Positions 1-64,000 of a stretch of 64,000 nucleotides of DNA are shown in pieces. The notes beneath the pieces are model-generated. The model made no database searches and had not been told where the DNA came from. It saw only the letters and a list, made by a program, of their open reading frames with translations. Source of the stretch: Pelosinus fermentans (GTDB lineage: Bacteria; Bacillota; Negativicutes; DSM-13327). How positions within the stretch are numbered: the first letter of the stretch is position 1; every line of letters starts with the position of its first letter. The position numbers were made by a program, and so were the translations under genes. Location of the stretch: the NCBI GenBank assembly GCA_002434245.1, contig DJJR01000031.1:98168-162167 (forward strand), in the 5' to 3' direction.

Positions 1-24
1 ACTCTTGTTCTCTGTCCTTTTTAA
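1..24 (+). promoter_or_regulatory. Probable 3' half of a glycine-riboswitch terminator
   Basis: The window opens with CTCTGTCCTTTTT at about 11-23. The tandem glycine aptamer of Firmicutes typically ends in AAAAGGACAGAG, which is the exact complement of this stretch. The T-run and the following gcvT start fit the expression platform of a glycine riboswitch whose aptamers lie upstream of the window. The aptamer itself is not visible, so this is inferred from a 13-base complement and from context. Confidence 0.5.
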
Positions 25-53
25 TGTATTAAAGAAAGATTGGAGTGGTTTTC

Positions 54-1154
54 ATGACAGTAAAACAGACACCGCTGTATGAGACGCATTTGCGGTATGG
101 TGGCAGAATTGTGGAGTTTGGCGGTTGGTCTCTCCCGGTCCAGTACACTGGAATCAAGAATGAACATCAGGCCGTCAGAACAAAAGCAGGGTTATTTGAC
201 GTATCCCATATGGGGGAGGTAGTAGTCAATGGACCAGATGCACTTGGCTTTCTCCAAAGGTTAGTAACCAACGATGTCTCCAAACTGGAAAGAAATCAAA
301 TACTCTACACACCCATGTGCTATAAGCATGGGGGAACGGTAGACGATCTATTAGTTTACAAAAAGGATGCCGATCATTATCTCCTGGTTATCAATGCAGC
401 AAACATTGAGAAAGATTGGAATTGGATGCAGGAGAATGCCGAAGAATTTGATGTTAACCTTACCAATATTTCTAATGAAACAGCCCAGATCGCCCTGCAA
501 GGACCATTATCAGAGACGATTGTATCGAAATTGACTGATGTGCCGCTTTCAGAACTAAAATATTACTGGTTTATGCCTGAAATCGAAATTGCTGGCAAAA
601 AAGTATTGTTATCGAGAACTGGGTATACGGGAGAAGATGGATTTGAAATTTACTGCAGCCCGAATGATGCTACCTATTTATGGGATACAATCATGGAAGT
701 CGGGAGCCCCCTTGGATTGCTTCCTGCTGGTTTAGGTTGTCGTGACACATTGAGATTTGAAGTTTGTTTTCCTTTATATGGGCACGAACTTTCGGCCGAT
801 ATATCGCCCATTGAGGCAGGACTTGGAATGTTTGTAAAGCTTGATAAAGGGGAATTTAATGGACAAGAAACGCTGCAGGAACAGAAAACCAATGGACCAA
901 AACGCAGAATAGTTGGTTTTGAAATGGTTGACCGTGGGGTAGCACGGGCTGAATATCCGATTTTGGTAGAGGGCAGCTATGTTGGAGTGGTAACAACAGG
1001 AACTTACGCTCCATCCCTTGATAAGAACCTTGGTTTGGGTATAATTCAAGCTGAATATGTAAAGGTTGGACAAAAAATAGATATTGAAATTCGCGGCAAG
1101 AATGTATCCGCCCAAGTCATTTCCAAACCATTTTATAAAAGAGAGGGGAAGTAA
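54..1154 (+). CDS. gcvT: Aminomethyltransferase, glycine cleavage system T protein
   Basis: The product (366 aa) transfers the methylene group from aminomethylated GcvH to tetrahydrofolate and releases ammonia. Family features seen are VEFGGW near the N-terminus, [18 protein letters not shown] and a CRDTLRFE segment in the folate-binding region, followed by the C-terminal barrel. Length is normal for the family. ATG at 54 was chosen over an upstream GTG because TTGGAGTGG lies about 10 bases before it. It is the first gene of a nine-gene operon, and gcvH starts 2 bases after its stop. Cytoplasmic. Confidence 0.97.
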
Positions 1155-1156
1155 TA

Positions 1157-1546
1157 ATGAATATTCCAAAAGAACTAAAGTACTCCAAAGATCACGAATG
1201 GGTCAAGGTAGAAGGTAACGTTGCTATTATTGGGGTAACTGATTTTGCTCAATCACAGTTAGGTGATGTCGTATTTGTAGAATTGCCAGATGAGTTAAGT
1301 ACGGTGAAAGTGGGGGATGGCTTTTCTGTCATTGAGTCAGTAAAGGCAGTATCGGATATTTATGCGCCGGTCTCTGGAAAAATTGTAAGAGTCAACCAAG
1401 CTCTTACGGATGGTCCCGACCTGATCAATCAAGAACCTTATGGTGAGGGTTGGATTGTTGCTATTGAAATATCTGACAGCAGTGAATTAAATGATCTTCT
1501 AGATAGCGACGCATATGCTCAGTTGGCGGCGGAGGGAGGACACTAG
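1157..1546 (+). CDS. gcvH: Glycine cleavage system H protein
   Basis: The product (129 aa) is the lipoyl carrier that shuttles the aminomethyl group between GcvP, GcvT and dihydrolipoamide dehydrogenase. The lipoyl-lysine motif ESVKAVSD is present with the lysine at residue 63, and the N-terminal KYSKDHEWV is typical. A strong GAGAGGGGAAG ribosome site precedes the ATG. Genes for making its lipoyl group follow in the same operon, which argues that this protein is the main substrate of that pathway. Confidence 0.98.
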   Translation: MNIPKELKYSKDHEWVKVEGNVAIIGVTDFAQSQLGDVVFVELPDELSTVKVGDGFSVIESVKAVSDIYAPVSGKIVRVNQALTDGPDLINQEPYGEGWIVAIEISDSSELNDLLDSDAYAQLAAEGGH

Positions 1547-1548
1547 AA

Positions 1549-2895
1549 ATGGCTTGGAGTTATCTTCCTCATACAAAAACTGATAGACGTGAGATGCTGA
1601 ATGCTGTTGGCGTCGATGCAGTGGAAAAATTATTTGAAGACGTACCAGCCGATTTGCGAATGAACAGGACATTAAATTTGCCGCCAGCCCTGTCTGAACA
1701 GGGCTTAGTTAAACATCTCAAAGCACTGGCAAAAGCGAATGCCAATCTTCAAGAATTAGTCTGCTTTCTAGGTGCAGGAGCTTATGACCATTATATTCCC
1801 AGTGCAGTTCATCATATCATTGGACGTTCTGAATTTTATACTGCCTACACCCAATATCAGCCGGAGATTTCACAGGGTTACTTGCAGGCGTTATGGGAAT
1901 ACCAGTCAATGATCTGCGAGATTACAGGCATGGAAGTGGCAAATGCCTCCATGTATGACGGCGGTACCGCCGTTGCTGAAGCCGCTATGATGGCGTGTGC
2001 CAGTTCTAAGAAAACAGCAATTGTAATGGCCCAGACTGTCCATCCCCATTATCGGGAGACATTTCTGACCTATGCCAAGGATAAAAAGATCGAGCTTAAA
2101 TTGGCACCATATAGCGATGGTTTGACTGATTTAAATAAGATACCTCAGCTGATAGACGATTCAACAGCGGCTGTTGTCGTGCAATTTCCTAATTTTTTTG
2201 GCTGCATTGAGGATTTGAAAAGCATTGCAGAAATTGCCCACGCTAAGGGAGCATATCTGATTGCTGTTGTTGATCCTATTTCTATGGGGCTTTTAGAATC
2301 TCCCGGTGCGCTAGGTGCAGATATCGTAGTCGGGGAAGGTCAAGGCTTGGGAATCCCAATATCTTTTGGCGGTCCGTATCTCGGTTTCTTTGCAACAACG
2401 GAAAAGCTCATGAGGAAAATGCCCGGTCGAATTGTCGGTCAGACTGTAGACAACAGAGGCAATCGTGGCTTTGTACTGACGCTTCAAGCTCGCGAACAAC
2501 ATATTCGGCGCGAAAAGGCAACCTCAAATATTTGTTCCAACGAAGCACTTTGTGCTTTGACATCTGCCGTTTACATGAGTACTTTGGGCAAAGCAGGTTT
2601 ACGGGAGGTTGCAGCACAATGCATTCAAAAAGCGCATTATGCATATCGTTCACTGACAAGTTTAACAGGCTGTGAACCTGTATTCTCGGGAGCATTTTTT
2701 AAAGAATTTACTGTCAGACTGAACAAACCAGTTTCCGATATCAATAAAAAATTATTGGCTAAAGGAATCTTAGGAGGATTGGATCTTGGTAAATACTATC
2801 CTGAACTTGAAAACTGCATGCTCATCTGCGTTACTGAAAAACGTACCAAAGAAGAGATAGACTGGTTGGTTCGTGAAATGGGGGAAGTGTTATGA
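1549..2895 (+). CDS. gcvPA: Glycine dehydrogenase (decarboxylating) subunit 1
   Basis: The product (448 aa) is the N-terminal half of the P protein, encoded separately as in most Firmicutes and archaea. It pairs with GcvPB to decarboxylate glycine and pass the aminomethyl group to GcvH. Recognisable stretches are [24 protein letters not shown] and SMYDGGTA, all hallmarks of this half. It begins 2 bases after the gcvH stop behind GGAGGGAGG and overlaps gcvPB by 4 bases (ATGA), so the subunits are probably translationally coupled. Confidence 0.97.
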
Positions 2896-4343
2896 AAACA
2901 AAACAATCAACTATATTCGAAATCAGCAAGCCTGGGCGTTTCGCCTTAGATTTGCCTAAAAGTGACGTTCCCGCCTATGAGATGGAAACACTTGTACCAG
3001 CTAATCTTTTGAGATCCAAATATGCGGAACTCCCGGAAGTAAGCCAACCTGATTTAATAAGGCATTATACCGCTCTTTCGAGGCGAAACTTTGGTGTTGA
3101 CTCAGGATTCTATCCCCTTGGTTCATGTACCATGAAGTATAATCCTAAAGTGAATGAAGATGTTTGCCAGTATCCGGGCTTTGCAGAGATTCATCCTTTG
3201 CAGGATGTTCAATCAACCCAAGGTGCGTTAGAACTTCTCTATCAAATGGAACAATATCTAGCAGAAATTGCCGGAATGGATGCGGTTACAATGCAGCCTG
3301 TGGCGGGTGCCCATGGAGAGTTGACAGGATTAAAACTCATCAGGCAGTATCATCGCTCTAGGGGTGAAGTAAGAACGAAGGTGATTGTTCCTGACTCTGC
3401 TCATGGTACAAATCCGGCCACCGCAACTGTTTGTGGGCTGGAAATCGTTGAAATTAAGTCCAATGATGACGGCTCAATTAACCTGGATGCGCTAAAAGCT
3501 GCTGTAGGTTTGGATACTGCGGCATTGATGCTTACGAATCCGAGTACATTAGGATTGTTCGAAAAAAATATCAAAGAAATTGCCCAAATCGTTCATGCTG
3601 CCGGAGGATTGTTATATTACGATGGGGCGAATACGAACGCCGTAATGGGGATTGTGCGTCCAGGGGATATGGGCTTTGATGTAGTGCATATTAACCTACA
3701 TAAAACATTTGCTACACCTCACGGCGGCGGTGGACCTGGCTCCGGACCAGTTGGTGTAAAAAAAGAGCTAATTCCATTTTTACCTGTTCCCATAGTAACC
3801 TACGATGGGAACAAATACGATCTGGAATATAATAGGCCACTCTCCATTGGAAGGATGCATTCTTTTTACGGCAATTTCGGAGTGATTGTTAGGGCCTATG
3901 CCTACATACGGACGATGGGACCAGATGGACTTCGGCAGGCAAGTGAAGACGCCGTTCTAAATGCAAATTATTGTTTGAGTCAATTAAGAGAAGACTACTA
4001 CGCCCCTTTTGACCGGTATTGTATGCATGAATGCATAATTACCTCTAAAAATCAAAAGCAGTTTGGCGTAAAGACGCTGGATATCGCAAAACGACTGTTG
4101 GATTATGGGTATCACCCGCCGACCATTTACTTTCCACTTATCGTAGAGGAAGCGATCATGATTGAACCTACCGAGACGGAAAGCAAAGAAACGCTGGATG
4201 GTTTTATTAAGGCTATGCGGGAAATAGCGAAAGAAGCGAGAAACGACGTAACGCAAATCCTTGATGCTCCCCACGACACCGTTGTGGGAAGGCTTGATGA
4301 AACTGCGGCGGCGCGCAAACCGGTAGTAAGATGGAAACCTTAG
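2892..4343 (+). CDS. gcvPB: Glycine dehydrogenase (decarboxylating) subunit 2
   Basis: The product (483 aa) is the PLP-binding half of the P protein. The cofactor lysine lies in [14 protein letters not shown] (about residue 271), followed by the glycine-rich phosphate loop; [12 protein letters not shown] near the N-terminus is also diagnostic. The start overlaps gcvPA by 4 bases and the 3' end overlaps the next radical-SAM gene by 13 bases, showing a tightly packed operon. Confidence 0.97.
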
Positions 4344-5194
4344 CTTTGCTGGCCCAAGAGGGGTGGCGGATCAGGCAGGAAAATTTTCAATCCAATATCA
4401 AATTTTCATATCCCAATGAAACCAAAGCTGTAAGTGTTACAGGAGGCAAATGCGAGTTAAACTGCGCACATTGCGGAGGTCACTATTTAAAGGGAATGAA
4501 GGCACTTGAAGATATCCCGGATAGGAATGGACTTACAGCACGCAGCCTTTTAATCAGCGGCGGGTGTACAGCCGAAGGCAAGGTTCCCATCGCTGAGCAT
4601 ATTGCCCGAATTGCGGCAATGAAACAAAGGATGAAGTATAACGTACATGTTGGTCTGGTTGACGAGGAAGACATCCTGGAAATAGCTAAGGTAGCGGACA
4701 AAGTTTCTTTTGATTTTATCGGGGATGATACAACGATAAAAGAAGTCTTAGGAATGGATCGTACCGTTTCCGATTATGTTGCATGCTATCAGAAGCTTAG
4801 GGAAAGTTGTTCTGTGATCCCTCATATATGCATTGGACTTCATGGCGGCGAGATTAGAGGTGAATACGAAGCGATTAAGCACCTAAAAGCACTTGGCGTA
4901 GACGGAATTACTTTTATTGTATTTACTCCGACGAAAGGTACACGTTTTGCCGATTGTAAGCCCCCTTCTATCGAAAATGTAGTAAACATACTGACCAGCG
5001 CGAGAAGAGAGCTTCCCGCGCTGCCGATTCATCTTGGATGCATGCGGCCAGGAGGTGCTTATCGTCAGGAATTAGACTTATGGGCAGTTCGCTTAGGGAT
5101 CAACGGTATTGTAAATCCGGTTTCAGGGGCGGTACGGTTGGCTCAAAGTCTTGGATTGATGATAGAGCGTCGAGAGGAGTGCTGTGTATTATGA
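4331..5194 (+). CDS. Radical SAM protein, probable subunit of split lipoyl synthase (LipS1/LipS2 type)
   Basis: The product (287 aa) carries a CxxxCxxC cluster motif, KCELNCAHC, about residues 37-45, in a biotin-synthase-like radical SAM fold (LLISGGC, a V/GLxGGE-like strand, FTPTKGT). It lies between gcvPB and the octanoyltransferase and overlaps the next radical-SAM gene by 4 bases. Known knowledge: LipS1 and LipS2 are two biotin-synthase-like proteins that together insert sulfur into octanoyl-protein in organisms lacking LipA, and they are typically encoded beside gcvH and lipoate-ligase-family genes. I cannot tell from sequence alone which of the two this is. No classical lipA is present in the window. 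Confidence 0.75.
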
Positions 5195-6165
5195 CGTTAT
5201 GGAAGTTATCTGCGGGAACAGCCAGTGTAATTGGTAAGAAGAGAATAAAAAGTGAAGCGCTTCCCAATACCGCCTATATTATGCTGGGGGGAAAATGCCG
5301 CAACAACTGCAGCTTTTGTTCCCAGTCTCAAAGCAGTAGTGCAAGAGGAGATCTTTTATCTAGAATAACATGGCCTGCCTTTGACGCGAATGAAATTACA
5401 TCAGGTATTTCCTCAGCCTATTCGAAAGGAGATATAAAAAGAGTCTGTCTTCAGGTTGTTAACAGCGAAAATAGCTGGGATGCTACGTTAGAAGCAGTAC
5501 GAAAATTAAGTGCGGATGGTCCTAAGCCTATCTGCGTGTCAAATCATATTGCGAATGCTGAGCAGGCCGCCGAAATGATTGCAGCAGGAGCTGAACGAAT
5601 TTGTATCGCAATGGATGCTGCCACTTCGGAGATTTATCGACTTGTTAAAGGTCAAGACTGGGAAGAAAGAATAAGTTTATTACAAAAGTGTGCGGGTACT
5701 TTTCCGGGAGCCGTAACGACGCACCTGATCGTGGGACTTGGTGAGACGGAAGAAGAAGCGGTAAATTTTATCGCTGATTGTATTGAAGTCGGGATCACTG
5801 TAGGGTTATTTGCCTTTACGCCGATACCCGGTACGGCTATGGCTGACAAGAAGTCCCCTTCCATTTCTCATTACCGGCGAGTGCAAATTGCTCATTATCT
5901 TATGGGTAAGGGCTATTGCCGCAGTGCAATCTGCTTTGCCAATGGAAAAATCAGCAATTACAACGTTTCAGATTTAGCTAAGATACTCGCCGATGGAAAG
6001 GCTTTTGAGACCACCGGCTGCACTGACTGCAATCGACCTTACTATAATGAACGGCCTGGCGGAATTATGTATAATTATCCCCGGCCTCTCACTAGAAAGG
6101 AAGTTGAGCAAGCGATAATACAGAGCGGTATAGGCGGTGAATCTTATGGTCTGGCGTGTTCTTGA
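5191..6165 (+). CDS. Radical SAM protein, probable partner subunit of split lipoyl synthase (LipS1/LipS2 type)
   Basis: The product (324 aa) has the radical SAM motif KCRNNCSFCSQ near residues 35-45 and a C-terminal cysteine pair, GCTDCNRPYYNE. The pair could help bind a sulfur-donating auxiliary cluster. ATG 5191 was chosen because it overlaps the previous stop as ATGA and has GAGGAG about 11 bases upstream; a longer frame starting near 5038 would lie inside the preceding gene. The order radical SAM, radical SAM, octanoyltransferase fits a de novo lipoylation module. Biotin synthase is the main alternative but the context argues against it. Confidence 0.75.
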   Translation: MTLWKLSAGTASVIGKKRIKSEALPNTAYIMLGGKCRNNCSFCSQSQSSSARGDLLSRITWPAFDANEITSGISSAYSKGDIKRVCLQVVNSENSWDATLEAVRKLSADGPKPICVSNHIANAEQAAEMIAAGAERICIAMDAATSEIYRLVKGQDWEERISLLQKCAGTFPGAVTTHLIVGLGETEEEAVNFIADCIEVGITVGLFAFTPIPGTAMADKKSPSISHYRRVQIAHYLMGKGYCRSAICFANGKISNYNVSDLAKILADGKAFETTGCTDCNRPYYNERPGGIMYNYPRPLTRKEVEQAIIQSGIGGESYGLACS

Positions 6166-6976
6166 TACTGGCATAAACGATGCTGCCTTGAATATGGCAA
6201 TGGATGAAGCAATTCTGTTGGCTCATAGCGCGGGAGAGGTTCCTCCTACCCTCCGGTTTTACGGTTGGAAGCCAGCTGCAGTAAGTTTGGGATATTTTCA
6301 AAAAGCAAAATCTGAGATTGATCTTGAACAATGCGATACATTGGGCATTGATGTAGTGAGAAGATTGACGGGAGGTCGGGCAGTACTGCACGAAACGGAA
6401 TTGACCTACAGTATTGTCGTCAAAGAGGATGATCCTCTTATACCCCAAACGATAACTGCATCATACCGGTATTTTAGCAATGGAATACTTGCCGGTTTGG
6501 AAAAGATGGGAATTAGAGCGCAGATGAGTATGCCACGGGGGGCATATGGTAAGGTAAGAGAAAAGGATCAACATTCATCTGCCGCATGTTTTGATGCCCC
6601 ATCCCATTATGAAATTACTTATGAGGGACGCAAGCTGGTTGGCAGTGCTCAAGTTCGTAAGCATGGCGTTATACTCCAGCATGGATCAATTTTGTTACAG
6701 TTCTCTGCTGAAAAACTTGCCGCTGTACTAAAGGTTTCTTCCTCCCAAAGACGACAATTCATGATCGGCATGCTGTCTAGCGGCGTGACCTCGATTGAGC
6801 AAATTCGAGGGTGCCATACAACATGGGAGGAGACGCGAGATGCTGTAATGGCTGAATTTGGTCCGAAGATCGGTGTTGATACCCAAAGAGGATGCCTGAC
6901 CCAGCAAGAAGTAGAAACCAGCAATATGCTCATAGAATCCAAATATAGTCAATCACAATGGAATTTACTGCGTTAA
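6146..6976 (+). CDS. lipM: Octanoyltransferase of the LipM / lipoate-protein ligase A family
   Basis: The product (276 aa) probably moves octanoate from acyl carrier protein to GcvH. RRLTGGRAVLHETELTYS is the family nucleotide/acyl-pocket motif, and KLVGSAQVRK carries the conserved lysine. ACFDAPSHYE places a cysteine at residue 148, near the acyl-enzyme cysteine of Bacillus LipM (about position 150), which favours LipM over an ATP-dependent ligase. ATG 6146 overlaps the previous gene by 20 bases; a GTG nine bases earlier is also possible. With the two radical-SAM proteins it would complete lipoyl synthesis without external lipoate. Confidence 0.85.
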   Translation: MVWRVLDTGINDAALNMAMDEAILLAHSAGEVPPTLRFYGWKPAAVSLGYFQKAKSEIDLEQCDTLGIDVVRRLTGGRAVLHETELTYSIVVKEDDPLIPQTITASYRYFSNGILAGLEKMGIRAQMSMPRGAYGKVREKDQHSSAACFDAPSHYEITYEGRKLVGSAQVRKHGVILQHGSILLQFSAEKLAAVLKVSSSQRRQFMIGMLSSGVTSIEQIRGCHTTWEETRDAVMAEFGPKIGVDTQRGCLTQQEVETSNMLIESKYSQSQWNLLR

Positions 6977-6995
6977 TGAGAATAGGGGGAAAGGC

Positions 6996-8393
6996 ATGAG
7001 TTATGATGTAGCTGTTATTGGTGGCGGTCCGGGAGGATATGTAGCTGCTATTCGGGCGGCTCAGTTAGGCGCTAAAGTTCTTTTGGTAGAGAAAGATCAA
7101 TTAGGCGGTGTCTGCTTAAACCGGGGCTGCATTCCGACTAAGACGCTCTTGAAAAGCGCCGAGAAATGGCGTGATTTACAACATTGCAATGAATTTGGTC
7201 TTACGGCGGGCAATCTTGGCTTTGATTTTAATTTGGTGACCAAGCGAGTGAATCAGGTAGTAGAGCAGATGCAAAAAGGTATTGGACAATTGATAAAAAG
7301 TAATGGTATTGATTACAAAGTCGGAAGGGCAAGTCTTACAGCTCGTAATCAAATAAGCGTAAACACGAATTCAGGGACTGAGCAGTATTCTGCTCGGAAC
7401 ATCATATTGGCAACTGGTTCTGTGCCAATGGGTTTGCCAGTACCGGGAAGCGAATTGCCAGCGGTTATCAATAGTGATCAATTATTGGCAATGAACCAGG
7501 TGCCTGGAAATATGGTGGTTATTGGTGCCGGAGCAGTTGGGATTGAATTTGCAGCAATTTTCCAGTCATTTGGCTGCAGCGTCACTGTGATTGAAATGCT
7601 GCCGAACATATTACCGAATATTGATAATGAAATCGTAAAACGTATGGCGCTGCTCTTGCGCAAGCAGGGAATTAACATGTTGACCAATACCCGTGTGACT
7701 GGAATTAAACCCGGAAATAGGGGAGCCATTGTAGAGATTTCTAATGGAACCACTACGCAGCAAATCGAAACAGAAAAGGTGCTGGCGTCAATCGGAAGAA
7801 TACCGATGGTTTCTGGATTAGGCTTAGATGAGGTCGGAATTGAGTACACTTCAAAAGGTATTAAGGTCAACGCAAAAATGGAGACAAACGTTGAGGGCGT
7901 TTATGCAATTGGAGATGTCACAGGAGAATTCATGTGGGCACATGCTGCCTCGGCTGCGGGGATGATTGCTGCAGAAAACGCCTGCGGACAAAATGTAACG
8001 GTAGACTACAAGGCAGTTCCGGGGTGTATATACACAACACCGGAAGTGGCTATGGTGGGACTAACCGAACAGGAAGCAATCGCTCAGGGGAAAGAGTTCA
8101 AAGTAAGTAAGTTTAATTTCGCTGCGAATAGTAAAGCAGTATCAATGGGGGAAACCGATGGCATGGTAAAAATCATTGCCGATACGGTAACGGATGAGGT
8201 TTTGGGAATGCATATTCTAGGTGCCCATGCCAGTGACTTAATTATGGAAGGGGTACTGGCAATTCAAAATAAACTGCCAGTGAAGGCAATTGCACACACT
8301 ATCCATCCGCATCCCAGTTTGTCTGAAACCATTATGGAATGTGCCCATGGAATTAACGGCGCTATTGTGCACCAAGTGAAAAGAAAAGCATAA
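6996..8393 (+). CDS. lpdA: Dihydrolipoyl dehydrogenase
   Basis: The product (465 aa) reoxidises dihydrolipoyl-GcvH with NAD+ (the L protein). The N-terminal FAD motif GGGPGGY, the redox disulfide in GGVCLNRGCIPTK (about residues 40-45), the NAD-binding GAGAVGIEFA and the C-terminal HTIHPHPSLSE catalytic His/Glu are all present. The start follows AGGGGGAAAGGC. It sits 19 bases after lipM, so it is probably dedicated to the glycine cleavage complex in this operon. Confidence 0.96.
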   Translation: MSYDVAVIGGGPGGYVAAIRAAQLGAKVLLVEKDQLGGVCLNRGCIPTKTLLKSAEKWRDLQHCNEFGLTAGNLGFDFNLVTKRVNQVVEQMQKGIGQLIKSNGIDYKVGRASLTARNQISVNTNSGTEQYSARNIILATGSVPMGLPVPGSELPAVINSDQLLAMNQVPGNMVVIGAGAVGIEFAAIFQSFGCSVTVIEMLPNILPNIDNEIVKRMALLLRKQGINMLTNTRVTGIKPGNRGAIVEISNGTTTQQIETEKVLASIGRIPMVSGLGLDEVGIEYTSKGIKVNAKMETNVEGVYAIGDVTGEFMWAHAASAAGMIAAENACGQNVTVDYKAVPGCIYTTPEVAMVGLTEQEAIAQGKEFKVSKFNFAANSKAVSMGETDGMVKIIADTVTDEVLGMHILGAHASDLIMEGVLAIQNKLPVKAIAHTIHPHPSLSETIMECAHGINGAIVHQVKRKA

Positions 8394-8447
8394 CTGGATG
8401 GTTCTATTAAGGAAAAGCCAGTAGATATAGAAGGTGGAGGGAAAGAA

Positions 8448-9680
8448 ATGATCAAATTGAAAGAATTTGACCCTGAACTTGCAGAAGCGATCGAACTTGA
8501 GAAAAACAGGCAGCAGAATAAATTGGAGCTAATTGCTTCGGAAAATTTTGTAACCCCAATGGTCATGGAAGCGATGGGAACGGTGTTAACCAATAAGTAT
8601 GCGGAAGGATATCCAGGTCATCGCTACTACGGCGGGTGTGAATATGTAGACATTGTTGAAAGACTGGCGATTGAAAGGGCAAAGAAAATATTTGGGGCGC
8701 AGCATGCCAATGTCCAGCCTCATTCCGGGGCGACAGCAAATACCGCAGTATATTTTGCTTTTTTGAAACCTGGCGATACCATTATGGGAATGAACTTATC
8801 CCATGGAGGACATTTGACTCACGGCAGTCCTGTCAGTATTTCCGGTAAGTACTTTCATGTGGTTTCCTACGGAGTTAATCCTGATACTCATTTGATCGAT
8901 TATGATGAAGTACGGGAGTTGGCTTTAACTCACCGGCCGAAAATGCTTGTGGCTGGAGCAAGTGCATATTCTAGGGTGATTGATTTTAAACGGTTTGGTG
9001 AAATCGCAAGAGAAGCTGGCGCAATGCTGTTTGTAGATATGGCACATATCGCAGGGCTGGTAGCAGCCGGAATTCATCCGAGTCCGATTCCTCATGCTGA
9101 TATTGTGACTACCACGACTCACAAAACCTTGAGAGGACCTCGGGGCGGTATTATTCTCTGCAGGGAGGAGTATGCAAAAGCGATAGACAAAGCAGTGTTC
9201 CCTGGGATTCAAGGTGGTCCGCTCATGCATGTCATTGCCGCAAAAGCAGTTGCATTAAAAGAGGCAATGCGGCCGGAATTTTGCGACTACCAAAAGCAAG
9301 TGGTCAGTAATGCAAAGGCATTGGCGCAAACTCTAAAAGATACAGGGTTTGATCTGGTATCTGGCGGAACGGACAATCATCTGATGCTTGTCGATGTTAG
9401 AAAGCAGAATCTTACGGGAAAGGCAGCTGAAAGATTACTGGATGAAGTCGGCATTACGGTGAATAAAAACACCATTCCTTTCGAAACAACAAGTCCCTTT
9501 ATAACAAGTGGAATCCGGATTGGTACGGCGGCGGTAACCACACGGGGTATGGAAGAAACAGCTATGAAGAAAATTGGGGAAACCATAGGGGCGGTACTTG
9601 AAAATCCTGAAGACAAAGAAGTGCATAAACGAGCTAAAGAGGAAGTACGTTTACTTTGCCAGAAATTCCCTCTTTATTGA
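8448..9680 (+). CDS. glyA: Serine hydroxymethyltransferase
   Basis: The product (410 aa) interconverts serine and glycine with tetrahydrofolate. The PLP lysine is in [14 protein letters not shown] (K226), and [15 protein letters not shown] is the family signature. It starts after GGTGGAGGGAAAG and is the last gene before a terminator. Paired with glycine cleavage it links serine, glycine and one-carbon-loaded folate in the cytoplasm. Length is normal. Confidence 0.98.
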
Positions 9681-9736
9681 GAGTAAAGAATGTCATTCGT
9701 CTTGAAACGTTAGTATAGGAAAAAACATAATAAAAA

Positions 9737-9767
9737 GGAGCAGCTATTGATAGCTGTCCCTTTTTTT
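9737..9767 (+). terminator. Rho-independent terminator after glyA, bidirectional
   Basis: CAGCTA and TAGCTG pair around a short loop, extended by GG/CC, and are followed by seven T. The other strand also shows a T-run, so it may also end the convergent glpF transcript. Confidence 0.85.
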
Positions 9768-9794
9768 ACGAAAAACAAAAATTGTCATAGTATT

Positions 9795-10520
9795 TTAGAT
9801 AATGCCAAGACCTTTGGATACAAGAAATGCGGCTAATCCGCCGATCATAGGTCCAACTACAGGGACCCAGGAATAGGACCAATCCGAATCTCCTTTGCCA
9901 GCAATTGGGCATATTGCATGTGCAATACGAGGGCCTAAATCACGGGCAGGATTTAGTGCATATCCTGTTGTACCGCCGAGGCAGGCACCTAAACCAAAGA
10001 TTAAAACTGCAACCATATAAGGGCCATAGCCGGGGCTCATTGCGCCTACATTCTTGGAGAATATAGCGAATACGGAAAATATAAGCATAAAGGTAGCTAT
10101 AATCTCACAAATCAGATTCTGGGAATAATTGCGAATTGCGGGTCCAGTACAAAAAACGGCTAACTTTACACCTTTATCTTCTGTAATTTCCCAGTGTCCG
10201 CGAAAGTATAACCAAGTTATGCAGCCGCCAAGTATGCCGCCAGCTATTTGAACAAGCATAAGGATGATTGCCTCGCCGGTTGCGTAACCGCCGTTTAACA
10301 TCTTGGCAAAGGTTACTGCCGGATTGAGATCACCTTGTCCTCCTAAAGCAACAGATACAAAGACTCCCATAAGTACAGCTACCGCCCAGCCTGCAATGAT
10401 ATTCAGCCAGCCTGCACCTTCTGCTTTAGAACCTTTCAGCAGGGAATTTGCAACAACACCATTGCCAAATATAATAAGTGTAGTTACGCCAAGAAATTCT
10501 CCTAAAAATGGAGTTGTCAT
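9795..10520 (-). CDS. glpF: Glycerol uptake facilitator (aquaglyceroporin)
   Basis: The product (241 aa) is a six-helix membrane channel of the MIP family. The two pore motifs are NPAVTF and NPARDLGPR. The aspartate following NPAR is typical of glycerol facilitators rather than strict water channels. GGAGGG precedes the ATG by about 9 bases. No other glycerol gene is adjacent; glycerol kinase is encoded about 37 kb away in this window, so the two would be co-regulated only in trans. Confidence 0.92.
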   Translation of the reverse strand: MTTPFLGEFLGVTTLIIFGNGVVANSLLKGSKAEGAGWLNIIAGWAVAVLMGVFVSVALGGQGDLNPAVTFAKMLNGGYATGEAIILMLVQIAGGILGGCITWLYFRGHWEITEDKGVKLAVFCTGPAIRNYSQNLICEIIATFMLIFSVFAIFSKNVGAMSPGYGPYMVAVLIFGLGACLGGTTGYALNPARDLGPRIAHAICPIAGKGDSDWSYSWVPVVGPMIGGLAAFLVSKGLGII

Positions 10521-10835
10521 AATTAAAAACCCTCCTTAATTTTTTACTGTGTACCTAAATACATTACACTCCTTTTCGCAATATTTTTTGTTTTCACATA
10601 TATCTGTATTTGCGAATTTTCTGCAACAACCTGCAGTATAAATTGCTTCTTTTGATTACATTCTTGCTTTCGTGTTTTCCAGAAAATTCAAGAGTGCTTA
10701 CCACTATGTTTATACTCATAATTTAAACAAAGAATATAGGATATTTTTGTCGAAATTTAGCAAATATAAAGTTTCTAATGTGCTATAGAGTTTTATTATT
10801 ACAAAATTAGGACTCAGAAAAATAGAATATTCTTA
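10521..10835. other. Intergenic region between divergent glpF and the sulfur operon
   Basis: This AT-rich stretch must hold the glpF promoter (a TATACT on the minus strand near 10637-10642 is a possible -10) and the upstream side of the sulfur-operon promoter. I see no open frame with a ribosome site, no known riboswitch and no convincing operator in it. Confidence 0.4.
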
Positions 10836-10864
10836 TTGACACGAAGAAATCCCAATGATATACT
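10836..10864 (+). promoter_or_regulatory. SigA-type promoter of the sulfur operon
   Basis: TTGACA at 10836-10841, a 17-base spacer and TATACT at 10859-10864 form a near-consensus promoter. Transcription would start near 10871, just ahead of the structured leader. Confidence 0.85.
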
Positions 10865-10875
10865 GAGAAAAATTA

Positions 10876-10946
10876 AATGAACAGCCGATTGGAAAACCAA
10901 AGGCTAAGAATGCTCCTCTCTTGCAGAGGCATTCTTAGTCTTTTTT
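10876..10946 (+). ncRNA. Structured leader with terminator, unassigned cis-regulatory element (copy 1)
   Basis: A short hairpin (GCC-GA-TTGG-AAAA-CCAA-A-GGC, 10884-10904) is followed at once by a strong terminator (CTAAGAATGC paired with GCATTCTTAG, then six T, ending 10946). The 3' strand of the first hairpin abuts and partly overlaps the base of the terminator, so the two could be mutually exclusive. Positions 10876-10910 match 18221-18255 at 30 of 35 bases without gaps. I do not recognise it as a named riboswitch. Confidence 0.6.
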
Positions 10947-10984
10947 ATTTTATAAGATAGCATAAGAATATAAGGAGGGTCACT

Positions 10985-12028
10985 ATGAAGTTAGTAAAGT
11001 TTGGTGTAGTTATGGCGTTAGTTCTTGCAGTCGCAGGGGGCTTGAGTGGATGCTCTAGTACTACGAATACTGCAGATAACAAAGGTACAAAAGTTAGAGT
11101 TGCTCATTTCCCCAATATTACTCATTCTCAGGCTCTTGTCGGCAGAGCAGATGGTCAGTTCCAAAAAGCCTTAGGGGATGCAAATCCGATTGAATGGAAA
11201 ACTTTCAATGCAGGCCCAGCCGAAATTGAGGCTTTATTTGCAGGAGAAGTTGATATCGGTTATATTGGACCAGGCCCTGCTATTAATGGTTATACAAAAT
11301 CAAAAGGTGATTTGCAAATTATTGCTGGGGCAACCGATGCAGGAGCTATTTTAGTAACAAGAAAAGATTTAGTGTTAAAGAATGTAGGAGAACTTAGCGG
11401 CAAAAGGGTTGCAATTCCTCAATTTGGCAATACCCAGGATTTATCGTTACGGCATATTTTACAAGAAAATGGTTTAAAAGATACTACAAAAGGCGGCACT
11501 GTAGAAGTAAGACAAGCTGACAATCCTGATATAAAAACATTATTAGATAAAGGCGACATTGACGCGGCTCTTGTTCCAGAACCATGGGGCGCTCGTCTTG
11601 TCAGTGAAGTGAAAGCCAATATCTTATTAGATCATAAACAAGTCTGGAGAGATGGAAACTATACTACAGCCGTTGTAGTAGCAAATTCAAAATTCATCAA
11701 AGAACATCCGGATCTAGTGGAAAAATTTCTGCGAACTCATGTGGAATTAACCGATTACATTAATAAAAATCCTGATAAGGCTAAGGATACAGTAAATAAC
11801 CAAATTAAAGAATTAACTGGTAAACCGCTGGCGAAAGAGATTTTAGATTCTTCCTTTACAAGATTGACCGTCACCAATGATCCGGAAAAAGAGTCTGTAA
11901 TTGGTTTTGTAAAATTGTCGGTAGATGCAGGTTTTATCAAAACCGCACCGGATTTAAAAGATTTATTTAATTTAACAATTCTAAATAAAATTTTGAAAGA
12001 AAAGGGCTTACAAGAAATACAGAACTGA
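10985..12028 (+). CDS. ABC transporter substrate-binding lipoprotein, SsuA/NrtA/TauA family
   Basis: The product (347 aa) has a lipoprotein signal peptide ending in the lipobox LSGC (cysteine near residue 23), so it is anchored on the outer face of the cytoplasmic membrane. The body resembles periplasmic binding proteins for sulfonates, nitrate or taurine (FNAGPAEIEALFAGEVDIGYIGPGP, split here only by quotation; VPEPWGARL). AGGAGG precedes the ATG. The downstream genes activate and reduce sulfate, so sulfate or a sulfonate are both possible ligands. The family is clear but the ligand is inferred. Confidence 0.85.
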   Translation: MKLVKFGVVMALVLAVAGGLSGCSSTTNTADNKGTKVRVAHFPNITHSQALVGRADGQFQKALGDANPIEWKTFNAGPAEIEALFAGEVDIGYIGPGPAINGYTKSKGDLQIIAGATDAGAILVTRKDLVLKNVGELSGKRVAIPQFGNTQDLSLRHILQENGLKDTTKGGTVEVRQADNPDIKTLLDKGDIDAALVPEPWGARLVSEVKANILLDHKQVWRDGNYTTAVVVANSKFIKEHPDLVEKFLRTHVELTDYINKNPDKAKDTVNNQIKELTGKPLAKEILDSSFTRLTVTNDPEKESVIGFVKLSVDAGFIKTAPDLKDLFNLTILNKILKEKGLQEIQN

Positions 12029-12038
12029 GGTGTTATTG

Positions 12039-12878
12039 ATGAGTGTAGTAGTAGAAAATATCAGTAAGAGCTTTATTACTAAAAATGATACGATAAATAC
12101 TCTCAGTAACATTAGTATTGAGTTTCATAAGGGAGAGTTTGTTTGTATTCTAGGTCCCTCTGGATGCGGGAAGTCAACGCTGCTCAATATTATCGCTGGA
12201 TTAGAGAAGGAAACCTCAGGCAGAGTGATCTGTAATGGGAAAGAAGTCAAAGGAGCCGGTCCTGATCGAGTCGTTATGTTCCAGGAACCGGCCCTGTTTC
12301 CCTGGTTAAAAGTAATTGATAATGTTGAATTTGGCATGAAATTAGCTGGCATTCCCAAGGATGAACGAAGAGAAAAAGCCATGAAATACTTAAAAATGGT
12401 GCATCTCACCCGCTTTCAAAACTGTTATATACATGAATTATCAGGCGGTATGAGGCAAAGGGTAGCCTTGGCTAGAGCATTGACCCTTGACTCAGAAATT
12501 CTGTTGATGGATGAACCCTTTGCTGCACTGGATAGCCAGACAAAAAATATCCTGCAGTTAGAACTGCAGCAGATTTGGCTGGAAACGAAAAAAAACATTA
12601 TCTTTGTTACTCATAATGTGGAAGAGGCGGTTCTCTTAGCCGATCGGGTTATTGTCATGTCAGCCAACCCAGGAACGATAAAAAAAGAGTTTCATATCCA
12701 GCTTGCTCGTCCGAGGCAGCCAGAAAATATTGATTTAGCTTATCTGGCTGCTGATATTATGAAAGAATTAAAAGAGGAGGTGGAGAAGGTTGCCAAAGCT
12801 GAATTCGACACTAATTGGACTAGTAAAAAAGATCTTATTTTACCTGATTCTGATAGCGATATGGGAACTGGCATATAA
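12039..12878 (+). CDS. ABC transporter ATP-binding protein, SsuB/TauB family
   Basis: The product (279 aa) is the cytoplasmic ATPase of the importer. Walker A is GPSGCGKST, the signature is LSGGMRQR, Walker B is ILLMDEPFAALD, and the H-loop is FVTHNVEEA. ATG 12039 follows GAGGTG at good spacing; an in-frame GTG at 12030 lies inside that ribosome site. The 3' end runs 89 bases into the permease gene. The C-terminal tail after the H-loop region is long, about 70 residues. Confidence 0.93.
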   Translation: MSVVVENISKSFITKNDTINTLSNISIEFHKGEFVCILGPSGCGKSTLLNIIAGLEKETSGRVICNGKEVKGAGPDRVVMFQEPALFPWLKVIDNVEFGMKLAGIPKDERREKAMKYLKMVHLTRFQNCYIHELSGGMRQRVALARALTLDSEILLMDEPFAALDSQTKNILQLELQQIWLETKKNIIFVTHNVEEAVLLADRVIVMSANPGTIKKEFHIQLARPRQPENIDLAYLAADIMKELKEEVEKVAKAEFDTNWTSKKDLILPDSDSDMGTGI

Positions 12879-13584
12879 AATAGGAGTAGATTGGCTCAGG
12901 TTATGGAAGCCGTATATATTTCCTTCTCCCATCGCTGTACTTACCACATTATGGAGCTTAATCATAGATGGGACGATGAGTATTGCTGTATTTGCAAGTG
13001 CAAAACGAATTTTTCTAGGCTATATGTTATCCATTATCATTGGGATTTTTGTTGGTCTGGCGATTGTTCGGTTTAAATATTTAGATGAAAATGTAAGTCC
13101 ATTGATCTTAGGACTACAAACCTTGCCGAGTATTTGCTGGCTGCCTTTTTCTATCCTTTGGTATGGGTTAAATGAAAGTGCTATCATCTTTGTTATCACC
13201 ATTGGATCAACCTTCGCGGTATCCATTGCCATTGAATCAGGTATGAAGAATATAAATCCTTTGTTTGTGAGGGCTGCAAAAACCATGGGTGCCAAGGGTT
13301 TTAGTCTCTATTGGAATGTGATTATTCCAGCGAGCCTTCCTAGTATTATTACAGGACTAAAGCAAGGATGGTCTTTTGCCTGGAGAGCTCTTATGGCAGG
13401 AGAAATGCTCTCTGCTACGAAAGGCCTGGGGCAGGTTCTCATGGTCGGACGAGATTTAGCTGATATCAGTCAGGTTATGGCGATTATGATTGTGATTGTT
13501 ATTCTGGGAGTTGCGGTAGATAAGCTGATCTTTGGTAGAATGGAAATCAATATTAGACAAAAGTGGGGTTTAGATAAAGCGTAA
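12790..13584 (+). CDS. ABC transporter permease, SsuC/TauC family
   Basis: The product (264 aa) is a polytopic inner-membrane protein with about six helices and the EAA-type loop (AAKTMGAKGFSLYWNVIIPA). The likely start is TTG at 12790 behind GGAGGTGGAGAAGG. It lies inside ssuB, giving an 89-base overlap. A start inside the overlap but further downstream would cut into the first helix (FYLILIAIWELAY), which supports the TTG. It completes the three-gene importer. Confidence 0.9.
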   Translation: MPKLNSTLIGLVKKILFYLILIAIWELAYKIGVDWLRLWKPYIFPSPIAVLTTLWSLIIDGTMSIAVFASAKRIFLGYMLSIIIGIFVGLAIVRFKYLDENVSPLILGLQTLPSICWLPFSILWYGLNESAIIFVITIGSTFAVSIAIESGMKNINPLFVRAAKTMGAKGFSLYWNVIIPASLPSIITGLKQGWSFAWRALMAGEMLSATKGLGQVLMVGRDLADISQVMAIMIVIVILGVAVDKLIFGRMEINIRQKWGLDKA

Positions 13585-13644
13585 GAATAAGAAAAGAGCT
13601 ATGTGGAAGGTAAGTACTGTCAAGAGAAGGTAGGTAGCATATCG

Positions 13645-15333
13645 ATGAATTTGAAAACTAAGAATATTGAGACTGATATTCTAATCGTTGGGGGCGGAAC
13701 AGCAGGCTGTTTTGCTGCAATCACCATAGCTGAGAATTCCGATGCGAAAGTAATCATTGCAGAAAAAGCAAATATAAAACGCAGCGGCTGCCTAGCAGCA
13801 GGAGTGAATGCACTAAATGCCTACATTGTAAAGGGGCAGACTCCTGAGAATTATCTTACGTATACCAAGAACGATGCAGAAGGCGTGGTAAGGGAAGATC
13901 TTGTATATACGATTGCTCAGAAGCTGAATCAAGTGACAAAAAAAGTTGAGGATTTAGGCCTTGTTATTTTAAAGGATGAAGCTGGAGAGTATGTTTCCCG
14001 CGGCAATCGCAATATCAAAATAAATGGTGAAAATATAAAACCCATTCTGGCGGATGCTGTGAGTAAGCTTCCTAATGTTACTGTGATCAACCGTATGAAT
14101 ATCATTGATTATATCCTTAAGGCTGGAAAAATTATTGGCGCATATGGATTTTCTCTTGATACCGCTGTTTTATACGTAATCTCGGCAAAAGCTGTTATCT
14201 GTACTACGGGAGGGGCTGCAGGGCTTTATAAGCCCAACAATCCCGGATTCTCTAAACACAAAATGTGGTACTCTCCCTTTAATACAGGAGCCGGATATGC
14301 CATGGGCATTCGAGCAGGCGCTGAAATGACAACGTTTGAAATGCGGTTTATTGCACTTCGCTGTAAAGATACCATTGCCCCTACTGGAACCATTGCCCAA
14401 GGAATTGGAGCGCAGCAGACGAATAGTAAGGGAGAAGAATACGAGAAGAACTACGGTATTCCAAAGACCTCGATTCGGATGTACTCTACCGTAATGGAAA
14501 ACCAAAAAGGCAAAGGCCCTTGTTATTTGCAAACAGCAGGGATTAGCCAAGAACAAGAACAGGACCTATATAAAGCCTATTTAAACATGGCTCCAGCCCA
14601 GACCTTGTCATGGCTGGAAAATGGCAAGGGACCTGCTAATGAGAATGTTGAAATTGAAGGAACGGAACCTTATATTGTTGGCGGTCATACAGCAAGTGGG
14701 TATTGGATAGATACGAACAGGGCCACAACGATTCAGGGGCTTTATGCTGCGGGCGACGTGGCTGGAGGCAGTCCTCAAAAATATGTAACTGGATGTTTTG
14801 CCGAAGGTGAAATGGCAGCTGTTGCTGCTGTAGCTTATATACAAGGTAAAGCAATCACTTCACCCGAAATGCAGGATGTTGAAAGAAAAGCAGGAGCTGT
14901 TAATGCTTTTTTTACAAACGAACAAGGTCTTTATACTGTGGAACAAATCGAAGAGGCTATGCAGAAAATAATGGATGAATATGCAGGTGGAATTTCTTCT
15001 GGCTATGTTTTTAACCTTAGTAAACTGCAAGTGGCAAAAAGACAGATTAAAGACTTATTGCAGCTTAGTTATAAGCTTAAAGCGCATGATTTACACGAAC
15101 TGATGCTGATTTACGAAGTGATTGACCGATTGTATGTTTGTGATACATTAATTCAGCATTTAGGTGCAAGGAAAGAAACGCGATGGCATACGTTTCAAGA
15201 AAATGCTGATTATCCTGAGCGAGATGATGCCAATTGGCTGAAATATGTAAATTCACGTTTTTCTGAGGGCGAAGTCAAAATCATACTGCGAGATTTAGTA
15301 AAGAAGGATGACATCTATGAGCATAAAGATTGA
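13645..15333 (+). CDS. aprA: Adenylylsulfate reductase-like FAD subunit (AprA)
   Basis: The product (562 aa) is a flavoprotein of the fumarate reductase/succinate dehydrogenase superfamily with the dinucleotide motif VGGGTAGC near residue 15 and a C-terminal FAD-contact stretch, YAAGDVAGGSPQKYVTG. With the adjoining ferredoxin subunit it should reduce adenosine phosphosulfate (APS) to sulfite and AMP. It is shorter than AprA of sulfate-respiring bacteria (about 650 residues), as I recall for assimilatory forms. ATG 13645 follows AGGTAGGT; an upstream GTG at 13603 lacks such a site. Confidence 0.85.
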   Translation: MNLKTKNIETDILIVGGGTAGCFAAITIAENSDAKVIIAEKANIKRSGCLAAGVNALNAYIVKGQTPENYLTYTKNDAEGVVREDLVYTIAQKLNQVTKKVEDLGLVILKDEAGEYVSRGNRNIKINGENIKPILADAVSKLPNVTVINRMNIIDYILKAGKIIGAYGFSLDTAVLYVISAKAVICTTGGAAGLYKPNNPGFSKHKMWYSPFNTGAGYAMGIRAGAEMTTFEMRFIALRCKDTIAPTGTIAQGIGAQQTNSKGEEYEKNYGIPKTSIRMYSTVMENQKGKGPCYLQTAGISQEQEQDLYKAYLNMAPAQTLSWLENGKGPANENVEIEGTEPYIVGGHTASGYWIDTNRATTIQGLYAAGDVAGGSPQKYVTGCFAEGEMAAVAAVAYIQGKAITSPEMQDVERKAGAVNAFFTNEQGLYTVEQIEEAMQKIMDEYAGGISSGYVFNLSKLQVAKRQIKDLLQLSYKLKAHDLHELMLIYEVIDRLYVCDTLIQHLGARKETRWHTFQENADYPERDDANWLKYVNSRFSEGEVKIILRDLVKKDDIYEHKD

Positions 15334-15631
15334 TATTCATAAATGCACCGGCTGTGGAAAATGCCGGGAGGTTTGTCCTGGCAGTTTGTTAGCAGAAGAT
15401 CCTGCAGGAAAGACCCAAATCAAATATCCTAAAGAATGTTGGGGCTGTACTTCCTGTGTCAAGGAATGCAATTTTAATGCAATTCAATATTATCTGGGGG
15501 CGGACATGGGCGGCAAGGGGAGTTATCTGTACACAAAGCAAGAAGGTCAACTCTTACATTGGATCATCGTTGCACCAGATGGCAGTAAGCAAATACTCAC
15601 CATTGATAAGAGACAGGCTAATGCCTATTAG
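15317..15631 (+). CDS. aprB: Adenylylsulfate reductase-like iron-sulfur subunit (AprB)
   Basis: The product (104 aa) is a two-cluster ferredoxin with CTGCGKCREVCPG and CWGCTSCVKECNF, giving eight cysteines for two 4Fe-4S clusters. It would pass electrons to AprA. The start at 15317 is inside the end of aprA (17-base overlap) with AAGGA upstream. It lacks the long C-terminal tail of dissimilatory AprB, which suits an assimilatory role. Confidence 0.87.
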   Translation: MSIKIDIHKCTGCGKCREVCPGSLLAEDPAGKTQIKYPKECWGCTSCVKECNFNAIQYYLGADMGGKGSYLYTKQEGQLLHWIIVAPDGSKQILTIDKRQANAY

Positions 15632-15641
15632 GAGGAAAAGT

Positions 15642-16442
15642 ATGGATCATTTAGATAGACTCGAGGCGCAGAGTATTTTTATATTGCGGGAAGCCTATAA
15701 AAAATTTGGCAAGCTGGGAATGTTATGGTCAATCGGCAAGGACTCAACGGTGATGTTGTGGCTGGCTAAGAAGGCGTTCTTTGGTCATTGTCCGTTTCCT
15801 TTTATTCATGTGGATACGACTCATAAGATACCTGAAATGATTGCCTTTCGTGACCGCATGGCGAAAGAATATAATATCGAATTGATTGTTCATACCAATC
15901 AAGAGGCTTTAGATGCAGGCATGGGACCAGACAAAGGTCGATTGGTCTGTTGTAAGGCACTGAAAACAGATGGTCTGCAGCAGGTCGTTACCAAGTATGA
16001 ATTTGAAGGTCTAATTTTAGGGATTCGCCGGGACGAAGAAGGATCACGTTCCAAAGAGCGAGTCTTCAGTGAACGCAACAAAGATTCGGAATGGGACTAT
16101 ACAAATCAGGCACCCGAATTATGGGATCAATTTAAGACCGATTTTCCTAAAGGGAACCATATTAGGGTACATCCCATTCTTCATTGGAATGAAATGGACA
16201 TTTGGGCTTACATTGAAAGGGAAAAAATCGAATTAGTAGATTTATATTTCGCTAAAAATGGCAAACGATACAGAAGCCTGGGATGTGCTCCATGCACAGG
16301 GCAAATTGATTCCAATGCGGTTACCGTTGCTCAGATTATTGAAGAACTGAAAAATACGAAAGTGGGCGAAAGAGCAGGCAGGGCGCAGGATCAGGAAGAT
16401 TCATATGCCATGCAAAAACTCCGTAAAGATGGATACATGTAA
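15642..16442 (+). CDS. cysD: Sulfate adenylyltransferase subunit 2
   Basis: The product (266 aa) is the catalytic PAPS-reductase-fold subunit of ATP sulfurylase, making APS from sulfate and ATP. SIGKDSTVMLWLAKKAF is the PP-loop, and GIRRDEEGSRSKERVFS is a CysD signature. ATG 15642 follows a clear GGAGGAAAAG. A longer frame from 15456 would lie inside aprB and is not credible. It is followed by cysN, which activates it. Confidence 0.96.
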   Translation: MDHLDRLEAQSIFILREAYKKFGKLGMLWSIGKDSTVMLWLAKKAFFGHCPFPFIHVDTTHKIPEMIAFRDRMAKEYNIELIVHTNQEALDAGMGPDKGRLVCCKALKTDGLQQVVTKYEFEGLILGIRRDEEGSRSKERVFSERNKDSEWDYTNQAPELWDQFKTDFPKGNHIRVHPILHWNEMDIWAYIEREKIELVDLYFAKNGKRYRSLGCAPCTGQIDSNAVTVAQIIEELKNTKVGERAGRAQDQEDSYAMQKLRKDGYM

Positions 16443-16488
16443 GACGCTGCCTGTGGAGTAATGAGAGAATCGTGTAGGAGGAAAGTCA

Positions 16489-18216
16489 ATGGATATTGAT
16501 AGAGAAGTATTAAATATTGTTGTTGTCGGACATGTAGACCATGGGAAATCTACAGTAATCGGTCGTTTGCTATATGATACAAAATCCCTTCCGGAAGGTG
16601 CCATCGATCGGGTCAAGAGAATTGCGAAGGAAAAGGGAAAACCTTTTGAATACGCATATTTATTGGACGCTTTTGAAGAAGAACAAAAACAGGGGATTAC
16701 AATTGATACGACACAGCTTCAATTTCGTACGGATAAACGAGACTATGTGATCATTGATGCGCCTGGTCATAAGGAATTCTTGAAGAATATGATATCCGGA
16801 GCTGCCAGTGCCGAAGCTGCACTCTTAATTATTGATGCGAATGAAGGCATTCAGGAACAATCCAAACGGCATGGTTATATCTTATCACTATTAGGAATTC
16901 AAAAAGCCTATGTATTAGTGAATAAGATGGATCTGATACAGTATTCCGAAGAAAAGTTTAATGCAATTAAGCAGGAAATGAATGAGTTTTTAACAAGTCT
17001 CCATGTCTATCCATTAAAATATATACCTGTTTCTGCTTTTCATGGAGAAAATATAACGGCATCATCGGATAAAATGCCATGGTATAAGGGAGAACCTGTT
17101 CTAAAAGCCATTGATTTATTTGAAAAGGATAAGGGGCTGGAAGGTAAACCGTTGCGTTTCCCCATACAAGATGTATATAAGTTTGACAGCCGGAGAATTA
17201 TTGCAGGAAGAATTGAAGCCGGTACCTTACGAGCAGGAGATGAAATTTTAATCTCTCCCAGTAATAAGGTAACAAAAGTGAAAAGTATAGAGTATTGGGT
17301 GGAAAAGGATAAAGTAGATCAGATCTCTGCGGGAATGTCTGTGGGGATTACTGTTGAGGATGAGTTTTTTAACCAACGGGGCGAATTTATCTCTCATACC
17401 TATGATGCACCAATTACTTCTGATACCTTTAAAGTTTCTCTCTTTTGGATGGGGAAAAATGATTTAGTAAAAAATAAGGAATACAAGCTTAAATTAGCCA
17501 CACAAGAAGTAGAATGTGAAATTTATGCGATTAATAAAGTGATTGATGCGACTACATTAGAAAACCTGGAAAATGCCAATCAGGCAAAAACCAATGATGT
17601 AGCGGAAGTAACGATTAAGACCAAAAGAGAAATCTGTTTTGATGAATTTAGAAACAATCAAAATACAGGCAGATTTGTCATTGTGGATGGTTATGATGTC
17701 TGTGGCGGCGGGATCGTTACGGGTTTAGCACAAGAAAGACAATCTGCCAGCAAATTCGTAAAACAAGATGATGAAATCGTAGCTAAGTGCTTTGATGAAT
17801 ATTATTATGTACTTACGGAGGGCGGGATTAAGAAAATTGAAGGTGTGCCTCATTCTTTTAACATAGGGGATGTTATACCTTCCACGGGGGTAACCTATGA
17901 ATATCCAGCAGATTTCAATGTAGTAGATATAAAAACAGGTCTTACGGCAATCATCAGAAAATCCAAATTGCAGGATATTATCTCACTGAAGCATTTGGCT
18001 TATGAACAGAGTCCTTTCATTGATTCACAAGGTGCTTTTATTAAGATTTATTCCGAAGAGGATTTTAACAAGTTTGCGGCAGATCTTGAGAAGCTGCAAC
18101 AGTCGGAAAGCAGCAGGACGGCAGCCTTTGCCAACCAATGGTTTGATTTTATGAAATTTAGGCAAATCCGATATTTGACTGCAACCAAGTCTTTAGAAAT
18201 TGAATACCAAATCTAG
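16489..18216 (+). CDS. cysN: Sulfate adenylyltransferase subunit 1 (GTPase) with long C-terminal extension
   Basis: The product (575 aa) is an EF-Tu-like GTPase that drives sulfate activation with CysD. Nucleotide motifs are [14 protein letters not shown] and NKMD. The beta-barrel domains end near residue 410 at the usual [10 protein letters not shown]. Escherichia coli CysN is about 475 residues, so about 165 residues here are extra. They carry no second P-loop and are therefore not an APS kinase fusion. TAGGAGG precedes the ATG. Confidence 0.93.
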
Positions 18217-18220
18217 ATAG

Positions 18221-18290
18221 AATGAATTGCTGATTGGAATACCAAAGGCTAAGACATATCGCCAAGATATGAGCTTAGCCCTTTTTCTTT
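18221..18290 (+). ncRNA. Structured leader/terminator, unassigned cis-regulatory element (copy 2)
   Basis: The hairpin GCTGATTGG-AATA-CCAAAGGC (18229-18249) shares its final GGC with the 5' arm of a terminator, GGCTAAG paired with CTTAGCC and followed by CTTTTT (18247-18286). The two structures cannot form fully at once. It is gapless and 30/35 identical to the leader ahead of the sulfur operon. It sits between cysN and the hydrolase gene, so it may terminate the sulfur operon, control the hydrolase, or both. Confidence 0.6.
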
Positions 18291-18360
18291 ATGGTCAAAA
18301 CAAGATATACTACTTATTGTACCTTAGAGGGGATGATTTTATAAGGAGAAGAGATAATTT

Positions 18361-19149
18361 ATGGAAAAACAAGTTAGTATTCATACAGACTCTCAACAAT
18401 TAAGCGGTGTACTGCATATACCCGATTGCAATAAAGATGAAAAGAAACCTGCCATCGTCATCTGTCATGGTTTTATCAGCAGTAAAGTTGGGCAGCATAG
18501 ACTTTTTGTAACATTGGCTCGCAACCTTTGCCTGGCTGGGTATGCAGTCTTACGATTTGATTTCAGTGGATGTGGGGAAAGCTCAGGGGAATACCAGGAT
18601 ATTACAACGACTCAGCAAATAGAAGAAGCTGCTAAAGTCATTGACTCATTGGAGAAGCACCCTGAGATTGATCTTTCTAATATTACGTTACTAGGGCATA
18701 GCCTGGGAGGAGCGATTGCTACGAGCGTGGCAGCGTCAGATAGAAGAATTCAACAATTGATTTTGCTGTCACCTGTGGCAAATCCCTTTGACGATATTGT
18801 AAAAATTATAGGACAAGAGCGGTATCAAAAATGCTTAGAAGAAAGCAGTGTTAATTTTGAAGGCTTTGAACTAGGGAGAACGTTATTTTTGTCGTTAGCC
18901 GAACTGCGGCCTCTAGCTGAAATTCATAAGTTTCATAAGAATGTATTATTGATTCATGGAAGTGAAGATCTGGAGACACCCCTGGATAATGCATATCAAT
19001 ATCAAAAAAGATTAGAGCAACGGGCAGAAGGACATAGTGATTTAAAGATTATAAAAGATGCGGATCATTGTTACTGTTCAGCGACATGGAAAAAAGAACT
19101 GAGTGAGCTTATTTTACATTGGCTTAAAGACCATGCTGCTGTACGATAA
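18361..19149 (+). CDS. Alpha/beta hydrolase
   Basis: The product (262 aa) is a soluble alpha/beta-hydrolase. The oxyanion region is CHGFISSK, the nucleophile elbow is GHSLGG, the acid is in GSEDLETP and the histidine is in DADHCY, so the triad is complete. It resembles small esterases/acyl-hydrolases of the YtmA/FrsA-like group; the substrate is unknown. AAGGAGAAGAG precedes the ATG. It lies downstream of the second twin leader and ahead of its own terminator. Confidence 0.88.
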   Translation: MEKQVSIHTDSQQLSGVLHIPDCNKDEKKPAIVICHGFISSKVGQHRLFVTLARNLCLAGYAVLRFDFSGCGESSGEYQDITTTQQIEEAAKVIDSLEKHPEIDLSNITLLGHSLGGAIATSVAASDRRIQQLILLSPVANPFDDIVKIIGQERYQKCLEESSVNFEGFELGRTLFLSLAELRPLAEIHKFHKNVLLIHGSEDLETPLDNAYQYQKRLEQRAEGHSDLKIIKDADHCYCSATWKKELSELILHWLKDHAAVR

Positions 19150-19179
19150 GAAACATATTAAAAGAGTAAATATCGATGG

Positions 19180-19213
19180 CAAGGATGTACAATTTGATAC
19201 ATCCTTGTTTTTT
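19180..19213 (+). terminator. Terminator after the hydrolase gene
   Basis: CAAGGATGTA pairs with TACATCCTTG and six T follow. Confidence 0.9.
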
Positions 19214-19367
19214 CGTAATAATAGAAAATAAAAAAGAATATTCCAATAGAACGAATATATAATTGTCGATAGATTGTAACAAAACAGTAATAAATATCTT
19301 TTATAATATGAAAAATAAGGAAGTTACTAAAACATTAGTTTAATCGGATGACTATGTAATATTCCAG

Positions 19368-19859
19368 CTACAGTCTTTCTGGTATAGGGCATGTCTTTGC
19401 CTTGGTCCGATTTACTTTATAGCGCTGTGCACCTTCTTCGAATCTGGCTCGCTGTGCATCAGTGGTAAGTTCAAGAGGGGGAACCGCACAGGTATGTCCT
19501 CCGGCATTCAAAGCTACCATGGTAAAAAGCGCTGTTAAGGCACATTTGCGCGGAGAATCTTTAAAGAGATCTTCTACCTCAACGATTACGGAAACTTCCA
19601 TAGAAGATTTACCAACAAAGGTTAAATACGCATGACAATTTACTAAGTTGCCTACATATATGGGTTGATGGAAGGTTAGTTCGTCGACTCGTGCTGTTAC
19701 GACATTAGAACGGGCATGTCTGTGGGCAACTACATAAGCTGCATTGTCCATTAATTTCATTATTTCTCCACCATGGACATTTCCAGCAACATTTGCTTGA
19801 TGTGGAAGCATAACCATGGATATATCCACCGCAGAATCATGAATTGTTTTAGTTTGCAA
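19368..19859 (-). CDS. Acyl-CoA thioesterase, hot-dog fold (YciA/BFIT type)
   Basis: The product (163 aa) should hydrolyse acyl-CoA thioesters. The motif NVHGGEIMKLMDNAAYVVA carries the conserved asparagine, histidine and aspartate of the family, and TFHQPIYVGN follows as usual. The start is TTG at 19859 behind GGGG. It is monocistronic on the minus strand. The acyl specificity cannot be read from the sequence. Confidence 0.87.
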   Translation of the reverse strand: MQTKTIHDSAVDISMVMLPHQANVAGNVHGGEIMKLMDNAAYVVAHRHARSNVVTARVDELTFHQPIYVGNLVNCHAYLTFVGKSSMEVSVIVEVEDLFKDSPRKCALTALFTMVALNAGGHTCAVPPLELTTDAQRARFEEGAQRYKVNRTKAKTCPIPERL

Positions 19860-20003
19860 TTGCCATTACCCCTTTTTTGTTTTTATAGGATAGGAAGAAG
19901 TTGGTCAAAAGATTTTTTGAAATTCTACTTAGAGTATAAAGCCATTTACTTGAAATTGCTATGTAATTTTTGATAAAAGTCGGTGAAATATGAATAGCAT
20001 ACC

Positions 20004-20993
20004 TTATTTTATAAAGAAAATACAGGAAAATAGGATATAAAAACCGCCTGCGTAGACTAAACGCTGGGGTGATAGTTTGTCCTGTTTTAACGTTAGTAAT
20101 AAGTAAAAAATAGAGAGCAGCGTCATACAGCCCGCCCAGATAAGATGAAAATCAAATAACCAAGGAGTAAAAAATAACCCTAAGGCAGTTGGAATGGTTG
20201 CCTGTATCATCATTGCGCCACTAATATTACCTAAGGCAAGAGTTTCTTTTCCTTGCTTTACCCATATTACCGCATTTAATATTTCAGGCAATTCCGTAGC
20301 AATTGGACTAATCAATAGAGAAACAATTAATGGGGACATATTCCAAGAGACACTAAGAGCTTCTAGATTTTTGACAAAAAGATGAGAACTGATAAAGATA
20401 AGCATTAATGAAATAAAGGTTTGGGATAATACCCAAAATACAGTAGGATCTTTCTTTTTAGGTTGAAAGGTCAATGGCTCCATAACCTCTTCTGAAAGAA
20501 CGCATTCTGCTCCCATCTCTTTGTAAAAATAAAATGCATAGGCCGCTAAAAATAAGATGCCTGCCAAGGGCTTGAGACTAAAGATGAAAAGACCCATTAA
20601 TACTTTAAAGATAAAGATGGATACAAACCATAGCTGGTCTCGACTCAATTTTTTGCTGTCGATATCAATCTCGACTCCTAAATCCCGCCTCTTGCGGAAA
20701 AAGATAATACAGAGTCCCACTACTGCATAAGAAATGGTACCAAGTACAAGAGGACCACCTAAAGCGGCTCCAATACCAATATCTTTTTGCTCAGCACTGG
20801 AGTTAAAGGCGACTGCCATAAAGGTTACAACACTTTCTGGCAAAGCGGTCCCAAAGGCTGCCAAAATAGTTCCTACGGCACATTGTGCAACGTTAAATTT
20901 TCTGCCAACCCATTCAATGGCATTGACAAACAATTCACAGCTGTAATAGATCACGATAATAGCTACTAATAATGTTACATAAAGACTCAACAT
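20004..20993 (-). CDS. Sodium/calcium exchanger-family antiporter, probably Mn2+-regulated
   Basis: The product (329 aa) is a CaCA-family membrane protein with about ten helices in two inverted halves. The two alpha-repeats contain GTALPE and ATELPE. ATG 20993 has GGAGG seven bases upstream; a longer frame starting nearer the leader is not needed. A yybP-ykoY aptamer and terminator precede it. Known knowledge: that class senses Mn2+ and turns on export genes, so cation efflux (Mn2+ or Ca2+) is the likely job. Confidence 0.87.
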   Translation of the reverse strand: MLSLYVTLLVAIIVIYYSCELFVNAIEWVGRKFNVAQCAVGTILAAFGTALPESVVTFMAVAFNSSAEQKDIGIGAALGGPLVLGTISYAVVGLCIIFFRKRRDLGVEIDIDSKKLSRDQLWFVSIFIFKVLMGLFIFSLKPLAGILFLAAYAFYFYKEMGAECVLSEEVMEPLTFQPKKKDPTVFWVLSQTFISLMLIFISSHLFVKNLEALSVSWNMSPLIVSLLISPIATELPEILNAVIWVKQGKETLALGNISGAMMIQATIPTALGLFFTPWLFDFHLIWAGCMTLLSIFYLLLTLKQDKLSPQRLVYAGGFYILFSCIFFIK

Positions 20994-21027
20994 ATAACTA
21001 CCTCCAATTTTGATATGTAAGGGCAAA

Positions 21028-21069
21028 TAAAAAAAGACTTCTGGTGCTCTTAAAAAGCACCAAAAGTCT
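21028..21069 (-). terminator. Expression-platform terminator of the Mn2+ riboswitch
   Basis: Read on the minus strand, AGACTT and GGTGCT pair with AGCACC and AAGTCT and are followed by seven T, just before the antiporter ribosome site. Confidence 0.85.
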
Positions 21070-21148
21070 CATTACGCAAATAGCGGGTACTACCAGGTTG
21101 TTACACCATTATGTTGACAGCACCTATATTAATTACTCCCCTTTGATA
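21070..21148 (-). ncRNA. yybP-ykoY manganese riboswitch aptamer
   Basis: The minus strand begins with TATCAAAGGGGAGTA, the hallmark 5' strand of the yybP-ykoY class, and later has CTGGTAGTACCCGC, fitting the second conserved loop. A promoter lies immediately upstream and a terminator and ribosome site lie immediately downstream. The downstream gene family (cation exchanger) is one of those commonly found with this RNA. Confidence 0.85.
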
Positions 21149-21154
21149 AACCTA

Positions 21155-21183
21155 AGTATAATGCTTTTTCTTATTATCGTCAA
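21155..21183 (-). promoter_or_regulatory. SigA-type promoter of the antiporter transcript
   Basis: On the minus strand TTGACG (21183-21178), 17 bases, then TATACT (21160-21155). The start site would fall at the first base of the aptamer. Confidence 0.85.
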
Positions 21184-21301
21184 GATTTGGCAGGGCTATA
21201 CAAATTAGAAAAAGTGTATCCAATAAAAACATAGCCAAGAAGCAGGAATTAGCATGAACTTCCAGAAAGTATGGTGTAACAGAATTAAGGGAGGAATGGC
21301 T

Positions 21302-21826
21302 ATGACAACAAAAGTTTTAAAAGCCCTTCAGCTAGTAGATCATGATTTTGAAGATTTAGAATTGTGGTATCCCGTCTTGCGTTTACGGGAAGCGGGGATA
21401 CAGGTGGATATTGTCGGTGAAAAAGCAAAAGAAAAATATATAGGAAAATATGGCGTTCCCATCGAATCTGAGTATAGTTTTTCGCAAGTACATGCAGAAG
21501 ATTATGATGCCTTATTGGTACCGGGAGGATGGGCTCCCGATAAATTACGACGGTTTGGCGAGGTGCTGCAATTAGTAAAAGCCTTTGACAAGTGTCAAAA
21601 GCCAATCGGACAAATTTGCCACGCGGGATGGGTACTCATTTCTGCTAACATTCTAAGGGGCAGAAAGGTTACAAGTACTCCTGGTATTCGGGATGACATG
21701 GAAAACGCAGGCGGGATTTGGCTGGATGAGGCTGTGGTGGTTGATAAGAATCTGGTTTCCAGTCGCCGTCCTCCTGACTTGCCGCAATATATGAAAGCTT
21801 TTTTAGAAGTAGTACTGGCGAAATAA
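21302..21826 (+). CDS. DJ-1/PfpI family protein (class I glutamine amidotransferase-like)
   Basis: The product (174 aa) is a PfpI-like cysteine protein with the nucleophile in QICHAGW, preceded by the typical LLVPGGWAPD strand-loop. Proteins of this group are described as glyoxalases/deglycases or stress proteases; the activity here is not decidable. ATG 21302 follows AAGGGAGG by seven bases; the in-frame ATG at 21296 is too close to that site. It is divergent from the antiporter gene. Confidence 0.88.
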   Translation: MTTKVLKALQLVDHDFEDLELWYPVLRLREAGIQVDIVGEKAKEKYIGKYGVPIESEYSFSQVHAEDYDALLVPGGWAPDKLRRFGEVLQLVKAFDKCQKPIGQICHAGWVLISANILRGRKVTSTPGIRDDMENAGGIWLDEAVVVDKNLVSSRRPPDLPQYMKAFLEVVLAK

Positions 21827-21861
21827 AAAGATTAGACTGGCAACAGGAGTGTTGTCAGTCT
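21824..21861 (-). terminator. Terminator of the outer-membrane protein gene
   Basis: An 11-base-pair stem (AGACTGGCAAC with GTTGTCAGTCT) lies between convergent genes. On the minus strand it is followed by ATCTTTTTATTT. On the plus strand it lacks a T-run. Confidence 0.75.
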
Positions 21862-21875
21862 GATCGTATACGGTC

Positions 21876-22415
21876 TTAAAATTTGTGGTTGATACCAAAG
21901 CCTACACCATCCCGCGTTGAGGAATGGTCGTGTTTATCGGATTTATATCCAAGATTAAGAGAGGTTTTACCATCCATCGCATAGTTTAATCCTGTTTGCC
22001 ATCCAGTCTCTGCACTGCTTGTTATTACAGATGCATAGCCATCTAATCTAGGAGCTAAATTTGCACTCACGCCGACACCATAGAAGAATTTATCCGAATC
22101 TCCACTATAATTTCTATCACCAGCAATCAGGCGTACATTATTGTCTAATTTGTAGTGAACATATACATCGGTAGTGTGGGAGCCGCCATAGTATGCTGAA
22201 TAACCATTTCTTTCGATCCCTGCAGTAAATTTATCTGAAAGAGCATGTTCTATATATACGCTGTCATCGTCTATGCCGTGGCCATTTTGATCCAAATTAT
22301 AATGATTATACCCAATTGTGGTTTCTCCTGGAGCAAGGTCCGTAAGCGGTGCAGCATATCCAACGCTGGCAGCCAACATAGTACCTGCCATAAGAGTGAA
22401 TATTTTCTTTTTCAT
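21876..22415 (-). CDS. Small beta-barrel outer-membrane protein
   Basis: The product (179 aa) has a Sec signal peptide, MKKKIFTLMAGTMLAASVG, cleaved near GYAAP. The mature part alternates polar and hydrophobic residues and ends in phenylalanine (INHKF), the usual C-terminal signature for outer-membrane barrels; aromatic residues are common. This is strong internal evidence for a diderm organism. The function is unknown; the size fits an 8-stranded barrel. Confidence 0.75.
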   Translation of the reverse strand: MKKKIFTLMAGTMLAASVGYAAPLTDLAPGETTIGYNHYNLDQNGHGIDDDSVYIEHALSDKFTAGIERNGYSAYYGGSHTTDVYVHYKLDNNVRLIAGDRNYSGDSDKFFYGVGVSANLAPRLDGYASVITSSAETGWQTGLNYAMDGKTSLNLGYKSDKHDHSSTRDGVGFGINHKF

Positions 22416-22610
22416 GAGTAATCCCCCTAAAAATTCATAAGTAATTTCTTCTTTATAAAAAAGACTAACATTGATTTGATATATGTAAATGATCGGCTTT
22501 GCATCGGATTATTGGGTAAAGGATGTAATATGATTTCTCAGTGAACCGATGCTGTGCCGATCAGTTGATGGATTTAGAATAACATGGAAGTATGACAAAA
22601 GTATGACAAA

Positions 22611-22644
22611 GAGAAAAAAATGACTATATAGTCATTTTATCTCT
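22611..22644 (-). terminator. Terminator after the csaA-like gene, bidirectional
   Basis: AAAATGACTAT pairs with ATAGTCATTTT in a perfect palindrome, with T-runs on either strand. It lies just beyond the minus-strand csaA-like gene. Confidence 0.75.
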
Positions 22645-22666
22645 GACAAAAAAGATCGTTAGGTTA

Positions 22667-22996
22667 CTATCCTAATTTATCTCCCTTCTTGACCGATTGC
22701 TCAGGTTGGATCAAAACGACTCCTTGCTGTGCGTATACTCCTAAGATCAGAACTTCTGATGTGAAATCAGCAATCTTTCTTGGCGGAAAATTGACCACTC
22801 CTAGGACTTGTTTGCCCATCAGTTCCTCTTTCGTATAACATTGTGTAATTTGAGCACTGGACTTTTTGGTGCCGATTTCATCACCAAAATCAACCCATAA
22901 CTGATAAGCTGGTTTTCTGGCTTTTTCAAAAATCTCTACTTGAATAATTTCCCCGACTCGAATATCTAGTTTCATAAAATCATTAATTGTAGCCAT
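22667..22996 (-). CDS. csaA: CsaA-like tRNA-binding domain protein
   Basis: The product (109 aa) is a single OB-fold tRNA-binding domain, the type also found at the C-terminus of methionyl-tRNA synthetase. FMKLDIRVGEI, GKQVLGVVNFPPRKI and SEVLILG match CsaA, which has been described as an export chaperone in Bacillus. The start ATG has AGGAG about 11 bases upstream. Length is normal. Confidence 0.92.
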   Translation of the reverse strand: MATINDFMKLDIRVGEIIQVEIFEKARKPAYQLWVDFGDEIGTKKSSAQITQCYTKEELMGKQVLGVVNFPPRKIADFTSEVLILGVYAQQGVVLIQPEQSVKKGDKLG

Positions 22997-23226
22997 TTTA
23001 TGTATTCTCCTATTTTCAATTTTGATTTTAGATGTATCTATTACCTTGTCTTCTCGAATTTACACTTAGAATCCTGCTTGATAATGACTATGGATAGTAG
23101 CAAGAATTGTTCATTATTTAAAAATAAATATGTTACAGTTAGTAAGGTATAATACAAAAATATCGAATGAAAAACGTTGTCTTGTGACACGAAAAAACGT
23201 ATAAAGTGAGCATAGGGGGATATACA

Positions 23227-24459
23227 ATGAATAGACGTGTAGTGATTACAGGAATGGGAGCCGTATCTTCGTTAGGATGTGGCGCGGATGCTCTCTGGCA
23301 GTCCATTAAACAAGGGAAATCCGGCATTAGCAGAATTGAGAGAATTGACGTCTCTGATTTACCTACGCAAGTTGGGGCTGAGATAAAGGACTTTGACCCC
23401 AATCCGTTTCTAGACAGGAAAGAAGTAAAACGGATGGACCGATTCACACAATATGCCATAGCTGTCACGCAGATGGCAGTTGAAGAAGCAAAGATTGATT
23501 TTGCTAAAGAAAACAAAAAACGGATTGGTGTTATGATTGGAACGGGAATTGGTGGTATCGAAACCATTGAAAGTCAGCACAGTTTGCTTTTAGAAAAAGG
23601 AACCGGCAGAATCAGTCCTTTTTTGGTACCGATGATGCTGCCCAATATGGCTGCGGGACTGGTTGCGATTCGATACGGCCTTAAGGGATTTGCAGAATGT
23701 ACTGTTTCAGCCTGTGCCTCTTCCACCAATGCAATTGGTGACGCTTATAAAATCATTCAAAGAAATGCTGCTGATGTGATGATTGCTGGTGGTACGGAAG
23801 CATCCATTACAAGATTAGCAATGGCTGGCTTTTGTGCTATGAAAGCAATGACTACGAATCAGGATGCTGCCACCGCATCCAGACCTTTTGATTTAGAACG
23901 TGACGGATTTGTACTGGGAGAAGGTGCAGGCATCCTGGTTGTCGAAGAACTAAATCATGCCTTAGAGCGAGGCGCAGCCATTATTGCAGAAATTGTAGGT
24001 TATGGCTGCACTAATGATGCATATCATATTACTGCACCTGCTGAAGGTGGAGAAGGGGCAGCGGAATGTATGAAGCTGGCTATTGAAGATGCAAATGTGA
24101 AGTCTCAGGATATTGGTTATATCAATGCCCATGGCACATCGACGCCGTTAGGGGATAAAAATGAAACAAGTGCTATAAAAACTGTTTTTGGAAAGCATGC
24201 ATATGAGCTTGCAGTAAGTTCAACGAAATCCATGACAGGTCATTTATTAGGAGCGGCGGGAGCTATTGAAGCCATTATTACGGCATCTGCCCTAAAAGAG
24301 GGATTTTTACCGCCAACGATTAATTACAAAACGCCCGATCAGGGATGTGATCTTGACTATGTTCCAAACGAAGGAAGAAAAGCAACTCTATCCTATGCTT
24401 TGACAAATTCTTTTGGCTTTGGCGGGCACAATGCAACACTGGTATTAAAGGCTTTTTAA
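23227..24459 (+). CDS. fabF: Beta-ketoacyl-ACP synthase II
   Basis: The product (410 aa) condenses malonyl-ACP with acyl-ACP in fatty-acid elongation. The nucleophile is in [15 protein letters not shown], and the two histidines are in [12 protein letters not shown] and [15 protein letters not shown] 23227 follows TAGGGGGA; an earlier GTG at 23206 lies upstream of that site. It stands alone rather than within a fab cluster, so it may be an accessory copy. Confidence 0.95.
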
Positions 24460-24481
24460 TGTTTGGGGGCTGGTCAAACAG

Positions 24482-25381
24482 ATGATTGATATGAAAGAGA
24501 CAGTAGCTGCATGTGTAAATTATATTGAAAATAATCTGAATGAGAAGATTACCTTAGATGATATTGTCCAGCATGCAGGGATCTCAAAATATCATTTGCA
24601 TAGAATGTTTAAATCCTTAACGGGTGAATCCTTAATGGAATATGTTCAGTCGCGAAAACTTTCAGCAAGTGTTAACGAACTTCTTCATACCAATATGAGA
24701 ATGATTGATATTGCTTTAGAGTATGGTTTTGATTATGAACAGTCTTATATCAGAGCTTTTCGTAAAAAGTTTGGGCATACCCCTTTAAAAGTACGTTTGG
24801 ATAATCTGTCACTCATTATTAAGGAAAAACTAAATATACATGATATTTTGTCCGTTAATAATTCGATTATCTACAAACCCTTTTTCGTTTATAAACCCAA
24901 AATTTACTTGGTTGGCAATCAACATAAGATTGTAAGTAAATCTGGAGACAAGACTGCCAATGCCTATGGGAATGATTTTTATTATAACTATAAACATAAA
25001 ATTGTAAATCCAGTGAATCCGCAAGTATATTTTGGCTATACCGATTGGAGCAGGAATGATGAGGGATATATTTATTATATTCCCTCTCTTCAAGTACATG
25101 ATTTATCTCATATACCGGAAGGTATGAGGGGAATTACAATACCGGCTCATAAATATGTAGCCTTTCGTTTTGTTGGTTTTTTTCATCCCAATGATATTAA
25201 TGGCAGGCAAGTGGGTCGATTACTGGTTCATATGTATTCCAAATGGATTTTTAAGTCCGGTTTTAAATTCGCCGATACCTTTCGCTTTGAATACATTGAT
25301 ACTGCCATATCTAAAGATAATTATTGTGAACTCGATATATATCAGCCCATTATGGAAAATGTTAGAAATGGGTTATCATAA
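24482..25381 (+). CDS. AraC-family regulator with GyrI-like effector domain
   Basis: The product (299 aa) has two N-terminal helix-turn-helix units (TLDDIVQHAGISKYHLHRMF and MIDIALEYGFDYEQSYIRAF, residues about 20-100). The C-terminal half, with FGYTDW, GITIPAHKYVAFRF and FRFEYIDT, fits a GyrI-like small-molecule-binding domain, as in Rob/SoxS-related multidrug sensors. It starts 22 bases after fabF. The ligand and targets are unknown. Confidence 0.88.
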   Translation: MIDMKETVAACVNYIENNLNEKITLDDIVQHAGISKYHLHRMFKSLTGESLMEYVQSRKLSASVNELLHTNMRMIDIALEYGFDYEQSYIRAFRKKFGHTPLKVRLDNLSLIIKEKLNIHDILSVNNSIIYKPFFVYKPKIYLVGNQHKIVSKSGDKTANAYGNDFYYNYKHKIVNPVNPQVYFGYTDWSRNDEGYIYYIPSLQVHDLSHIPEGMRGITIPAHKYVAFRFVGFFHPNDINGRQVGRLLVHMYSKWIFKSGFKFADTFRFEYIDTAISKDNYCELDIYQPIMENVRNGLS

Positions 25382-25386
25382 TCAAA

Positions 25387-25418
25387 ATTGAATGTGAACA
25401 AGGGCATTCAATTTTTTT
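25387..25418 (+). terminator. Terminator after the AraC-family gene
   Basis: ATTGAATG pairs with CATTCAAT, followed by seven T. Confidence 0.85.
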
Positions 25419-25465
25419 GTAGTATCGAAAGTTATAAGTTTTAAAGAGGAAAGCATCAGCTAGTT

Positions 25466-25504
25466 GTCATTTGCGAGCATAGCGAAGCAATCTCTCGCAA
25501 CGAC
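25466..25504. repeat. Palindromic intergenic repeat (GTCATTTGCGAG type)
   Basis: GTC-ATTTGCGAG ... CTCGCAA-CGAC forms an imperfect palindrome containing GCGAAGCAATCTC. This resembles the dispersed TGTCATTGCGAGCGTAGCGAAGC repeat known from many bacterial genomes. It is non-coding. Confidence 0.6.
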
Positions 25505-25589
25505 CATAAAATAAATCACAGGAGTGTCAGAAAAGACATCCGATGCTTTTTTAATGGGCTTTTTTGATAATAACAAACAGAGCAAAATA

Positions 25590-25692
25590 GAACGATTTAA
25601 CCGCAGAGACGCAGAGGACGCTGAGGAGATTTTTAACCCAATCTATCTGCTCTCTGTGTTCTCTGCGTCTCTGCGGTTCGATTATTTTTTTC
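25590..25692. repeat. Long inverted repeat of the CCGCAGAGACGCAGAGG family
   Basis: AACCGCAGAGACGCAGAG at 25599-25616 pairs perfectly with its complement at 25661-25678, and a T-run follows. Related single or diverged copies occur at 46061-46122 and 60014-60048. The frame that crosses it appears to be repeat-derived and is not annotated as a gene. Confidence 0.75.
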
Positions 25693-25859
25693 CACGCATT
25701 TTCTATACCCTTTTTAAAGGGCTTTTCTTGATAATGGCAAAAGGATGCGACAACATTTTTTAAAGAAATGAAAAATCAGAAAAATGAGTGGAAGGAAAAT
25801 ACAATTTATAGCAGAATGGAACATAAATGGTGTATAAGTGATAAAAAAGAGGATCGATC

Positions 25860-26822
25860 ATGGATATAAAGTTAAAATTGGTATATGTTTTTATGGATCT
25901 TTTACTTCCCCTCATGCTGGGGTACTTTTTTCGCCGCAGGAAATACTTGAGCGAGAAAAATTGTGATAAATTAATCGTATTTAATATTCTAATAATCTCT
26001 ACGGCTTTGTCCATTCTTAGTTTCTGGGCTTTACCTTTGAGATGGGAGTTAATGTGGCTGCCCTTTTTTGGAATCCTGCTGAGTATCATTCCTGGTACGG
26101 CGGCCTATTTTGCATCAAAACACAAGTATACGAATTGTCTGGAGAAAGGAAGCTACTTAGCGTCGGCGATTTTATCCAATTCTGGAACCCTGGGCGGGCT
26201 TTGTGCCTATATTATATTTGGAGAAGCGGCTTTTGCCTACACGCAGATCGTTGGCTTATCGCAAAATTTAGTATTGTTTTTATTTTGTTTTCCAATGGCA
26301 CAATATTATCAGCAGCAAAGCTGCTCTGCAATAGAAAAACAAAAAATTACGTTTGCCTCTATGTTCTTGAATCGGAATCAGTTACCGGTTGTAGGACTCA
26401 TCATCGGCATAATCCTCTGCGTAAGTGGTGTGCCGCGTCCGGTCTTTTTTGGTGCAGTCTTCGACCCTTTGGTACACATTGCAGCCTGGACGGCTTTGAT
26501 TCCAGCAGGATATAGTATTAACTTTTCAGGAATGAAAGAGTATTATGGCTCTACTTTTGATCTGGTACCGATAAAGCTTGTCATTACGCCGATCATCGGA
26601 TACCTATTAGCCCGGGAGGTCTTTAATGATCAAGCTTTGCTGGGTACGATTTTGATTTTAGCCAGTGTGCCTACAGGCATTAATGCCATTGTGACCGCCA
26701 GGCTGTATGGTCTGAATTTACATGTCTCTGGTGCAGCCTTTGTATTAACTACAGCAGTTTTTTTAGTGCTGGTGTATCCGATATTGTTTTTTTGGATTAC
26801 AACGAGCAGTTTGGTTCATTGA
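25860..26822 (+). CDS. AEC-family (auxin efflux carrier-like) permease
   Basis: The product (320 aa) is a membrane protein with about ten helices of the AEC/bile-acid-sodium-symporter superfamily. LASAILSNSGTLGGL and ILASVPTGINAIVTARLYG are the paired crossover regions expected in the two halves. Family members export or import organic acids such as malate; the substrate is not evident. Its start follows AAAAAAGAGGATC, a moderate ribosome site. The upstream 400 bases hold two non-coding repeats. Confidence 0.85.
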   Translation: MDIKLKLVYVFMDLLLPLMLGYFFRRRKYLSEKNCDKLIVFNILIISTALSILSFWALPLRWELMWLPFFGILLSIIPGTAAYFASKHKYTNCLEKGSYLASAILSNSGTLGGLCAYIIFGEAAFAYTQIVGLSQNLVLFLFCFPMAQYYQQQSCSAIEKQKITFASMFLNRNQLPVVGLIIGIILCVSGVPRPVFFGAVFDPLVHIAAWTALIPAGYSINFSGMKEYYGSTFDLVPIKLVITPIIGYLLAREVFNDQALLGTILILASVPTGINAIVTARLYGLNLHVSGAAFVLTTAVFLVLVYPILFFWITTSSLVH

Positions 26823-26932
26823 TCTCTCTTTAAAGATATAAACTGGAGACTTTGAATTATAAAAGACCGATTATCATTAGATAACAAAATGAACGAGAAT
26901 AATTGCAAGTGAAAGCCTTATAAATAAAAATG

Positions 26933-26976
26933 ATAACTCCTGAAAATCAGTGAAATACTGATTTTCAGGAGTTATT
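26933..26976. terminator. Bidirectional terminator between the AEC permease and the small HTH gene
   Basis: A perfect 16-base stem, AACTCCTGAAAATCAG with its complement around a 7-base loop, has short T-rich flanks on both sides. Confidence 0.8.
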
Positions 26977-26990
26977 TGTATACTACTAGC

Positions 26991-27203
26991 TTAGTCGGTA
27001 TTTTTTCTCCATTCAATCTTAAGTCCTAAAACTTCGGCAATTTCCAAGGCTTCTTTATATTTTAATGTGCCTCGCGAAAGTTTGTTGCTCAAGTTTTGAA
27101 CAGTGTCATTGCGATCAAATTTTTCATTTAGAGCTTGAACGAGATTACTCATAGTCCAGCCCGACTGTACGATAATTGCTTTAATATCTTCTTTTACTCC
27201 CAC
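26991..27203 (-). CDS. Small helix-turn-helix protein (DUF6471/XRE-like)
   Basis: The product (70 aa) looks like a single Cro/CI-like DNA-binding domain: VQSGWTMSNLVQALNEKF and TVQNLSNKLSRGTLKYKEA form the helix-turn-helix region. The start is GTG at 27203 behind AAGGAGTG with 5-base spacing. No partner domain is present. Two direct copies of ATAGTTTAAA lie upstream and could be its own operator. Confidence 0.7.
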   Translation of the reverse strand: MGVKEDIKAIIVQSGWTMSNLVQALNEKFDRNDTVQNLSNKLSRGTLKYKEALEIAEVLGLKIEWRKNTD

Positions 27204-27253
27204 GATATCACTCCTTCGGAATGATTATACCATAGGGTTTAAAGATAAGTAAA

Positions 27254-27283
27254 ATAGTTTAAAATAAAGCTTGATAGTTTAAA
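27254..27283. promoter_or_regulatory. Candidate operator: two ATAGTTTAAA repeats exactly 20 bases apart
   Basis: Copies at 27254-27263 and 27274-27283 lie on the same face of the helix (two turns apart) directly upstream of the small HTH gene. Autoregulation is inferred. Confidence 0.4.
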
Positions 27284-27683
27284 TGTATTGGCTTAATATT
27301 TAACTATAAAGTGTAAAAATTGTAAGCGAATAATGAGAAATTAATAGTGAGGAGGATATTGTAAAAAAGAAAAACCTTTTTGAAAGTGCTATGGAATCTA
27401 TGGAGATGGTTAGTCTAAACATACCGCTGGAGGTAGCTATAAGCAAGGCTTTTCCGATTCAGTACGATTTTTTATGCAGGTATTAACCTGGGAGCCAGCG
27501 AGGCGATAAGCTTTTAGGCTAACAGAGTGCAATGTTTGTCTCCTTCAAAGGGGAGACGATGAAACCTTAGTATGTCATGTGGGTCAAGTAGCGATAGGGA
27601 TTTACACTGTTCATAAATAAGGACTTGTGATAAAATAAGTTAAAAATGTAACGGAGAATAAATAGTTGGAGGGAGGGATATCT
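27284..27683. other. Unexplained 400-base intergenic region
   Basis: It holds a GAGGAGG ribosome-like site at about 27348-27355 followed by a 41-codon open stretch that would have to start on ATT or GTA (a 32-codon version from ATG 27391 lacks its own site). Next come a GTCTCC/GGGAGAC hairpin near 27537-27556 and a G-rich, well-mixed-base stretch at 27484-27600 unlike the AT-rich surroundings. I recognise no known RNA family here. Confidence 0.35.
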
Positions 27684-28022
27684 ATGGAAAAAATATTACG
27701 ACAGATACTCGAGGGACAAACGAGTTTATTTAGTGAAATAGAAAATGTTAAAAATGAGGTAGGAAAACTTAGTAGTGAAATCGGAAATGTTAAGAATGAA
27801 GTAGGAAAACTTAATCAACGATTAGACGAAATGCCAACCAAAGCTGATTTAGATAAAGTCATTACGGAACAACAAAAGGATATAATCGCTATACTGGAAC
27901 GAACAGCAACTAAGGAGTCTATAGTCGAGTTAAGTGATGACATCGAAGCCTTAAATCGGAGAATTTTTAAACAAGAAGCAAAGATCATCCGATTAGAAAG
28001 AGTAAAAGAGAAAAGAGCTTGA
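27684..28022 (+). CDS. Small coiled-coil protein of unknown function
   Basis: The product (112 aa) is highly charged and predicted to be almost wholly alpha-helical coiled coil. Two consecutive 14-residue units (EIENVKNEVGKLSS and EIGNVKNEVGKLNQ) show an internal duplication of two heptads. ATG 27684 follows GGAGGGAGGG at ideal spacing. No signal peptide or membrane segment is visible. No function is assigned. Confidence 0.7.
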   Translation: MEKILRQILEGQTSLFSEIENVKNEVGKLSSEIGNVKNEVGKLNQRLDEMPTKADLDKVITEQQKDIIAILERTATKESIVELSDDIEALNRRIFKQEAKIIRLERVKEKRA

Positions 28023-28063
28023 ATATTTTTGTATAAAAAGAAGCAAACGATTATTTCCAAAAG

Positions 28064-28111
28064 GCACTAAGGATATGCTATTTGTTGGCATATTCTTAGT
28101 GTTTATTTTTT
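28064..28111 (+). terminator. Terminator after the coiled-coil gene
   Basis: CACTAAG-ATATGC pairs with GCATAT-CTTAGTG, followed by TTTATTTTTT. Confidence 0.88.
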
Positions 28112-28310
28112 GCATTATAACTATGTATGATTCGTGTGTCCAATATCATGTGAATTCACTCCTTAAATGAGTTATTTAGCACTACCTTTACTTTCTTTGG
28201 AAAGTTGTAAAGGTAGTGTTCTTCATATATGCGGATCATGTTCGAATATAGTTGAATTATAACGAAATAAAATAGCATTGTCAAAATATTTATTTATTTT
28301 AAAAAGGGTA
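28112..28310. other. Intergenic region with a 12-bp hairpin, upstream of the sugar-acid operon
   Basis: CACTACCTTTAC at 28180-28191 pairs perfectly with GTAAAGGTAGTG at 28207-28218, making a stable hairpin with only a weak T-rich tail. A copy of ATATGCGGAT at 28227-28236 matches the motif repeated around the operon promoter. No credible open frame is present. Confidence 0.45.
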
Positions 28311-28340
28311 TTGACAATAGTTAATTGCAAATCTTATACT
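28311..28340 (+). promoter_or_regulatory. SigA-type promoter of the sugar-acid operon
   Basis: TTGACA at 28311-28316 and TATACT at 28335-28340, 18 bases apart. The likely start site lies just before the GCGGAT repeats. Confidence 0.75.
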
Positions 28341-28354
28341 GCTAATAAGCACAC

Positions 28355-28383
28355 ATGCGGATTTGATCCGTATATGCGGATTT
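28355..28383 (+). promoter_or_regulatory. Candidate operator with repeated ATGCGGAT half-sites
   Basis: ATGCGGAT-TTG-ATCCGTAT (28355-28373) is a near palindrome and is followed by another ATGCGGATTT. It overlaps the expected transcription start, a repressor-like position. Further copies lie at 28227 and, as TGATC-TGCG-GATCA, at 29606-29619. The IclR regulator of the operon is the obvious candidate ligand-responsive factor. Confidence 0.5.
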
Positions 28384-28456
28384 AATAAAATCAAATCGCA
28401 ATTTGCTTGCATGGGGATGATTCGTATGTGTACAAAAACATAAAGGATTTGATAAA

Positions 28457-29608
28457 ATGGGTAATTTTGAATTTTCTAATCCCGTAAAGTTTCACTTCGG
28501 CGCGGGTAAATTGGAGCTAGTTGGGAAAGTTGCAGGAGAATACGGCAAGAAAGCCTTAATTATCGCATCCGATAGTGCAAAACCTACAGGTTTATTAAAA
28601 CGGGTTGAGCAATATTTGGATGAAGCGAAAATTGAGCATGTTTTCTTTAATCAATTTATGCAAAATCCTTTATCTACGCTGGTAATGGATGGAGCAAAGC
28701 TGGCTAGTGAAGAAAAGTGTGATATGGTGATTGGCCTGGGGGGCGGCAGTGCCATGGATATGGCAAAAGGTATTGCTTTTTGCGCTGTGAACCCTGATAG
28801 TATATGGGATTATGTATATGGTAAGCAGGCAGCAGGAGCACTTCCTATATTGTTAGTTCCAACAACTGCAGGTACTGGCAGTGAAGGCAACCGAACGGCA
28901 GTATTTAATAATCCTGATACCAATGATAAAAAAGGTTTGGTAAATTCTTTAATCTACCCTAAAGTCTCAATTATTGATCCTGAATTAATGACTACACTGC
29001 CCAAACGTGTTGTGGCAGGACCTGGTGCAGATGTTTTGTTTCATGCAATTGAGTCATACATTTCAAAGAATAGTCATCCAATTAGTGAAATGCTGTCACT
29101 ACAGGCAATTGAATTAATCGCTCGATACTTGCCGATTGTTTACGAAGATGTGAAAAATATAGAAGCGTGGGAAAAAGTAACGCTAGCCAGCACATTAGCA
29201 GGTATGGCAATTGACTGCGCTGGAACTACACTGCCTCATGCACTTCAGCATCCAATGGGCGGTCTGCTTAACGTCATTCACTCGGAGGGGCTTGCAGCTC
29301 TTTACATGTCATTTATGGAATACACCTATCCTGCAGCACCTGAAAAATTTGCAAATATAGCAAAAGCAATGGGGGTATCCATCGGTCATTTATCTACGAT
29401 GGAAGCGGCTGCATGCAGTTTGGATGCAGTGAAAAAACTGCTGACTACCGTGAATATGATGCCGACACTGAGTGAACTGGGTGTGAAAGAAGAACATTTG
29501 GATTGGCTTACGAATAATGCTCTTACCACAATGAAGGTAGTATTATCTAACAACCCCAAAGTACCTACTGGCGAAGAGATAAAAGAAATTTATCGGAAGT
29601 GCCTGTGA
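28457..29608 (+). CDS. Iron-containing alcohol dehydrogenase family oxidoreductase
   Basis: The product (383 aa) is a group III metal-dependent dehydrogenase. GLGGGSAMDMAKG is the NAD(P)-binding GGGSxxD region, PTTAGTGSE is diagnostic, and metal ligands lie in GADVLFHAIESY, HALQHPMGG and VIHSEG. It likely oxidises or reduces a hydroxyl of the sugar acid handled by this operon, but the substrate is inferred only from context. The start follows AAAGGA. Confidence 0.9.
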   Translation: MGNFEFSNPVKFHFGAGKLELVGKVAGEYGKKALIIASDSAKPTGLLKRVEQYLDEAKIEHVFFNQFMQNPLSTLVMDGAKLASEEKCDMVIGLGGGSAMDMAKGIAFCAVNPDSIWDYVYGKQAAGALPILLVPTTAGTGSEGNRTAVFNNPDTNDKKGLVNSLIYPKVSIIDPELMTTLPKRVVAGPGADVLFHAIESYISKNSHPISEMLSLQAIELIARYLPIVYEDVKNIEAWEKVTLASTLAGMAIDCAGTTLPHALQHPMGGLLNVIHSEGLAALYMSFMEYTYPAAPEKFANIAKAMGVSIGHLSTMEAAACSLDAVKKLLTTVNMMPTLSELGVKEEHLDWLTNNALTTMKVVLSNNPKVPTGEEIKEIYRKCL

Positions 29609-29669
29609 TCTGCGGATCATAGGTACATATACAAGAGGAAAAGATGAAAGTGAAGCAGGGGGGAAAAGA

Positions 29670-30704
29670 ATGTTTGCGGTGATTGATTGTGGTTCGACAA
29701 ATACTAGGGTCTATTTGATTGATGAAGATAAAGTGATTAGCAAAGGTGAAGTTCATATTGGTGTACAGGATACAATCAATAGTGGATCAAACCAAAAATT
29801 AAAAGATGGTATCAAAGAAGCTTTTGAAGTGGCAGCCAAGGAGGCAGCCATTTCGTTGCAGGATATTCAATATGCTGTTGCCTCAGGTATGATTACATCA
29901 GAGATAGGCTTGCTGGCAATACCTCATTTAGTAGCTCCTGTCAGTCTGGAAGATTTGGCTAAGCATGTTCAGATTGTGAATGATCCAACCATATTTCCCT
30001 TGCCTATACCAGTGGTTTTTGTTCGAGGGATAAAAAATGACTGCGGGGAAAGTCACTGGGATAATATTCGTAAAATTGATTTGATGCGGGGAGAAGAAAC
30101 TCAGGCATTTGGTCTGCTTGCCCAGTTAGTGCCGACCCTGCCAGTTACTATAATCGAATTAGGGTCAACAACCAAATTGATTCATATTGATAAAGAAGGT
30201 CGTATTGCTGGAAGCATTACTACGTTAAGCGGGCAAGTATATGACGCGGTGAAAAAGGGGACGTTCCTTGGCGGTTGTATAAAAGATAATGAAGAAAGTC
30301 CTAAAGATACGGAGTTCTATTCAGAAGAAATAGTAAAGAGAGCTTGCGATTGTGTACAAAAGGCCGGATTTTTGAGGACACTACTCTTTACCCGATTTAT
30401 TCAATTTACGCTGCCGACTACAGCCCAGGAAAGAAAATTTTTCATGGAGTCGGCCATTGCTGCAGATGACTTGAAGATTTTTGATGAAGCACAGGAATTG
30501 GGTTTTGACTTAAATACAGATTTTATAATAGTTGGTAATAAAGGTCGTTCACGAATTTACGAAGCATTGATTAAAGAAAGGGTTCAGAATCCGAAGAAGA
30601 TTATCAGCGTATGTGAGAAAAAAGATATTGAAATGTTGGCAGTACGTGGCGCTATGGAAATTGTCAAGGGCAATATACATGTTTCACCGTTGGCAATGGT
30701 GTAA
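29670..30704 (+). CDS. 2-dehydro-3-deoxygalactonokinase-like protein (paralog 1, motif-divergent)
   Basis: The product (344 aa) belongs to the DgoK family of the ASKHA fold. The phosphate-1 loop is DCGSTNTR, and SGMITSEIG and RGEETQAFGLL are conserved. At the second phosphate region it reads IELGSTTKLIHI where the family and the next gene have LPGxHSK, so its catalysis may differ. AGGGGGG precedes the ATG. It is the first of two tandem, clearly diverged paralogs. Confidence 0.82.
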   Translation: MFAVIDCGSTNTRVYLIDEDKVISKGEVHIGVQDTINSGSNQKLKDGIKEAFEVAAKEAAISLQDIQYAVASGMITSEIGLLAIPHLVAPVSLEDLAKHVQIVNDPTIFPLPIPVVFVRGIKNDCGESHWDNIRKIDLMRGEETQAFGLLAQLVPTLPVTIIELGSTTKLIHIDKEGRIAGSITTLSGQVYDAVKKGTFLGGCIKDNEESPKDTEFYSEEIVKRACDCVQKAGFLRTLLFTRFIQFTLPTTAQERKFFMESAIAADDLKIFDEAQELGFDLNTDFIIVGNKGRSRIYEALIKERVQNPKKIISVCEKKDIEMLAVRGAMEIVKGNIHVSPLAMV

Positions 30705-30737
30705 AAATTTATTTAGTTTGGAGGGGGAAAGCGATTG

Positions 30738-31736
30738 ATGTATGCAGTTACGATTGATTCAGGAACTACCAATACAAGGGTGAGCGTTTGGAAAGAGAAT
30801 GATATCATTGCAGAAAGTTTTCGATCTGTGGGCGTTAGGGATACAGCGATTACTGGAAGCAAGGAAACCTTGATGCAAGGTGTCAGGGAAGCGATTGATG
30901 AAGCCATTGCACTAGCAGGTATTAAGGACAGGAATGCGGTTACTTTTATTGCCTCGGGAATGATTACTTCGAATGTGGGTTTATATGAAGTGCCTCATCT
31001 ATTGGCACCTGCAGGTTTAAAGGAATTTTCGGAAGGCATGGTAAAAGCGCAATTGCCAGAGGTTAGTGACCAGCCAATTTGGTTTATACCAGGGGTTAAG
31101 AATAATGTACCAAATGTTACAGTTGATAATTGTGAATCTATGGATGTCATCCGAGGCGAAGAGGTTGAGGTTATTGGGATTTTACAGAAGCTGCAGTTAA
31201 AGGGATCGGCTATCTTAATTTTGCCGGGATCCCATTCCAAGATCATTAGTATTGATGAAAAAAAACGAATTACTGGTGTCGTCACATCAATTGCCGGAGA
31301 ATTAATGGATGTCATTACGCAGAAAACCATCTTAGCGAATGCATTACAAAATTCTTTTGCCACTGAAATTAATGAAACAATGGTATTGAAGGGGGCTGGC
31401 TACGCTGAAAAGGTTGGTTTGGGAAGAACGTGCTTTTCTGTAAGAATTCTTGATTTATTTGACGGCAGTCTTTCGTTAAATGATAAGGCAAACTTTCTTA
31501 TGGGAGCAGTGCTGGGAGGTGATATTTTAGCAGTCAAATATAGTACGGCGCTGGTCGTCAGTCCCGATATGCCTGTTATTATTTTTGGGAAGAAGATGTT
31601 AAGAGAAGCATTGGCCGTGCTGGTCAAAAATGATCCGTTTTTTGCAGGTTCTTTGAACGTCATGGGAGATGAATATAAGAGCCTCGCCGGATTTGGGGCA
31701 CTTACAATTGCGCGGGAACGGGGAATTCTTAAATGA
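30738..31736 (+). CDS. 2-dehydro-3-deoxygalactonokinase-like protein (paralog 2)
   Basis: The product (332 aa) has the canonical DgoK pattern: DSGTTNTR, SGMITSNVG, RGEEVEVIGIL and ILPGSHSKIISID. It should phosphorylate C6 of a 2-keto-3-deoxy-aldonate before aldol cleavage. ATG 30738 is preferred to the adjoining TTG; GGAGGGGG lies about ten bases upstream. The downstream aldolase fits a phosphorylated KDG-type intermediate. Confidence 0.87.
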   Translation: MYAVTIDSGTTNTRVSVWKENDIIAESFRSVGVRDTAITGSKETLMQGVREAIDEAIALAGIKDRNAVTFIASGMITSNVGLYEVPHLLAPAGLKEFSEGMVKAQLPEVSDQPIWFIPGVKNNVPNVTVDNCESMDVIRGEEVEVIGILQKLQLKGSAILILPGSHSKIISIDEKKRITGVVTSIAGELMDVITQKTILANALQNSFATEINETMVLKGAGYAEKVGLGRTCFSVRILDLFDGSLSLNDKANFLMGAVLGGDILAVKYSTALVVSPDMPVIIFGKKMLREALAVLVKNDPFFAGSLNVMGDEYKSLAGFGALTIARERGILK

Positions 31737-31778
31737 TTTGCAATTTACTTTAGGAAACGTGTAAAGAAAAATATCGCA

Positions 31779-31803
31779 ATATTGCCAATACAATATTTTT
31801 TTA
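31779..31803 (+). terminator. Weak intra-operon terminator-like hairpin
   Basis: AATATTG-CCAATA-CAATATT followed by TTTTTATTT lies between the second kinase and the permease gene. The stem is AT-rich, so it probably only attenuates. Confidence 0.4.
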
Positions 31804-31842
31804 TTTATTTCTGATAATTATAATTTGGGGGAGGTAATTTAC

Positions 31843-33147
31843 TTGGAGACTAAAGCCAAGACGAACTCAGCTGCTACGCAAACAGCACCGATGGGAAGAA
31901 CGAGATGGGGGGTTACTTTTTTACTGCTGATTGGCGGTATTGTTAATTATCTTGATCGTGCAAACCTTTCCATTGCGGCACCTGAGATGATGAAGGAATT
32001 AAATTTGACGAATACGGATATTGGATTAATGGGTTCGGTTTTTGCAATGACATATGCGATGTGTCAATTGCCTTCAGGATGGATCATTGACCGCTTAGGT
32101 GCAAAGAAGGTTTACTCATGGGCAGTATTTCTCTGGAGTGGTGCCACTGCTTTAACTGGTGCTTGCCATAATTTAATGAGCTTATTAGCTGCACGTGTTT
32201 GTCTCGGAGCAGCGGAAGCACCATGCTGGCCTGGAGCAGCTAAAATCACGGCAGCCTGGTTTCCAAAGAAGGAACGTGCATTGGCTACCGGATTTTGGGA
32301 TGCGGCTTCTAAGTGGGGACCAGCCATTGCCCCACCTATTCTTGTTGCCATTATCGTACCTTTTGGCTGGAGAGCTCTATTTTATATAACAGGCGGTATT
32401 GGAATTGTATTTGTAATCTTCTTTAAATTTTTCTATCATCAGCCGGAGAATCATCCTACTCTTAGTAAAGAAGAATTGGCTTATATTAAGTCTGATGGTG
32501 GGGGAACGGCAGAACTTAGTGTTAAGTCGCAAGTGTCATGGTCATCTTTATTTAAATATAAAAGTGTATGGGGTATGATTTTAGGATTCTTTTGCTATGT
32601 GTGGATGATGAATATATTTGTGAATTTCCTGCCCCTTTATCTGATGAAAACACAGAATGTTTCGATGAAAGATCTTGGGATTTATGCGAGTATTCCCTGG
32701 ATTGGAGGCGTCATTGGTGCCGTACTGGGGGGATATGTCACGAAGTATCTAGTAGATAAGGGAATTACTACATCGATTATTGCGAAACGAGCTATGATTA
32801 GTGTATGTGCCATATTAGCGGGAATTACGGTTATCACACTGCCTCATGTGACTAGTTTAACAGCGACTCTTACCTTGTTAACGATTGCACTGGGTTTGCT
32901 TTCTGCCATGTCCAGCAGTGCATGGGCATTGCCTGGAGATATAGCGCCTCCTTCTATGGTCGGATCTGTAGGCGGCATCCAGAATTTCGGCGGATATTTT
33001 GGTGGGGCTTTGTCACCATTGGTTGCCGGGATGATTGTAGATAGTACTGGGTCCTATGCTTTAGCTTTTACGAGTGGTGGTGTGATTGCAGCCTGCGCCG
33101 CAATTTGTTATTGGTTCATAGTGAAAGAACCTATCGAGGGTGCCTAA
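31843..33147 (+). CDS. MFS permease, anion:cation symporter (ACS) family
   Basis: The product (434 aa) is a 12-helix major facilitator. NYLDRANLSIAAPEM near the N-terminus and the DRLGAKKVY loop are typical of the hexuronate/galactonate/glucarate (ExuT/DgoT/GudP) group. The start is TTG at 31843 behind GGGGGAGG; the longer frame would begin inside that site. It probably imports the sugar acid for this operon. Confidence 0.88.
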   Translation: METKAKTNSAATQTAPMGRTRWGVTFLLLIGGIVNYLDRANLSIAAPEMMKELNLTNTDIGLMGSVFAMTYAMCQLPSGWIIDRLGAKKVYSWAVFLWSGATALTGACHNLMSLLAARVCLGAAEAPCWPGAAKITAAWFPKKERALATGFWDAASKWGPAIAPPILVAIIVPFGWRALFYITGGIGIVFVIFFKFFYHQPENHPTLSKEELAYIKSDGGGTAELSVKSQVSWSSLFKYKSVWGMILGFFCYVWMMNIFVNFLPLYLMKTQNVSMKDLGIYASIPWIGGVIGAVLGGYVTKYLVDKGITTSIIAKRAMISVCAILAGITVITLPHVTSLTATLTLLTIALGLLSAMSSSAWALPGDIAPPSMVGSVGGIQNFGGYFGGALSPLVAGMIVDSTGSYALAFTSGGVIAACAAICYWFIVKEPIEGA

Positions 33148-33174
33148 TTCTATAGGAGAGAAAGGGGTATTGGA

Positions 33175-33828
33175 ATGGATAAGTGGAAGGTATTAAAAAC
33201 AATTGAAGAAACGGGCATTGTTGCTATTGTCCGGGGGATAAAAGTAGAAGAAATTTCACCAATCGCTGCTGCTTTATACGAGGGAGGCATTCGGGTCATC
33301 GAGGTAACCTGCAATACCAAAGGGTATCTGAGGATAATAGAAACCTTATCGGACCAGATGGAGAATCGAATGCTTGTCGGTGCAGGTACCGTATTGAATC
33401 CAACAATGGCCCAAATGGTATTGGATGCAGGTGCAACATTTGTATTAGCTCCTGACTTTAATCCAGATGTCATCATTGCAGTACATGAAAAACAGAAACT
33501 TGTTATTCCTGGGGTGGCAACACCTACTGAGATTATTCAGGCACATCGTTTAGGTGTAGATTTAGTAAAAGTGTTTCCTGCTGGTGCATTAGGGGCCCGA
33601 TATATTAAAGAAATACGTGGTCCTTTAGGGAATGCTGCTGTTCTTCCAGTGGGAGGAATTAACTTAGGAAATATTAAGGAATTTGCACAAGTTGGGGCCT
33701 ATGCTGTGGGGGTCGGTGGCGAATTAGTAGATAAAAAAGCCATTGAACAAGGAAATTATAATGTCCTTACGCAACATGCCAAAGATTTTATTGCAGCTTT
33801 TATGGACGGAAAAAACTCGCAAAAGTAA
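33175..33828 (+). CDS. KDPG/KDPGal-type 2-keto-3-deoxy-6-phosphoaldonate aldolase
   Basis: The product (217 aa) is a class I (Schiff-base) aldolase of the Eda/DgoA family. The catalytic lysine is in LVKVFPAG (K132), the glutamate is in IRVIEVTCNT, and VGAGTVLNP is conserved. It would split the phosphorylated keto-deoxy acid to pyruvate and glyceraldehyde 3-phosphate. ATG 33175 lies 27 bases after the permease. Confidence 0.93.
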   Translation: MDKWKVLKTIEETGIVAIVRGIKVEEISPIAAALYEGGIRVIEVTCNTKGYLRIIETLSDQMENRMLVGAGTVLNPTMAQMVLDAGATFVLAPDFNPDVIIAVHEKQKLVIPGVATPTEIIQAHRLGVDLVKVFPAGALGARYIKEIRGPLGNAAVLPVGGINLGNIKEFAQVGAYAVGVGGELVDKKAIEQGNYNVLTQHAKDFIAAFMDGKNSQK

Positions 33829-33837
33829 CGACCATAC

Positions 33838-33865
33838 TTGACAGCAAAAACGGATAGGATATACT
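33838..33865 (+). promoter_or_regulatory. Promoter of the IclR-type regulator gene
   Basis: TTGACA at 33838-33843 and TATACT at 33860-33865 with a 16-base spacer. This gives the regulator a separate transcript from the operon upstream. Confidence 0.7.
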
Positions 33866-33907
33866 TAATGTAGATAAAAATATACAGACGCAAACGAGGT
33901 ATCTACA

Positions 33908-34696
33908 TTGAATAAAATGAATCGGTCAACGGCAAGAGCTATTGACATTATTGATTTGGTTGCAGAAAGTAATGAATCAATGACCATAACAGAAATTAGC
34001 CGAATCTTAGATATGCCCAAAAGTACTGCTTTTGACTTAGTCTATACGCTGGTGAATAAAGGTTATTTGGAAGCTGCAGACAGCAAGAATAAAACATTCG
34101 GTTTGGGTTTGAGGTTATTTCAAGCAGGGGCTCGTTATTTGGAAAAAACAAACTTTTATGATATCGCTCACCCTATTTTGGAAGAGATCATGCGCAAAAC
34201 CAATGAAACAGTCTTTTTGGCCTTAGAGAATAATGGAAGGCTCGTATACTTAGATAAAGTGGAAACAACATCTTCTGTTAGGACGTACTGTCAAATTGGC
34301 TCAAACCATCCCATGTATCATGCTGGTTTAGGAAAAGCAATTTTAGCAGCTTTGTCGGAAGAACAAGTGCGAGCAATCATTAAAGAAGAAGATTTAGTAC
34401 CTAAAACACAATATACGATTACGACACTTGATGGGCTGTTTAAAGAGTTAGATGAAACTCGAAAAAGAGGATACGCTATCGATAATAGAGAAGGTGAAAT
34501 CGAGGTGTTTTGTGTAGCTGCTCCCATTTATAATGCAATGGGGAAAGCTTTTGCCGGTATTAGTATTGCCAGTATGGTATCAAGGATGGAGGCTGATCCC
34601 GACAGGGTGGAGCTATTTGGTAAATTGATTGCCGAAAATGCATTTTCCATTTCAAAGCGCATTGGTTTTAGAGGCGATACGTTATATAAGGTTTGA
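33908..34696 (+). CDS. IclR-family transcriptional regulator
   Basis: The product (262 aa) has an N-terminal winged helix (MTITEISRILDMPKSTAF) and a C-terminal GAF-like effector domain with YHAGLGKAILA and GYAIDNREGEIEVFCVAAPI, the typical IclR ligand pocket. The start is TTG with GAGG eight bases upstream. By position it should control the sugar-acid operon, possibly through the GCGGAT repeats. Confidence 0.93.
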   Translation: MNKMNRSTARAIDIIDLVAESNESMTITEISRILDMPKSTAFDLVYTLVNKGYLEAADSKNKTFGLGLRLFQAGARYLEKTNFYDIAHPILEEIMRKTNETVFLALENNGRLVYLDKVETTSSVRTYCQIGSNHPMYHAGLGKAILAALSEEQVRAIIKEEDLVPKTQYTITTLDGLFKELDETRKRGYAIDNREGEIEVFCVAAPIYNAMGKAFAGISIASMVSRMEADPDRVELFGKLIAENAFSISKRIGFRGDTLYKV

Positions 34697-34746
34697 CGAT
34701 TGAAAAGATATCAGCTTTATGCTGGTATCTTTTTATCGATCAAAAA

Positions 34747-34788
34747 TAAAAAAAGCTTGAACCATTTGAATGTGGTTCAAGCTTTTTA
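34747..34788. terminator. Bidirectional terminator between iclR-type gene and htpG
   Basis: AAGCTTGAACCA pairs perfectly with TGGTTCAAGCTT around an 8-base loop; A-runs and T-runs flank it, so it works for both convergent genes. Confidence 0.92.
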
Positions 34789-34801
34789 AAATAGTTTTTC
34801 T

Positions 34802-36760
34802 TTAGCTCTTACGTGCCATTAAGTTAGATACTTTATTAGCAAAGCTGATTGGATCTTCTGGGAGCAGACCTTCAATAAGCATTGCTTGTACGTATAATAG
34901 GTCGCAATAATCCTTGAAGGCTTCAGAATCAGGGGTTGCTTCATGTAGATCTTTTAAGACAGTGAAGACATCATGATTTGGATTTAATTCCAGGATTCGG
35001 CTAGCCTTATACATGGTATTATTCATTTCTGATAAAATTTGTTCCATGGAAAGACTGATGCCATTATCATCACTAACAAGACAAACCGCACTGGATTTTA
35101 ATCGATTACTAATCTTGACATCAGCTATTTTTCCTTTCAAATGCTCTTTAATTGCTTTGATTAAAGATTCATTTTCTTTTAAAATCGCTTCGGTGTCTTT
35201 TTTAGCTTCGGGAGAGTCAATATCGTCCAGGTTTAGTTCGCCGCGGCTGATGGATTGGAATTTTTTCTCTTTATATTCCTGTAATGCATCAATCGTAAAC
35301 TCATCAACCTGATCATACAGATAAAGAACTTCAATACCTTTCTCTTTCAGCAGTTCCATTTGCGGTAACCGCTCTACGGAAGCACGATCTTTACCTGTGG
35401 CATAATAGATGACTTTTTGATTTTCTGACATGCGTTCGATGTAATCATGCAAGGTTGTCAATTCTTCCGTTGCGTGGGAGGAAGAGAATAGTAATAAATC
35501 TTTTAATTTATCGCGGCTTTGGAAATCTGTATAGGCTCCTACTTTAAGAGCTTTGCCAAATTCTTTCCAGAACTTTTCATAGGTAGGTCGCTCATTAGCA
35601 AGGAGATTTTCTAAGGTTTTCAGTACGCTTTTTTCAAGATTCTTTCCAATTAATTTTAATTGTTTGCTATGCTGCAGCAGCTCGCGAGATATATTGAGGG
35701 AAAAATCGGGAGAATCCACTAAGCCTTTCACGAATCGCAGATATTCAGGGAGAAGATCCTGGCAGTTGTCCATGATGAAAATCTGTTTGGAATAAAGGCG
35801 GATTCCAGAGGACGATTTTTGCGTGTATAAATCAAAAGGAGCACGAGAAGGAATAAACAATAAACTTGTGTATTCTACAGTACCTTCTGCTTTAGAATGA
35901 ATCAGTTTTAGAGGATCTTCCCAGTCGTGGAAGAGATTTTTGTAGAAGGTATGGTACTCTTCTGCCGAAATGTCATTCTTATTGCGAGTCCATAGAGGTG
36001 TCATGGAATTCAAGGTCCGAACCTCTACGGTCTGTGTTGCTGGGGCGTCTTCAATTACCTCGCCTTCTTCATCTTTGGGCTTTTCTTCCTTGATGAAGTT
36101 CATTTTAATAGGGTAGCGGATATAGTCTGAGTATTTTTTGATCAAATTTTCAATGGTGTAGCGATCTAAGAAATTTTCCTTGGAGCCGTCAGCGGCAGTA
36201 AATTCATCATTGAGAGTGATAATAATGGTAGTACCCCGTGTTTCTTTTTCCACTTCTTCAATGGTGTATGTACCATCACCGCTGGATTGCCACTTAACCC
36301 CTTTGGCTTGTCCAGGAGCACGAGTGATCAAAGTGACTTTGTCAGAAACCATAAAAGCAGAATAAAAGCCAACGCCAAATTGACCGATTAGTTCATTATC
36401 GGTTGCTGTTTCTTTCTCTTTTAATTTTTCAAGAAAGGACTTAGTGCCTGATTTAGCGATGGTTCCAATATTTTCGACTACTTCGTCATAGGTCATACCA
36501 ATACCATTATCTGAGATTGTTAGCGTATGTGTCGATTCATCAGGGACAATGAAAATTTCAAAGTCGGCTTGTCCTTCTAATAGATCGTGATTGGTTAAGG
36601 ATTCAAATCGAATTTTATCAATGGCATCGGAAGCGTTAGAGATCAGCTCTCGTAAAAAAATCTCCTTATTTGTATAAATGGAATGAATCATTAAGTCTAA
36701 TAATTGCTTAGTTTCCGCTTGGAATTCTCTGGTTTGCTTATTCATTGGTTCTTGGCTCAT
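34802..36760 (-). CDS. htpG: Molecular chaperone HtpG (Hsp90)
   Basis: The product (652 aa) is bacterial Hsp90. GHKL ATP-site motifs are ELISNASDAIDKIRFE, DNGIGM and GQFGVGFYSAF; the middle and C-terminal dimer domains follow in normal order and length. The start follows AAAGGAGAC. A perfect CIRCE operator in the leader means HrcA should repress it, i.e. class I heat-shock control. Confidence 0.97.
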   Translation of the reverse strand: MSQEPMNKQTREFQAETKQLLDLMIHSIYTNKEIFLRELISNASDAIDKIRFESLTNHDLLEGQADFEIFIVPDESTHTLTISDNGIGMTYDEVVENIGTIAKSGTKSFLEKLKEKETATDNELIGQFGVGFYSAFMVSDKVTLITRAPGQAKGVKWQSSGDGTYTIEEVEKETRGTTIIITLNDEFTAADGSKENFLDRYTIENLIKKYSDYIRYPIKMNFIKEEKPKDEEGEVIEDAPATQTVEVRTLNSMTPLWTRNKNDISAEEYHTFYKNLFHDWEDPLKLIHSKAEGTVEYTSLLFIPSRAPFDLYTQKSSSGIRLYSKQIFIMDNCQDLLPEYLRFVKGLVDSPDFSLNISRELLQHSKQLKLIGKNLEKSVLKTLENLLANERPTYEKFWKEFGKALKVGAYTDFQSRDKLKDLLLFSSSHATEELTTLHDYIERMSENQKVIYYATGKDRASVERLPQMELLKEKGIEVLYLYDQVDEFTIDALQEYKEKKFQSISRGELNLDDIDSPEAKKDTEAILKENESLIKAIKEHLKGKIADVKISNRLKSSAVCLVSDDNGISLSMEQILSEMNNTMYKASRILELNPNHDVFTVLKDLHEATPDSEAFKDYCDLLYVQAMLIEGLLPEDPISFANKVSNLMARKS

Positions 36761-36804
36761 GTAAGAAGTCTCCTTTTATTAAAATTTTATGTAAGTTTCT
36801 TTTA

Positions 36805-36831
36805 TTAGCACTCTCTTTGGGTGAGTGCTAA
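36805..36831 (-). promoter_or_regulatory. CIRCE operator (HrcA-binding site)
   Basis: TTAGCACTC, nine bases, GAGTGCTAA: a perfect match to the CIRCE consensus, located between the htpG promoter and its start codon. Confidence 0.97.
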
Positions 36832-36843
36832 CTCTCTTTCTCT

Positions 36844-36872
36844 ATAATACCTTGATTAGTATTTGAAATCAA
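36844..36872 (-). promoter_or_regulatory. SigA-type promoter of htpG
   Basis: On the minus strand TTGATT (36872-36867), 17 bases, then TATTAT (36849-36844). The CIRCE element lies at the expected start site. Confidence 0.8.
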
Positions 36873-37056
36873 ATACTTTTTTTTCACTAAAATTAGGCAA
36901 TAATAGCATCTTTTTACCATTTATATTGAATTTACTATAGAATTTATATATTTTGTGTGGTTCGTCCTTTTAAAACTGAAAAAAATATATAGTATTTTGC
37001 ATATAAAAAAGCCCTTTCTCAAAAAGTGGTTTTTTTGATGAAAAGGACAATATATA

Positions 37057-38721
37057 TTAATTTCCGAGATCAAAATATACAAAAAAAGTGGTTCCTGCAT
37101 GACTGGTATTGATTTTAATAGTGGCATTATGCCTGTGGGCTATTTGGTAGCAGATGGGAAGTCCTAAACCTGTGCCTGTATCTTTCGTAGTAATAAATGG
37201 TGTTCCTAATTTATCAAGTATGTGGGAAGGAATTCCTGGGCCCTGATCACTAATAGATAAAACAACCTTGTGATCTTCTAAGAAGGTGTGAATATCCAAA
37301 TTGCCGCCGACTGGCATTGCTTCAATACTATTGCGTACTAAATTTAGCAGCAATTGACGAATTTCATTTTCATCCAGCAGCAATTCGGGAACTGGACTAA
37401 TGTCAAGATTTACAGATACTTTAGAAGCAGTGGCATCTGCTTGGATTAAGGGGAATAATGCTTCAATAATAGTGTTCAAAGAGCATTGTTTTAAAATCAC
37501 TAATTTTTCCCGGGACAAGGAAAGGTACTCACGAATAATAGCATTGGCTCGATCTATTTCCTCGATCATTAATTTGAATTTTTCTTTATCCTTTTGGTAT
37601 TCATGCTTTCTACCCATCACTTGTAAATAACCTCGTACTGTAGTCATGGGATTTCTAATTTCATGAGCGACAGTGGCAGCCATGCTGCCTACCATATTCA
37701 TCCTGTCAAATAAGGAGGACATTTGTTCTAATTTTTTTCGCAACGTTATATCACGAATGATTCCTTGTAAGGCTGAGAGCTGACCGGATTTATCATAAAT
37801 AGGAACACATTTTTGCTCAATCCATAGAATCGTTTTATCTTTTCGAACCAGGCGTAAAGTTAAAGGTAATTCAATAGAGTATGGTAGATTATAGATGAAA
37901 TCGTTAAACTGTGAATGGTCATCAGGATGTAGCAAATTGAAAATTAAATCGTTGTTGGCGTAAAATTCTTCGGAGGTATAGCCAGTGAACATTAACGCAG
38001 AAGGACTTATATACTCAATTCTGTTTTTAGGCAGTAGCTGATAAGAATAAATTACGTCAATAGCATTCTCGGCTAACAAACGATATTGAGTTTCTTTATT
38101 AATTAAATCTGCTCTAGTTTTCTCCAAATATACCATTAAAGTACCAGTCGCTATAAAGAGTCGTATTACTCCGCCAATAGTGTAAGCTAAAGGAAGAAAA
38201 CTTGAGCCGTTCATTAAAAAAGGTGAAGTGAAATTGATAAGACTCCATAGTATGTAGGCATAGCCGGTAATATAACGACCAATTCCCTGGAGTTGTAAAT
38301 TGCGTATATAAATTAAACCGACCCATATACCTATTAGGCAGCAGATGTAGATAGGTAGTAGTAATTTATAAACCAAAGAGGAAAAAAAGACGTTCAACCC
38401 AGCGCTTATAATGGAGAGCATAACCGTACCATATATCCACCATTTGTTAAATGGCTTATTCATAAAGCTATAGGTACCCCAGACAATCATCAGAACACTG
38501 ATAAAAATTAGCACTTGATATGCAGTTAAATAGAAGGTGGATTGTTTCCATTGTAGTAGTCCTGCATCAAAAAAAATATATCGTGAAAAAAGGATGAGCC
38601 AACTAATTACCCATATACCCATGTAGCGTTCACGATATAGTATATAGAGGTATATGAAGACTAGGACGAGCGAAATCGTTCCAATTGATGAACCCATTAA
38701 CGATAAGTGAATAATATCCAT
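37057..38721 (-). CDS. Membrane histidine kinase with PAS domain (paralog 1)
   Basis: The product (554 aa) has about seven N-terminal membrane helices (residues 10-210), a PAS domain (about 215-335: RLLAENAIDVIYSYQ ... LQGIIRDITLRKK) and a HisKA/HATPase module with HEIRNPMTTVRGYLQ, NLVRNSIEAMP, DQGPGIP and GTGLGLPI. The phosphoacceptor region resembles KinA-type sporulation kinases. No response regulator is adjacent. AGGAG precedes the start. It is closely similar to the kinase at 40521-42188, almost identical across the HisKA segment. Confidence 0.93.
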   Translation of the reverse strand: MDIIHLSLMGSSIGTISLVLVFIYLYILYRERYMGIWVISWLILFSRYIFFDAGLLQWKQSTFYLTAYQVLIFISVLMIVWGTYSFMNKPFNKWWIYGTVMLSIISAGLNVFFSSLVYKLLLPIYICCLIGIWVGLIYIRNLQLQGIGRYITGYAYILWSLINFTSPFLMNGSSFLPLAYTIGGVIRLFIATGTLMVYLEKTRADLINKETQYRLLAENAIDVIYSYQLLPKNRIEYISPSALMFTGYTSEEFYANNDLIFNLLHPDDHSQFNDFIYNLPYSIELPLTLRLVRKDKTILWIEQKCVPIYDKSGQLSALQGIIRDITLRKKLEQMSSLFDRMNMVGSMAATVAHEIRNPMTTVRGYLQVMGRKHEYQKDKEKFKLMIEEIDRANAIIREYLSLSREKLVILKQCSLNTIIEALFPLIQADATASKVSVNLDISPVPELLLDENEIRQLLLNLVRNSIEAMPVGGNLDIHTFLEDHKVVLSISDQGPGIPSHILDKLGTPFITTKDTGTGLGLPICYQIAHRHNATIKINTSHAGTTFFVYFDLGN

Positions 38722-38993
38722 GATTACTCCTGTATCAGCTATTGAATATACATAAATTACCTTTCTATAAAAAAAAAAACTTCCTTCTAGTAATTTAACA
38801 GTTTATGTAATAAATGATAATTATATGTCTTCTTAGGGGTTTTTTGGTAGAAAAGATTAATAGCTGGGATTTCCTAATCTGCGCAAAAAATAATAGTTCT
38901 ATATTTTAGTAACGAGGAAGGTTATTATCATAAGATATGTAGAATGATTTATAGACCACGTCATAAAAAAATATCAAAAGGATATAGTAAAAG
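38722..38993. other. Intergenic region upstream of kinase 1
   Basis: This AT-rich stretch must hold the kinase 1 promoter on the minus strand. AAAACTTCCTTCT near 38773-38788 also occurs upstream of the paralogous kinase (near 42247-42260), so the duplication includes the control region. A short plus-strand frame across 38944-39129 runs through a terminator and is not credible. Confidence 0.45.
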
Positions 38994-39045
38994 GAGGGGA
39001 AGTAACCTGAGGATAAGATCCTCTAGATTATTTCCCCTCTTTTTT
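38994..39045 (+). terminator. Strong terminator with its T-run on the plus strand
   Basis: GAGGGGAA-TAA with GAGGAT/ATCCTC inside forms a long stem ending in CCCCTC followed by six T on the plus strand. No plus-strand gene lies upstream. Read on the minus strand it has only CCTTTTAC, yet it may still end the acyltransferase transcript. Confidence 0.8.
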
Positions 39046-39129
39046 ATTATCTGGCCTCGTGGTCGTTATGATTTATTGATCACTTCAAGCAAGGCAGAAG
39101 AGTTATTGATGATTATTGTTACTTATTAA

Positions 39130-40287
39130 TCAACTTAATTTAATTAGACTTCTCATAGTTTGTACAATCTTATGGGCAATATCAGGCTGAGAGTGGAAAA
39201 AGCGTGGGAAAGCCATACCAGACAATACTAAGATTTGAGTAGAAGTAATTGCAGTAATATCCTCTGTATTTTTATTGTGTTCTGTTAAGCCATTTGTGCC
39301 GAAGTGTTGTCCAGATACGGTATATTCTTTAATAGGGTGATGAAAAGTCAGTGATTTTAGCTTTCCAGAAAGCAATATATTATAGGAATAGCTAATATCT
39401 CCTTGATTGGTAATGACATCTCCTGTATTGCATTGTACAAGAATGCCACAAGAATGAAGGAATTTTTTTGCTTCTGTTTCTGATAACCTATGAAGTATAG
39501 CGATTGCTTCCGTTGGCGGCTGATGCAAAAAGTTGCATACTATAGACCATAGTTGGTCTTCTGTAACGATTTGACTATTTATGATTGAAGAGCCTTTCGT
39601 AAATTTTTCATGAAACCACTCAACAGTTGGTGTAGTTACTTCTTTTCTTTTACGAGCGATACGAAAAAGGGGGGAACGTATTTTTCCAAAATGTTCAATA
39701 TCACCTCCAACCATAACAATAGGGACTAATAAACCATAACCAGGATCAAGAAAGTTTTTGCTATAACGGTGCCAGCCGATTTGTTCATAAAGTCGAAGTA
39801 AATGAAGATTGCAAGCACTAAAACCAAATTCTACTCCATTATCGCAAGAAAATTCATAGCATTTGGCTATGAGTAAATAGAGTGCTGGTGAACTGCGATG
39901 AGAGGGAGAGACCATTAATTTTGAAGCATAGGTAAATTGGCGATTGTAATTTTGGGTATTACTATTTAGAAAAGTATCCAAAGATAGAAACTTTACTAAA
40001 TTGGGAGGGAAATCCGCAAGCACTCCGATATTTACTCTCATAGTAGCAATTATATCTGAATTAATTCTTGCATAAAGTAAATAAGCCCATTCATCTAAGT
40101 CATCGTGTAATAACCTATTAGTATGATCTACATTATCTATTTGTTTGGACATTTCTTCTACGTAGGTTTGGTAACGAAAATGATAAATTTCCCTTTTTTC
40201 TTCTGGAGTAACAGCGATACCGACTCTGATTGAATTTTCTGAAGAGTCGGTGATATTTATTATTGACTTTGGATTACTAGTTGTCAT
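39130..40287 (-). CDS. Fusion of FeeM/autoinducer-synthase-like GNAT domain and cyclic-nucleotide-binding domain
   Basis: The product (385 aa) has an N-terminal acyltransferase-like domain (about 20-210) with FRYQTYVEEM, an acidic LLHDDLDEWAYLLYA and IATMRVN. This pattern recalls N-acyl amino acid synthases (FeeM) and LuxI-type synthases. Residues about 260-385 form a cNMP-binding-like beta roll (GDVITNQGD, NILLSGKLKSL, FGTNGLTEHN). It would make an acylated small molecule under nucleotide or other ligand control. GGAGGAGAG precedes the ATG. It lies between two paralogous sensor kinases on the same strand. Domain calls are from pattern memory; the product molecule is unknown. Confidence 0.7.
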   Translation of the reverse strand: MTTSNPKSIINITDSSENSIRVGIAVTPEEKREIYHFRYQTYVEEMSKQIDNVDHTNRLLHDDLDEWAYLLYARINSDIIATMRVNIGVLADFPPNLVKFLSLDTFLNSNTQNYNRQFTYASKLMVSPSHRSSPALYLLIAKCYEFSCDNGVEFGFSACNLHLLRLYEQIGWHRYSKNFLDPGYGLLVPIVMVGGDIEHFGKIRSPLFRIARKRKEVTTPTVEWFHEKFTKGSSIINSQIVTEDQLWSIVCNFLHQPPTEAIAILHRLSETEAKKFLHSCGILVQCNTGDVITNQGDISYSYNILLSGKLKSLTFHHPIKEYTVSGQHFGTNGLTEHNKNTEDITAITSTQILVLSGMAFPRFFHSQPDIAHKIVQTMRSLIKLS

Positions 40288-40455
40288 GTTTTTCTCTCCT
40301 CCATATTAGTTGTAGTAAGAATTTTGAATGTATAAGCCTTATAGGTTCATAACAATCACCCCCTTACTAGGGGATACGGAGAGAAGGGATTTTAATCCTT
40401 GTAGAAATGTGTAGGAATTACGGATAAAAAGTAGAACTATATATTTTTCTGAAAT

Positions 40456-40510
40456 AAAAAGAACCCTTTTTTAGGAGTTGGTTTTACTCACTAAAAAAGG
40501 GTTCTTAATA
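40456..40510 (-). terminator. Terminator after kinase 2
   Basis: AAGAACCCTTTTTTAG pairs with CTAAAAAAGGGTTCTT around a loop; on the minus strand it precedes the acyltransferase leader. Confidence 0.8.
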
Positions 40511-40520
40511 AATTAAAACT

Positions 40521-42188
40521 TTATGATACTTGTGGAGTGAAATAAACAAAAAAAGTAGTTCCTGCATGACTGGTACTGATTTTAATTGTAGCTTTGTGAC
40601 GATGGGCAATTTGATAGCAAATAGGAAGACCTAAGCCCGTACCTGTATCTTTGGTAGTGATAAAAGGTGTGCCCAGCTTGTCAAGTATATGATTAGGAAT
40701 TCCTTCTCCCTGATCACTAATAGCTAAAACAACTTTATAATCTTCCTGAAATGTGCGAATTAATAAATCACCGCCTGCAGGCATAGCCTCGATGCTATTA
40801 CGTACTAAATTCAATAACAATTGTCGTAGTTCATTTTCATCTAGTAATAACTCAGGAACCAATGCAAGATCAAGATTTACGTATACTTTTGAAGAAGTAG
40901 CATCTGCTTGAATTAAAGGGAATAATGCTTCTATTATACTGTTTAAAGAACATTGCTTTAAAATAACTAATTTTTCTCTCGATAAAGAAAGATATTCTCT
41001 GATAATGGAATTGGCTCTATCAATTTCTTCAAGCATTAAATTGAACTTATCTTTATCTTTTTGATATTCGTGTTTTCTTCCCATCACTTGTAAATAACCA
41101 CGCACCGTAGTCATAGGATTGCGAATTTCATGAGCAACAGTGGCAGCCATACTGCCGACCATATTCATCCGATCAAATAAGGAGGACATTTGCTCTAATT
41201 TCTTTCGCAAAGTTATATCGCGAATAATGCCTTGCAATGCTATGAGGCAACGGTTTTCGTTGTAAATGGGAACACATTTCTGTTCAATCCATAGAGTTGT
41301 GTTATCTTCTCGAACAAGACGTAATGTTAATGGTAGATCAATAGAGCAGGAAAGATTTGCAATAAAATCATTAAGTGTAGAAATATCCTCAGGGTGTATC
41401 AACTTTAATATTAAGCCATTGTTTGCATAATATTCTTCAGCGGAATATCCTGTGACCTTAAAAACAGATGGACTAATATATTCAAGTCTTTCTTCAGGAC
41501 AAAACTGATAAGAATAGATAATGTCAACGGCATTCTCAGCTAATAAACGATATTGAGTTTCCTTATTGATTAAATCGATTCTGGTCTTTTCAAAGTAAAC
41601 TACTAAAGTTCCGACTGCAATAGCTAAACGTAATATTCCACCTAATGTGTATCCCCAGGGAGCAAACCATGGGATAGTAAATGTAAAGGGCATTGTCAAA
41701 TTAAGAAGGCTCCATATGATGAAGGCATATCCTGTAATTAATCGACCAATTCCTTGTAATTTTAGATGATATATAAAGGTAATACCAATCCAAATACCTA
41801 TGACACAACAAATAAATACAGGAAGTAGCAATTTATATGCTAGAGATGAAAGCATAAAATTTAATATGGCACTTAAGATTAAGATACTACTAGTACCATA
41901 TAACCATTTCTTGCTAATTGGCTTGTTCATAAAGTTGTAAGTGCCCCATACGAAGAGTAGGGCGCTAAGAATAATTAGTATTTGGTATATAAGTATGCCT
42001 AAATTTGAATGTTGCCAAGAGAATATACCCGAATCTAGAAGGGCATACCTTGAGAGAAGAAAGAGCCAACTTATTGCCCATATGCCAATGTAGCGCTCAC
42101 GGTATATTATATATAAATAGATGTATATAAATACTACTAAAAGTGTTCCAATCAATGAACTTATTACTGATAAATGCACGTTATCCAT
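40521..42188 (-). CDS. Membrane histidine kinase with PAS domain (paralog 2)
   Basis: The product (555 aa) repeats the full architecture of the kinase at 37057-38721: seven-helix membrane sensor, PAS domain, HisKA with HEIRNPMTTVRGYLQ, and HATPase with NLVRNSIEAMP and GTGLGLPI. The catalytic half is nearly identical to paralog 1, while the membrane sensor has diverged more, suggesting the same downstream partner but a different or tuned input. AGGAGTAACT precedes the ATG. No response regulator is adjacent. Confidence 0.93.
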   Translation of the reverse strand: MDNVHLSVISSLIGTLLVVFIYIYLYIIYRERYIGIWAISWLFLLSRYALLDSGIFSWQHSNLGILIYQILIILSALLFVWGTYNFMNKPISKKWLYGTSSILILSAILNFMLSSLAYKLLLPVFICCVIGIWIGITFIYHLKLQGIGRLITGYAFIIWSLLNLTMPFTFTIPWFAPWGYTLGGILRLAIAVGTLVVYFEKTRIDLINKETQYRLLAENAVDIIYSYQFCPEERLEYISPSVFKVTGYSAEEYYANNGLILKLIHPEDISTLNDFIANLSCSIDLPLTLRLVREDNTTLWIEQKCVPIYNENRCLIALQGIIRDITLRKKLEQMSSLFDRMNMVGSMAATVAHEIRNPMTTVRGYLQVMGRKHEYQKDKDKFNLMLEEIDRANSIIREYLSLSREKLVILKQCSLNSIIEALFPLIQADATSSKVYVNLDLALVPELLLDENELRQLLLNLVRNSIEAMPAGGDLLIRTFQEDYKVVLAISDQGEGIPNHILDKLGTPFITTKDTGTGLGLPICYQIAHRHKATIKISTSHAGTTFFVYFTPQVS

Positions 42189-42583
42189 AGTTACTCCTAG
42201 AGAATTTTTTAAGACATACTATAAGCATCCGTTCTACAAAAAGTATAAAACTTCCTTCTTAATACCAATTTAATACTTTATTTAATGAAAAATATATAGT
42301 AACTTTTTTAAATACGTCTGAATGTAAATTAGTTATTTATAGATCCAAGCACTAGAGCGGTTTAAGGAGAGAAACGTAGCTTAATAAAGATTTTTACGTA
42401 TCTTACTATAGAAGGTATCATTTAATAAATGACGAATATTTTTAATAATTGATAAGAGATGATGTGATATGCATAAAAAAGCAAGTGTAGATACTAGGCG
42501 ATATTAGATTCTCCTAATATGTGTAATTAGGTTACTTCCTAAAGGTCGGCTGAGGATATGAACAGTATATAGGAGGAACTCTC
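42189..42583. other. Intergenic region between divergent kinase 2 and LysR genes
   Basis: This 395-base AT-rich region holds the kinase 2 promoter side (with AAAACTTCCTTCT shared with kinase 1) and the LysR promoter side. I see no RNA gene, riboswitch or convincing operator. Confidence 0.4.
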
Positions 42584-43471
42584 TTGGATATAAGAAATTT
42601 AGAATGTTTTATGGAAGTTGCCCGTCATAAAAGTTTTAGTAAAGCGGCAGAGATGATGTATATTTCCCAGCCCTCCATTAGCAGGGCGATTAAAGAGCTG
42701 GAAAGCCAATTTGGAGTTACGTTATTCTATCGTGATACGAAGTCTGTGGAACTGACGGATGCAGGAGAAATCATTTTACAGCAAGCACAACAGATTGTAT
42801 CATCTTTTCAAAATATCACTTCTCAGCTCGGAGAATTAAGGAAAATGCAATCAGGGAAAATCTATATTGGCTTACCTCAAATCACTGCGATTACGACTTT
42901 CTCGAAGATGATCCATTCCTTTAGGAAAGAGTATCCTAATATTCATATTCAATTGTACGAGTTTGGTCCTAAGAAGGTGGAAGCGTCAATTCAAGATGGT
43001 CTTTTAGATATTGGTATATTTACACCTGCTGAGGATAATGAAATCTATGAAAAGATCTGGTTTGAGGAAGACCCTCTTGAAGTCGTTATGCACCCAACAA
43101 ATAGGCTGGCTCAATATGAGGTTATAGATTATCATAAACTGATTGATGAAAACTTTATTTTATACAATAACGAGTATCATTTACACGACATGATCATCTA
43201 TGCTTGTAAACAAGCTGGATTCCAGCCTAAGATTATTTTGGAGACTTCACAACGTGAGTGGATGATGCAAATGGTAATGGATAATCTCGGTATCGCATTG
43301 CTGCCGAGCAAAATATGTAGGAGTCTGGATACTAATGTGATTGCCTGCCGACCATTTTTGGACCCTAAGCCATGGCTGCGATTGGCTTTAGTTTGGAAAA
43401 AGGGAAGATATCTATCCTTTGCTGCTCGTGAGTTCATACTATTTGCTAAAAAGCACTATGATTGCAGTTAA
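42584..43471 (+). CDS. LysR-family transcriptional regulator
   Basis: The product (295 aa) has an N-terminal winged helix, MEVARHKSFSKAAEMMYISQ, and a periplasmic-binding-like C-terminal effector domain. The start is TTG with TAGGAGG at good spacing. It is divergent from the kinase locus and lies 206 bases before a ComB-like gene on the same strand; its target could be either, or itself. Confidence 0.93.
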   Translation: MDIRNLECFMEVARHKSFSKAAEMMYISQPSISRAIKELESQFGVTLFYRDTKSVELTDAGEIILQQAQQIVSSFQNITSQLGELRKMQSGKIYIGLPQITAITTFSKMIHSFRKEYPNIHIQLYEFGPKKVEASIQDGLLDIGIFTPAEDNEIYEKIWFEEDPLEVVMHPTNRLAQYEVIDYHKLIDENFILYNNEYHLHDMIIYACKQAGFQPKIILETSQREWMMQMVMDNLGIALLPSKICRSLDTNVIACRPFLDPKPWLRLALVWKKGRYLSFAAREFILFAKKHYDCS

Positions 43472-43677
43472 TAACACATTGGTAGAGATTTCTCAGAGTG
43501 TTCTGTTTTGGAAGTAATTCTTTTATTTACATTTTAAATACACTAGATTCATATGTGAATACATTGGTGAGTTGATAAATAAAGCTGCAAGGGATAAAAT
43601 AGTATTTACAGATATACAAAGAAGTAATGGGTTTGTTATACATCTGTAGGATTTAGATAAAGGAGAAGAACAAATAA

Positions 43678-44394
43678 ATGAAAATTGATGTTATACTTTT
43701 ACCAAAAGAGACTACTGCTCTGGATCTTTCTGATAGTGTTTGTATCGTTTTAGATATATTCCGTGCAACGACTACGATTGTCACTGCTCTTGCGAATGGG
43801 TGCAAAGCGATTACTCCCGCCTTATCCATTGAGGATGCACAGAAACTGGCTAGTCAAATGGGGTCAGTATTGTTTGCCGGTGAGCGGCAGTCGATAAAGA
43901 TTGAGGGGTATGAGTTTGGAAACTCGCCTTTTGAATTTTGTAAAGAGACAGTAACGGGTAGAAACATTGTCATGACAACTACGAATGGTACGATTGCCAT
44001 AAAGGCGGCAGAAAAAGCATATCGTACACTCATTGGGTCATTTGTGAATGCGAAAGCTGTTTGTAGGCAGGCAAAACAATATGGCAAAGATCTTGTAATT
44101 GTATGTGCTGGAACAGATGGGCTTTTTTCACTAGAAGATACCCTCTGCGCAGGATTGTTAGTTCAATTGCTTAAAGTGGAATGTGAAGTTACATTGAGTG
44201 ACTCGGCTCTCGCAGCCTTACTGTTATATGCTCAAGCCAAGGATACGCTAGTTGAGACTGCTGTCCAAAGTCGAAATGGCAAACGATTATACGATTTGCG
44301 TCGTATGGATGATGTAGAGTATTGTCTTAGTGCAGATTTGTTTACGATTGTACCTCAATATATAGCGGGAAAGATTGTGTTGGAAAATAAATAA
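43678..44394 (+). CDS. ComB-like 2-phosphosulfolactate phosphatase family protein
   Basis: The product (238 aa) has all the family blocks: VLDIFRATTTIVTAL, GERQSIKIEGYEFGNSP, MTTTNGT and CAGTDGLFSLEDTLCAG. ComB hydrolyses 2-phosphosulfolactate in coenzyme M biosynthesis, but many bacteria without coenzyme M carry this family, so the true substrate here is open. GGAGAAG precedes the ATG. An L,D-transpeptidase gene starts 23 bases after it, probably in the same transcript. Confidence 0.88.
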   Translation: MKIDVILLPKETTALDLSDSVCIVLDIFRATTTIVTALANGCKAITPALSIEDAQKLASQMGSVLFAGERQSIKIEGYEFGNSPFEFCKETVTGRNIVMTTTNGTIAIKAAEKAYRTLIGSFVNAKAVCRQAKQYGKDLVIVCAGTDGLFSLEDTLCAGLLVQLLKVECEVTLSDSALAALLLYAQAKDTLVETAVQSRNGKRLYDLRRMDDVEYCLSADLFTIVPQYIAGKIVLENK

Positions 44395-44417
44395 TAACAA
44401 AGTTGGTGTAATGACCA

Positions 44418-45023
44418 GTGAACAAGCAAGTAGTACTTGTCTTTAGTGCAATCATACTATTTGGTGGCTTCTTGCTGAAGGCTTCGGCAGCCGAAGCAGC
44501 TCCTGTGCCTCAATGGCAAGAAATCACAATGAAGCAAGATGTGGTTGTTTTGGTAGAGAAATCTGCTAATACAATGACCGTATTTTATCAAGGGAAGCCT
44601 GTGAAAAGGTTCTTATGCGTATCAGGTGTAAATACGCAAGGTGACAAACAGAGGCAAGGTGATAATCGTACACCGGAAGGAACGTTTTTTATCACCGATA
44701 AAGAACTGTTACAGGATGACCCCTACCTGGGACGTAAATGGATCGGTTTAAGTTATCCTGATCCAGTCCATGCTCAAAGAGGAATGGAGCAGAAGTTGAT
44801 TAGCGTAAGCCAGTATCAGGAGATTATTTTGGCGAATGAGCAAAAGGTACAGCCGCCTCAGAATACTGCACTTGGAGGATGGATTGGAATTCATGGGGGA
44901 CGAGATGATTTAACAGAAAGGAAGATCAATTGGACCGAAGGTTGCCTGGCGCTGCAGGATGATGATTTAACGGAACTATATAAAATAGTTCCGTATGGAA
45001 CAACTGTGATTATTGTTGCTTAA
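44418..45023 (+). CDS. L,D-transpeptidase (YkuD domain), exported
   Basis: The product (201 aa) has an N-terminal signal peptide or anchor (VVLVFSAIILFGGFLLKASA, residues about 5-24) and a YkuD domain ending in GIHGGRDD ... WTEGCLAL, with the catalytic histidine and cysteine. It should cross-link or modify peptidoglycan. The start is GTG with a weak upstream site. A terminator follows. Confidence 0.87.
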   Translation: MNKQVVLVFSAIILFGGFLLKASAAEAAPVPQWQEITMKQDVVVLVEKSANTMTVFYQGKPVKRFLCVSGVNTQGDKQRQGDNRTPEGTFFITDKELLQDDPYLGRKWIGLSYPDPVHAQRGMEQKLISVSQYQEIILANEQKVQPPQNTALGGWIGIHGGRDDLTERKINWTEGCLALQDDDLTELYKIVPYGTTVIIVA

Positions 45024-45053
45024 GCAGCAGCGTTGATAGAGAACAAGTCTTTT

Positions 45054-45087
45054 AAGAGTCGTTATTATATACGATTCTTATTTTTTT
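45054..45087 (+). terminator. Terminator after the first L,D-transpeptidase gene
   Basis: AAGAGTCGT pairs with ACGATTCTT, followed by ATTTTTTT. Confidence 0.85.
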
Positions 45088-45368
45088 GCAGAGTTTTAAG
45101 GATAGGCTCAAGAATAAAAAGCAAAGGATTAAATTTTGGGAATTATATGGTGAAAATTTGACTGTTAAATATTTCTACAAGGAAAGGAATTTATTTATGA
45201 CGAATAGATATGTTAAGTCTAGTCTGTCGTGCAGAATCTTTTACACTATAGAAAGATTACGGTATCGTATAGATATTGAAAACGTTACTACCTGCAGTAA
45301 GAATGTATTACCGAATCAGATCTGATTAGTATTACATAGTATCGGTGCTGCCCGAAAGGAGAAATTAA
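45088..45368. other. Intergenic region between the two L,D-transpeptidase genes
   Basis: A 42-codon frame from ATG 45197 behind AAGGAAAGG is the only candidate gene, and its composition (no clear hydrophobic or domain pattern) leaves it doubtful. The rest should hold a promoter for the second transpeptidase gene. Nothing else is recognisable. Confidence 0.35.
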
Positions 45369-46013
45369 ATGAGAATCTTGATGATGGTTGCGCTGTTACT
45401 TGGTTACTTTCAAGCCGTTGGGTGGGCTTCGCCTGAAATTCGTATTAACATTCCTGAGCTGATGCTAAGGGTATACGATAATGGCAAGTTGGTCAAAGAA
45501 TATCCTGTTGCCCTGGGAACCTCTTATGAAAAGACCCCTGTGGGTAATTATAAGATATCTTACAAAGAAAAAAATCCTACATGGATTCCTGGTTCTGGTT
45601 TTCCCGATAAGACCCCAGTGCCTCCAGGACCGGATAATCCTCTGGGCAGCCGATGGATGGAATTTAGTCCTGGTTATGGAATTCATGGTACCAATAAAGA
45701 TTGGGATATCCAGTATCCTGTTTCTGGTGGATGTATCCGCATGCACAATGCTGATGTTGAAGAATTATATGAATTGGTAGATGTGGAAACACCTGTAACA
45801 ATTACCTACGAGACGCTGCTTCTAAAAGAACGCAATAAGTCTATTTATCTTACCATTTTACCTGATATTTATGATCATAAAAACGACAGCAAAGCAAAGG
45901 TCTCAGAACTATTTAAGCCTTACGCTAAGAGGTATAAACTTCTTACTAACTGGGATTTGCCCAATGATCAAGTGCGTCATGAAATCAAAATCGGGGAGCG
46001 AGGTAAGGGATAA
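45369..46013 (+). CDS. L,D-transpeptidase (YkuD domain), exported
   Basis: The product (214 aa) has a short signal peptide ending near GWASPE and a YkuD domain with GTSYEKTPVGNY, GIHGTNKDW and SGGCIRMHNADVEELY carrying the catalytic Cys. After the domain come about 60 residues ending in a basic tail. It differs clearly from its neighbour, so this is not a recent duplication. AAAGGAG precedes the ATG. Confidence 0.9.
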   Translation: MRILMMVALLLGYFQAVGWASPEIRINIPELMLRVYDNGKLVKEYPVALGTSYEKTPVGNYKISYKEKNPTWIPGSGFPDKTPVPPGPDNPLGSRWMEFSPGYGIHGTNKDWDIQYPVSGGCIRMHNADVEELYELVDVETPVTITYETLLLKERNKSIYLTILPDIYDHKNDSKAKVSELFKPYAKRYKLLTNWDLPNDQVRHEIKIGERGKG

Positions 46014-46060
46014 TCGAGCATTGTAATTGTTTATGTATAACGTGGTATTAAAAAAGCAAT

Positions 46061-46122
46061 AAACCGCGAAGACGCGAAGAGTGCGAAGACTAGGTCTTCG
46101 CATTTCTTTGTTCCTTCACGGT
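46061..46122. repeat. Inverted repeat, diverged copy of the CCGCAGAGACGCAGAGG family
   Basis: AACCGCGAAGACGCGAAG and a central TGCGAAGAC-TAG-GTCTTCGCA palindrome close with CTTCACGGTT. It sits between convergent genes and could act as their terminator. Confidence 0.65.
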
Positions 46123-46127
46123 TCTTC

Positions 46128-46694
46128 TTAGCGCAGCCATTCGGTGACTTCTGTCCATGATTTTCGAGGACGTGGATAGGGAAATTGATTAGGATAACCG
46201 ATAGCTACCGCTGCTATAAGTTCATCATTACATTCTAACCAGGAACATATCTCACCTTCTGAATAAAAGATGTCACAGATCCAAAGCGTTCCTAGCCCCA
46301 AATTCTGTGCAGCTAAGATCATGGTTTGAATGGCGGCCCCAATGGATTGGGTATCTGTTAATAAACGATAGTGATTATAATCCTTTTCAAAATTAGAGAA
46401 GGCATTAAACACTAAAATTACTGATGACGCTTGTTGAATGGCACTTATACTTGTCTCACAACTGCCAATATCCAAGCCTTGCTGTTTTCGGGAATAAATT
46501 TTGTCCGTCATGATGGTAACTAACTGATCTTTCTTTTGACGTTCTAAGATAACAAACCTCCATGGCTGACGATTTTTCCCTGAAGGAGCTTTGACAGCCA
46601 GTTCTAATAATTCTTCGATCATTTCTCGTGGAACTGGTCGTTCCTGATACGTTCGAATACTTCTTCTATCCAAGATTGCTTGTTTGATATCCAC
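46128..46694 (-). CDS. Nitroreductase family protein
   Basis: The product (188 aa) is an FMN-dependent reductase. RRSIRTYQERPVP and AVKAPSGKNRQPWRFVIL are the FMN-binding signature, and NLGLGTLWICDI is also typical. The start is GTG at 46694 because GGAGGG lies exactly five bases upstream; longer frames to 46808 lack a site. The physiological substrate is unknown. Confidence 0.88.
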   Translation of the reverse strand: MDIKQAILDRRSIRTYQERPVPREMIEELLELAVKAPSGKNRQPWRFVILERQKKDQLVTIMTDKIYSRKQQGLDIGSCETSISAIQQASSVILVFNAFSNFEKDYNHYRLLTDTQSIGAAIQTMILAAQNLGLGTLWICDIFYSEGEICSWLECNDELIAAVAIGYPNQFPYPRPRKSWTEVTEWLR

Positions 46695-48505
<1,811 letters not shown>

Positions 48506-48552
48506 AGCCAAGGAGCGCTTGAGTTAGATAGAAGACTATTAAGGGTTAAGAA

Positions 48553-48602
48553 GAAAACGCTGGAGAGCTTAGCTGGCTTACCAGCAGCGTTTTCTTCTTT
48601 TT
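48553..48602 (+). terminator. Terminator after glpK
   Basis: GAAAACGCTG pairs with CAGCGTTTTC, with an inner CTGG/CCAG, followed by TTCTTTTTC. Confidence 0.85.
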
Positions 48603-48621
48603 CTATTTAAGGATAAATAAA

Positions 48622-50085
48622 TTACAAAGGGACTTCTTTCTTTGTTTTTACAGGCGTATAGGTAGATAGGCTTATAAGGATAAAAACAATTAAATTAATA
48701 AGCAAAGCCACAAAACCTGCATTTAGATTCATACCAGCGAAGGGCAAAGGATCCATTTTTCCGAGGATTAAGGTGAACACTAGGATTTCTCCAATGATCA
48801 AACCTGCGTATGCTCCTAATTTTGTGGACTTTTTCCAATAAAGCCCGAGCACGATCATAGGAAAGAATTGTGTAACACCTGAGTAACCAGTAAGCAATAA
48901 GTTAACGAGCATATTGGGAAGAAAAATAGCTAAACAAAGAGCGATAGTAGTAAGTCCTAGTACGGCAATCCTTGCAACATTGATCAGGCTATTCGGGTCA
49001 GTATTCTTTCCAATGGTTTTGCTATAAATATTACGTGTAAAGAGCATTGAGGTAGATAAGAGTAAATCGGCAGCAGGAATCATACAAGCCAAGGCACCCG
49101 CACCGCCAACAAGACCTAAAGTCCAACCAGGAAAAAGTTGTTGTACAATGGTCATAAAGGCCATATCAGGTGTCTTTAAAGGTGCTTCGAGTAGTAGAAG
49201 CGCTGCAAAACCCACTAGCATTGGGAAGAGTAAACAAATCTGGTATAAGGGTAAGTAAATTGCGTTATGGCGAAGTACGTCAGGATTACGGGCGCTAAAA
49301 CTGTTGGTAGTGAAATGAGGCCACATGTAAAATCCTAGGCTTGTTACTACTAAAGTGGACATTACCCAACTCACATCAAAGTTTTTGGTTCCTCCTGGTA
49401 AAGCGAGAAAACCAGGTTTCGCCGTTTCTAATGCTTCAAACATGCCGCCTAAGCTACCAAAGTAATGGATAGGGAGGTAAAGACCAAAAAAGACAACAGC
49501 AATCATTAATAGTATATCTTTTAGTACAGCAGTGGATGCGACACCTTTTAGACCGCTTAAATAAACAAAAGAGGCAACTAAAATGAAAGCAATTAACATA
49601 GCAGGAATTCGAGTGAGTTGTCCATAAGAGCAAGCCTCGATAATGAGCCCAAGACCGGTTAATTGTAATTGTAAGTAGGGGAGCAAAAAGGCAACGCCAA
49701 TGATCGCAGTCAATAAGCTTAAGATTTTACTTTCATATAAATGCTCAATCAAATCAGGTTGAGTCATTAGACCGTGTTTGCGTCCGATGGGGGAAATGGT
49801 AGGTAATAGATAGTACCCAACGACATATGCTAAAGCACCATACCCTAATATGTAAAAGGTTGGACCTCCGCGAGAATAAGCCCATCCGCTAGCGCCTAGA
49901 AAAGCAAAGGCCGTATAGATTTCACCGGCTAAGATAAACCAATTGAGCCATCTTCCAAAATTACGCCCACCAACGGCCCATTCCTCAAGATTCATCTTTT
50001 TATTCATACCAGGAATTAGACCTACAATTGTCGCGCCAATAATAAATAGAAATATAATTAAAAGTGAAACTGTCTCATTACTCAT
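48622..50085 (-). CDS. Sodium:solute symporter (SSS family)
   Basis: The product (487 aa) is a membrane protein of about 13 helices. WAVGGRNFGRWLNWFILAGE and the YAYSRGG-like segment place it in the SSS family, near the pantothenate/monocarboxylate permeases that pair with DUF3311 proteins. AAGGATGG precedes the ATG. It is the second gene of a two-gene operon. The substrate is not evident. Confidence 0.9.
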   Translation of the reverse strand: MSNETVSLLIIFLFIIGATIVGLIPGMNKKMNLEEWAVGGRNFGRWLNWFILAGEIYTAFAFLGASGWAYSRGGPTFYILGYGALAYVVGYYLLPTISPIGRKHGLMTQPDLIEHLYESKILSLLTAIIGVAFLLPYLQLQLTGLGLIIEACSYGQLTRIPAMLIAFILVASFVYLSGLKGVASTAVLKDILLMIAVVFFGLYLPIHYFGSLGGMFEALETAKPGFLALPGGTKNFDVSWVMSTLVVTSLGFYMWPHFTTNSFSARNPDVLRHNAIYLPLYQICLLFPMLVGFAALLLLEAPLKTPDMAFMTIVQQLFPGWTLGLVGGAGALACMIPAADLLLSTSMLFTRNIYSKTIGKNTDPNSLINVARIAVLGLTTIALCLAIFLPNMLVNLLLTGYSGVTQFFPMIVLGLYWKKSTKLGAYAGLIIGEILVFTLILGKMDPLPFAGMNLNAGFVALLINLIVFILISLSTYTPVKTKKEVPL

Positions 50086-50109
50086 GTTGCACCATCCTTT
50101 TTGTAAAAA

Positions 50110-50307
50110 TTATGAGTCTTGTCTATGCTTTGAATCAATGAAGTAAATAGCCTGTAGGCAGACGAAAGCAAGGAAAATCCCAGCAACAAACCAAAAAGCT
50201 AAAAAGGGTAATCCTAGCACAATCGGGTGAACCTTGTTTGCAAAGGGGATCATACCAATTGTCCAAACAAAAGGAAGTAAAGTTAGGATTATTTTTAAGG
50301 TATTCAT
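50110..50307 (-). CDS. DUF3311 small membrane protein
   Basis: The product (65 aa) has two membrane helices with the P-x-x-W and FWFVAGIFLAFV pattern typical of DUF3311, a small protein encoded just before SSS symporters and presumed to be an accessory subunit. AAGGAGG precedes the ATG. It is 24 bases ahead of the symporter gene. Confidence 0.87.
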   Translation of the reverse strand: MNTLKIILTLLPFVWTIGMIPFANKVHPIVLGLPFLAFWFVAGIFLAFVCLQAIYFIDSKHRQDS

Positions 50308-50324
50308 CTTTTATTCCTCCTTAT

Positions 50325-50388
50325 AAAAAAATAGAGGCATCCCTCAGGGAAGCCTCTGCATTGAGGTAATAATATTATTATGTCTCAA
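50325..50388 (-). promoter_or_regulatory. Attenuator-like leader of the DUF3311-symporter operon
   Basis: On the minus strand the leader first shows TTGAG ... CTCAA enclosing the palindrome AATAATATTATT, then AGAGGC-TTCCCT-AGGGA-GCCTCT followed by seven T, a classic terminator ahead of the ribosome site. The leader is only about 80 bases, too short for most large riboswitches. Confidence 0.6.
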
Positions 50389-50395
50389 TACAAAT

Positions 50396-50424
50396 AGTAT
50401 AGTACCAAAAGAAGGAGAATACAA
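50396..50424 (-). promoter_or_regulatory. Promoter of the DUF3311-symporter operon
   Basis: On the minus strand TTGTAT (50424-50419), 17 bases, TATACT (50401-50396). Transcription should begin at about 50389. Confidence 0.7.
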
Positions 50425-50486
50425 ATGTTTTTTGCGAAAATACAGTCTCAACAAAGAATGTAAACTTGGTGGATATTGTATTCGGA

Positions 50487-50801
50487 TTATGAGGCAAGCT
50501 GTAGACCAACTACGCCAACTAGAATCAAACTTAAGAATAAAAATTGTAGGATATTCATCTTTTCTTTAAATCGCATAATACCAACAATTGCAATTCCGAT
50601 TGTGCCAATACCAGCCCATGCAGCATATGCGATACCGATTGCAATTTCCTGCATCGCTTGCGACAAGAAATAAAAACTAGCCACAAATCCAACGCCCATT
50701 ACGGCAATAGGTTTTTTATGTTTAAACCCATCAACATATTTCATGGCAACTACACTAATGACTTCTTCCAATCCAGCTAATAAAATATAGATCCAAGCCA
50801 T
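50487..50801 (-). CDS. Small multidrug resistance (SMR) family protein, intact subunit
   Basis: The product (104 aa) has four membrane helices. It begins MAWIYILLAGLEEV with the essential membrane glutamate of helix 1, followed by GIAYAAWAGIGTIG in helix 3. Its ATG overlaps the upstream SMR stop by one base. Paired SMR genes commonly form heterodimers (EbrAB/YkkCD type). The substrate could be a quaternary cation, guanidinium or polyamine. Confidence 0.92.
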   Translation of the reverse strand: MAWIYILLAGLEEVISVVAMKYVDGFKHKKPIAVMGVGFVASFYFLSQAMQEIAIGIAYAAWAGIGTIGIAIVGIMRFKEKMNILQFLFLSLILVGVVGLQLAS

Positions 50802-51121
50802 TATTCTCGCTCCTCCTTAGTGGTCAATTTTAGGCCAATGATTCCAATAAGTAAGAGAACTAAGAATGCGACTTGCTGTTTCGAAGTCGTCTCTCCAAGA
50901 AACGCTATGCTAACGATATAGGTTCCTACCGTACCAATACCAACAAAAACAGCATAAGCAATACCAACAGGAATAAACTTATAAGCTTTAATAAGCAGCA
51001 AGAAGCTTGCAACAATTAAAATGAAAATCAGCATCCACATCATTACCGAGTCGGCATCTTTCAGCATTGATGCCCAGAGAATTTCCAGTATTGCTGCCGC
51101 GAAGACAAGAATTCAGCCCAT
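50801..51121 (-). pseudogene. SMR family protein with in-frame TGA at codon 3
   Basis: Reading from ATG 51121, which has AAGGA upstream, the frame is M-G-stop-ILVFAAAILEILWASMLK and continues as a complete SMR protein. The stop (TGA, 51115-51113) sits where SMR proteins have tryptophan (MxW; compare MAW in the partner). Without read-through, the first usable ATG (51067) loses helix 1 and its essential glutamate (LEILWAS). It is therefore a nonsense-disrupted gene or a sequencing/strain variant. The rest of the frame is intact. Confidence 0.75.
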
Positions 51122-51207
51122 AATAACACATCCTTAAAAATTTTGGTCTAAATATCATCCCCAAAAATCGACGGGGAGAACTCAACTGAATGAACATTAT
51201 TTCAACA

Positions 51208-51226
51208 ATGAATGATCGTCAGTCAT
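51208..51226. promoter_or_regulatory. Candidate TetR operator upstream of the SMR genes
   Basis: ATGAATGATCGTCAGTCAT is a 19-base imperfect palindrome of the same size and sequence type as the site at the tetR promoter (51846-51864). Confidence 0.65.
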
Positions 51227-51243
51227 TTTACTGTAAAAATCAT

Positions 51244-51828
51244 CTATGCTCTAAACTCTAAAGCATGATGAATGAAAGTAAATAAATCTTGTTGATATTC
51301 AGGAAGGGGCTTATCTAGCTTATTAAATAAATAGATTTGTTCAGCAGAGCTTTCAATCAAGCCAATCACCATCCTAGCTGTAGCCATTGGGTTTATATCT
51401 TGGCGAAGTGCTTTTTGTTGAATACCTCTGGCAATCATCTTCGATAACCAGGTATAGTAAGGATTATAGATACGATCCCATTCACTAAGCGTATTTTCGA
51501 TTGCCAGACCCGAATAACAAAGTGACAATACTTCTTTATATGATTTAGTAACTTGAAATGTTACTGTGATTATTTTATGAAAAAGATCCCAAATATCATC
51601 TGAAGGTACTTGTTCTTGTTCTATTTTATGCAGCATAGTCTGTAACAAATCATTGGCAATTGCTGGAATTAATGCGTTTTTTGAGGAAAAATATAAATAA
51701 AATGTTCCTTGTGCCATACCAGCTTTTTTAACAATGTCAGAAATAGTAGCTTTTTCTAAGCCTTTTTCAGCAAGCACTTCCTTAGCAGCAGATAGTAAAC
51801 GGCTTTTCTTATCATCCAATTCCTTCAT
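51244..51828 (-). CDS. TetR-family regulator of the SMR locus
   Basis: The product (194 aa) has the TetR helix-turn-helix ATISDIVKKAGMAQGTFYLY and a ligand-binding helical remainder. ATG 51828 follows AAGGAGAG; a longer frame starting at 51864 would initiate inside the operator palindrome. It lies directly upstream of the SMR pair on the same strand and probably represses both itself and the pair. Confidence 0.9.
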   Translation of the reverse strand: MKELDDKKSRLLSAAKEVLAEKGLEKATISDIVKKAGMAQGTFYLYFSSKNALIPAIANDLLQTMLHKIEQEQVPSDDIWDLFHKIITVTFQVTKSYKEVLSLCYSGLAIENTLSEWDRIYNPYYTWLSKMIARGIQQKALRQDINPMATARMVIGLIESSAEQIYLFNKLDKPLPEYQQDLFTFIHHALEFRA

Positions 51829-51845
51829 GACTCTCCTTATAATAT

Positions 51846-51864
51846 ATGAATGACTGTCATTCAT
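51846..51864. promoter_or_regulatory. TetR operator at its own promoter
   Basis: ATGAATGAC-T-GTCATTCAT is a perfect 9+1+9 palindrome immediately upstream of the ribosome site, overlapping the probable start of transcription. Confidence 0.75.
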
Positions 51865-51999
51865 TATAACTCATTTATCAAATATTGTCAATTTTGTTTG
51901 AACAGGCGATTCTCTATTTTAGAAAATAGATCCTATCAAGTTTTTTCATATGCCTTACTTTACACTGCTAGAGAAGTACAGGAATTATTAAAAATTATA

Positions 52000-52028
52000 T
52001 TGACAGCTAGGCATGATTGATAGATAAT
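52000..52028 (+). promoter_or_regulatory. Promoter of the second tetR gene
   Basis: TTGACA (52000-52005), 17 bases, GATAAT (52023-52028). Confidence 0.75.
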
Positions 52029-52032
52029 AAGA

Positions 52033-52054
52033 ACATACCGACTGGTAGGTACGT
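52033..52054. promoter_or_regulatory. TetR operator at the second tetR promoter
   Basis: ACATACCGACTGGTAGGTAC plus GT resembles the larger palindrome at 52683-52714 (18 of 22 bases). It overlaps the expected transcription start. Confidence 0.65.
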
Positions 52055-52071
52055 TTTGAGGGGGAGAAATT

Positions 52072-52668
52072 TTGACGAAAGACAATATAATAGTGGCTGC
52101 TTTACGATTATTTTTATTACGTGGATACAGGAATGTGTCTCTCATGGATGTAGCAAATGAAGTTGGCATTACCAAAGGGGGAATATATCATTACTTTGGA
52201 AGTAAGGAAGAATTATTTCACGCAGGTATCGATTATCTATTTGGCTATTTCGGAGAAAGATATGCCGAATTTTTAAGTAAAGAAAAAACATTCCGAGGGA
52301 CCCTGAACTTTTTACTAAGCGGAGAACAAGAAGCTTATATGGAAGGATTACTCAATATTAAGCCAGGGGATTATCGTGCTAATAATGCGAGTCTTGCACT
52401 AGAGATCATGCATAATTTTCCTGAAATCCAAGAACGGATTGATCAGGGGCACTTAGGGTTACGAAATATAATAAAAGAAAAATTACAGATAGCTCAAGAA
52501 ACAGGCGAGATCAGAGGAAACTTAGACGCTAAGATTGTAGCGACCATTGTACTTTCTGTTTCCAGCGGGCTGAATGTTTTAGGTAAGAATATAATTAACT
52601 CAGATATGCACCAGCAGATGATAGACGGTCTCTGGCAGCTTATTGGGGTGCATGATGTAAAGGAATGA
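52072..52668 (+). CDS. TetR-family regulator of the RND efflux operon
   Basis: The product (198 aa) has the N-terminal SLMDVANEVGITKGGIYHYF helix-turn-helix with the TetR FGSKEELF continuation. The start is TTG behind GAGGGGGAG. It lies upstream of the efflux pump genes in the same direction, and the intergenic region holds a large palindrome matching the site at its own promoter, so local repression is likely. Confidence 0.9.
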   Translation: MTKDNIIVAALRLFLLRGYRNVSLMDVANEVGITKGGIYHYFGSKEELFHAGIDYLFGYFGERYAEFLSKEKTFRGTLNFLLSGEQEAYMEGLLNIKPGDYRANNASLALEIMHNFPEIQERIDQGHLGLRNIIKEKLQIAQETGEIRGNLDAKIVATIVLSVSSGLNVLGKNIINSDMHQQMIDGLWQLIGVHDVKE

Positions 52669-52682
52669 ATGAATTCCTTCGC

Positions 52683-52714
52683 CCCATACATACCGACCAG
52701 TCGGTATGTATGGG
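52683..52714. promoter_or_regulatory. Large palindromic TetR operator ahead of the RND operon
   Basis: CCCATACATACCGAC and its exact complement flank CA (15+2+15). The core TACCGAC-N2-GTCGGTA is typical for TetR-family sites upstream of efflux pumps. Confidence 0.8.
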
Positions 52715-52769
52715 CGCTAGAGTAGTTACTTAGAATTAAATATGATATGGACTTAGGAGGATATGTTTG

Positions 52770-53867
52770 ATGAAAGGTTTCAAAGTTAAGTATTGGATTA
52801 TACCAATTGTGATATTTATTGGATTAGTTGCAGTATTCCGCAGTGGTGCATTTTCCAGCGAGAAGACTCAATTGCAAACCAATACTACAGGAGTAAATGT
52901 AAAAATTGCAGCAGCACAATATATAGACACGATTCCCAAATTAATGCTAAATGGATCAATTGAGGGAAAAACGGCAGCGACGATTAGCGCTAAGTTGGCG
53001 GGACGCATTGAAGAAGTCATGGTACAAGAAGGGAAGCAGGTGAAAGCTGGTGATCCTTTAGCCAGATTAGAAAGTACTGAATTAGTAAATTCTGTGCGGA
53101 CGGCACAGGACGCTGTAAGTAAAGCGCAAGTTAACTATGAAATGGCAGTGAAAGATTATAATCGTTATCAAACTTTGTTTGATCAAGGGGCTACATCTCA
53201 ACAAACATTAGATAATGCTGAGGGAAAGAAAAGAATTGCGCAAGCAGACTTGTCTAGTGCAGTGAGTAGCAAAAGTAATGCTGAGCAGCAGTATGGCTAT
53301 GGTGTCATTACAGCACCAGTGGATGGTGTGGTTGCTAATGTAACGGTCACTGTCGGTCAGGTTGTTTCACCTGGTGCGGCGCTGATGAGTGTTCAGGATA
53401 TTAGTCAAGTATATGCAGTTGTCAATGTTGAACAAAAAGATTTAGGTTTGATAAAACAGGGACAGCCAGCAGAAGTCACTGTTGATACTTATGCCGATAA
53501 AGTATTTTCCGGTACTGTTGAAATGATTAATCCTGAGGCTGGTTCTACCAATCGAATGTTCCGTACAAAGGTAAAGATCGATAATGAAGATGGCGCTTTA
53601 AAAAGCGGTATGTTTAGTAAAATACAGCTCGCTACTGGTGATGCTGCGCAAATTTTGACAATACCACAAGCAGCTATCATTCAAAAGCAAGGTATTTATT
53701 ATGTCTTTATCGTTGACAATGATAAAGTCACCCGCCATCAAGTCGAAGTTGGTGCAACTTCAGGAGATAGTATTGCGATTAAATCAGGACTACAGCCAGG
53801 TGATAAGTTAGCCGTAAGTAATGTAAGTCAACTTAAAGACGGTGACGTAGTTCAAATTGTAGAGTAG
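52770..53867 (+). CDS. RND efflux periplasmic adaptor (membrane fusion protein)
   Basis: The product (365 aa) has a single N-terminal membrane anchor (YWIIPIVIFIGLVAVF) without a lipobox, then a lipoyl-like hairpin (AGRIEEVMVQEGKQVKAGD, YGVITAPVDGVV), a coiled-coil hairpin and beta-barrel domains. It would connect the inner-membrane pump to an outer-membrane channel. ATG 52770 is nine bases after AGGAGG; the adjoining TTG is less likely. The permease gene follows by 11 bases. Confidence 0.92.
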   Translation: MKGFKVKYWIIPIVIFIGLVAVFRSGAFSSEKTQLQTNTTGVNVKIAAAQYIDTIPKLMLNGSIEGKTAATISAKLAGRIEEVMVQEGKQVKAGDPLARLESTELVNSVRTAQDAVSKAQVNYEMAVKDYNRYQTLFDQGATSQQTLDNAEGKKRIAQADLSSAVSSKSNAEQQYGYGVITAPVDGVVANVTVTVGQVVSPGAALMSVQDISQVYAVVNVEQKDLGLIKQGQPAEVTVDTYADKVFSGTVEMINPEAGSTNRMFRTKVKIDNEDGALKSGMFSKIQLATGDAAQILTIPQAAIIQKQGIYYVFIVDNDKVTRHQVEVGATSGDSIAIKSGLQPGDKLAVSNVSQLKDGDVVQIVE

Positions 53868-53878
53868 AGGAGTTAGCT

Positions 53879-56800
53879 ATGATACTGACAGATATAAGCT
53901 TAAAACGTCCAGTTTTTGCAACAGTAATTATTCTGGCACTTGTCGTTTTAGGATTATTTAGCTATATTACTCTGAATGTAGATGAATATCCAAACGTTGA
54001 GATTCCGGTTGTAGCTGTTACAGTAACGTATCCTGGTGCATCGCCAGAACAGGTTGAATCAAAAATCACCCAAAAGGTGGAAGAAACTGTAAGCGTTGTG
54101 CCTGGAATAGAACATATAACATCTACGGTAAAAGAAGGAATTTCTACAACCGTTATCCAGTTTACCATCGAAACTTCAGCAGCAACTGCTGCTCAGGATG
54201 TTCGTGATAAAGTTGGCATAATGCAAGGTGTATTGCCAGATGAGGCAGAGGATCCTATTGTCACAAGGTTTGATCCATCGGATACAGCTGTTGCTTCCAT
54301 TGCAGTCACAGGTAGTCTCAGTCCAAGAGAATTAACCATTGTTGCGGATGATATCGTTGTAAAACGATTAGAAGCAATCAATGGGGTTGCAGCGGTAAAT
54401 GTGCAGGGCGGAGTGGATCGTGAAATCAAAATTAATATGGATAGTAATAAAGTTGCTGCCTATAATCTGAGTGTTTCAGAAGTAATGAACAGTATACGCA
54501 GTGAAAATATGGATACCCCTGGAGGTAAGGTAACAGATGGAAAACGGGAAACTAGTTTACGATCCGTAGGTAACCTTACTTCTCCCAATCAGTTGTTAGA
54601 TCTCCCTATTGCTCAAAGAAACGGAGTACAACTGTTTGTAAAAAATATTGCTACGGTAGAAGATTCAACAAAAGATGTAACTGCTGTAACAAAACTCAAT
54701 GATAAAACCTCTATTGGCTTGGATATTATGAAACAGTCAGGCAGCAATACCGTTCAAGTTGTGGAAAACGCCAAGAAGGAGCTAGAGAATATCAAAAAGG
54801 ATTTACCAGCCGGCGTTGAATTGGTATTGGTACGGGATAATTCCAAAAATATTAATGAATCCATTCACGACGTATTGTTTAATTTAGTTATTGGTGGTTT
54901 ATTGGCTGTTGCCATCGTATTTTTGTTCTTAGGTAATTGGCGGAGCACGATGATTGCGGCGATTGCCATTCCGACTTCCATTATCACCTCTTTTTTAGCA
55001 ATGAAAATGTTAGACTTTACGTTAAATACGATGTCCTTGTTAGCCTTGTCCCTAGCTGTCGGCTTGTTAATTGATGATGCGATCGTTGTCATCGAAAATA
55101 TAGTCCGTCATCTTGATATGGGTAAGGACAAATTTAAAGCCGCTTCTGAAGGAACTGCGGAGATTGGTTTGGCTGTTACCGCAACAACTCTTACTTTAGT
55201 TGCTGTATTTTTGCCAGTCGGTATGATGACTGGTATCATAGGACAATTTTTTAAACAATTTGGTATAACGGTGGCGGTCAGTGTTTTGGTTTCCCTATTT
55301 ATTGCATTTACATTGACTCCTATGTTGTCGGCCAAATATTTATCCAGTGAACATGAAAAATCTACTGGGAAATTAGGAAAAATATGGAATAAATGGAACG
55401 AAAAATTTGAATATTGGACAGGGCGCTATGGAGAATTTTTAAAATATGCATTAGGACATCGCAAGAAGATAATGGTACTTGCCGGTGCATTGTTTGTGGG
55501 CAGTTTAATGCTGCTGCCCTTCCTTGGTTCCACCTTTGTTCCGGATTCCGACGCTGGTGAAATTACAGTGTCCGCAAGTGTTGATCCTGGCAAGACCCCT
55601 CAAGTCGTTGGCGAAATTGCCGACAACATGGTGCAAATTATCCGCACCATACCAGAGGTAACGTTAACTTACAGTACTGCCGATATAAACAACATTAACA
55701 TTTTGACGAAGTTAACGGAGAAAAATGAACGTAAGGTGAGTGACAATCAAATTGTAACTACGCTTCGTGAAAAATTAAGCGGTATTGCGGGAGTACAAGT
55801 CAGTGTTTCAAAAAAATCAGGTATGTCCAGCGGTAAGCCAATCTCCCTTGTTATCCAGGGAACATCCTTGGATACATTAGCGGACATTGCAGAACAAGTA
55901 GAGAAAATTGTAGCAAACACTCATGGTGCAATTGATGTCACTTCTAGTTATGAAGCTGGAAAACCTGATGCGCAAATCGTAATAGACCACGATAAGGCTT
56001 CTGATCTTGGTGTCTCTACTTCCAATATTGCGACTACTCTTCAAACTATGTTTAACGGAACAGTGGTAACCCAATACCGGGATGAAGATGATTCGTATGA
56101 CGTGAGGCTTATTTTAGCACATAGTGACCGTAAGAGTTTGGCAGATGTAAACAATATCTATGCAGCAAGCTCGAATCGAGACAAAGACGGACAGAGCATC
56201 ATGGTTCCTTTGTCACAGGTAACGAAGATGGTATATGCTACAAGTCCGACTCAAATCAAGCGATATGATCGTCAGGGACAGATCACTATTTCGGCAAATT
56301 TAAGCGGAGTCTCTCTTGGTGATTTCAATACAGCGCTCGACAAACAGTTAGCAGAGGTAAAATTGCCGGAAGGCTACAAGTTTGTAACTACCGGACAATC
56401 AGAGCAAATGGCGAACGCCTTTAGCGGTATTATAATGGCGTTGGCTGCTGCGGTGCTCTTCATCTTCTTTGTACTTGCCGCCCAATTTGAAAGTTACATT
56501 GAACCTTTCGCCATTATGCTGGCATTACCTTTGGCGATTATTGGTGCAATACTTGGCCTCTTAATTGCTGGCAGTATGCTTAGCATGATGTCTCTCATTG
56601 GGATTATTATGTTGATGGGTCTCGTAACCAAAAATGCGATTTTATTGATTGACTTTGCTAAACAGCGTATAGGAGAAGGTGTTGAACGAAATCAGGCATT
56701 AGTGGAAGCGGCTGTGGTTCGGATGCGTCCGATTCTGATGACAACTGCAGCGATGATTTTTGGGATGCTTCCACTAGCATTAGGAATTGGACCAGGAGCT

Positions 56801-56977
56801 GAAGCTCGTGCTCCTATGGCTCATGCGATTATTGGCGGTCTGGTTACTTCAACTATTTTGACATTGGTAGTTGTACCAGTTGTATATTCGTTATTAGATG
56901 ATTTTATGAAAAGAAGAGTAAAGGTAGATGCTACAATTCCATCCTTGGAAAAAGTAACAAAAGAAGAACCGATTTGA
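53879..56977 (+). CDS. RND multidrug efflux permease (HAE1/AcrB type)
   Basis: The product (1032 aa) is the proton-driven pump. N-terminal LKRPVFATVIILALVVLG is typical; the helix 4 proton-relay aspartates are in LLIDDAIVVIEN, and the helix 10 lysine is in VTKNAILLIDFAKQ. Two large periplasmic loops are present at normal length. No TolC-like channel is encoded beside it, so an outer-membrane partner must come from elsewhere. The presence of an RND pump fits a diderm cell. Confidence 0.96.
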   Translation: MILTDISLKRPVFATVIILALVVLGLFSYITLNVDEYPNVEIPVVAVTVTYPGASPEQVESKITQKVEETVSVVPGIEHITSTVKEGISTTVIQFTIETSAATAAQDVRDKVGIMQGVLPDEAEDPIVTRFDPSDTAVASIAVTGSLSPRELTIVADDIVVKRLEAINGVAAVNVQGGVDREIKINMDSNKVAAYNLSVSEVMNSIRSENMDTPGGKVTDGKRETSLRSVGNLTSPNQLLDLPIAQRNGVQLFVKNIATVEDSTKDVTAVTKLNDKTSIGLDIMKQSGSNTVQVVENAKKELENIKKDLPAGVELVLVRDNSKNINESIHDVLFNLVIGGLLAVAIVFLFLGNWRSTMIAAIAIPTSIITSFLAMKMLDFTLNTMSLLALSLAVGLLIDDAIVVIENIVRHLDMGKDKFKAASEGTAEIGLAVTATTLTLVAVFLPVGMMTGIIGQFFKQFGITVAVSVLVSLFIAFTLTPMLSAKYLSSEHEKSTGKLGKIWNKWNEKFEYWTGRYGEFLKYALGHRKKIMVLAGALFVGSLMLLPFLGSTFVPDSDAGEITVSASVDPGKTPQVVGEIADNMVQIIRTIPEVTLTYSTADINNINILTKLTEKNERKVSDNQIVTTLREKLSGIAGVQVSVSKKSGMSSGKPISLVIQGTSLDTLADIAEQVEKIVANTHGAIDVTSSYEAGKPDAQIVIDHDKASDLGVSTSNIATTLQTMFNGTVVTQYRDEDDSYDVRLILAHSDRKSLADVNNIYAASSNRDKDGQSIMVPLSQVTKMVYATSPTQIKRYDRQGQITISANLSGVSLGDFNTALDKQLAEVKLPEGYKFVTTGQSEQMANAFSGIIMALAAAVLFIFFVLAAQFESYIEPFAIMLALPLAIIGAILGLLIAGSMLSMMSLIGIIMLMGLVTKNAILLIDFAKQRIGEGVERNQALVEAAVVRMRPILMTTAAMIFGMLPLALGIGPGAEARAPMAHAIIGGLVTSTILTLVVVPVVYSLLDDFMKRRVKVDATIPSLEKVTKEEPI

Positions 56978-57060
56978 ATGATAGAAATGGGTAACAAAAG
57001 TGCCCTATTGACGCCGATTTAAGAGCTCTGCTTTGCTGAAAGCAGCAAAGTTCATTAACT

Positions 57061-57111
57061 GGGGGCGTGGGGTTCGCCATTAAATCTGCTGATGCAGTAA
57101 TGACTCCTACC
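57061..57111 (+). ncRNA. Fluoride riboswitch (crcB motif) aptamer
   Basis: GGCG-TGGGGTTC-GCC, an AAA-containing joining strand, a CTGC/GCAG hairpin and TAATGACTCCTAC match the conserved elements of the crcB motif. GGGGTT can pair with GACTCC as the pseudoknot. One base of the usual GATGG is missing. The pseudoknot strand is also the 5' arm of the next terminator, giving a ligand-on logic. No plus-strand gene follows. Confidence 0.72.
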
Positions 57112-57138
57112 AATATATTGGTAGGAGTCTATTTTTTT
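57102..57138 (+). terminator. Expression-platform terminator of the fluoride riboswitch
   Basis: GACTCCTACCAATA pairs perfectly with TATTGGTAGGAGTC and is followed by TATTTTTTT. It also lies just past the stop of the convergent minus-strand gene. Confidence 0.9.
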
Positions 57139-57153
57139 GACAATAAACGCATC

Positions 57154-57495
57154 TTATATAGTTACAGCTGTGGTTTGAGTAATTGGGATGAGCGGGGGAA
57201 GATTTGCAATGAAATCTTTGGCGATTTGGGCAATATCCTGAGGAAGTCCTATATCGGGATAATTGTTTATCGTATACGATTGTAATGCCTTTAATGTCTC
57301 AGGTGTGATAACAAGTACAGGTGCTGTGGCAACAGTTGGAACCGCAGATGTGGGAGTAAGAGGAGGAGTGGAAGCTGTAGGAGTGATTTCATTGGAAACA
57401 ACTACATTCATAGCATTACCAGGGTTCATAAGGATGGGAAGATTTGAGAAAATGAAAAACTCTAAAGTATCTTGAAAATCAGATTTTAAAGTCAA
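57154..57495 (-). CDS. Hypothetical protein with Thr/Pro-rich linker
   Basis: The product (up to 113 aa) reads MTLKSDFQDTLEFF at the start, then a Thr/Pro/Ala-rich linker (TPTASTPPLTPTSAVPT) and a C-terminal segment with ETLKALQSYTINNYPDIGLP and AKDFIANLPPLIP. The likely start is TTG at 57495 with AAGGGAAGTG upstream. I recognise no family. Its composition is more protein-like than the overlapping plus-strand frames, but it remains uncertain. Confidence 0.5.
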   Translation of the reverse strand: MTLKSDFQDTLEFFIFSNLPILMNPGNAMNVVVSNEITPTASTPPLTPTSAVPTVATAPVLVITPETLKALQSYTINNYPDIGLPQDIAQIAKDFIANLPPLIPITQTTAVTI

Positions 57496-57784
57496 GATAA
57501 CACTTCCCTTACATTTTAAGCATTCTAGTACCTCATCTGCGTTAAAACTATAGATAATTTAGCGAGGATTTTTTTGACCTGCAAGGCAGCGACAACAAAG
57601 CATGACGGAAAAAGAATGCTAAAGTGGCAGCGCTTTTAATGCAGAGAAGGTACTAGGCTGTTTATAGTATGAAAGAACGGAGAATATGGTACATAGCAGA
57701 CCGCCCAAATTGAGAGATTCTATTATTTTTTTAACGAAGTAAAAGGAATTTGAGGAAAAATGTCGAAAAATAGAAGAAAATACC
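57496..57784. repeat. Intergenic region with a 23-base inverted repeat
   Basis: Arms at 57525-57547 (CTAGTACCTCATCTGCGTTA...) and 57634-57656 match as complements at 20 of 23 bases, enclosing about 86 bases. A second nested pair (AGCATTCT and AGAATGCT) is also present. It may be a relic of a small mobile element. No open frame is credible. Confidence 0.5.
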
Positions 57785-57864
57785 ATAATGAGCAAACCGG
57801 CCTAAAGGTGGGGACGCAAAGCCATGGGTCTAAGGATGTTACATCTATGATTGCCAAGTTGCAT
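57785..57864 (+). ncRNA. Cyclic di-GMP-I (GEMM) riboswitch aptamer
   Basis: GCAAACCGGCCTAAAGGTGG, GGACGCAAAGCC, ATGGGTC and a closing ATGATTGCC follow the GEMM-I consensus in order and spacing. It lies upstream of a chemoreceptor gene, a very common target of this class. Confidence 0.93.
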
Positions 57865-57901
57865 CGTTTGTTGATTATGATGTAACTTGGCAATCTTTTA
57901 T
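57849..57901 (+). terminator. Expression-platform terminator of the c-di-GMP riboswitch
   Basis: GATTGCCAAGTTGCATC pairs with GATGTAACTTGGCAATC, followed by TTTTA. Its 5' arm overlaps the 3' end of the aptamer. Confidence 0.88.
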
Positions 57902-57964
57902 ATTGAGGCACTTATTTCAGTATTTTATTTATTGGAATGTTAGGAGAGAGGAGAGGGCGTATAT

Positions 57965-59932
57965 ATGAAATTAAAAATGAAATTTTTAATGATGGTGGCG
58001 ATTACGAGTCTGGTCTTATTAGTAGCTACGACGATGGGGTATTTTTATGCGAAAAGTCAGGTAGAGGAAAATATTAAGAATGAAATGTTCTCAGTTGCCA
58101 ATACCTATTCAACTCAATTAGACGGCTGGTTATTGGCGAAGGCGCAAACCGCAGTGACAACAAGTGAGAATATTCGAGTTGTGTTAGGTGACAAGGAAAT
58201 CCCGGTTTCTTTTGTACAAAACTACAAAGCAGATTCTAGTTTACTGGATCTATATGCCGGATTAGAAGATGGTAAAATGATTGATGGTTCAGGAACGACA
58301 CTGCCTGAAGGGTATGATCCCCGTAAGCGTGGGTGGTATCAGCAAACAAAAGAGAAAAATAAACTAATCTTTACGGATGCATATGTTGATGCATTTACCA
58401 AAAAATATATTGTGTCCGCAGGGGTACCATTAAAAAATGAAGCAGGAAATTTTCGCGGTGTTGTTGGGATTGATATAGCCCTGGATTTACTGAGTGAAAA
58501 GATCAAAGACGTTAAGGTAAATGAAAAAGGGTATGGCACCATTATTGATCAGCAGGGGATTATTTTAGCTCATCCGGATGCTGCCCAAGTTTCAAAGAAC
58601 ATTCATGAAGATCCTGTATTGCAAAAATTTGCAAAAGAAATGCTCGCCCAGGATAAAGGTATGCAAACCTATGAGGTAAACGGAGCAGAAAAGTTAATGA
58701 TTTATACCAAGATTCCTGCTACTGGCTGGACAATGGGGATCACCGTTGACGTAAAAGATGTGTATGGTCAGGTCACGGCTTTAGGATATCAATTTGGACT
58801 AACTGCTTTGCTTGGCATCTTATTGTCAGCGGCTGCTTCTTGGAGATTGTCTAGTGGAATCACCAAGAATATTGCAATCTTATCTCAATCTGCACAACGT
58901 CTGGCTGGAGGAGATCTTTCGGAACAAAACCTTACAATTCAGACAAAGGATGAGATTGGCCAACTTGCTGCAGATTTTTCTACTATGGCAGAAAATCTGC
59001 GTAATCTAATTAGGGCGATCGCTCAAACCGCAGAACATGTAGCTGCTTCATCAGAAGAACTTACAGCCAGCGCAGAACAATCTGCCCATGCATCTACTCA
59101 AGTGGCTGCCTCAATTACGGAGGTAGCACAGGGGGCGGAATTGCAGCTGCAAGCAATCAATGGAACTTCTGCGGCTGTTGAGGATATGTCGGCAAGTATA
59201 CAGTGCGTTGTCACAAATGCTGCAACCGTTAATGTGACTTCAGAAGAGGCTGCAGCGGCTGCAGGCCAGGGAAGTAAAGCCGTTTTCAATGCTGTAAACC
59301 AAATGAACATTATTGAGAAAACGATTTCAGGATCTGCAGGAGTCGTAGTCAAGTTAGGGGAACGATCAAAAGAGATTGGACAAATTGTAGATACTATTTC
59401 AGGAATTGCAGGGCAAACTAACTTGCTGGCCTTAAATGCGGCTATTGAGGCGGCACGTGCTGGTGAACAAGGACGGGGATTTGCTGTTGTAGCAGAAGAA
59501 GTGCGGAAATTAGCAGAACAATCCCAGCAGGCGGCTAAAAAAATTGCGGATATGATTAATGAAATTCAAGCAGATACAGATGAAGCTGTAGTAACGATGA
59601 AGGATGGGACAAGAGAAGTTGGGATTGGCAATGAAGTTGTAAGCGCTGCAGGTGCAGCTTTTAAACAGATTGAATTGCTTATTGGTCAGGTAGCCAGTCA
59701 AGTATATCAGATAACCGATTCCATCGGACAAATGAAGACTGGCAGTCAAAGAATTGTTACTGCTGTACAGGATATTGAAAGTATTATGAAAAATACTTCT
59801 GGCGAAACACAAAGCATCTCAGCAGCGACAGAAGAGCAGTCAGCATCCATGCAGGAAATCGCTTCTTCCAGTCATGCATTAGCTGACATGGCAGCAGAAT
59901 TGCAACAAGAAATTAGGAAGTTCTCCATATAA
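57965..59932 (+). CDS. Methyl-accepting chemotaxis protein with dCache sensor
   Basis: The product (655 aa) has an N-terminal membrane helix (about 7-27), an extracytoplasmic dCache domain (DPRKRGWYQQTKEKN, SAGVPLKNEAGNFRGVVGID), a second helix (about 275-297), HAMP, and a cytoplasmic signalling hairpin with the invariant tip IAGQTNLLALNAAIEAARAG. It senses small extracellular ligands and signals to CheA. GAGAGGAGAGGG precedes the ATG. Expression is set by the c-di-GMP riboswitch upstream. Confidence 0.95.
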   Translation: MKLKMKFLMMVAITSLVLLVATTMGYFYAKSQVEENIKNEMFSVANTYSTQLDGWLLAKAQTAVTTSENIRVVLGDKEIPVSFVQNYKADSSLLDLYAGLEDGKMIDGSGTTLPEGYDPRKRGWYQQTKEKNKLIFTDAYVDAFTKKYIVSAGVPLKNEAGNFRGVVGIDIALDLLSEKIKDVKVNEKGYGTIIDQQGIILAHPDAAQVSKNIHEDPVLQKFAKEMLAQDKGMQTYEVNGAEKLMIYTKIPATGWTMGITVDVKDVYGQVTALGYQFGLTALLGILLSAAASWRLSSGITKNIAILSQSAQRLAGGDLSEQNLTIQTKDEIGQLAADFSTMAENLRNLIRAIAQTAEHVAASSEELTASAEQSAHASTQVAASITEVAQGAELQLQAINGTSAAVEDMSASIQCVVTNAATVNVTSEEAAAAAGQGSKAVFNAVNQMNIIEKTISGSAGVVVKLGERSKEIGQIVDTISGIAGQTNLLALNAAIEAARAGEQGRGFAVVAEEVRKLAEQSQQAAKKIADMINEIQADTDEAVVTMKDGTREVGIGNEVVSAAGAAFKQIELLIGQVASQVYQITDSIGQMKTGSQRIVTAVQDIESIMKNTSGETQSISAATEEQSASMQEIASSSHALADMAAELQQEIRKFSI

Positions 59933-59959
59933 GATTAATTTTATAAAAAAACTGGTATA

Positions 59960-60001
59960 AAGGGATATTCAGAGTCTATGAGAATCTGAATATCCCTTTT
60001 T
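59960..60001 (+). terminator. Terminator after the chemoreceptor gene
   Basis: AGGGATATTCAGA pairs with TCTGAATATCCCT, followed by TTTTG. Confidence 0.88.
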
Positions 60002-60013
60002 GAGGAAAGAATG

Positions 60014-60048
60014 ATTGAACCGCAGAGATGCAGAGGGCGCTGAGGTTC
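60014..60048. repeat. Single-arm copy of the CCGCAGAGACGCAGAGG repeat
   Basis: GAACCGCAGAGATGCAGAGG and GCGCTGAGGTTC match the left arm of the repeat at 25590. It would be translated as MNRRDAEGAE if the upstream start of the GntR frame were used, which is why that start is rejected. Confidence 0.7.
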
Positions 60049-60100
60049 GATTCAACTTATATGTTTTAACGAAAGCGTCAGTATTTTTTTGGAATCTCAT

Positions 60101-60145
60101 AATAATACTATCGAAAGTACATTGTATACAATCGATAGTATTATT
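60101..60145. promoter_or_regulatory. Nested palindromes, candidate GntR operator
   Basis: AATAATACTATCGA (60101-60114) and its exact complement TCGATAGTATTATT (60132-60145) enclose the perfect palindrome ATTGTATACAAT (60121-60132). TTGTATACAA-like sites are typical for FCD-type GntR regulators, and the gene just downstream encodes one. Confidence 0.6.
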
Positions 60146-60227
60146 TACTGTATTGGCAGAGAAGCGTATAATAAAGAAAAGATTTTCGAAAATCGAAATT
60201 AAATTTGATACATGTTATAATAATGCT

Positions 60228-60887
60228 ATGAAAAATAATAATTATAAAACAAATACAATCTCACATCGCAGCATACCTACTGCTATTACAGAAGCTCTTC
60301 GTGAAAGGATTTTAAATGGTGATCTGCAGGGGGGAATGCAGTTAAAACAAGAAGAATTAGCTCTGCAGTTCAATGTAAGCATGAGTGCCTTGCGGGAAGC
60401 ACTAAAAAATTTGGAAGCGGAGGATTTAGTAAAATTCTATCCTAACAGGGGAGCAATTGTAAGTGAATTGAATGCAGAGGAAGCAAGAGAAATATTTGAT
60501 ATTCGCCATTTTCTTGAAATCGGTGCATTAGAGTTATCGGTTCCTCAGTTAACCACAATGGACTTGGAAGAAGCAACGATAGTTTTAATGCAGCTAGAGA
60601 ATGAGAGGAATAGCAGTCAATGGGGTGAGTTAAATAAACAGTTTCATGAAATTTTATATCGGCAGGCAAGACGGCCCCGCTTACTGAAACTAATTCAAGT
60701 CATGCATAATAACGTTGAGCGCTATATGCGCTTGTATCTTGTATCAATGAATTATCAGCTCACCTCTCAAAAACAGCATTGGGATTTACTTAATGCTTGT
60801 AAGAACAAGGATGTTAAATTAGCTAAGAAAATACTAAGAAAGCATATGGCTGATGCCAGTGAGCGTTTATCGGAGTTTCTATCTTAA
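60228..60887 (+). CDS. GntR-family regulator (FadR/FCD subfamily)
   Basis: The product (219 aa) has a winged helix (LKQEELALQFNVSMSALREA, PNRGAIVS) and an all-helical FCD ligand domain with FDIRHFLEIGALELS and LNKQFHEILYRQARRPRL. ATG 60228 is preferred because the longer frame begins in a repeat; the ribosome site is weak. The glycyl-radical enzyme gene starts 25 bases after its stop, so it probably controls that operon and itself. Confidence 0.88.
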   Translation: MKNNNYKTNTISHRSIPTAITEALRERILNGDLQGGMQLKQEELALQFNVSMSALREALKNLEAEDLVKFYPNRGAIVSELNAEEAREIFDIRHFLEIGALELSVPQLTTMDLEEATIVLMQLENERNSSQWGELNKQFHEILYRQARRPRLLKLIQVMHNNVERYMRLYLVSMNYQLTSQKQHWDLLNACKNKDVKLAKKILRKHMADASERLSEFLS

Positions 60888-60912
60888 CTATTTTTTGATA
60901 GGAGGCAGCAAA

Positions 60913-63282
60913 ATGTCCAGTCACAGAATTGAAAAATTTAAACAATCCTATATTCATTCTAAACCTTCGATCAGTATTCATCGGGCGGTGGCTTTTACTC
61001 AATCCCACAAGGAAACAGAGGGTAAATCGGTGATTATTCGAAGAGCAAAAGCATTTCATGCTGTATGCAGCAGTATTCCAATCACTATTTTTGATAATGA
61101 GCTCATTATAGGATCAATTGGCGAATTTCAAAGATCAGGAATTGTCTGCCCAGAATACTCCTGGAAATGGGTTGAACAGGAAATGGATTCTTTTAGTACT
61201 CGGAGCCAAGATCAATATCAGATTAACGAAGGAGACAAAGAGATCCTTCTAAGAGAGGTCTTTCCTTACTGGCGGGGCAAATCACTGGAAGAAACATTCC
61301 TATTACGAATTAATGACGAAACAGCCAAGCTTTTAATTGATACAGGGGTTATTGATAATGACTCCAAGTGGAGGAGCGCAGTTGGTGAAATTACTGCGGA
61401 CTATCAAGATATTGTTTTCAAAAAAGGTTTTGAGGAACTAAAGAGGCAGGCAGCAAATCGTATACAAGAGTTAGAGCCGGTCACAAAAGAGGCGCTGGAA
61501 AAAATTGATTTTTACAAAGCCGCTGTCTTAGTTTGTGACGGTATTATTACTTTTGCTCACCGCTATTCCGATAAAGCATTGGAATTGGCAGAAGAGGAGA
61601 GAGATTCCAAACGGAAAAACGAACTTTTGGAAGTGGCACGAATCTGCAGAAAAGTTCCGCAGTATCCTCCTGAGACCTTTCATGAAGCAATTCAAATGGT
61701 TTGGTTTACACAGCTAGGTTCTATACTGTCAGAGAATTCATTAGCTCTCAATTTGGGCAGATTTGATCAATATATGTATCCTTTTTTTGCCCATGATGTA
61801 AAAGCAGGGATTATCAATGAAGTGCAGGCACAAGAATTAATCGAATCCCTTTGGTTGAAACTTTCTCAATGGGTCTGGGCCATTTCAAGCAATACGGCTC
61901 AATTTTTTGCGGGTTACAATTCGTTTCAGAATTTAACTATCGGCGGAAGAACGAGAGATGGTAAAGATGCAACCAACGAACTTTCGTACATGTGCTTAAA
62001 AGCTACGGAGAACGTGAAAACGCATCAGCCTGGACTTAGTGTACGCATTCATCCGGACAGTCCTGATGAATTTCTGTTGGCGGTATGCGATCTTATTAGT
62101 GTCGGAACTGGATTCCCGGCAGTTCACAATGATCGGGTTGGTTCCCAGATGCTCTTGGCTGCAGGATTATCGCCGGAGGATGCACGGGACTGGAGTAATT
62201 GCGGCTGTGTAGTACCCCATTTTAGAAAAGTTGGGGAATGGACCTCAGCGGTTAATCTGAATTTAGCTGCTGCGATTGAATATGCCCTAAACAGCGGAAA
62301 AAGCCGGATCACCGGCAACGTAATGGGACTTGTGGAAAAAGAAATTACTGGGTTTAAGAGTTATGAAGAGGTTAAAGAAGCTTTTTTGCGACAACTTTCT
62401 CATTTGATTAAGCATTCTGTCATCGGAACGGTAACTGCTCAGCAGATACATGCGGAAATGGTGCCTCGCCCCTATCTCTCGATGCTCGTAGATGGTTGTA
62501 TGGAAAAAGGTGTTGATTTGAGTAAAGGGGGAGCCAAATATAATGTTGGCCCTGTCATTACTGGAATTGGAGTAGCTGATGTTGCTAATTCTCTGCTGGT
62601 TATCAAAAAGTTGATTTTTGAAGAAAAGAAATATACCTTAGAAGAGTTGGGCAAAGCATTAGCTGTCAACTGGACGGGGTATGAAGAAATGAGAAAAGAT
62701 GCACTGGCTTGTCCTAAGTATGGTAATGATGAAGATGAAGTTGACAGTATTGCTGTAGAAATTACTGATTTTTATAATAAAGAAATTAAATCCTATAAGG
62801 ATTATTTTGGATCGCCATTTAATTCTGCATTTATGGGGATTTCCAATTACATTCCTGCGGGAAGTATTATGGGTGCAACCCCTGACGGCAGGAAATCCAT
62901 GACTCCTTTAACAGAAGGGGTATCACCTCATGCTGGTACGGATATTACCAGTCCAACGGCTGTAATGCGGTCTGCTGCTAAAATCAATCATGATGTACAT
63001 TCCGGAGGTACTCTGCTGAATGTTAAGTTTTCGCCAGACCTGTTAAAGACACAGAGGGACAAAAAGAACCTTGCTTCGATCATTCGCGCCTATTTTTCTC
63101 TTGGTGCATTTCATGTTCAATTTAACGTTATTTCCACGGAAATATTACGAAAAGCGCAAGAGCAGCCAAATGATTATAAAGACTTGCTGGTTAGGGTGGC
63201 AGGTTATAGTACACAATTTGTTAACCTTTCCAGGGAAGCGCAAGATGCAATCATCGAAAGAACAACCTATGAAAGTCTATAG
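60913..63282 (+). CDS. Glycyl-radical enzyme (PFL/diol-dehydratase-like) with atypical active site
   Basis: The product (789 aa) has the C-terminal glycyl-radical motif RVAGYS (G764) and the thiyl cysteine in NCGCVVP (C432). Most dehydratases, decarboxylases and C-N/C-S lyases of the family read GCVE, placing a catalytic glutamate two residues after the cysteine; here that residue is valine. GGRTRDGKDATNELS and GTGFPAVHND are family blocks. It is oxygen-sensitive and needs the activase encoded next. GGAGG is seven bases before ATG 60913. The reaction is not assigned; a fumarate-adding or new GRE class are both possible. Confidence 0.9.
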   Translation: MSSHRIEKFKQSYIHSKPSISIHRAVAFTQSHKETEGKSVIIRRAKAFHAVCSSIPITIFDNELIIGSIGEFQRSGIVCPEYSWKWVEQEMDSFSTRSQDQYQINEGDKEILLREVFPYWRGKSLEETFLLRINDETAKLLIDTGVIDNDSKWRSAVGEITADYQDIVFKKGFEELKRQAANRIQELEPVTKEALEKIDFYKAAVLVCDGIITFAHRYSDKALELAEEERDSKRKNELLEVARICRKVPQYPPETFHEAIQMVWFTQLGSILSENSLALNLGRFDQYMYPFFAHDVKAGIINEVQAQELIESLWLKLSQWVWAISSNTAQFFAGYNSFQNLTIGGRTRDGKDATNELSYMCLKATENVKTHQPGLSVRIHPDSPDEFLLAVCDLISVGTGFPAVHNDRVGSQMLLAAGLSPEDARDWSNCGCVVPHFRKVGEWTSAVNLNLAAAIEYALNSGKSRITGNVMGLVEKEITGFKSYEEVKEAFLRQLSHLIKHSVIGTVTAQQIHAEMVPRPYLSMLVDGCMEKGVDLSKGGAKYNVGPVITGIGVADVANSLLVIKKLIFEEKKYTLEELGKALAVNWTGYEEMRKDALACPKYGNDEDEVDSIAVEITDFYNKEIKSYKDYFGSPFNSAFMGISNYIPAGSIMGATPDGRKSMTPLTEGVSPHAGTDITSPTAVMRSAAKINHDVHSGGTLLNVKFSPDLLKTQRDKKNLASIIRAYFSLGAFHVQFNVISTEILRKAQEQPNDYKDLLVRVAGYSTQFVNLSREAQDAIIERTTYESL

Positions 63283-63291
63283 TGTGATCCT

Positions 63292-64000
63292 ATGAAGGAT
63301 AGTGATCGGATTGCTGGCAATGTATTTCAAATTCAGCGATGGTCAGTTCACGATGGTGATGGAATTCGAAGTACTGTTTTTCTAAAAGGATGTCCTTTAC
63401 GATGCAAATGGTGTGCTAACCCTGAATCTTGGAATCCCAATTCTGAAATTTTATACTTTCGTGATCGATGTACAGGATGTGCACAATGTTCCTTGGCTTG
63501 TAATCATCAGGCAATTCTAAGGGATGGGGGTATTCCTCTTTTTTTTGCCAGAGAGAAATGCTGCTCTTGTGGTGAGTGCTGTGAAGTCTGCCCCAATGGG
63601 GCAAGAAAGAAGATCGGAGCCTTAATGACAGTAGAGGAAGTCATTAAAATTATTAAGCGAGACAGCATTTTCTACCGGGAATCAAAAGGGGGAGTTACCT
63701 TTTCCGGGGGAGAGCCATTTGCTCAAAGTGAGTTTTTGAGAGAACTGGTTTTAGCTTGTAAAAGGCTTGCAATTGATACTGCGGTTGAAACCAGCGGATA
63801 TTTTGAGTGGAAAGATGCAGAAGATAGTGTTAAAGAATTAGATACTGTATTTATAGACATTAAACATATGGATGAAGAAGTTCATAAAAGGCTGACTGGC
63901 GTTAGTAATCGGAAAATCCTTGAGAATGTTATTAGAATCTCTCAGAAACATCATGAGGTTATCGTTCGTGTACCTTTAATCAGCGGGGTGAATGATGATC
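63292..64000 (+). CDS. Glycyl-radical enzyme activating enzyme (radical SAM), 3' truncated by window edge
   Basis: The visible 236 residues start MKDSDRIAGNVFQIQRWSVH. FLKGCPLRCKWC gives the CxxxCxxC radical-SAM motif, followed by a two-cluster ferredoxin insert (CTGCAQCSLAC, CSCGECCEVCPNG), then SGGEPF. This insert is typical of activases for diol-dehydratase-like and related GREs, not of pyruvate formate-lyase activase. The ATG lies 9 bases after the GRE stop. The C-terminus is beyond the window. Confidence 0.93.
   Translation, partial: MKDSDRIAGNVFQIQRWSVHDGDGIRSTVFLKGCPLRCKWCANPESWNPNSEILYFRDRCTGCAQCSLACNHQAILRDGGIPLFFAREKCCSCGECCEVCPNGARKKIGALMTVEEVIKIIKRDSIFYRESKGGVTFSGGEPFAQSEFLRELVLACKRLAIDTAVETSGYFEWKDAEDSVKELDTVFIDIKHMDEEVHKRLTGVSNRKILENVIRISQKHHEVIVRVPLISGVNDD

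Follow-up and report, generated by a model that had tools for sequence, protein, structure and literature searches.

Does a protein that joins an acyl-synthase-like domain to a cyclic-nucleotide-binding-like (CNB-like) domain make a signal for a kinase encoded beside it? The question is raised by three genes in a 64,000-nucleotide stretch of Pelosinus fermentans DNA (assembly GCA_002434245.1, contig DJJR01000031.1, positions 98,168 to 162,167), here called the window. The initial annotation proposed that the fusion protein, F, makes a diffusible or membrane lipid signal sensed by one or both of two paralogous kinases, K1 and K2, and tied it to sporulation or density. We put at roughly 60% the probability that F is the synthase and K1 the receptor of one signalling pair, with a strain-specific acyl signal and a likely Spo0A output.

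Gene and domain organization

All three genes lie on the minus strand, as do the features described below, and an open reading frame check returned exactly the positions and lengths first noted. These are K2, a paralogous sensor kinase of 554 aa (37057..38721); F, a GNAT-CNB fusion of 385 aa (39130..40287); and K1, a sensor histidine kinase of 555 aa and the proposed cognate receptor (40521..42188). Both kinases have the Pfam architecture PAS_3, HisKA and HATPase_c behind a seven-helix membrane sensor, which fits the shared sensor, PAS and HisKA domains that had been described. The HisKA domain of K1 (residues 345-404; 40977..41156), with the H-box HEIRNP, belongs to the conserved output part. 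The best NCBIfam models for the kinase cores were AtoS and, second, KinD, both far below the model cut-offs. The N-terminal ~205 aa of the kinases matched no Pfam family above its cut-off. In K1 this region (residues 1-205; 41574..42188) has about seven hydrophobic segments by hydropathy and seven helices by AlphaFold2 (pLDDT 86), and is highly divergent between relatives; searched against the PDB, its fold gave no significant match, the best being assorted seven-helix receptors (E 0.09). None of the 10 neighbouring genes checked in the window encodes a response regulator, as had been claimed, and no LuxR-type gene was found among the neighbours checked. K1 and K2 are thus orphan kinases, that is, PAS-HisKA-HATPase proteins without an adjacent response regulator.

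The fusion described for F was recovered by Pfam with both domains above cut-off (Acetyltransf_5, 1e-7; cNMP_binding, 2e-6), while the FeeM model reached 5e-6 and 26.8 bits against a cut-off of 27. At E ≤ 1e-3, 191 proteins match F. The GNAT domain (residues 17-216; 39640..40239) has a predicted FeeM/LuxI-like fold: FeeM (2g0b) was its top structural match, with TofI, LasI, RpaI and BjaI high in the lists, and the proposed kinship with acyl-synthase GNATs therefore held at the level of structure. When a wide F-family profile was compared with PDB sequences, BjaI (8.6e-8) and RpaI (1.3e-4) came first. The N-terminal pattern R-x3-F/Y, D-x2-D and R, which we take to be the LuxI-type signature, is present, with R38, D65 and R84 in 78/78 F copies that have a residue there; position 62 is Asp in 75 and Glu in 3, and position 42 is Tyr in 67/78. 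The catalytic Glu (FeeM E95, Nas354 E103, the Glu of LuxI E-x-S-R) falls on F residue 120, an equivalence taken from the alignment to BjaI and RpaI. Glu occupies this position in 0 of the 79 copies with a residue, the substitutes being mostly Y, F, L or V. In Nas354, mutation identified E103 as the catalytic Glu of a FeeM-type synthase (PMC4897644). Because this residue is absent from F, FeeM/LuxI chemistry cannot be assumed.

The CNB-like domain (residues 285-365; 39193..39435) recurs in the family, PF00027 being found in 28/28 scanned members at E ≤ 0.01, with the F of the window above the cut-off. Its phosphate-binding cassette is non-canonical. At the cassette Glu and Arg positions the window's F has T331 and N340. 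Arg at position 340 occurs in 1/54 F copies without an adjoining radical-SAM gene, compared with 9/10 relatives from other phyla, and in the 26 copies with such a gene it is outside the five commonest residues, which account for 24/26. Glu at position 331 is found in 13/54 and 3/26 copies, respectively, versus 8/10 of those relatives. Ordinary cyclic-nucleotide binding is unlikely for this domain, a judgement drawn from sequence, as the cassette lies in residues 296-341, which the structure model gives at low confidence.

Conservation of the kinase-F module

To see how far this arrangement extends, we surveyed 300 genomes of the class Negativicutes. The F family numbers 82 copies in 44/300 genomes, with 1-4 copies per carrier. 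Linkage to the kinase family is near-strict: 81/82 copies have the gene for a protein with a K1-type sensor no more than 2.5 kb away, and the single exception sits at a contig end. Further counts are over 80 copies, omitting the fusions of loci L160 and L162, which the ORF caller missed. A kinase gene directly precedes F in the same orientation in 69/80 copies, including the window, while kinases on both sides are a minority arrangement (3/80). Conversely, F is absent from the 2.5 kb around 19/103 sensor copies. Kinase and F are a module, for which a search by title or abstract start found no published description, weak evidence of absence given thin coverage of subscription journals.

Other partners are occasional. 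A B12-radical-SAM gene follows F in 26/80 copies, a REC-AraC response regulator lies near the kinase-F pair in 5 copies distinct from those 26, and a receiver-like gene is found within 4 kb in 11/80 F copies elsewhere. Among the 22 loci clustered, any gene family beyond the pair occurred at 5 or fewer, and no exporter or acyl-carrier gene stood out as conserved. We also considered a defence system and set it aside; PADLOC matched neither F nor K1 and gave the radical-SAM protein one weak match (4.5e-5).

Leader and intergenic elements

Upstream of F lies a mini-ORF, ATG AAC CTA TAA (Met-Asn-Leu-stop; 40339..40350), and 33/80 F leaders have a three-codon ATG mini-ORF. It is preceded by an extended Shine-Dalgarno sequence, AGGGGGTGAT (40355..40364). 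With one mismatch allowed, GGNGGTGATAGTTATGA occurs in its own genome only at two modules, and a reversed control pattern once. Further upstream, the conserved element CAAGGATT-N14-CCGTAT (40374..40401) is a possible promoter, judging from its pattern. After K1, an inverted repeat, GAACCCTTTTTTAG/CTAAAAAAGGGTTC, followed by a T-rich stretch (40461..40504), was read in the sequence as a probable terminator; a terminator scan with a loop limit of 8 does not list it, and inspection by eye shows a comparable repeat in most of 17 aligned relatives. No Rfam element was found in the F leader at the gathering threshold, and the only Rfam hit of the window is a c-di-GMP-I riboswitch located elsewhere. 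A leader hairpin around the Shine-Dalgarno was rejected: over 57 leaders the mean stem score was 8.3 versus 7.3 for shuffled upstream sequence, which is too weak, and the Shine-Dalgarno by itself constrains the 3' arm of the hairpin. The idea that further genes carry this leader as members of one regulon was likewise dropped, the genome holding one further hit for the upstream element and none for the Shine-Dalgarno element.

Co-inheritance and co-divergence

Over 72 kinase-F pairs, GNAT and sensor distances correlate at 0.778. When partners were shuffled within genomes, the mean correlation was 0.258 and the maximum 0.587, with 0/2000 shuffles reaching the observed value; kinase and F are co-inherited as partners. 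The kinase core correlates with GNAT equally well (0.783), so over all 72 pairs no long-range co-evolution peculiar to sensor and GNAT was seen, and the same module was nearest neighbour by both domains in only 44/72.

A sharper picture was obtained between close relatives. We compared the window with L096, the orthologous locus of a close relative in the same genus, where the flank median over 8 genes was 96% identity and pS 0.15. Divergence was highest in the K1 sensor (69% identity, pS 0.61) and the F GNAT (66%, pS 0.57), followed by the K1 PAS domain (0.78 identity, pS 0.47), and was lower in the K1 kinase core (0.95, pS 0.28), F CNB (0.85, pS 0.21), K2 (0.95, pS 0.18; sensor 94% identical) and HtpG (0.99, pS 0.12). 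The same trend was observed for L109/L110, where the adjacent radical-SAM gene is conserved, and for L102/L103. All 13 qualifying pairs were concordant, sensor and GNAT being both diverged (5) or both not (8). Excess pS of sensor and GNAT correlated at 0.97 over these pairs, the highest of all domain pairs, compared with 0.75 for GNAT and its own CNB. These 13 pairs cannot be counted as independent: all five with divergence represent three loci of one genus, and the kinase core is also raised in 4/5 of them. The F GNAT and the K1 sensor thus co-vary in a strain-specific manner, in few independent cases.

These comparisons bear on which kinase is the partner. The sensor that co-diverges with GNAT is that of K1, and K1 rather than K2 looks like the cognate receptor of F, narrowing the earlier proposal of one or both kinases. 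A K2 ortholog follows F in L096, while in L097, L098, L099 and L104 of the same genus htpG comes directly after F. We read K2 as a duplicate that predates the split from L096 and was kept conserved, perhaps as a second input to the same output as K1.

Proposed function and alternatives

The synthase-receptor idea is favoured by the co-divergence, the radical-SAM subset and the response-regulator subtype. We suggest that the GNAT domain uses an acyl thioester to produce, or to complete, a small acylated molecule, which would be released and bound by the seven-helix sensor of K1, with specificity differing between strains as pherotype-like alleles. The CNB-like domain would probably regulate F by means other than ordinary cyclic-nucleotide binding. 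The conserved HisKA core of K1 would then relay the signal, and the Spo0A system is its most likely destination because no response regulator is nearby. Spo0A is present in 42/44 F-carrier genomes versus 14/256 others; this co-occurrence is what speaks for the suggested tie to sporulation, and it is confounded by lineage. No Spo0A was seen in the window's own genome, which is 83.5% complete.

The same observations could be read without a small-molecule signal. F might be an intracellular regulatory partner of K1, its GNAT acylating K1 or binding the sensor or PAS domain, with co-divergence marking a protein-protein interface. Near-strict F-sensor linkage, the diverging K1 PAS domain and the missing catalytic Glu would suit such a partner, as would the mycobacterial cAMP-dependent acetyltransferases, which unite CNB and GNAT in one protein and modify protein lysine. 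However, the part of K1 that diverges most is the membrane-embedded sensor, sequence searches of the PDB place small-molecule acyl synthases closest to F, and the radical-SAM gene after F suggests small-molecule tailoring, and we regard a purely protein-level role as unlikely. Slightly less plausible still, in our judgement, is that F makes a membrane aminolipid or envelope component and that the kinase, as a sensor of envelope state or stress, monitors it inside the producing cell rather than for communication. Acylated amino acids are the products of FeeM/OlsB-like relatives, envelope genes are among some neighbours, and two models point weakly this way: NCBIfam ornithine acyltransferase (24.8 bits against 350) and a 'lipid biosynthesis' B12-radical-SAM model whose score for the accessory enzyme falls far short of the cut-off. 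A housekeeping lipid would not predict strain-specific co-divergence of enzyme and sensor, nor 1-4 copies per genome with matched partners.

Divergence of K1 and F might also arise because neutral recombination or gene import is concentrated at this site, and would then say nothing about function. Silent-site divergence does rise alongside protein divergence, as if whole DNA segments had been exchanged, and among the pairs compared one genus only shows it. Yet in window/L096 divergence peaks in two N-terminal domains that belong to separate genes and is lower in the intervening kinase core, in the CNB and in K2, and the radical-SAM gene adjoining L109/L110 is conserved; we consider this explanation improbable.

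In its fullest form, the synthase-receptor reading describes a new class of cell-cell signalling by small molecules among the spore-forming Negativicutes. Its parts would be a GNAT-CNB synthase lacking the Glu and the cNMP Arg, a strain-specific acyl signal tailored by a B12-radical-SAM enzyme in some modules, a dedicated seven-helix kinase acting on Spo0A or a local AraC-type regulator, and pherotype-like allele groups. We hold this larger proposal tentatively, at somewhat less than even odds. If it is true, anaerobic spore-formers such as Pelosinus, Sporomusa and Propionispora have a non-peptide communication of their own, possibly timing sporulation, in which genetics indicate the signal-making and signal-reading domains. 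It would also bring to light a GNAT of the acyl-synthase kind that lacks the catalytic residue one would expect, a family of seven-helix receptor kinases that has no name in Pfam, and a branch associated with radical SAM whose metabolite is probably new.

Comparison with known systems

KinA-E and the clostridial orphan sporulation kinases share the PAS-HisKA-HATPase layout without an adjacent regulator; K1 differs in its seven-helix sensor and dedicated partner gene. The LuxI-family AHL synthases (BjaI, RpaI, LasI, TofI, MesI) have the E-x-S-R Glu that is replaced in F, and in the mycobacterial acetyltransferases the domain order is reversed relative to F, which lacks the cNMP cassette Arg. 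LuxM and AinS, compared by description, are not LuxI-type and have no CNB domain to our knowledge, and LuxN has nine predicted helices. LuxM-LuxN and AinS-AinR are nevertheless similar in that an acyl-HSL synthase works with a receptor in the membrane, which in the case of LuxN is a multi-helix histidine kinase (PMC5007282). Nas343 and Nas354 likewise have a FeeM-like GNAT at the N-terminus and, after it, a domain of second-messenger type (PMC4897644), but theirs is c-di-GMP-binding-like, whereas F has a CNB-like domain, lacks the catalytic Glu and is paired with a kinase. In ComQXPA of Bacillus, the ComX peptide is modified by ComQ, an isoprenyl transferase and not a GNAT like F, ComA is encoded next to ComP, and no peptide gene was identified at the F module. 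ComQXPA nonetheless places a modifying enzyme beside a membrane histidine kinase that has a variable N-terminus, a conserved cytoplasmic part and strain-specific pherotypes (PMC4008528), and it is these pherotypes that the GNAT-sensor co-divergence resembles.

Results

An ORF check found the three minus-strand genes of the initial annotation where it had placed them: the kinase K2 (554 aa, 37057-38721), the fusion gene F (385 aa, 39130-40287) and the kinase K1 (555 aa, 40521-42188). Pfam matched both the GNAT and the cyclic-nucleotide-binding-like (CNB) domain claimed for F, and the common kinase architecture was borne out as an unnamed N-terminal membrane domain (the sensor), PAS, HisKA and HATPase_c. 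By hydropathy and by AlphaFold2, the K1 sensor has about seven helices. None of the ten neighbouring genes checked in this genome (82 contigs, 83.5% complete) encodes a response regulator, again as annotated. Elsewhere in the window, a c-di-GMP-I riboswitch (57781-57866, plus strand, 64.8 bits) lies ~100 bases 5' of a 655-aa ORF (57965-59932).

A neighbourhood survey of the kind the annotation proposed showed conserved linkage. Among 300 genomes of the class, 44 contain F, in 82 copies altogether, and by coordinates 81 of these have a sensor-domain protein encoded no more than 2.5 kb away; the sole exception is interrupted by a contig end. Counted in reverse, 84 of 103 sensor copies adjoin F. 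The 19 remaining copies lack an F at that distance, and F is missing altogether from four of their genomes; they are possible eavesdroppers or separate inputs. Among the 80 F copies recovered by ORF calling, 66 are preceded by a single HisKA-type kinase in the same orientation, 3 are flanked by kinases on both sides (the window and loci L096 and L132), 4 are divergent, 6 adjoin a different kinase type and 1, at a contig end, has no kinase. When 22 loci were clustered, every gene family other than the kinase-F pair occurred in five of them at most. The partners are co-inherited: kinase sensor and GNAT distances were correlated across 72 pairs (r = 0.778), whereas 2000 within-genome partner shuffles averaged 0.258 and peaked at 0.587. 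The GNAT correlation with the sensor was not above that with the kinase core (0.783) in the same pairs, and for 44 of the 72 the nearest neighbour by GNAT was also the nearest by sensor. The window's genome carries a second pair, L054, in which F shares 50% identity with its window counterpart; there, in contrast to the window module, conservation of kinase and F in the relative L105 is 96-99%.

Close relatives revealed local divergence. Set against the orthologous L096, the window has seven flanking genes at 92-99% identity and K2 at 95%, with silent-site divergence (pS) of 0.04-0.21 (LysR was compared over the longer of two ORFs into which it is split in L096). The K1 sensor is 69% identical (pS 0.61), its PAS 78% (0.47) and its core 95% (0.28), while GNAT is 66% (0.57) and CNB 85% (0.21). 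Since silent divergence is also raised, these segments were swapped, not mutated in place. Among 16 genes compared between L109 and L110, only kinase and F rose clearly (the adjacent radical-SAM gene is 95% identical, pS 0.20); kinase and F were again the outliers among 15 genes in L102/L103, with the kinase core likewise raised. Of 20 close pairs, 13 qualified (at least five flanking genes, flank pS <= 0.19) and 7 were excluded, either for a diverged flank or for too few flanking genes (0, 1 or 3). Sensor and GNAT were concordant in all 13, with 8 pairs diverged in neither and 5 in both, the latter being three loci of one genus and so few independent cases. The core was raised as well in 4 of these 5. 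Excess pS correlated at 0.97 for sensor-GNAT, 0.89 for GNAT-kinase core and 0.75 for GNAT and its own CNB.

The annotation had the signal sensed by one or both kinases. Against its L096 ortholog the K2 sensor retains 94% identity, versus 69% for that of K1, which diverges in step with GNAT. In the window's genus, htpG directly follows F in L097, L098, L099 and L104, and another gene does so in L102 and L103. K1 is therefore the likely partner of F, and K2 is likely a conserved duplicate. Identity between K1 and K2 is lowest for the sensor (58%) and highest for the HisKA region (94%), suggesting a common output with distinct inputs.

The canonical cassette Arg of CNB domains aligns to F residue 340, where 70 of 80 Negativicute copies have His (52) or Gln (18), and 1 of the 54 without a radical-SAM neighbour has Arg; this domain is therefore unlikely to bind cNMP in the ordinary way. 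Other phyla have GNAT-CNB relatives that keep the Arg in 9 of 10 cases, and these may be true cNMP-responsive enzymes. In L032 (Burkholderiales), the gene is close to a TPR-CHAT gene, a methyltransferase and a CHASE2-cyclase; the next genes after that of L031 (Rhodospirillales), on the other strand, encode a LuxR-type response regulator and a MASE1 sensor kinase.

A ~580-aa B12-binding radical-SAM-type protein lies closely 3' of F in 26 of 80 copies. At E <= 1e-20, with no more than four candidates scored in most genomes, at least 27 homologs were found in the 300 genomes, 26 of them F followers. A search of the window's own genome found none. Both proteins scanned had the B12-binding domain, and one passed the Radical_SAM model. 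The Cys motif reads C-x4-C-x2-C in L129 (6227-7987), L157 (6188-7939) and L109 (9148-10875), the customary spacing being C-x3-C-x2-C. A REC-AraC response regulator gene is near 5 of the 6 F copies with the other kinase type, the sixth being located at a contig end. Any receiver-like gene within 4 kb was found for 11 of 80 copies, including these five. A 134-aa receiver-like protein ~0.9 kb from F in L143 (6669-7073) and L144 (9990-10394) is possibly a single-domain relay protein.

The K1-F intergenic region holds, besides a probable terminator and the conserved CAAGGATT-N14-CCGTAT element, an extended Shine-Dalgarno that precedes a tiny ORF. The last two, with the ORF three codons long, lie at 40339-40364 in the window and recur in the leaders of L054 and L096-L174. 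Under a matching rule fixed after the first alignment had been inspected, the Shine-Dalgarno motif is present in 57 of 80 F leaders and absent in 23, and 33 of 80 carry an ATG-initiated ORF just three codons long. In the window's own genome the extended Shine-Dalgarno is confined to the two modules. Met-Lys-Thr is encoded in 13 of 31 distinct mini-ORF versions, using all four Thr and both Lys codons; this synonymous variation suggests selection on the tiny peptide or its translation. We read the region as a putative translation or mRNA-stability leader.

Discussion

The proposed tie to sporulation is supported by co-occurrence: Spo0A_C occurs in 42 of 44 F-carrier genomes versus 14 of 256 non-carriers, a comparison confounded by lineage, and the two exceptions, one being the window's own genome, are incomplete (83.5% and 85%). 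Orphan kinases of clostridia are able to phosphorylate Spo0A directly (PMC11210211, PMC3533761).

Our best reading is that F as synthase and the kinase as receptor form a signalling pair whose alleles are strain-specific; its product, release and output are inferred. Modules lacking a regulator would pass the signal to Spo0A, and those with their own regulator gene would pass it to that local protein. Such a pair would work like known synthase-kinase quorum-sensing pairs, although the data do not establish membership of F in the LuxI/FeeM family. A comparable layout is seen in ComQXPA, where the ComP N-terminus is variable and its cytoplasmic part conserved (PMC4008528).
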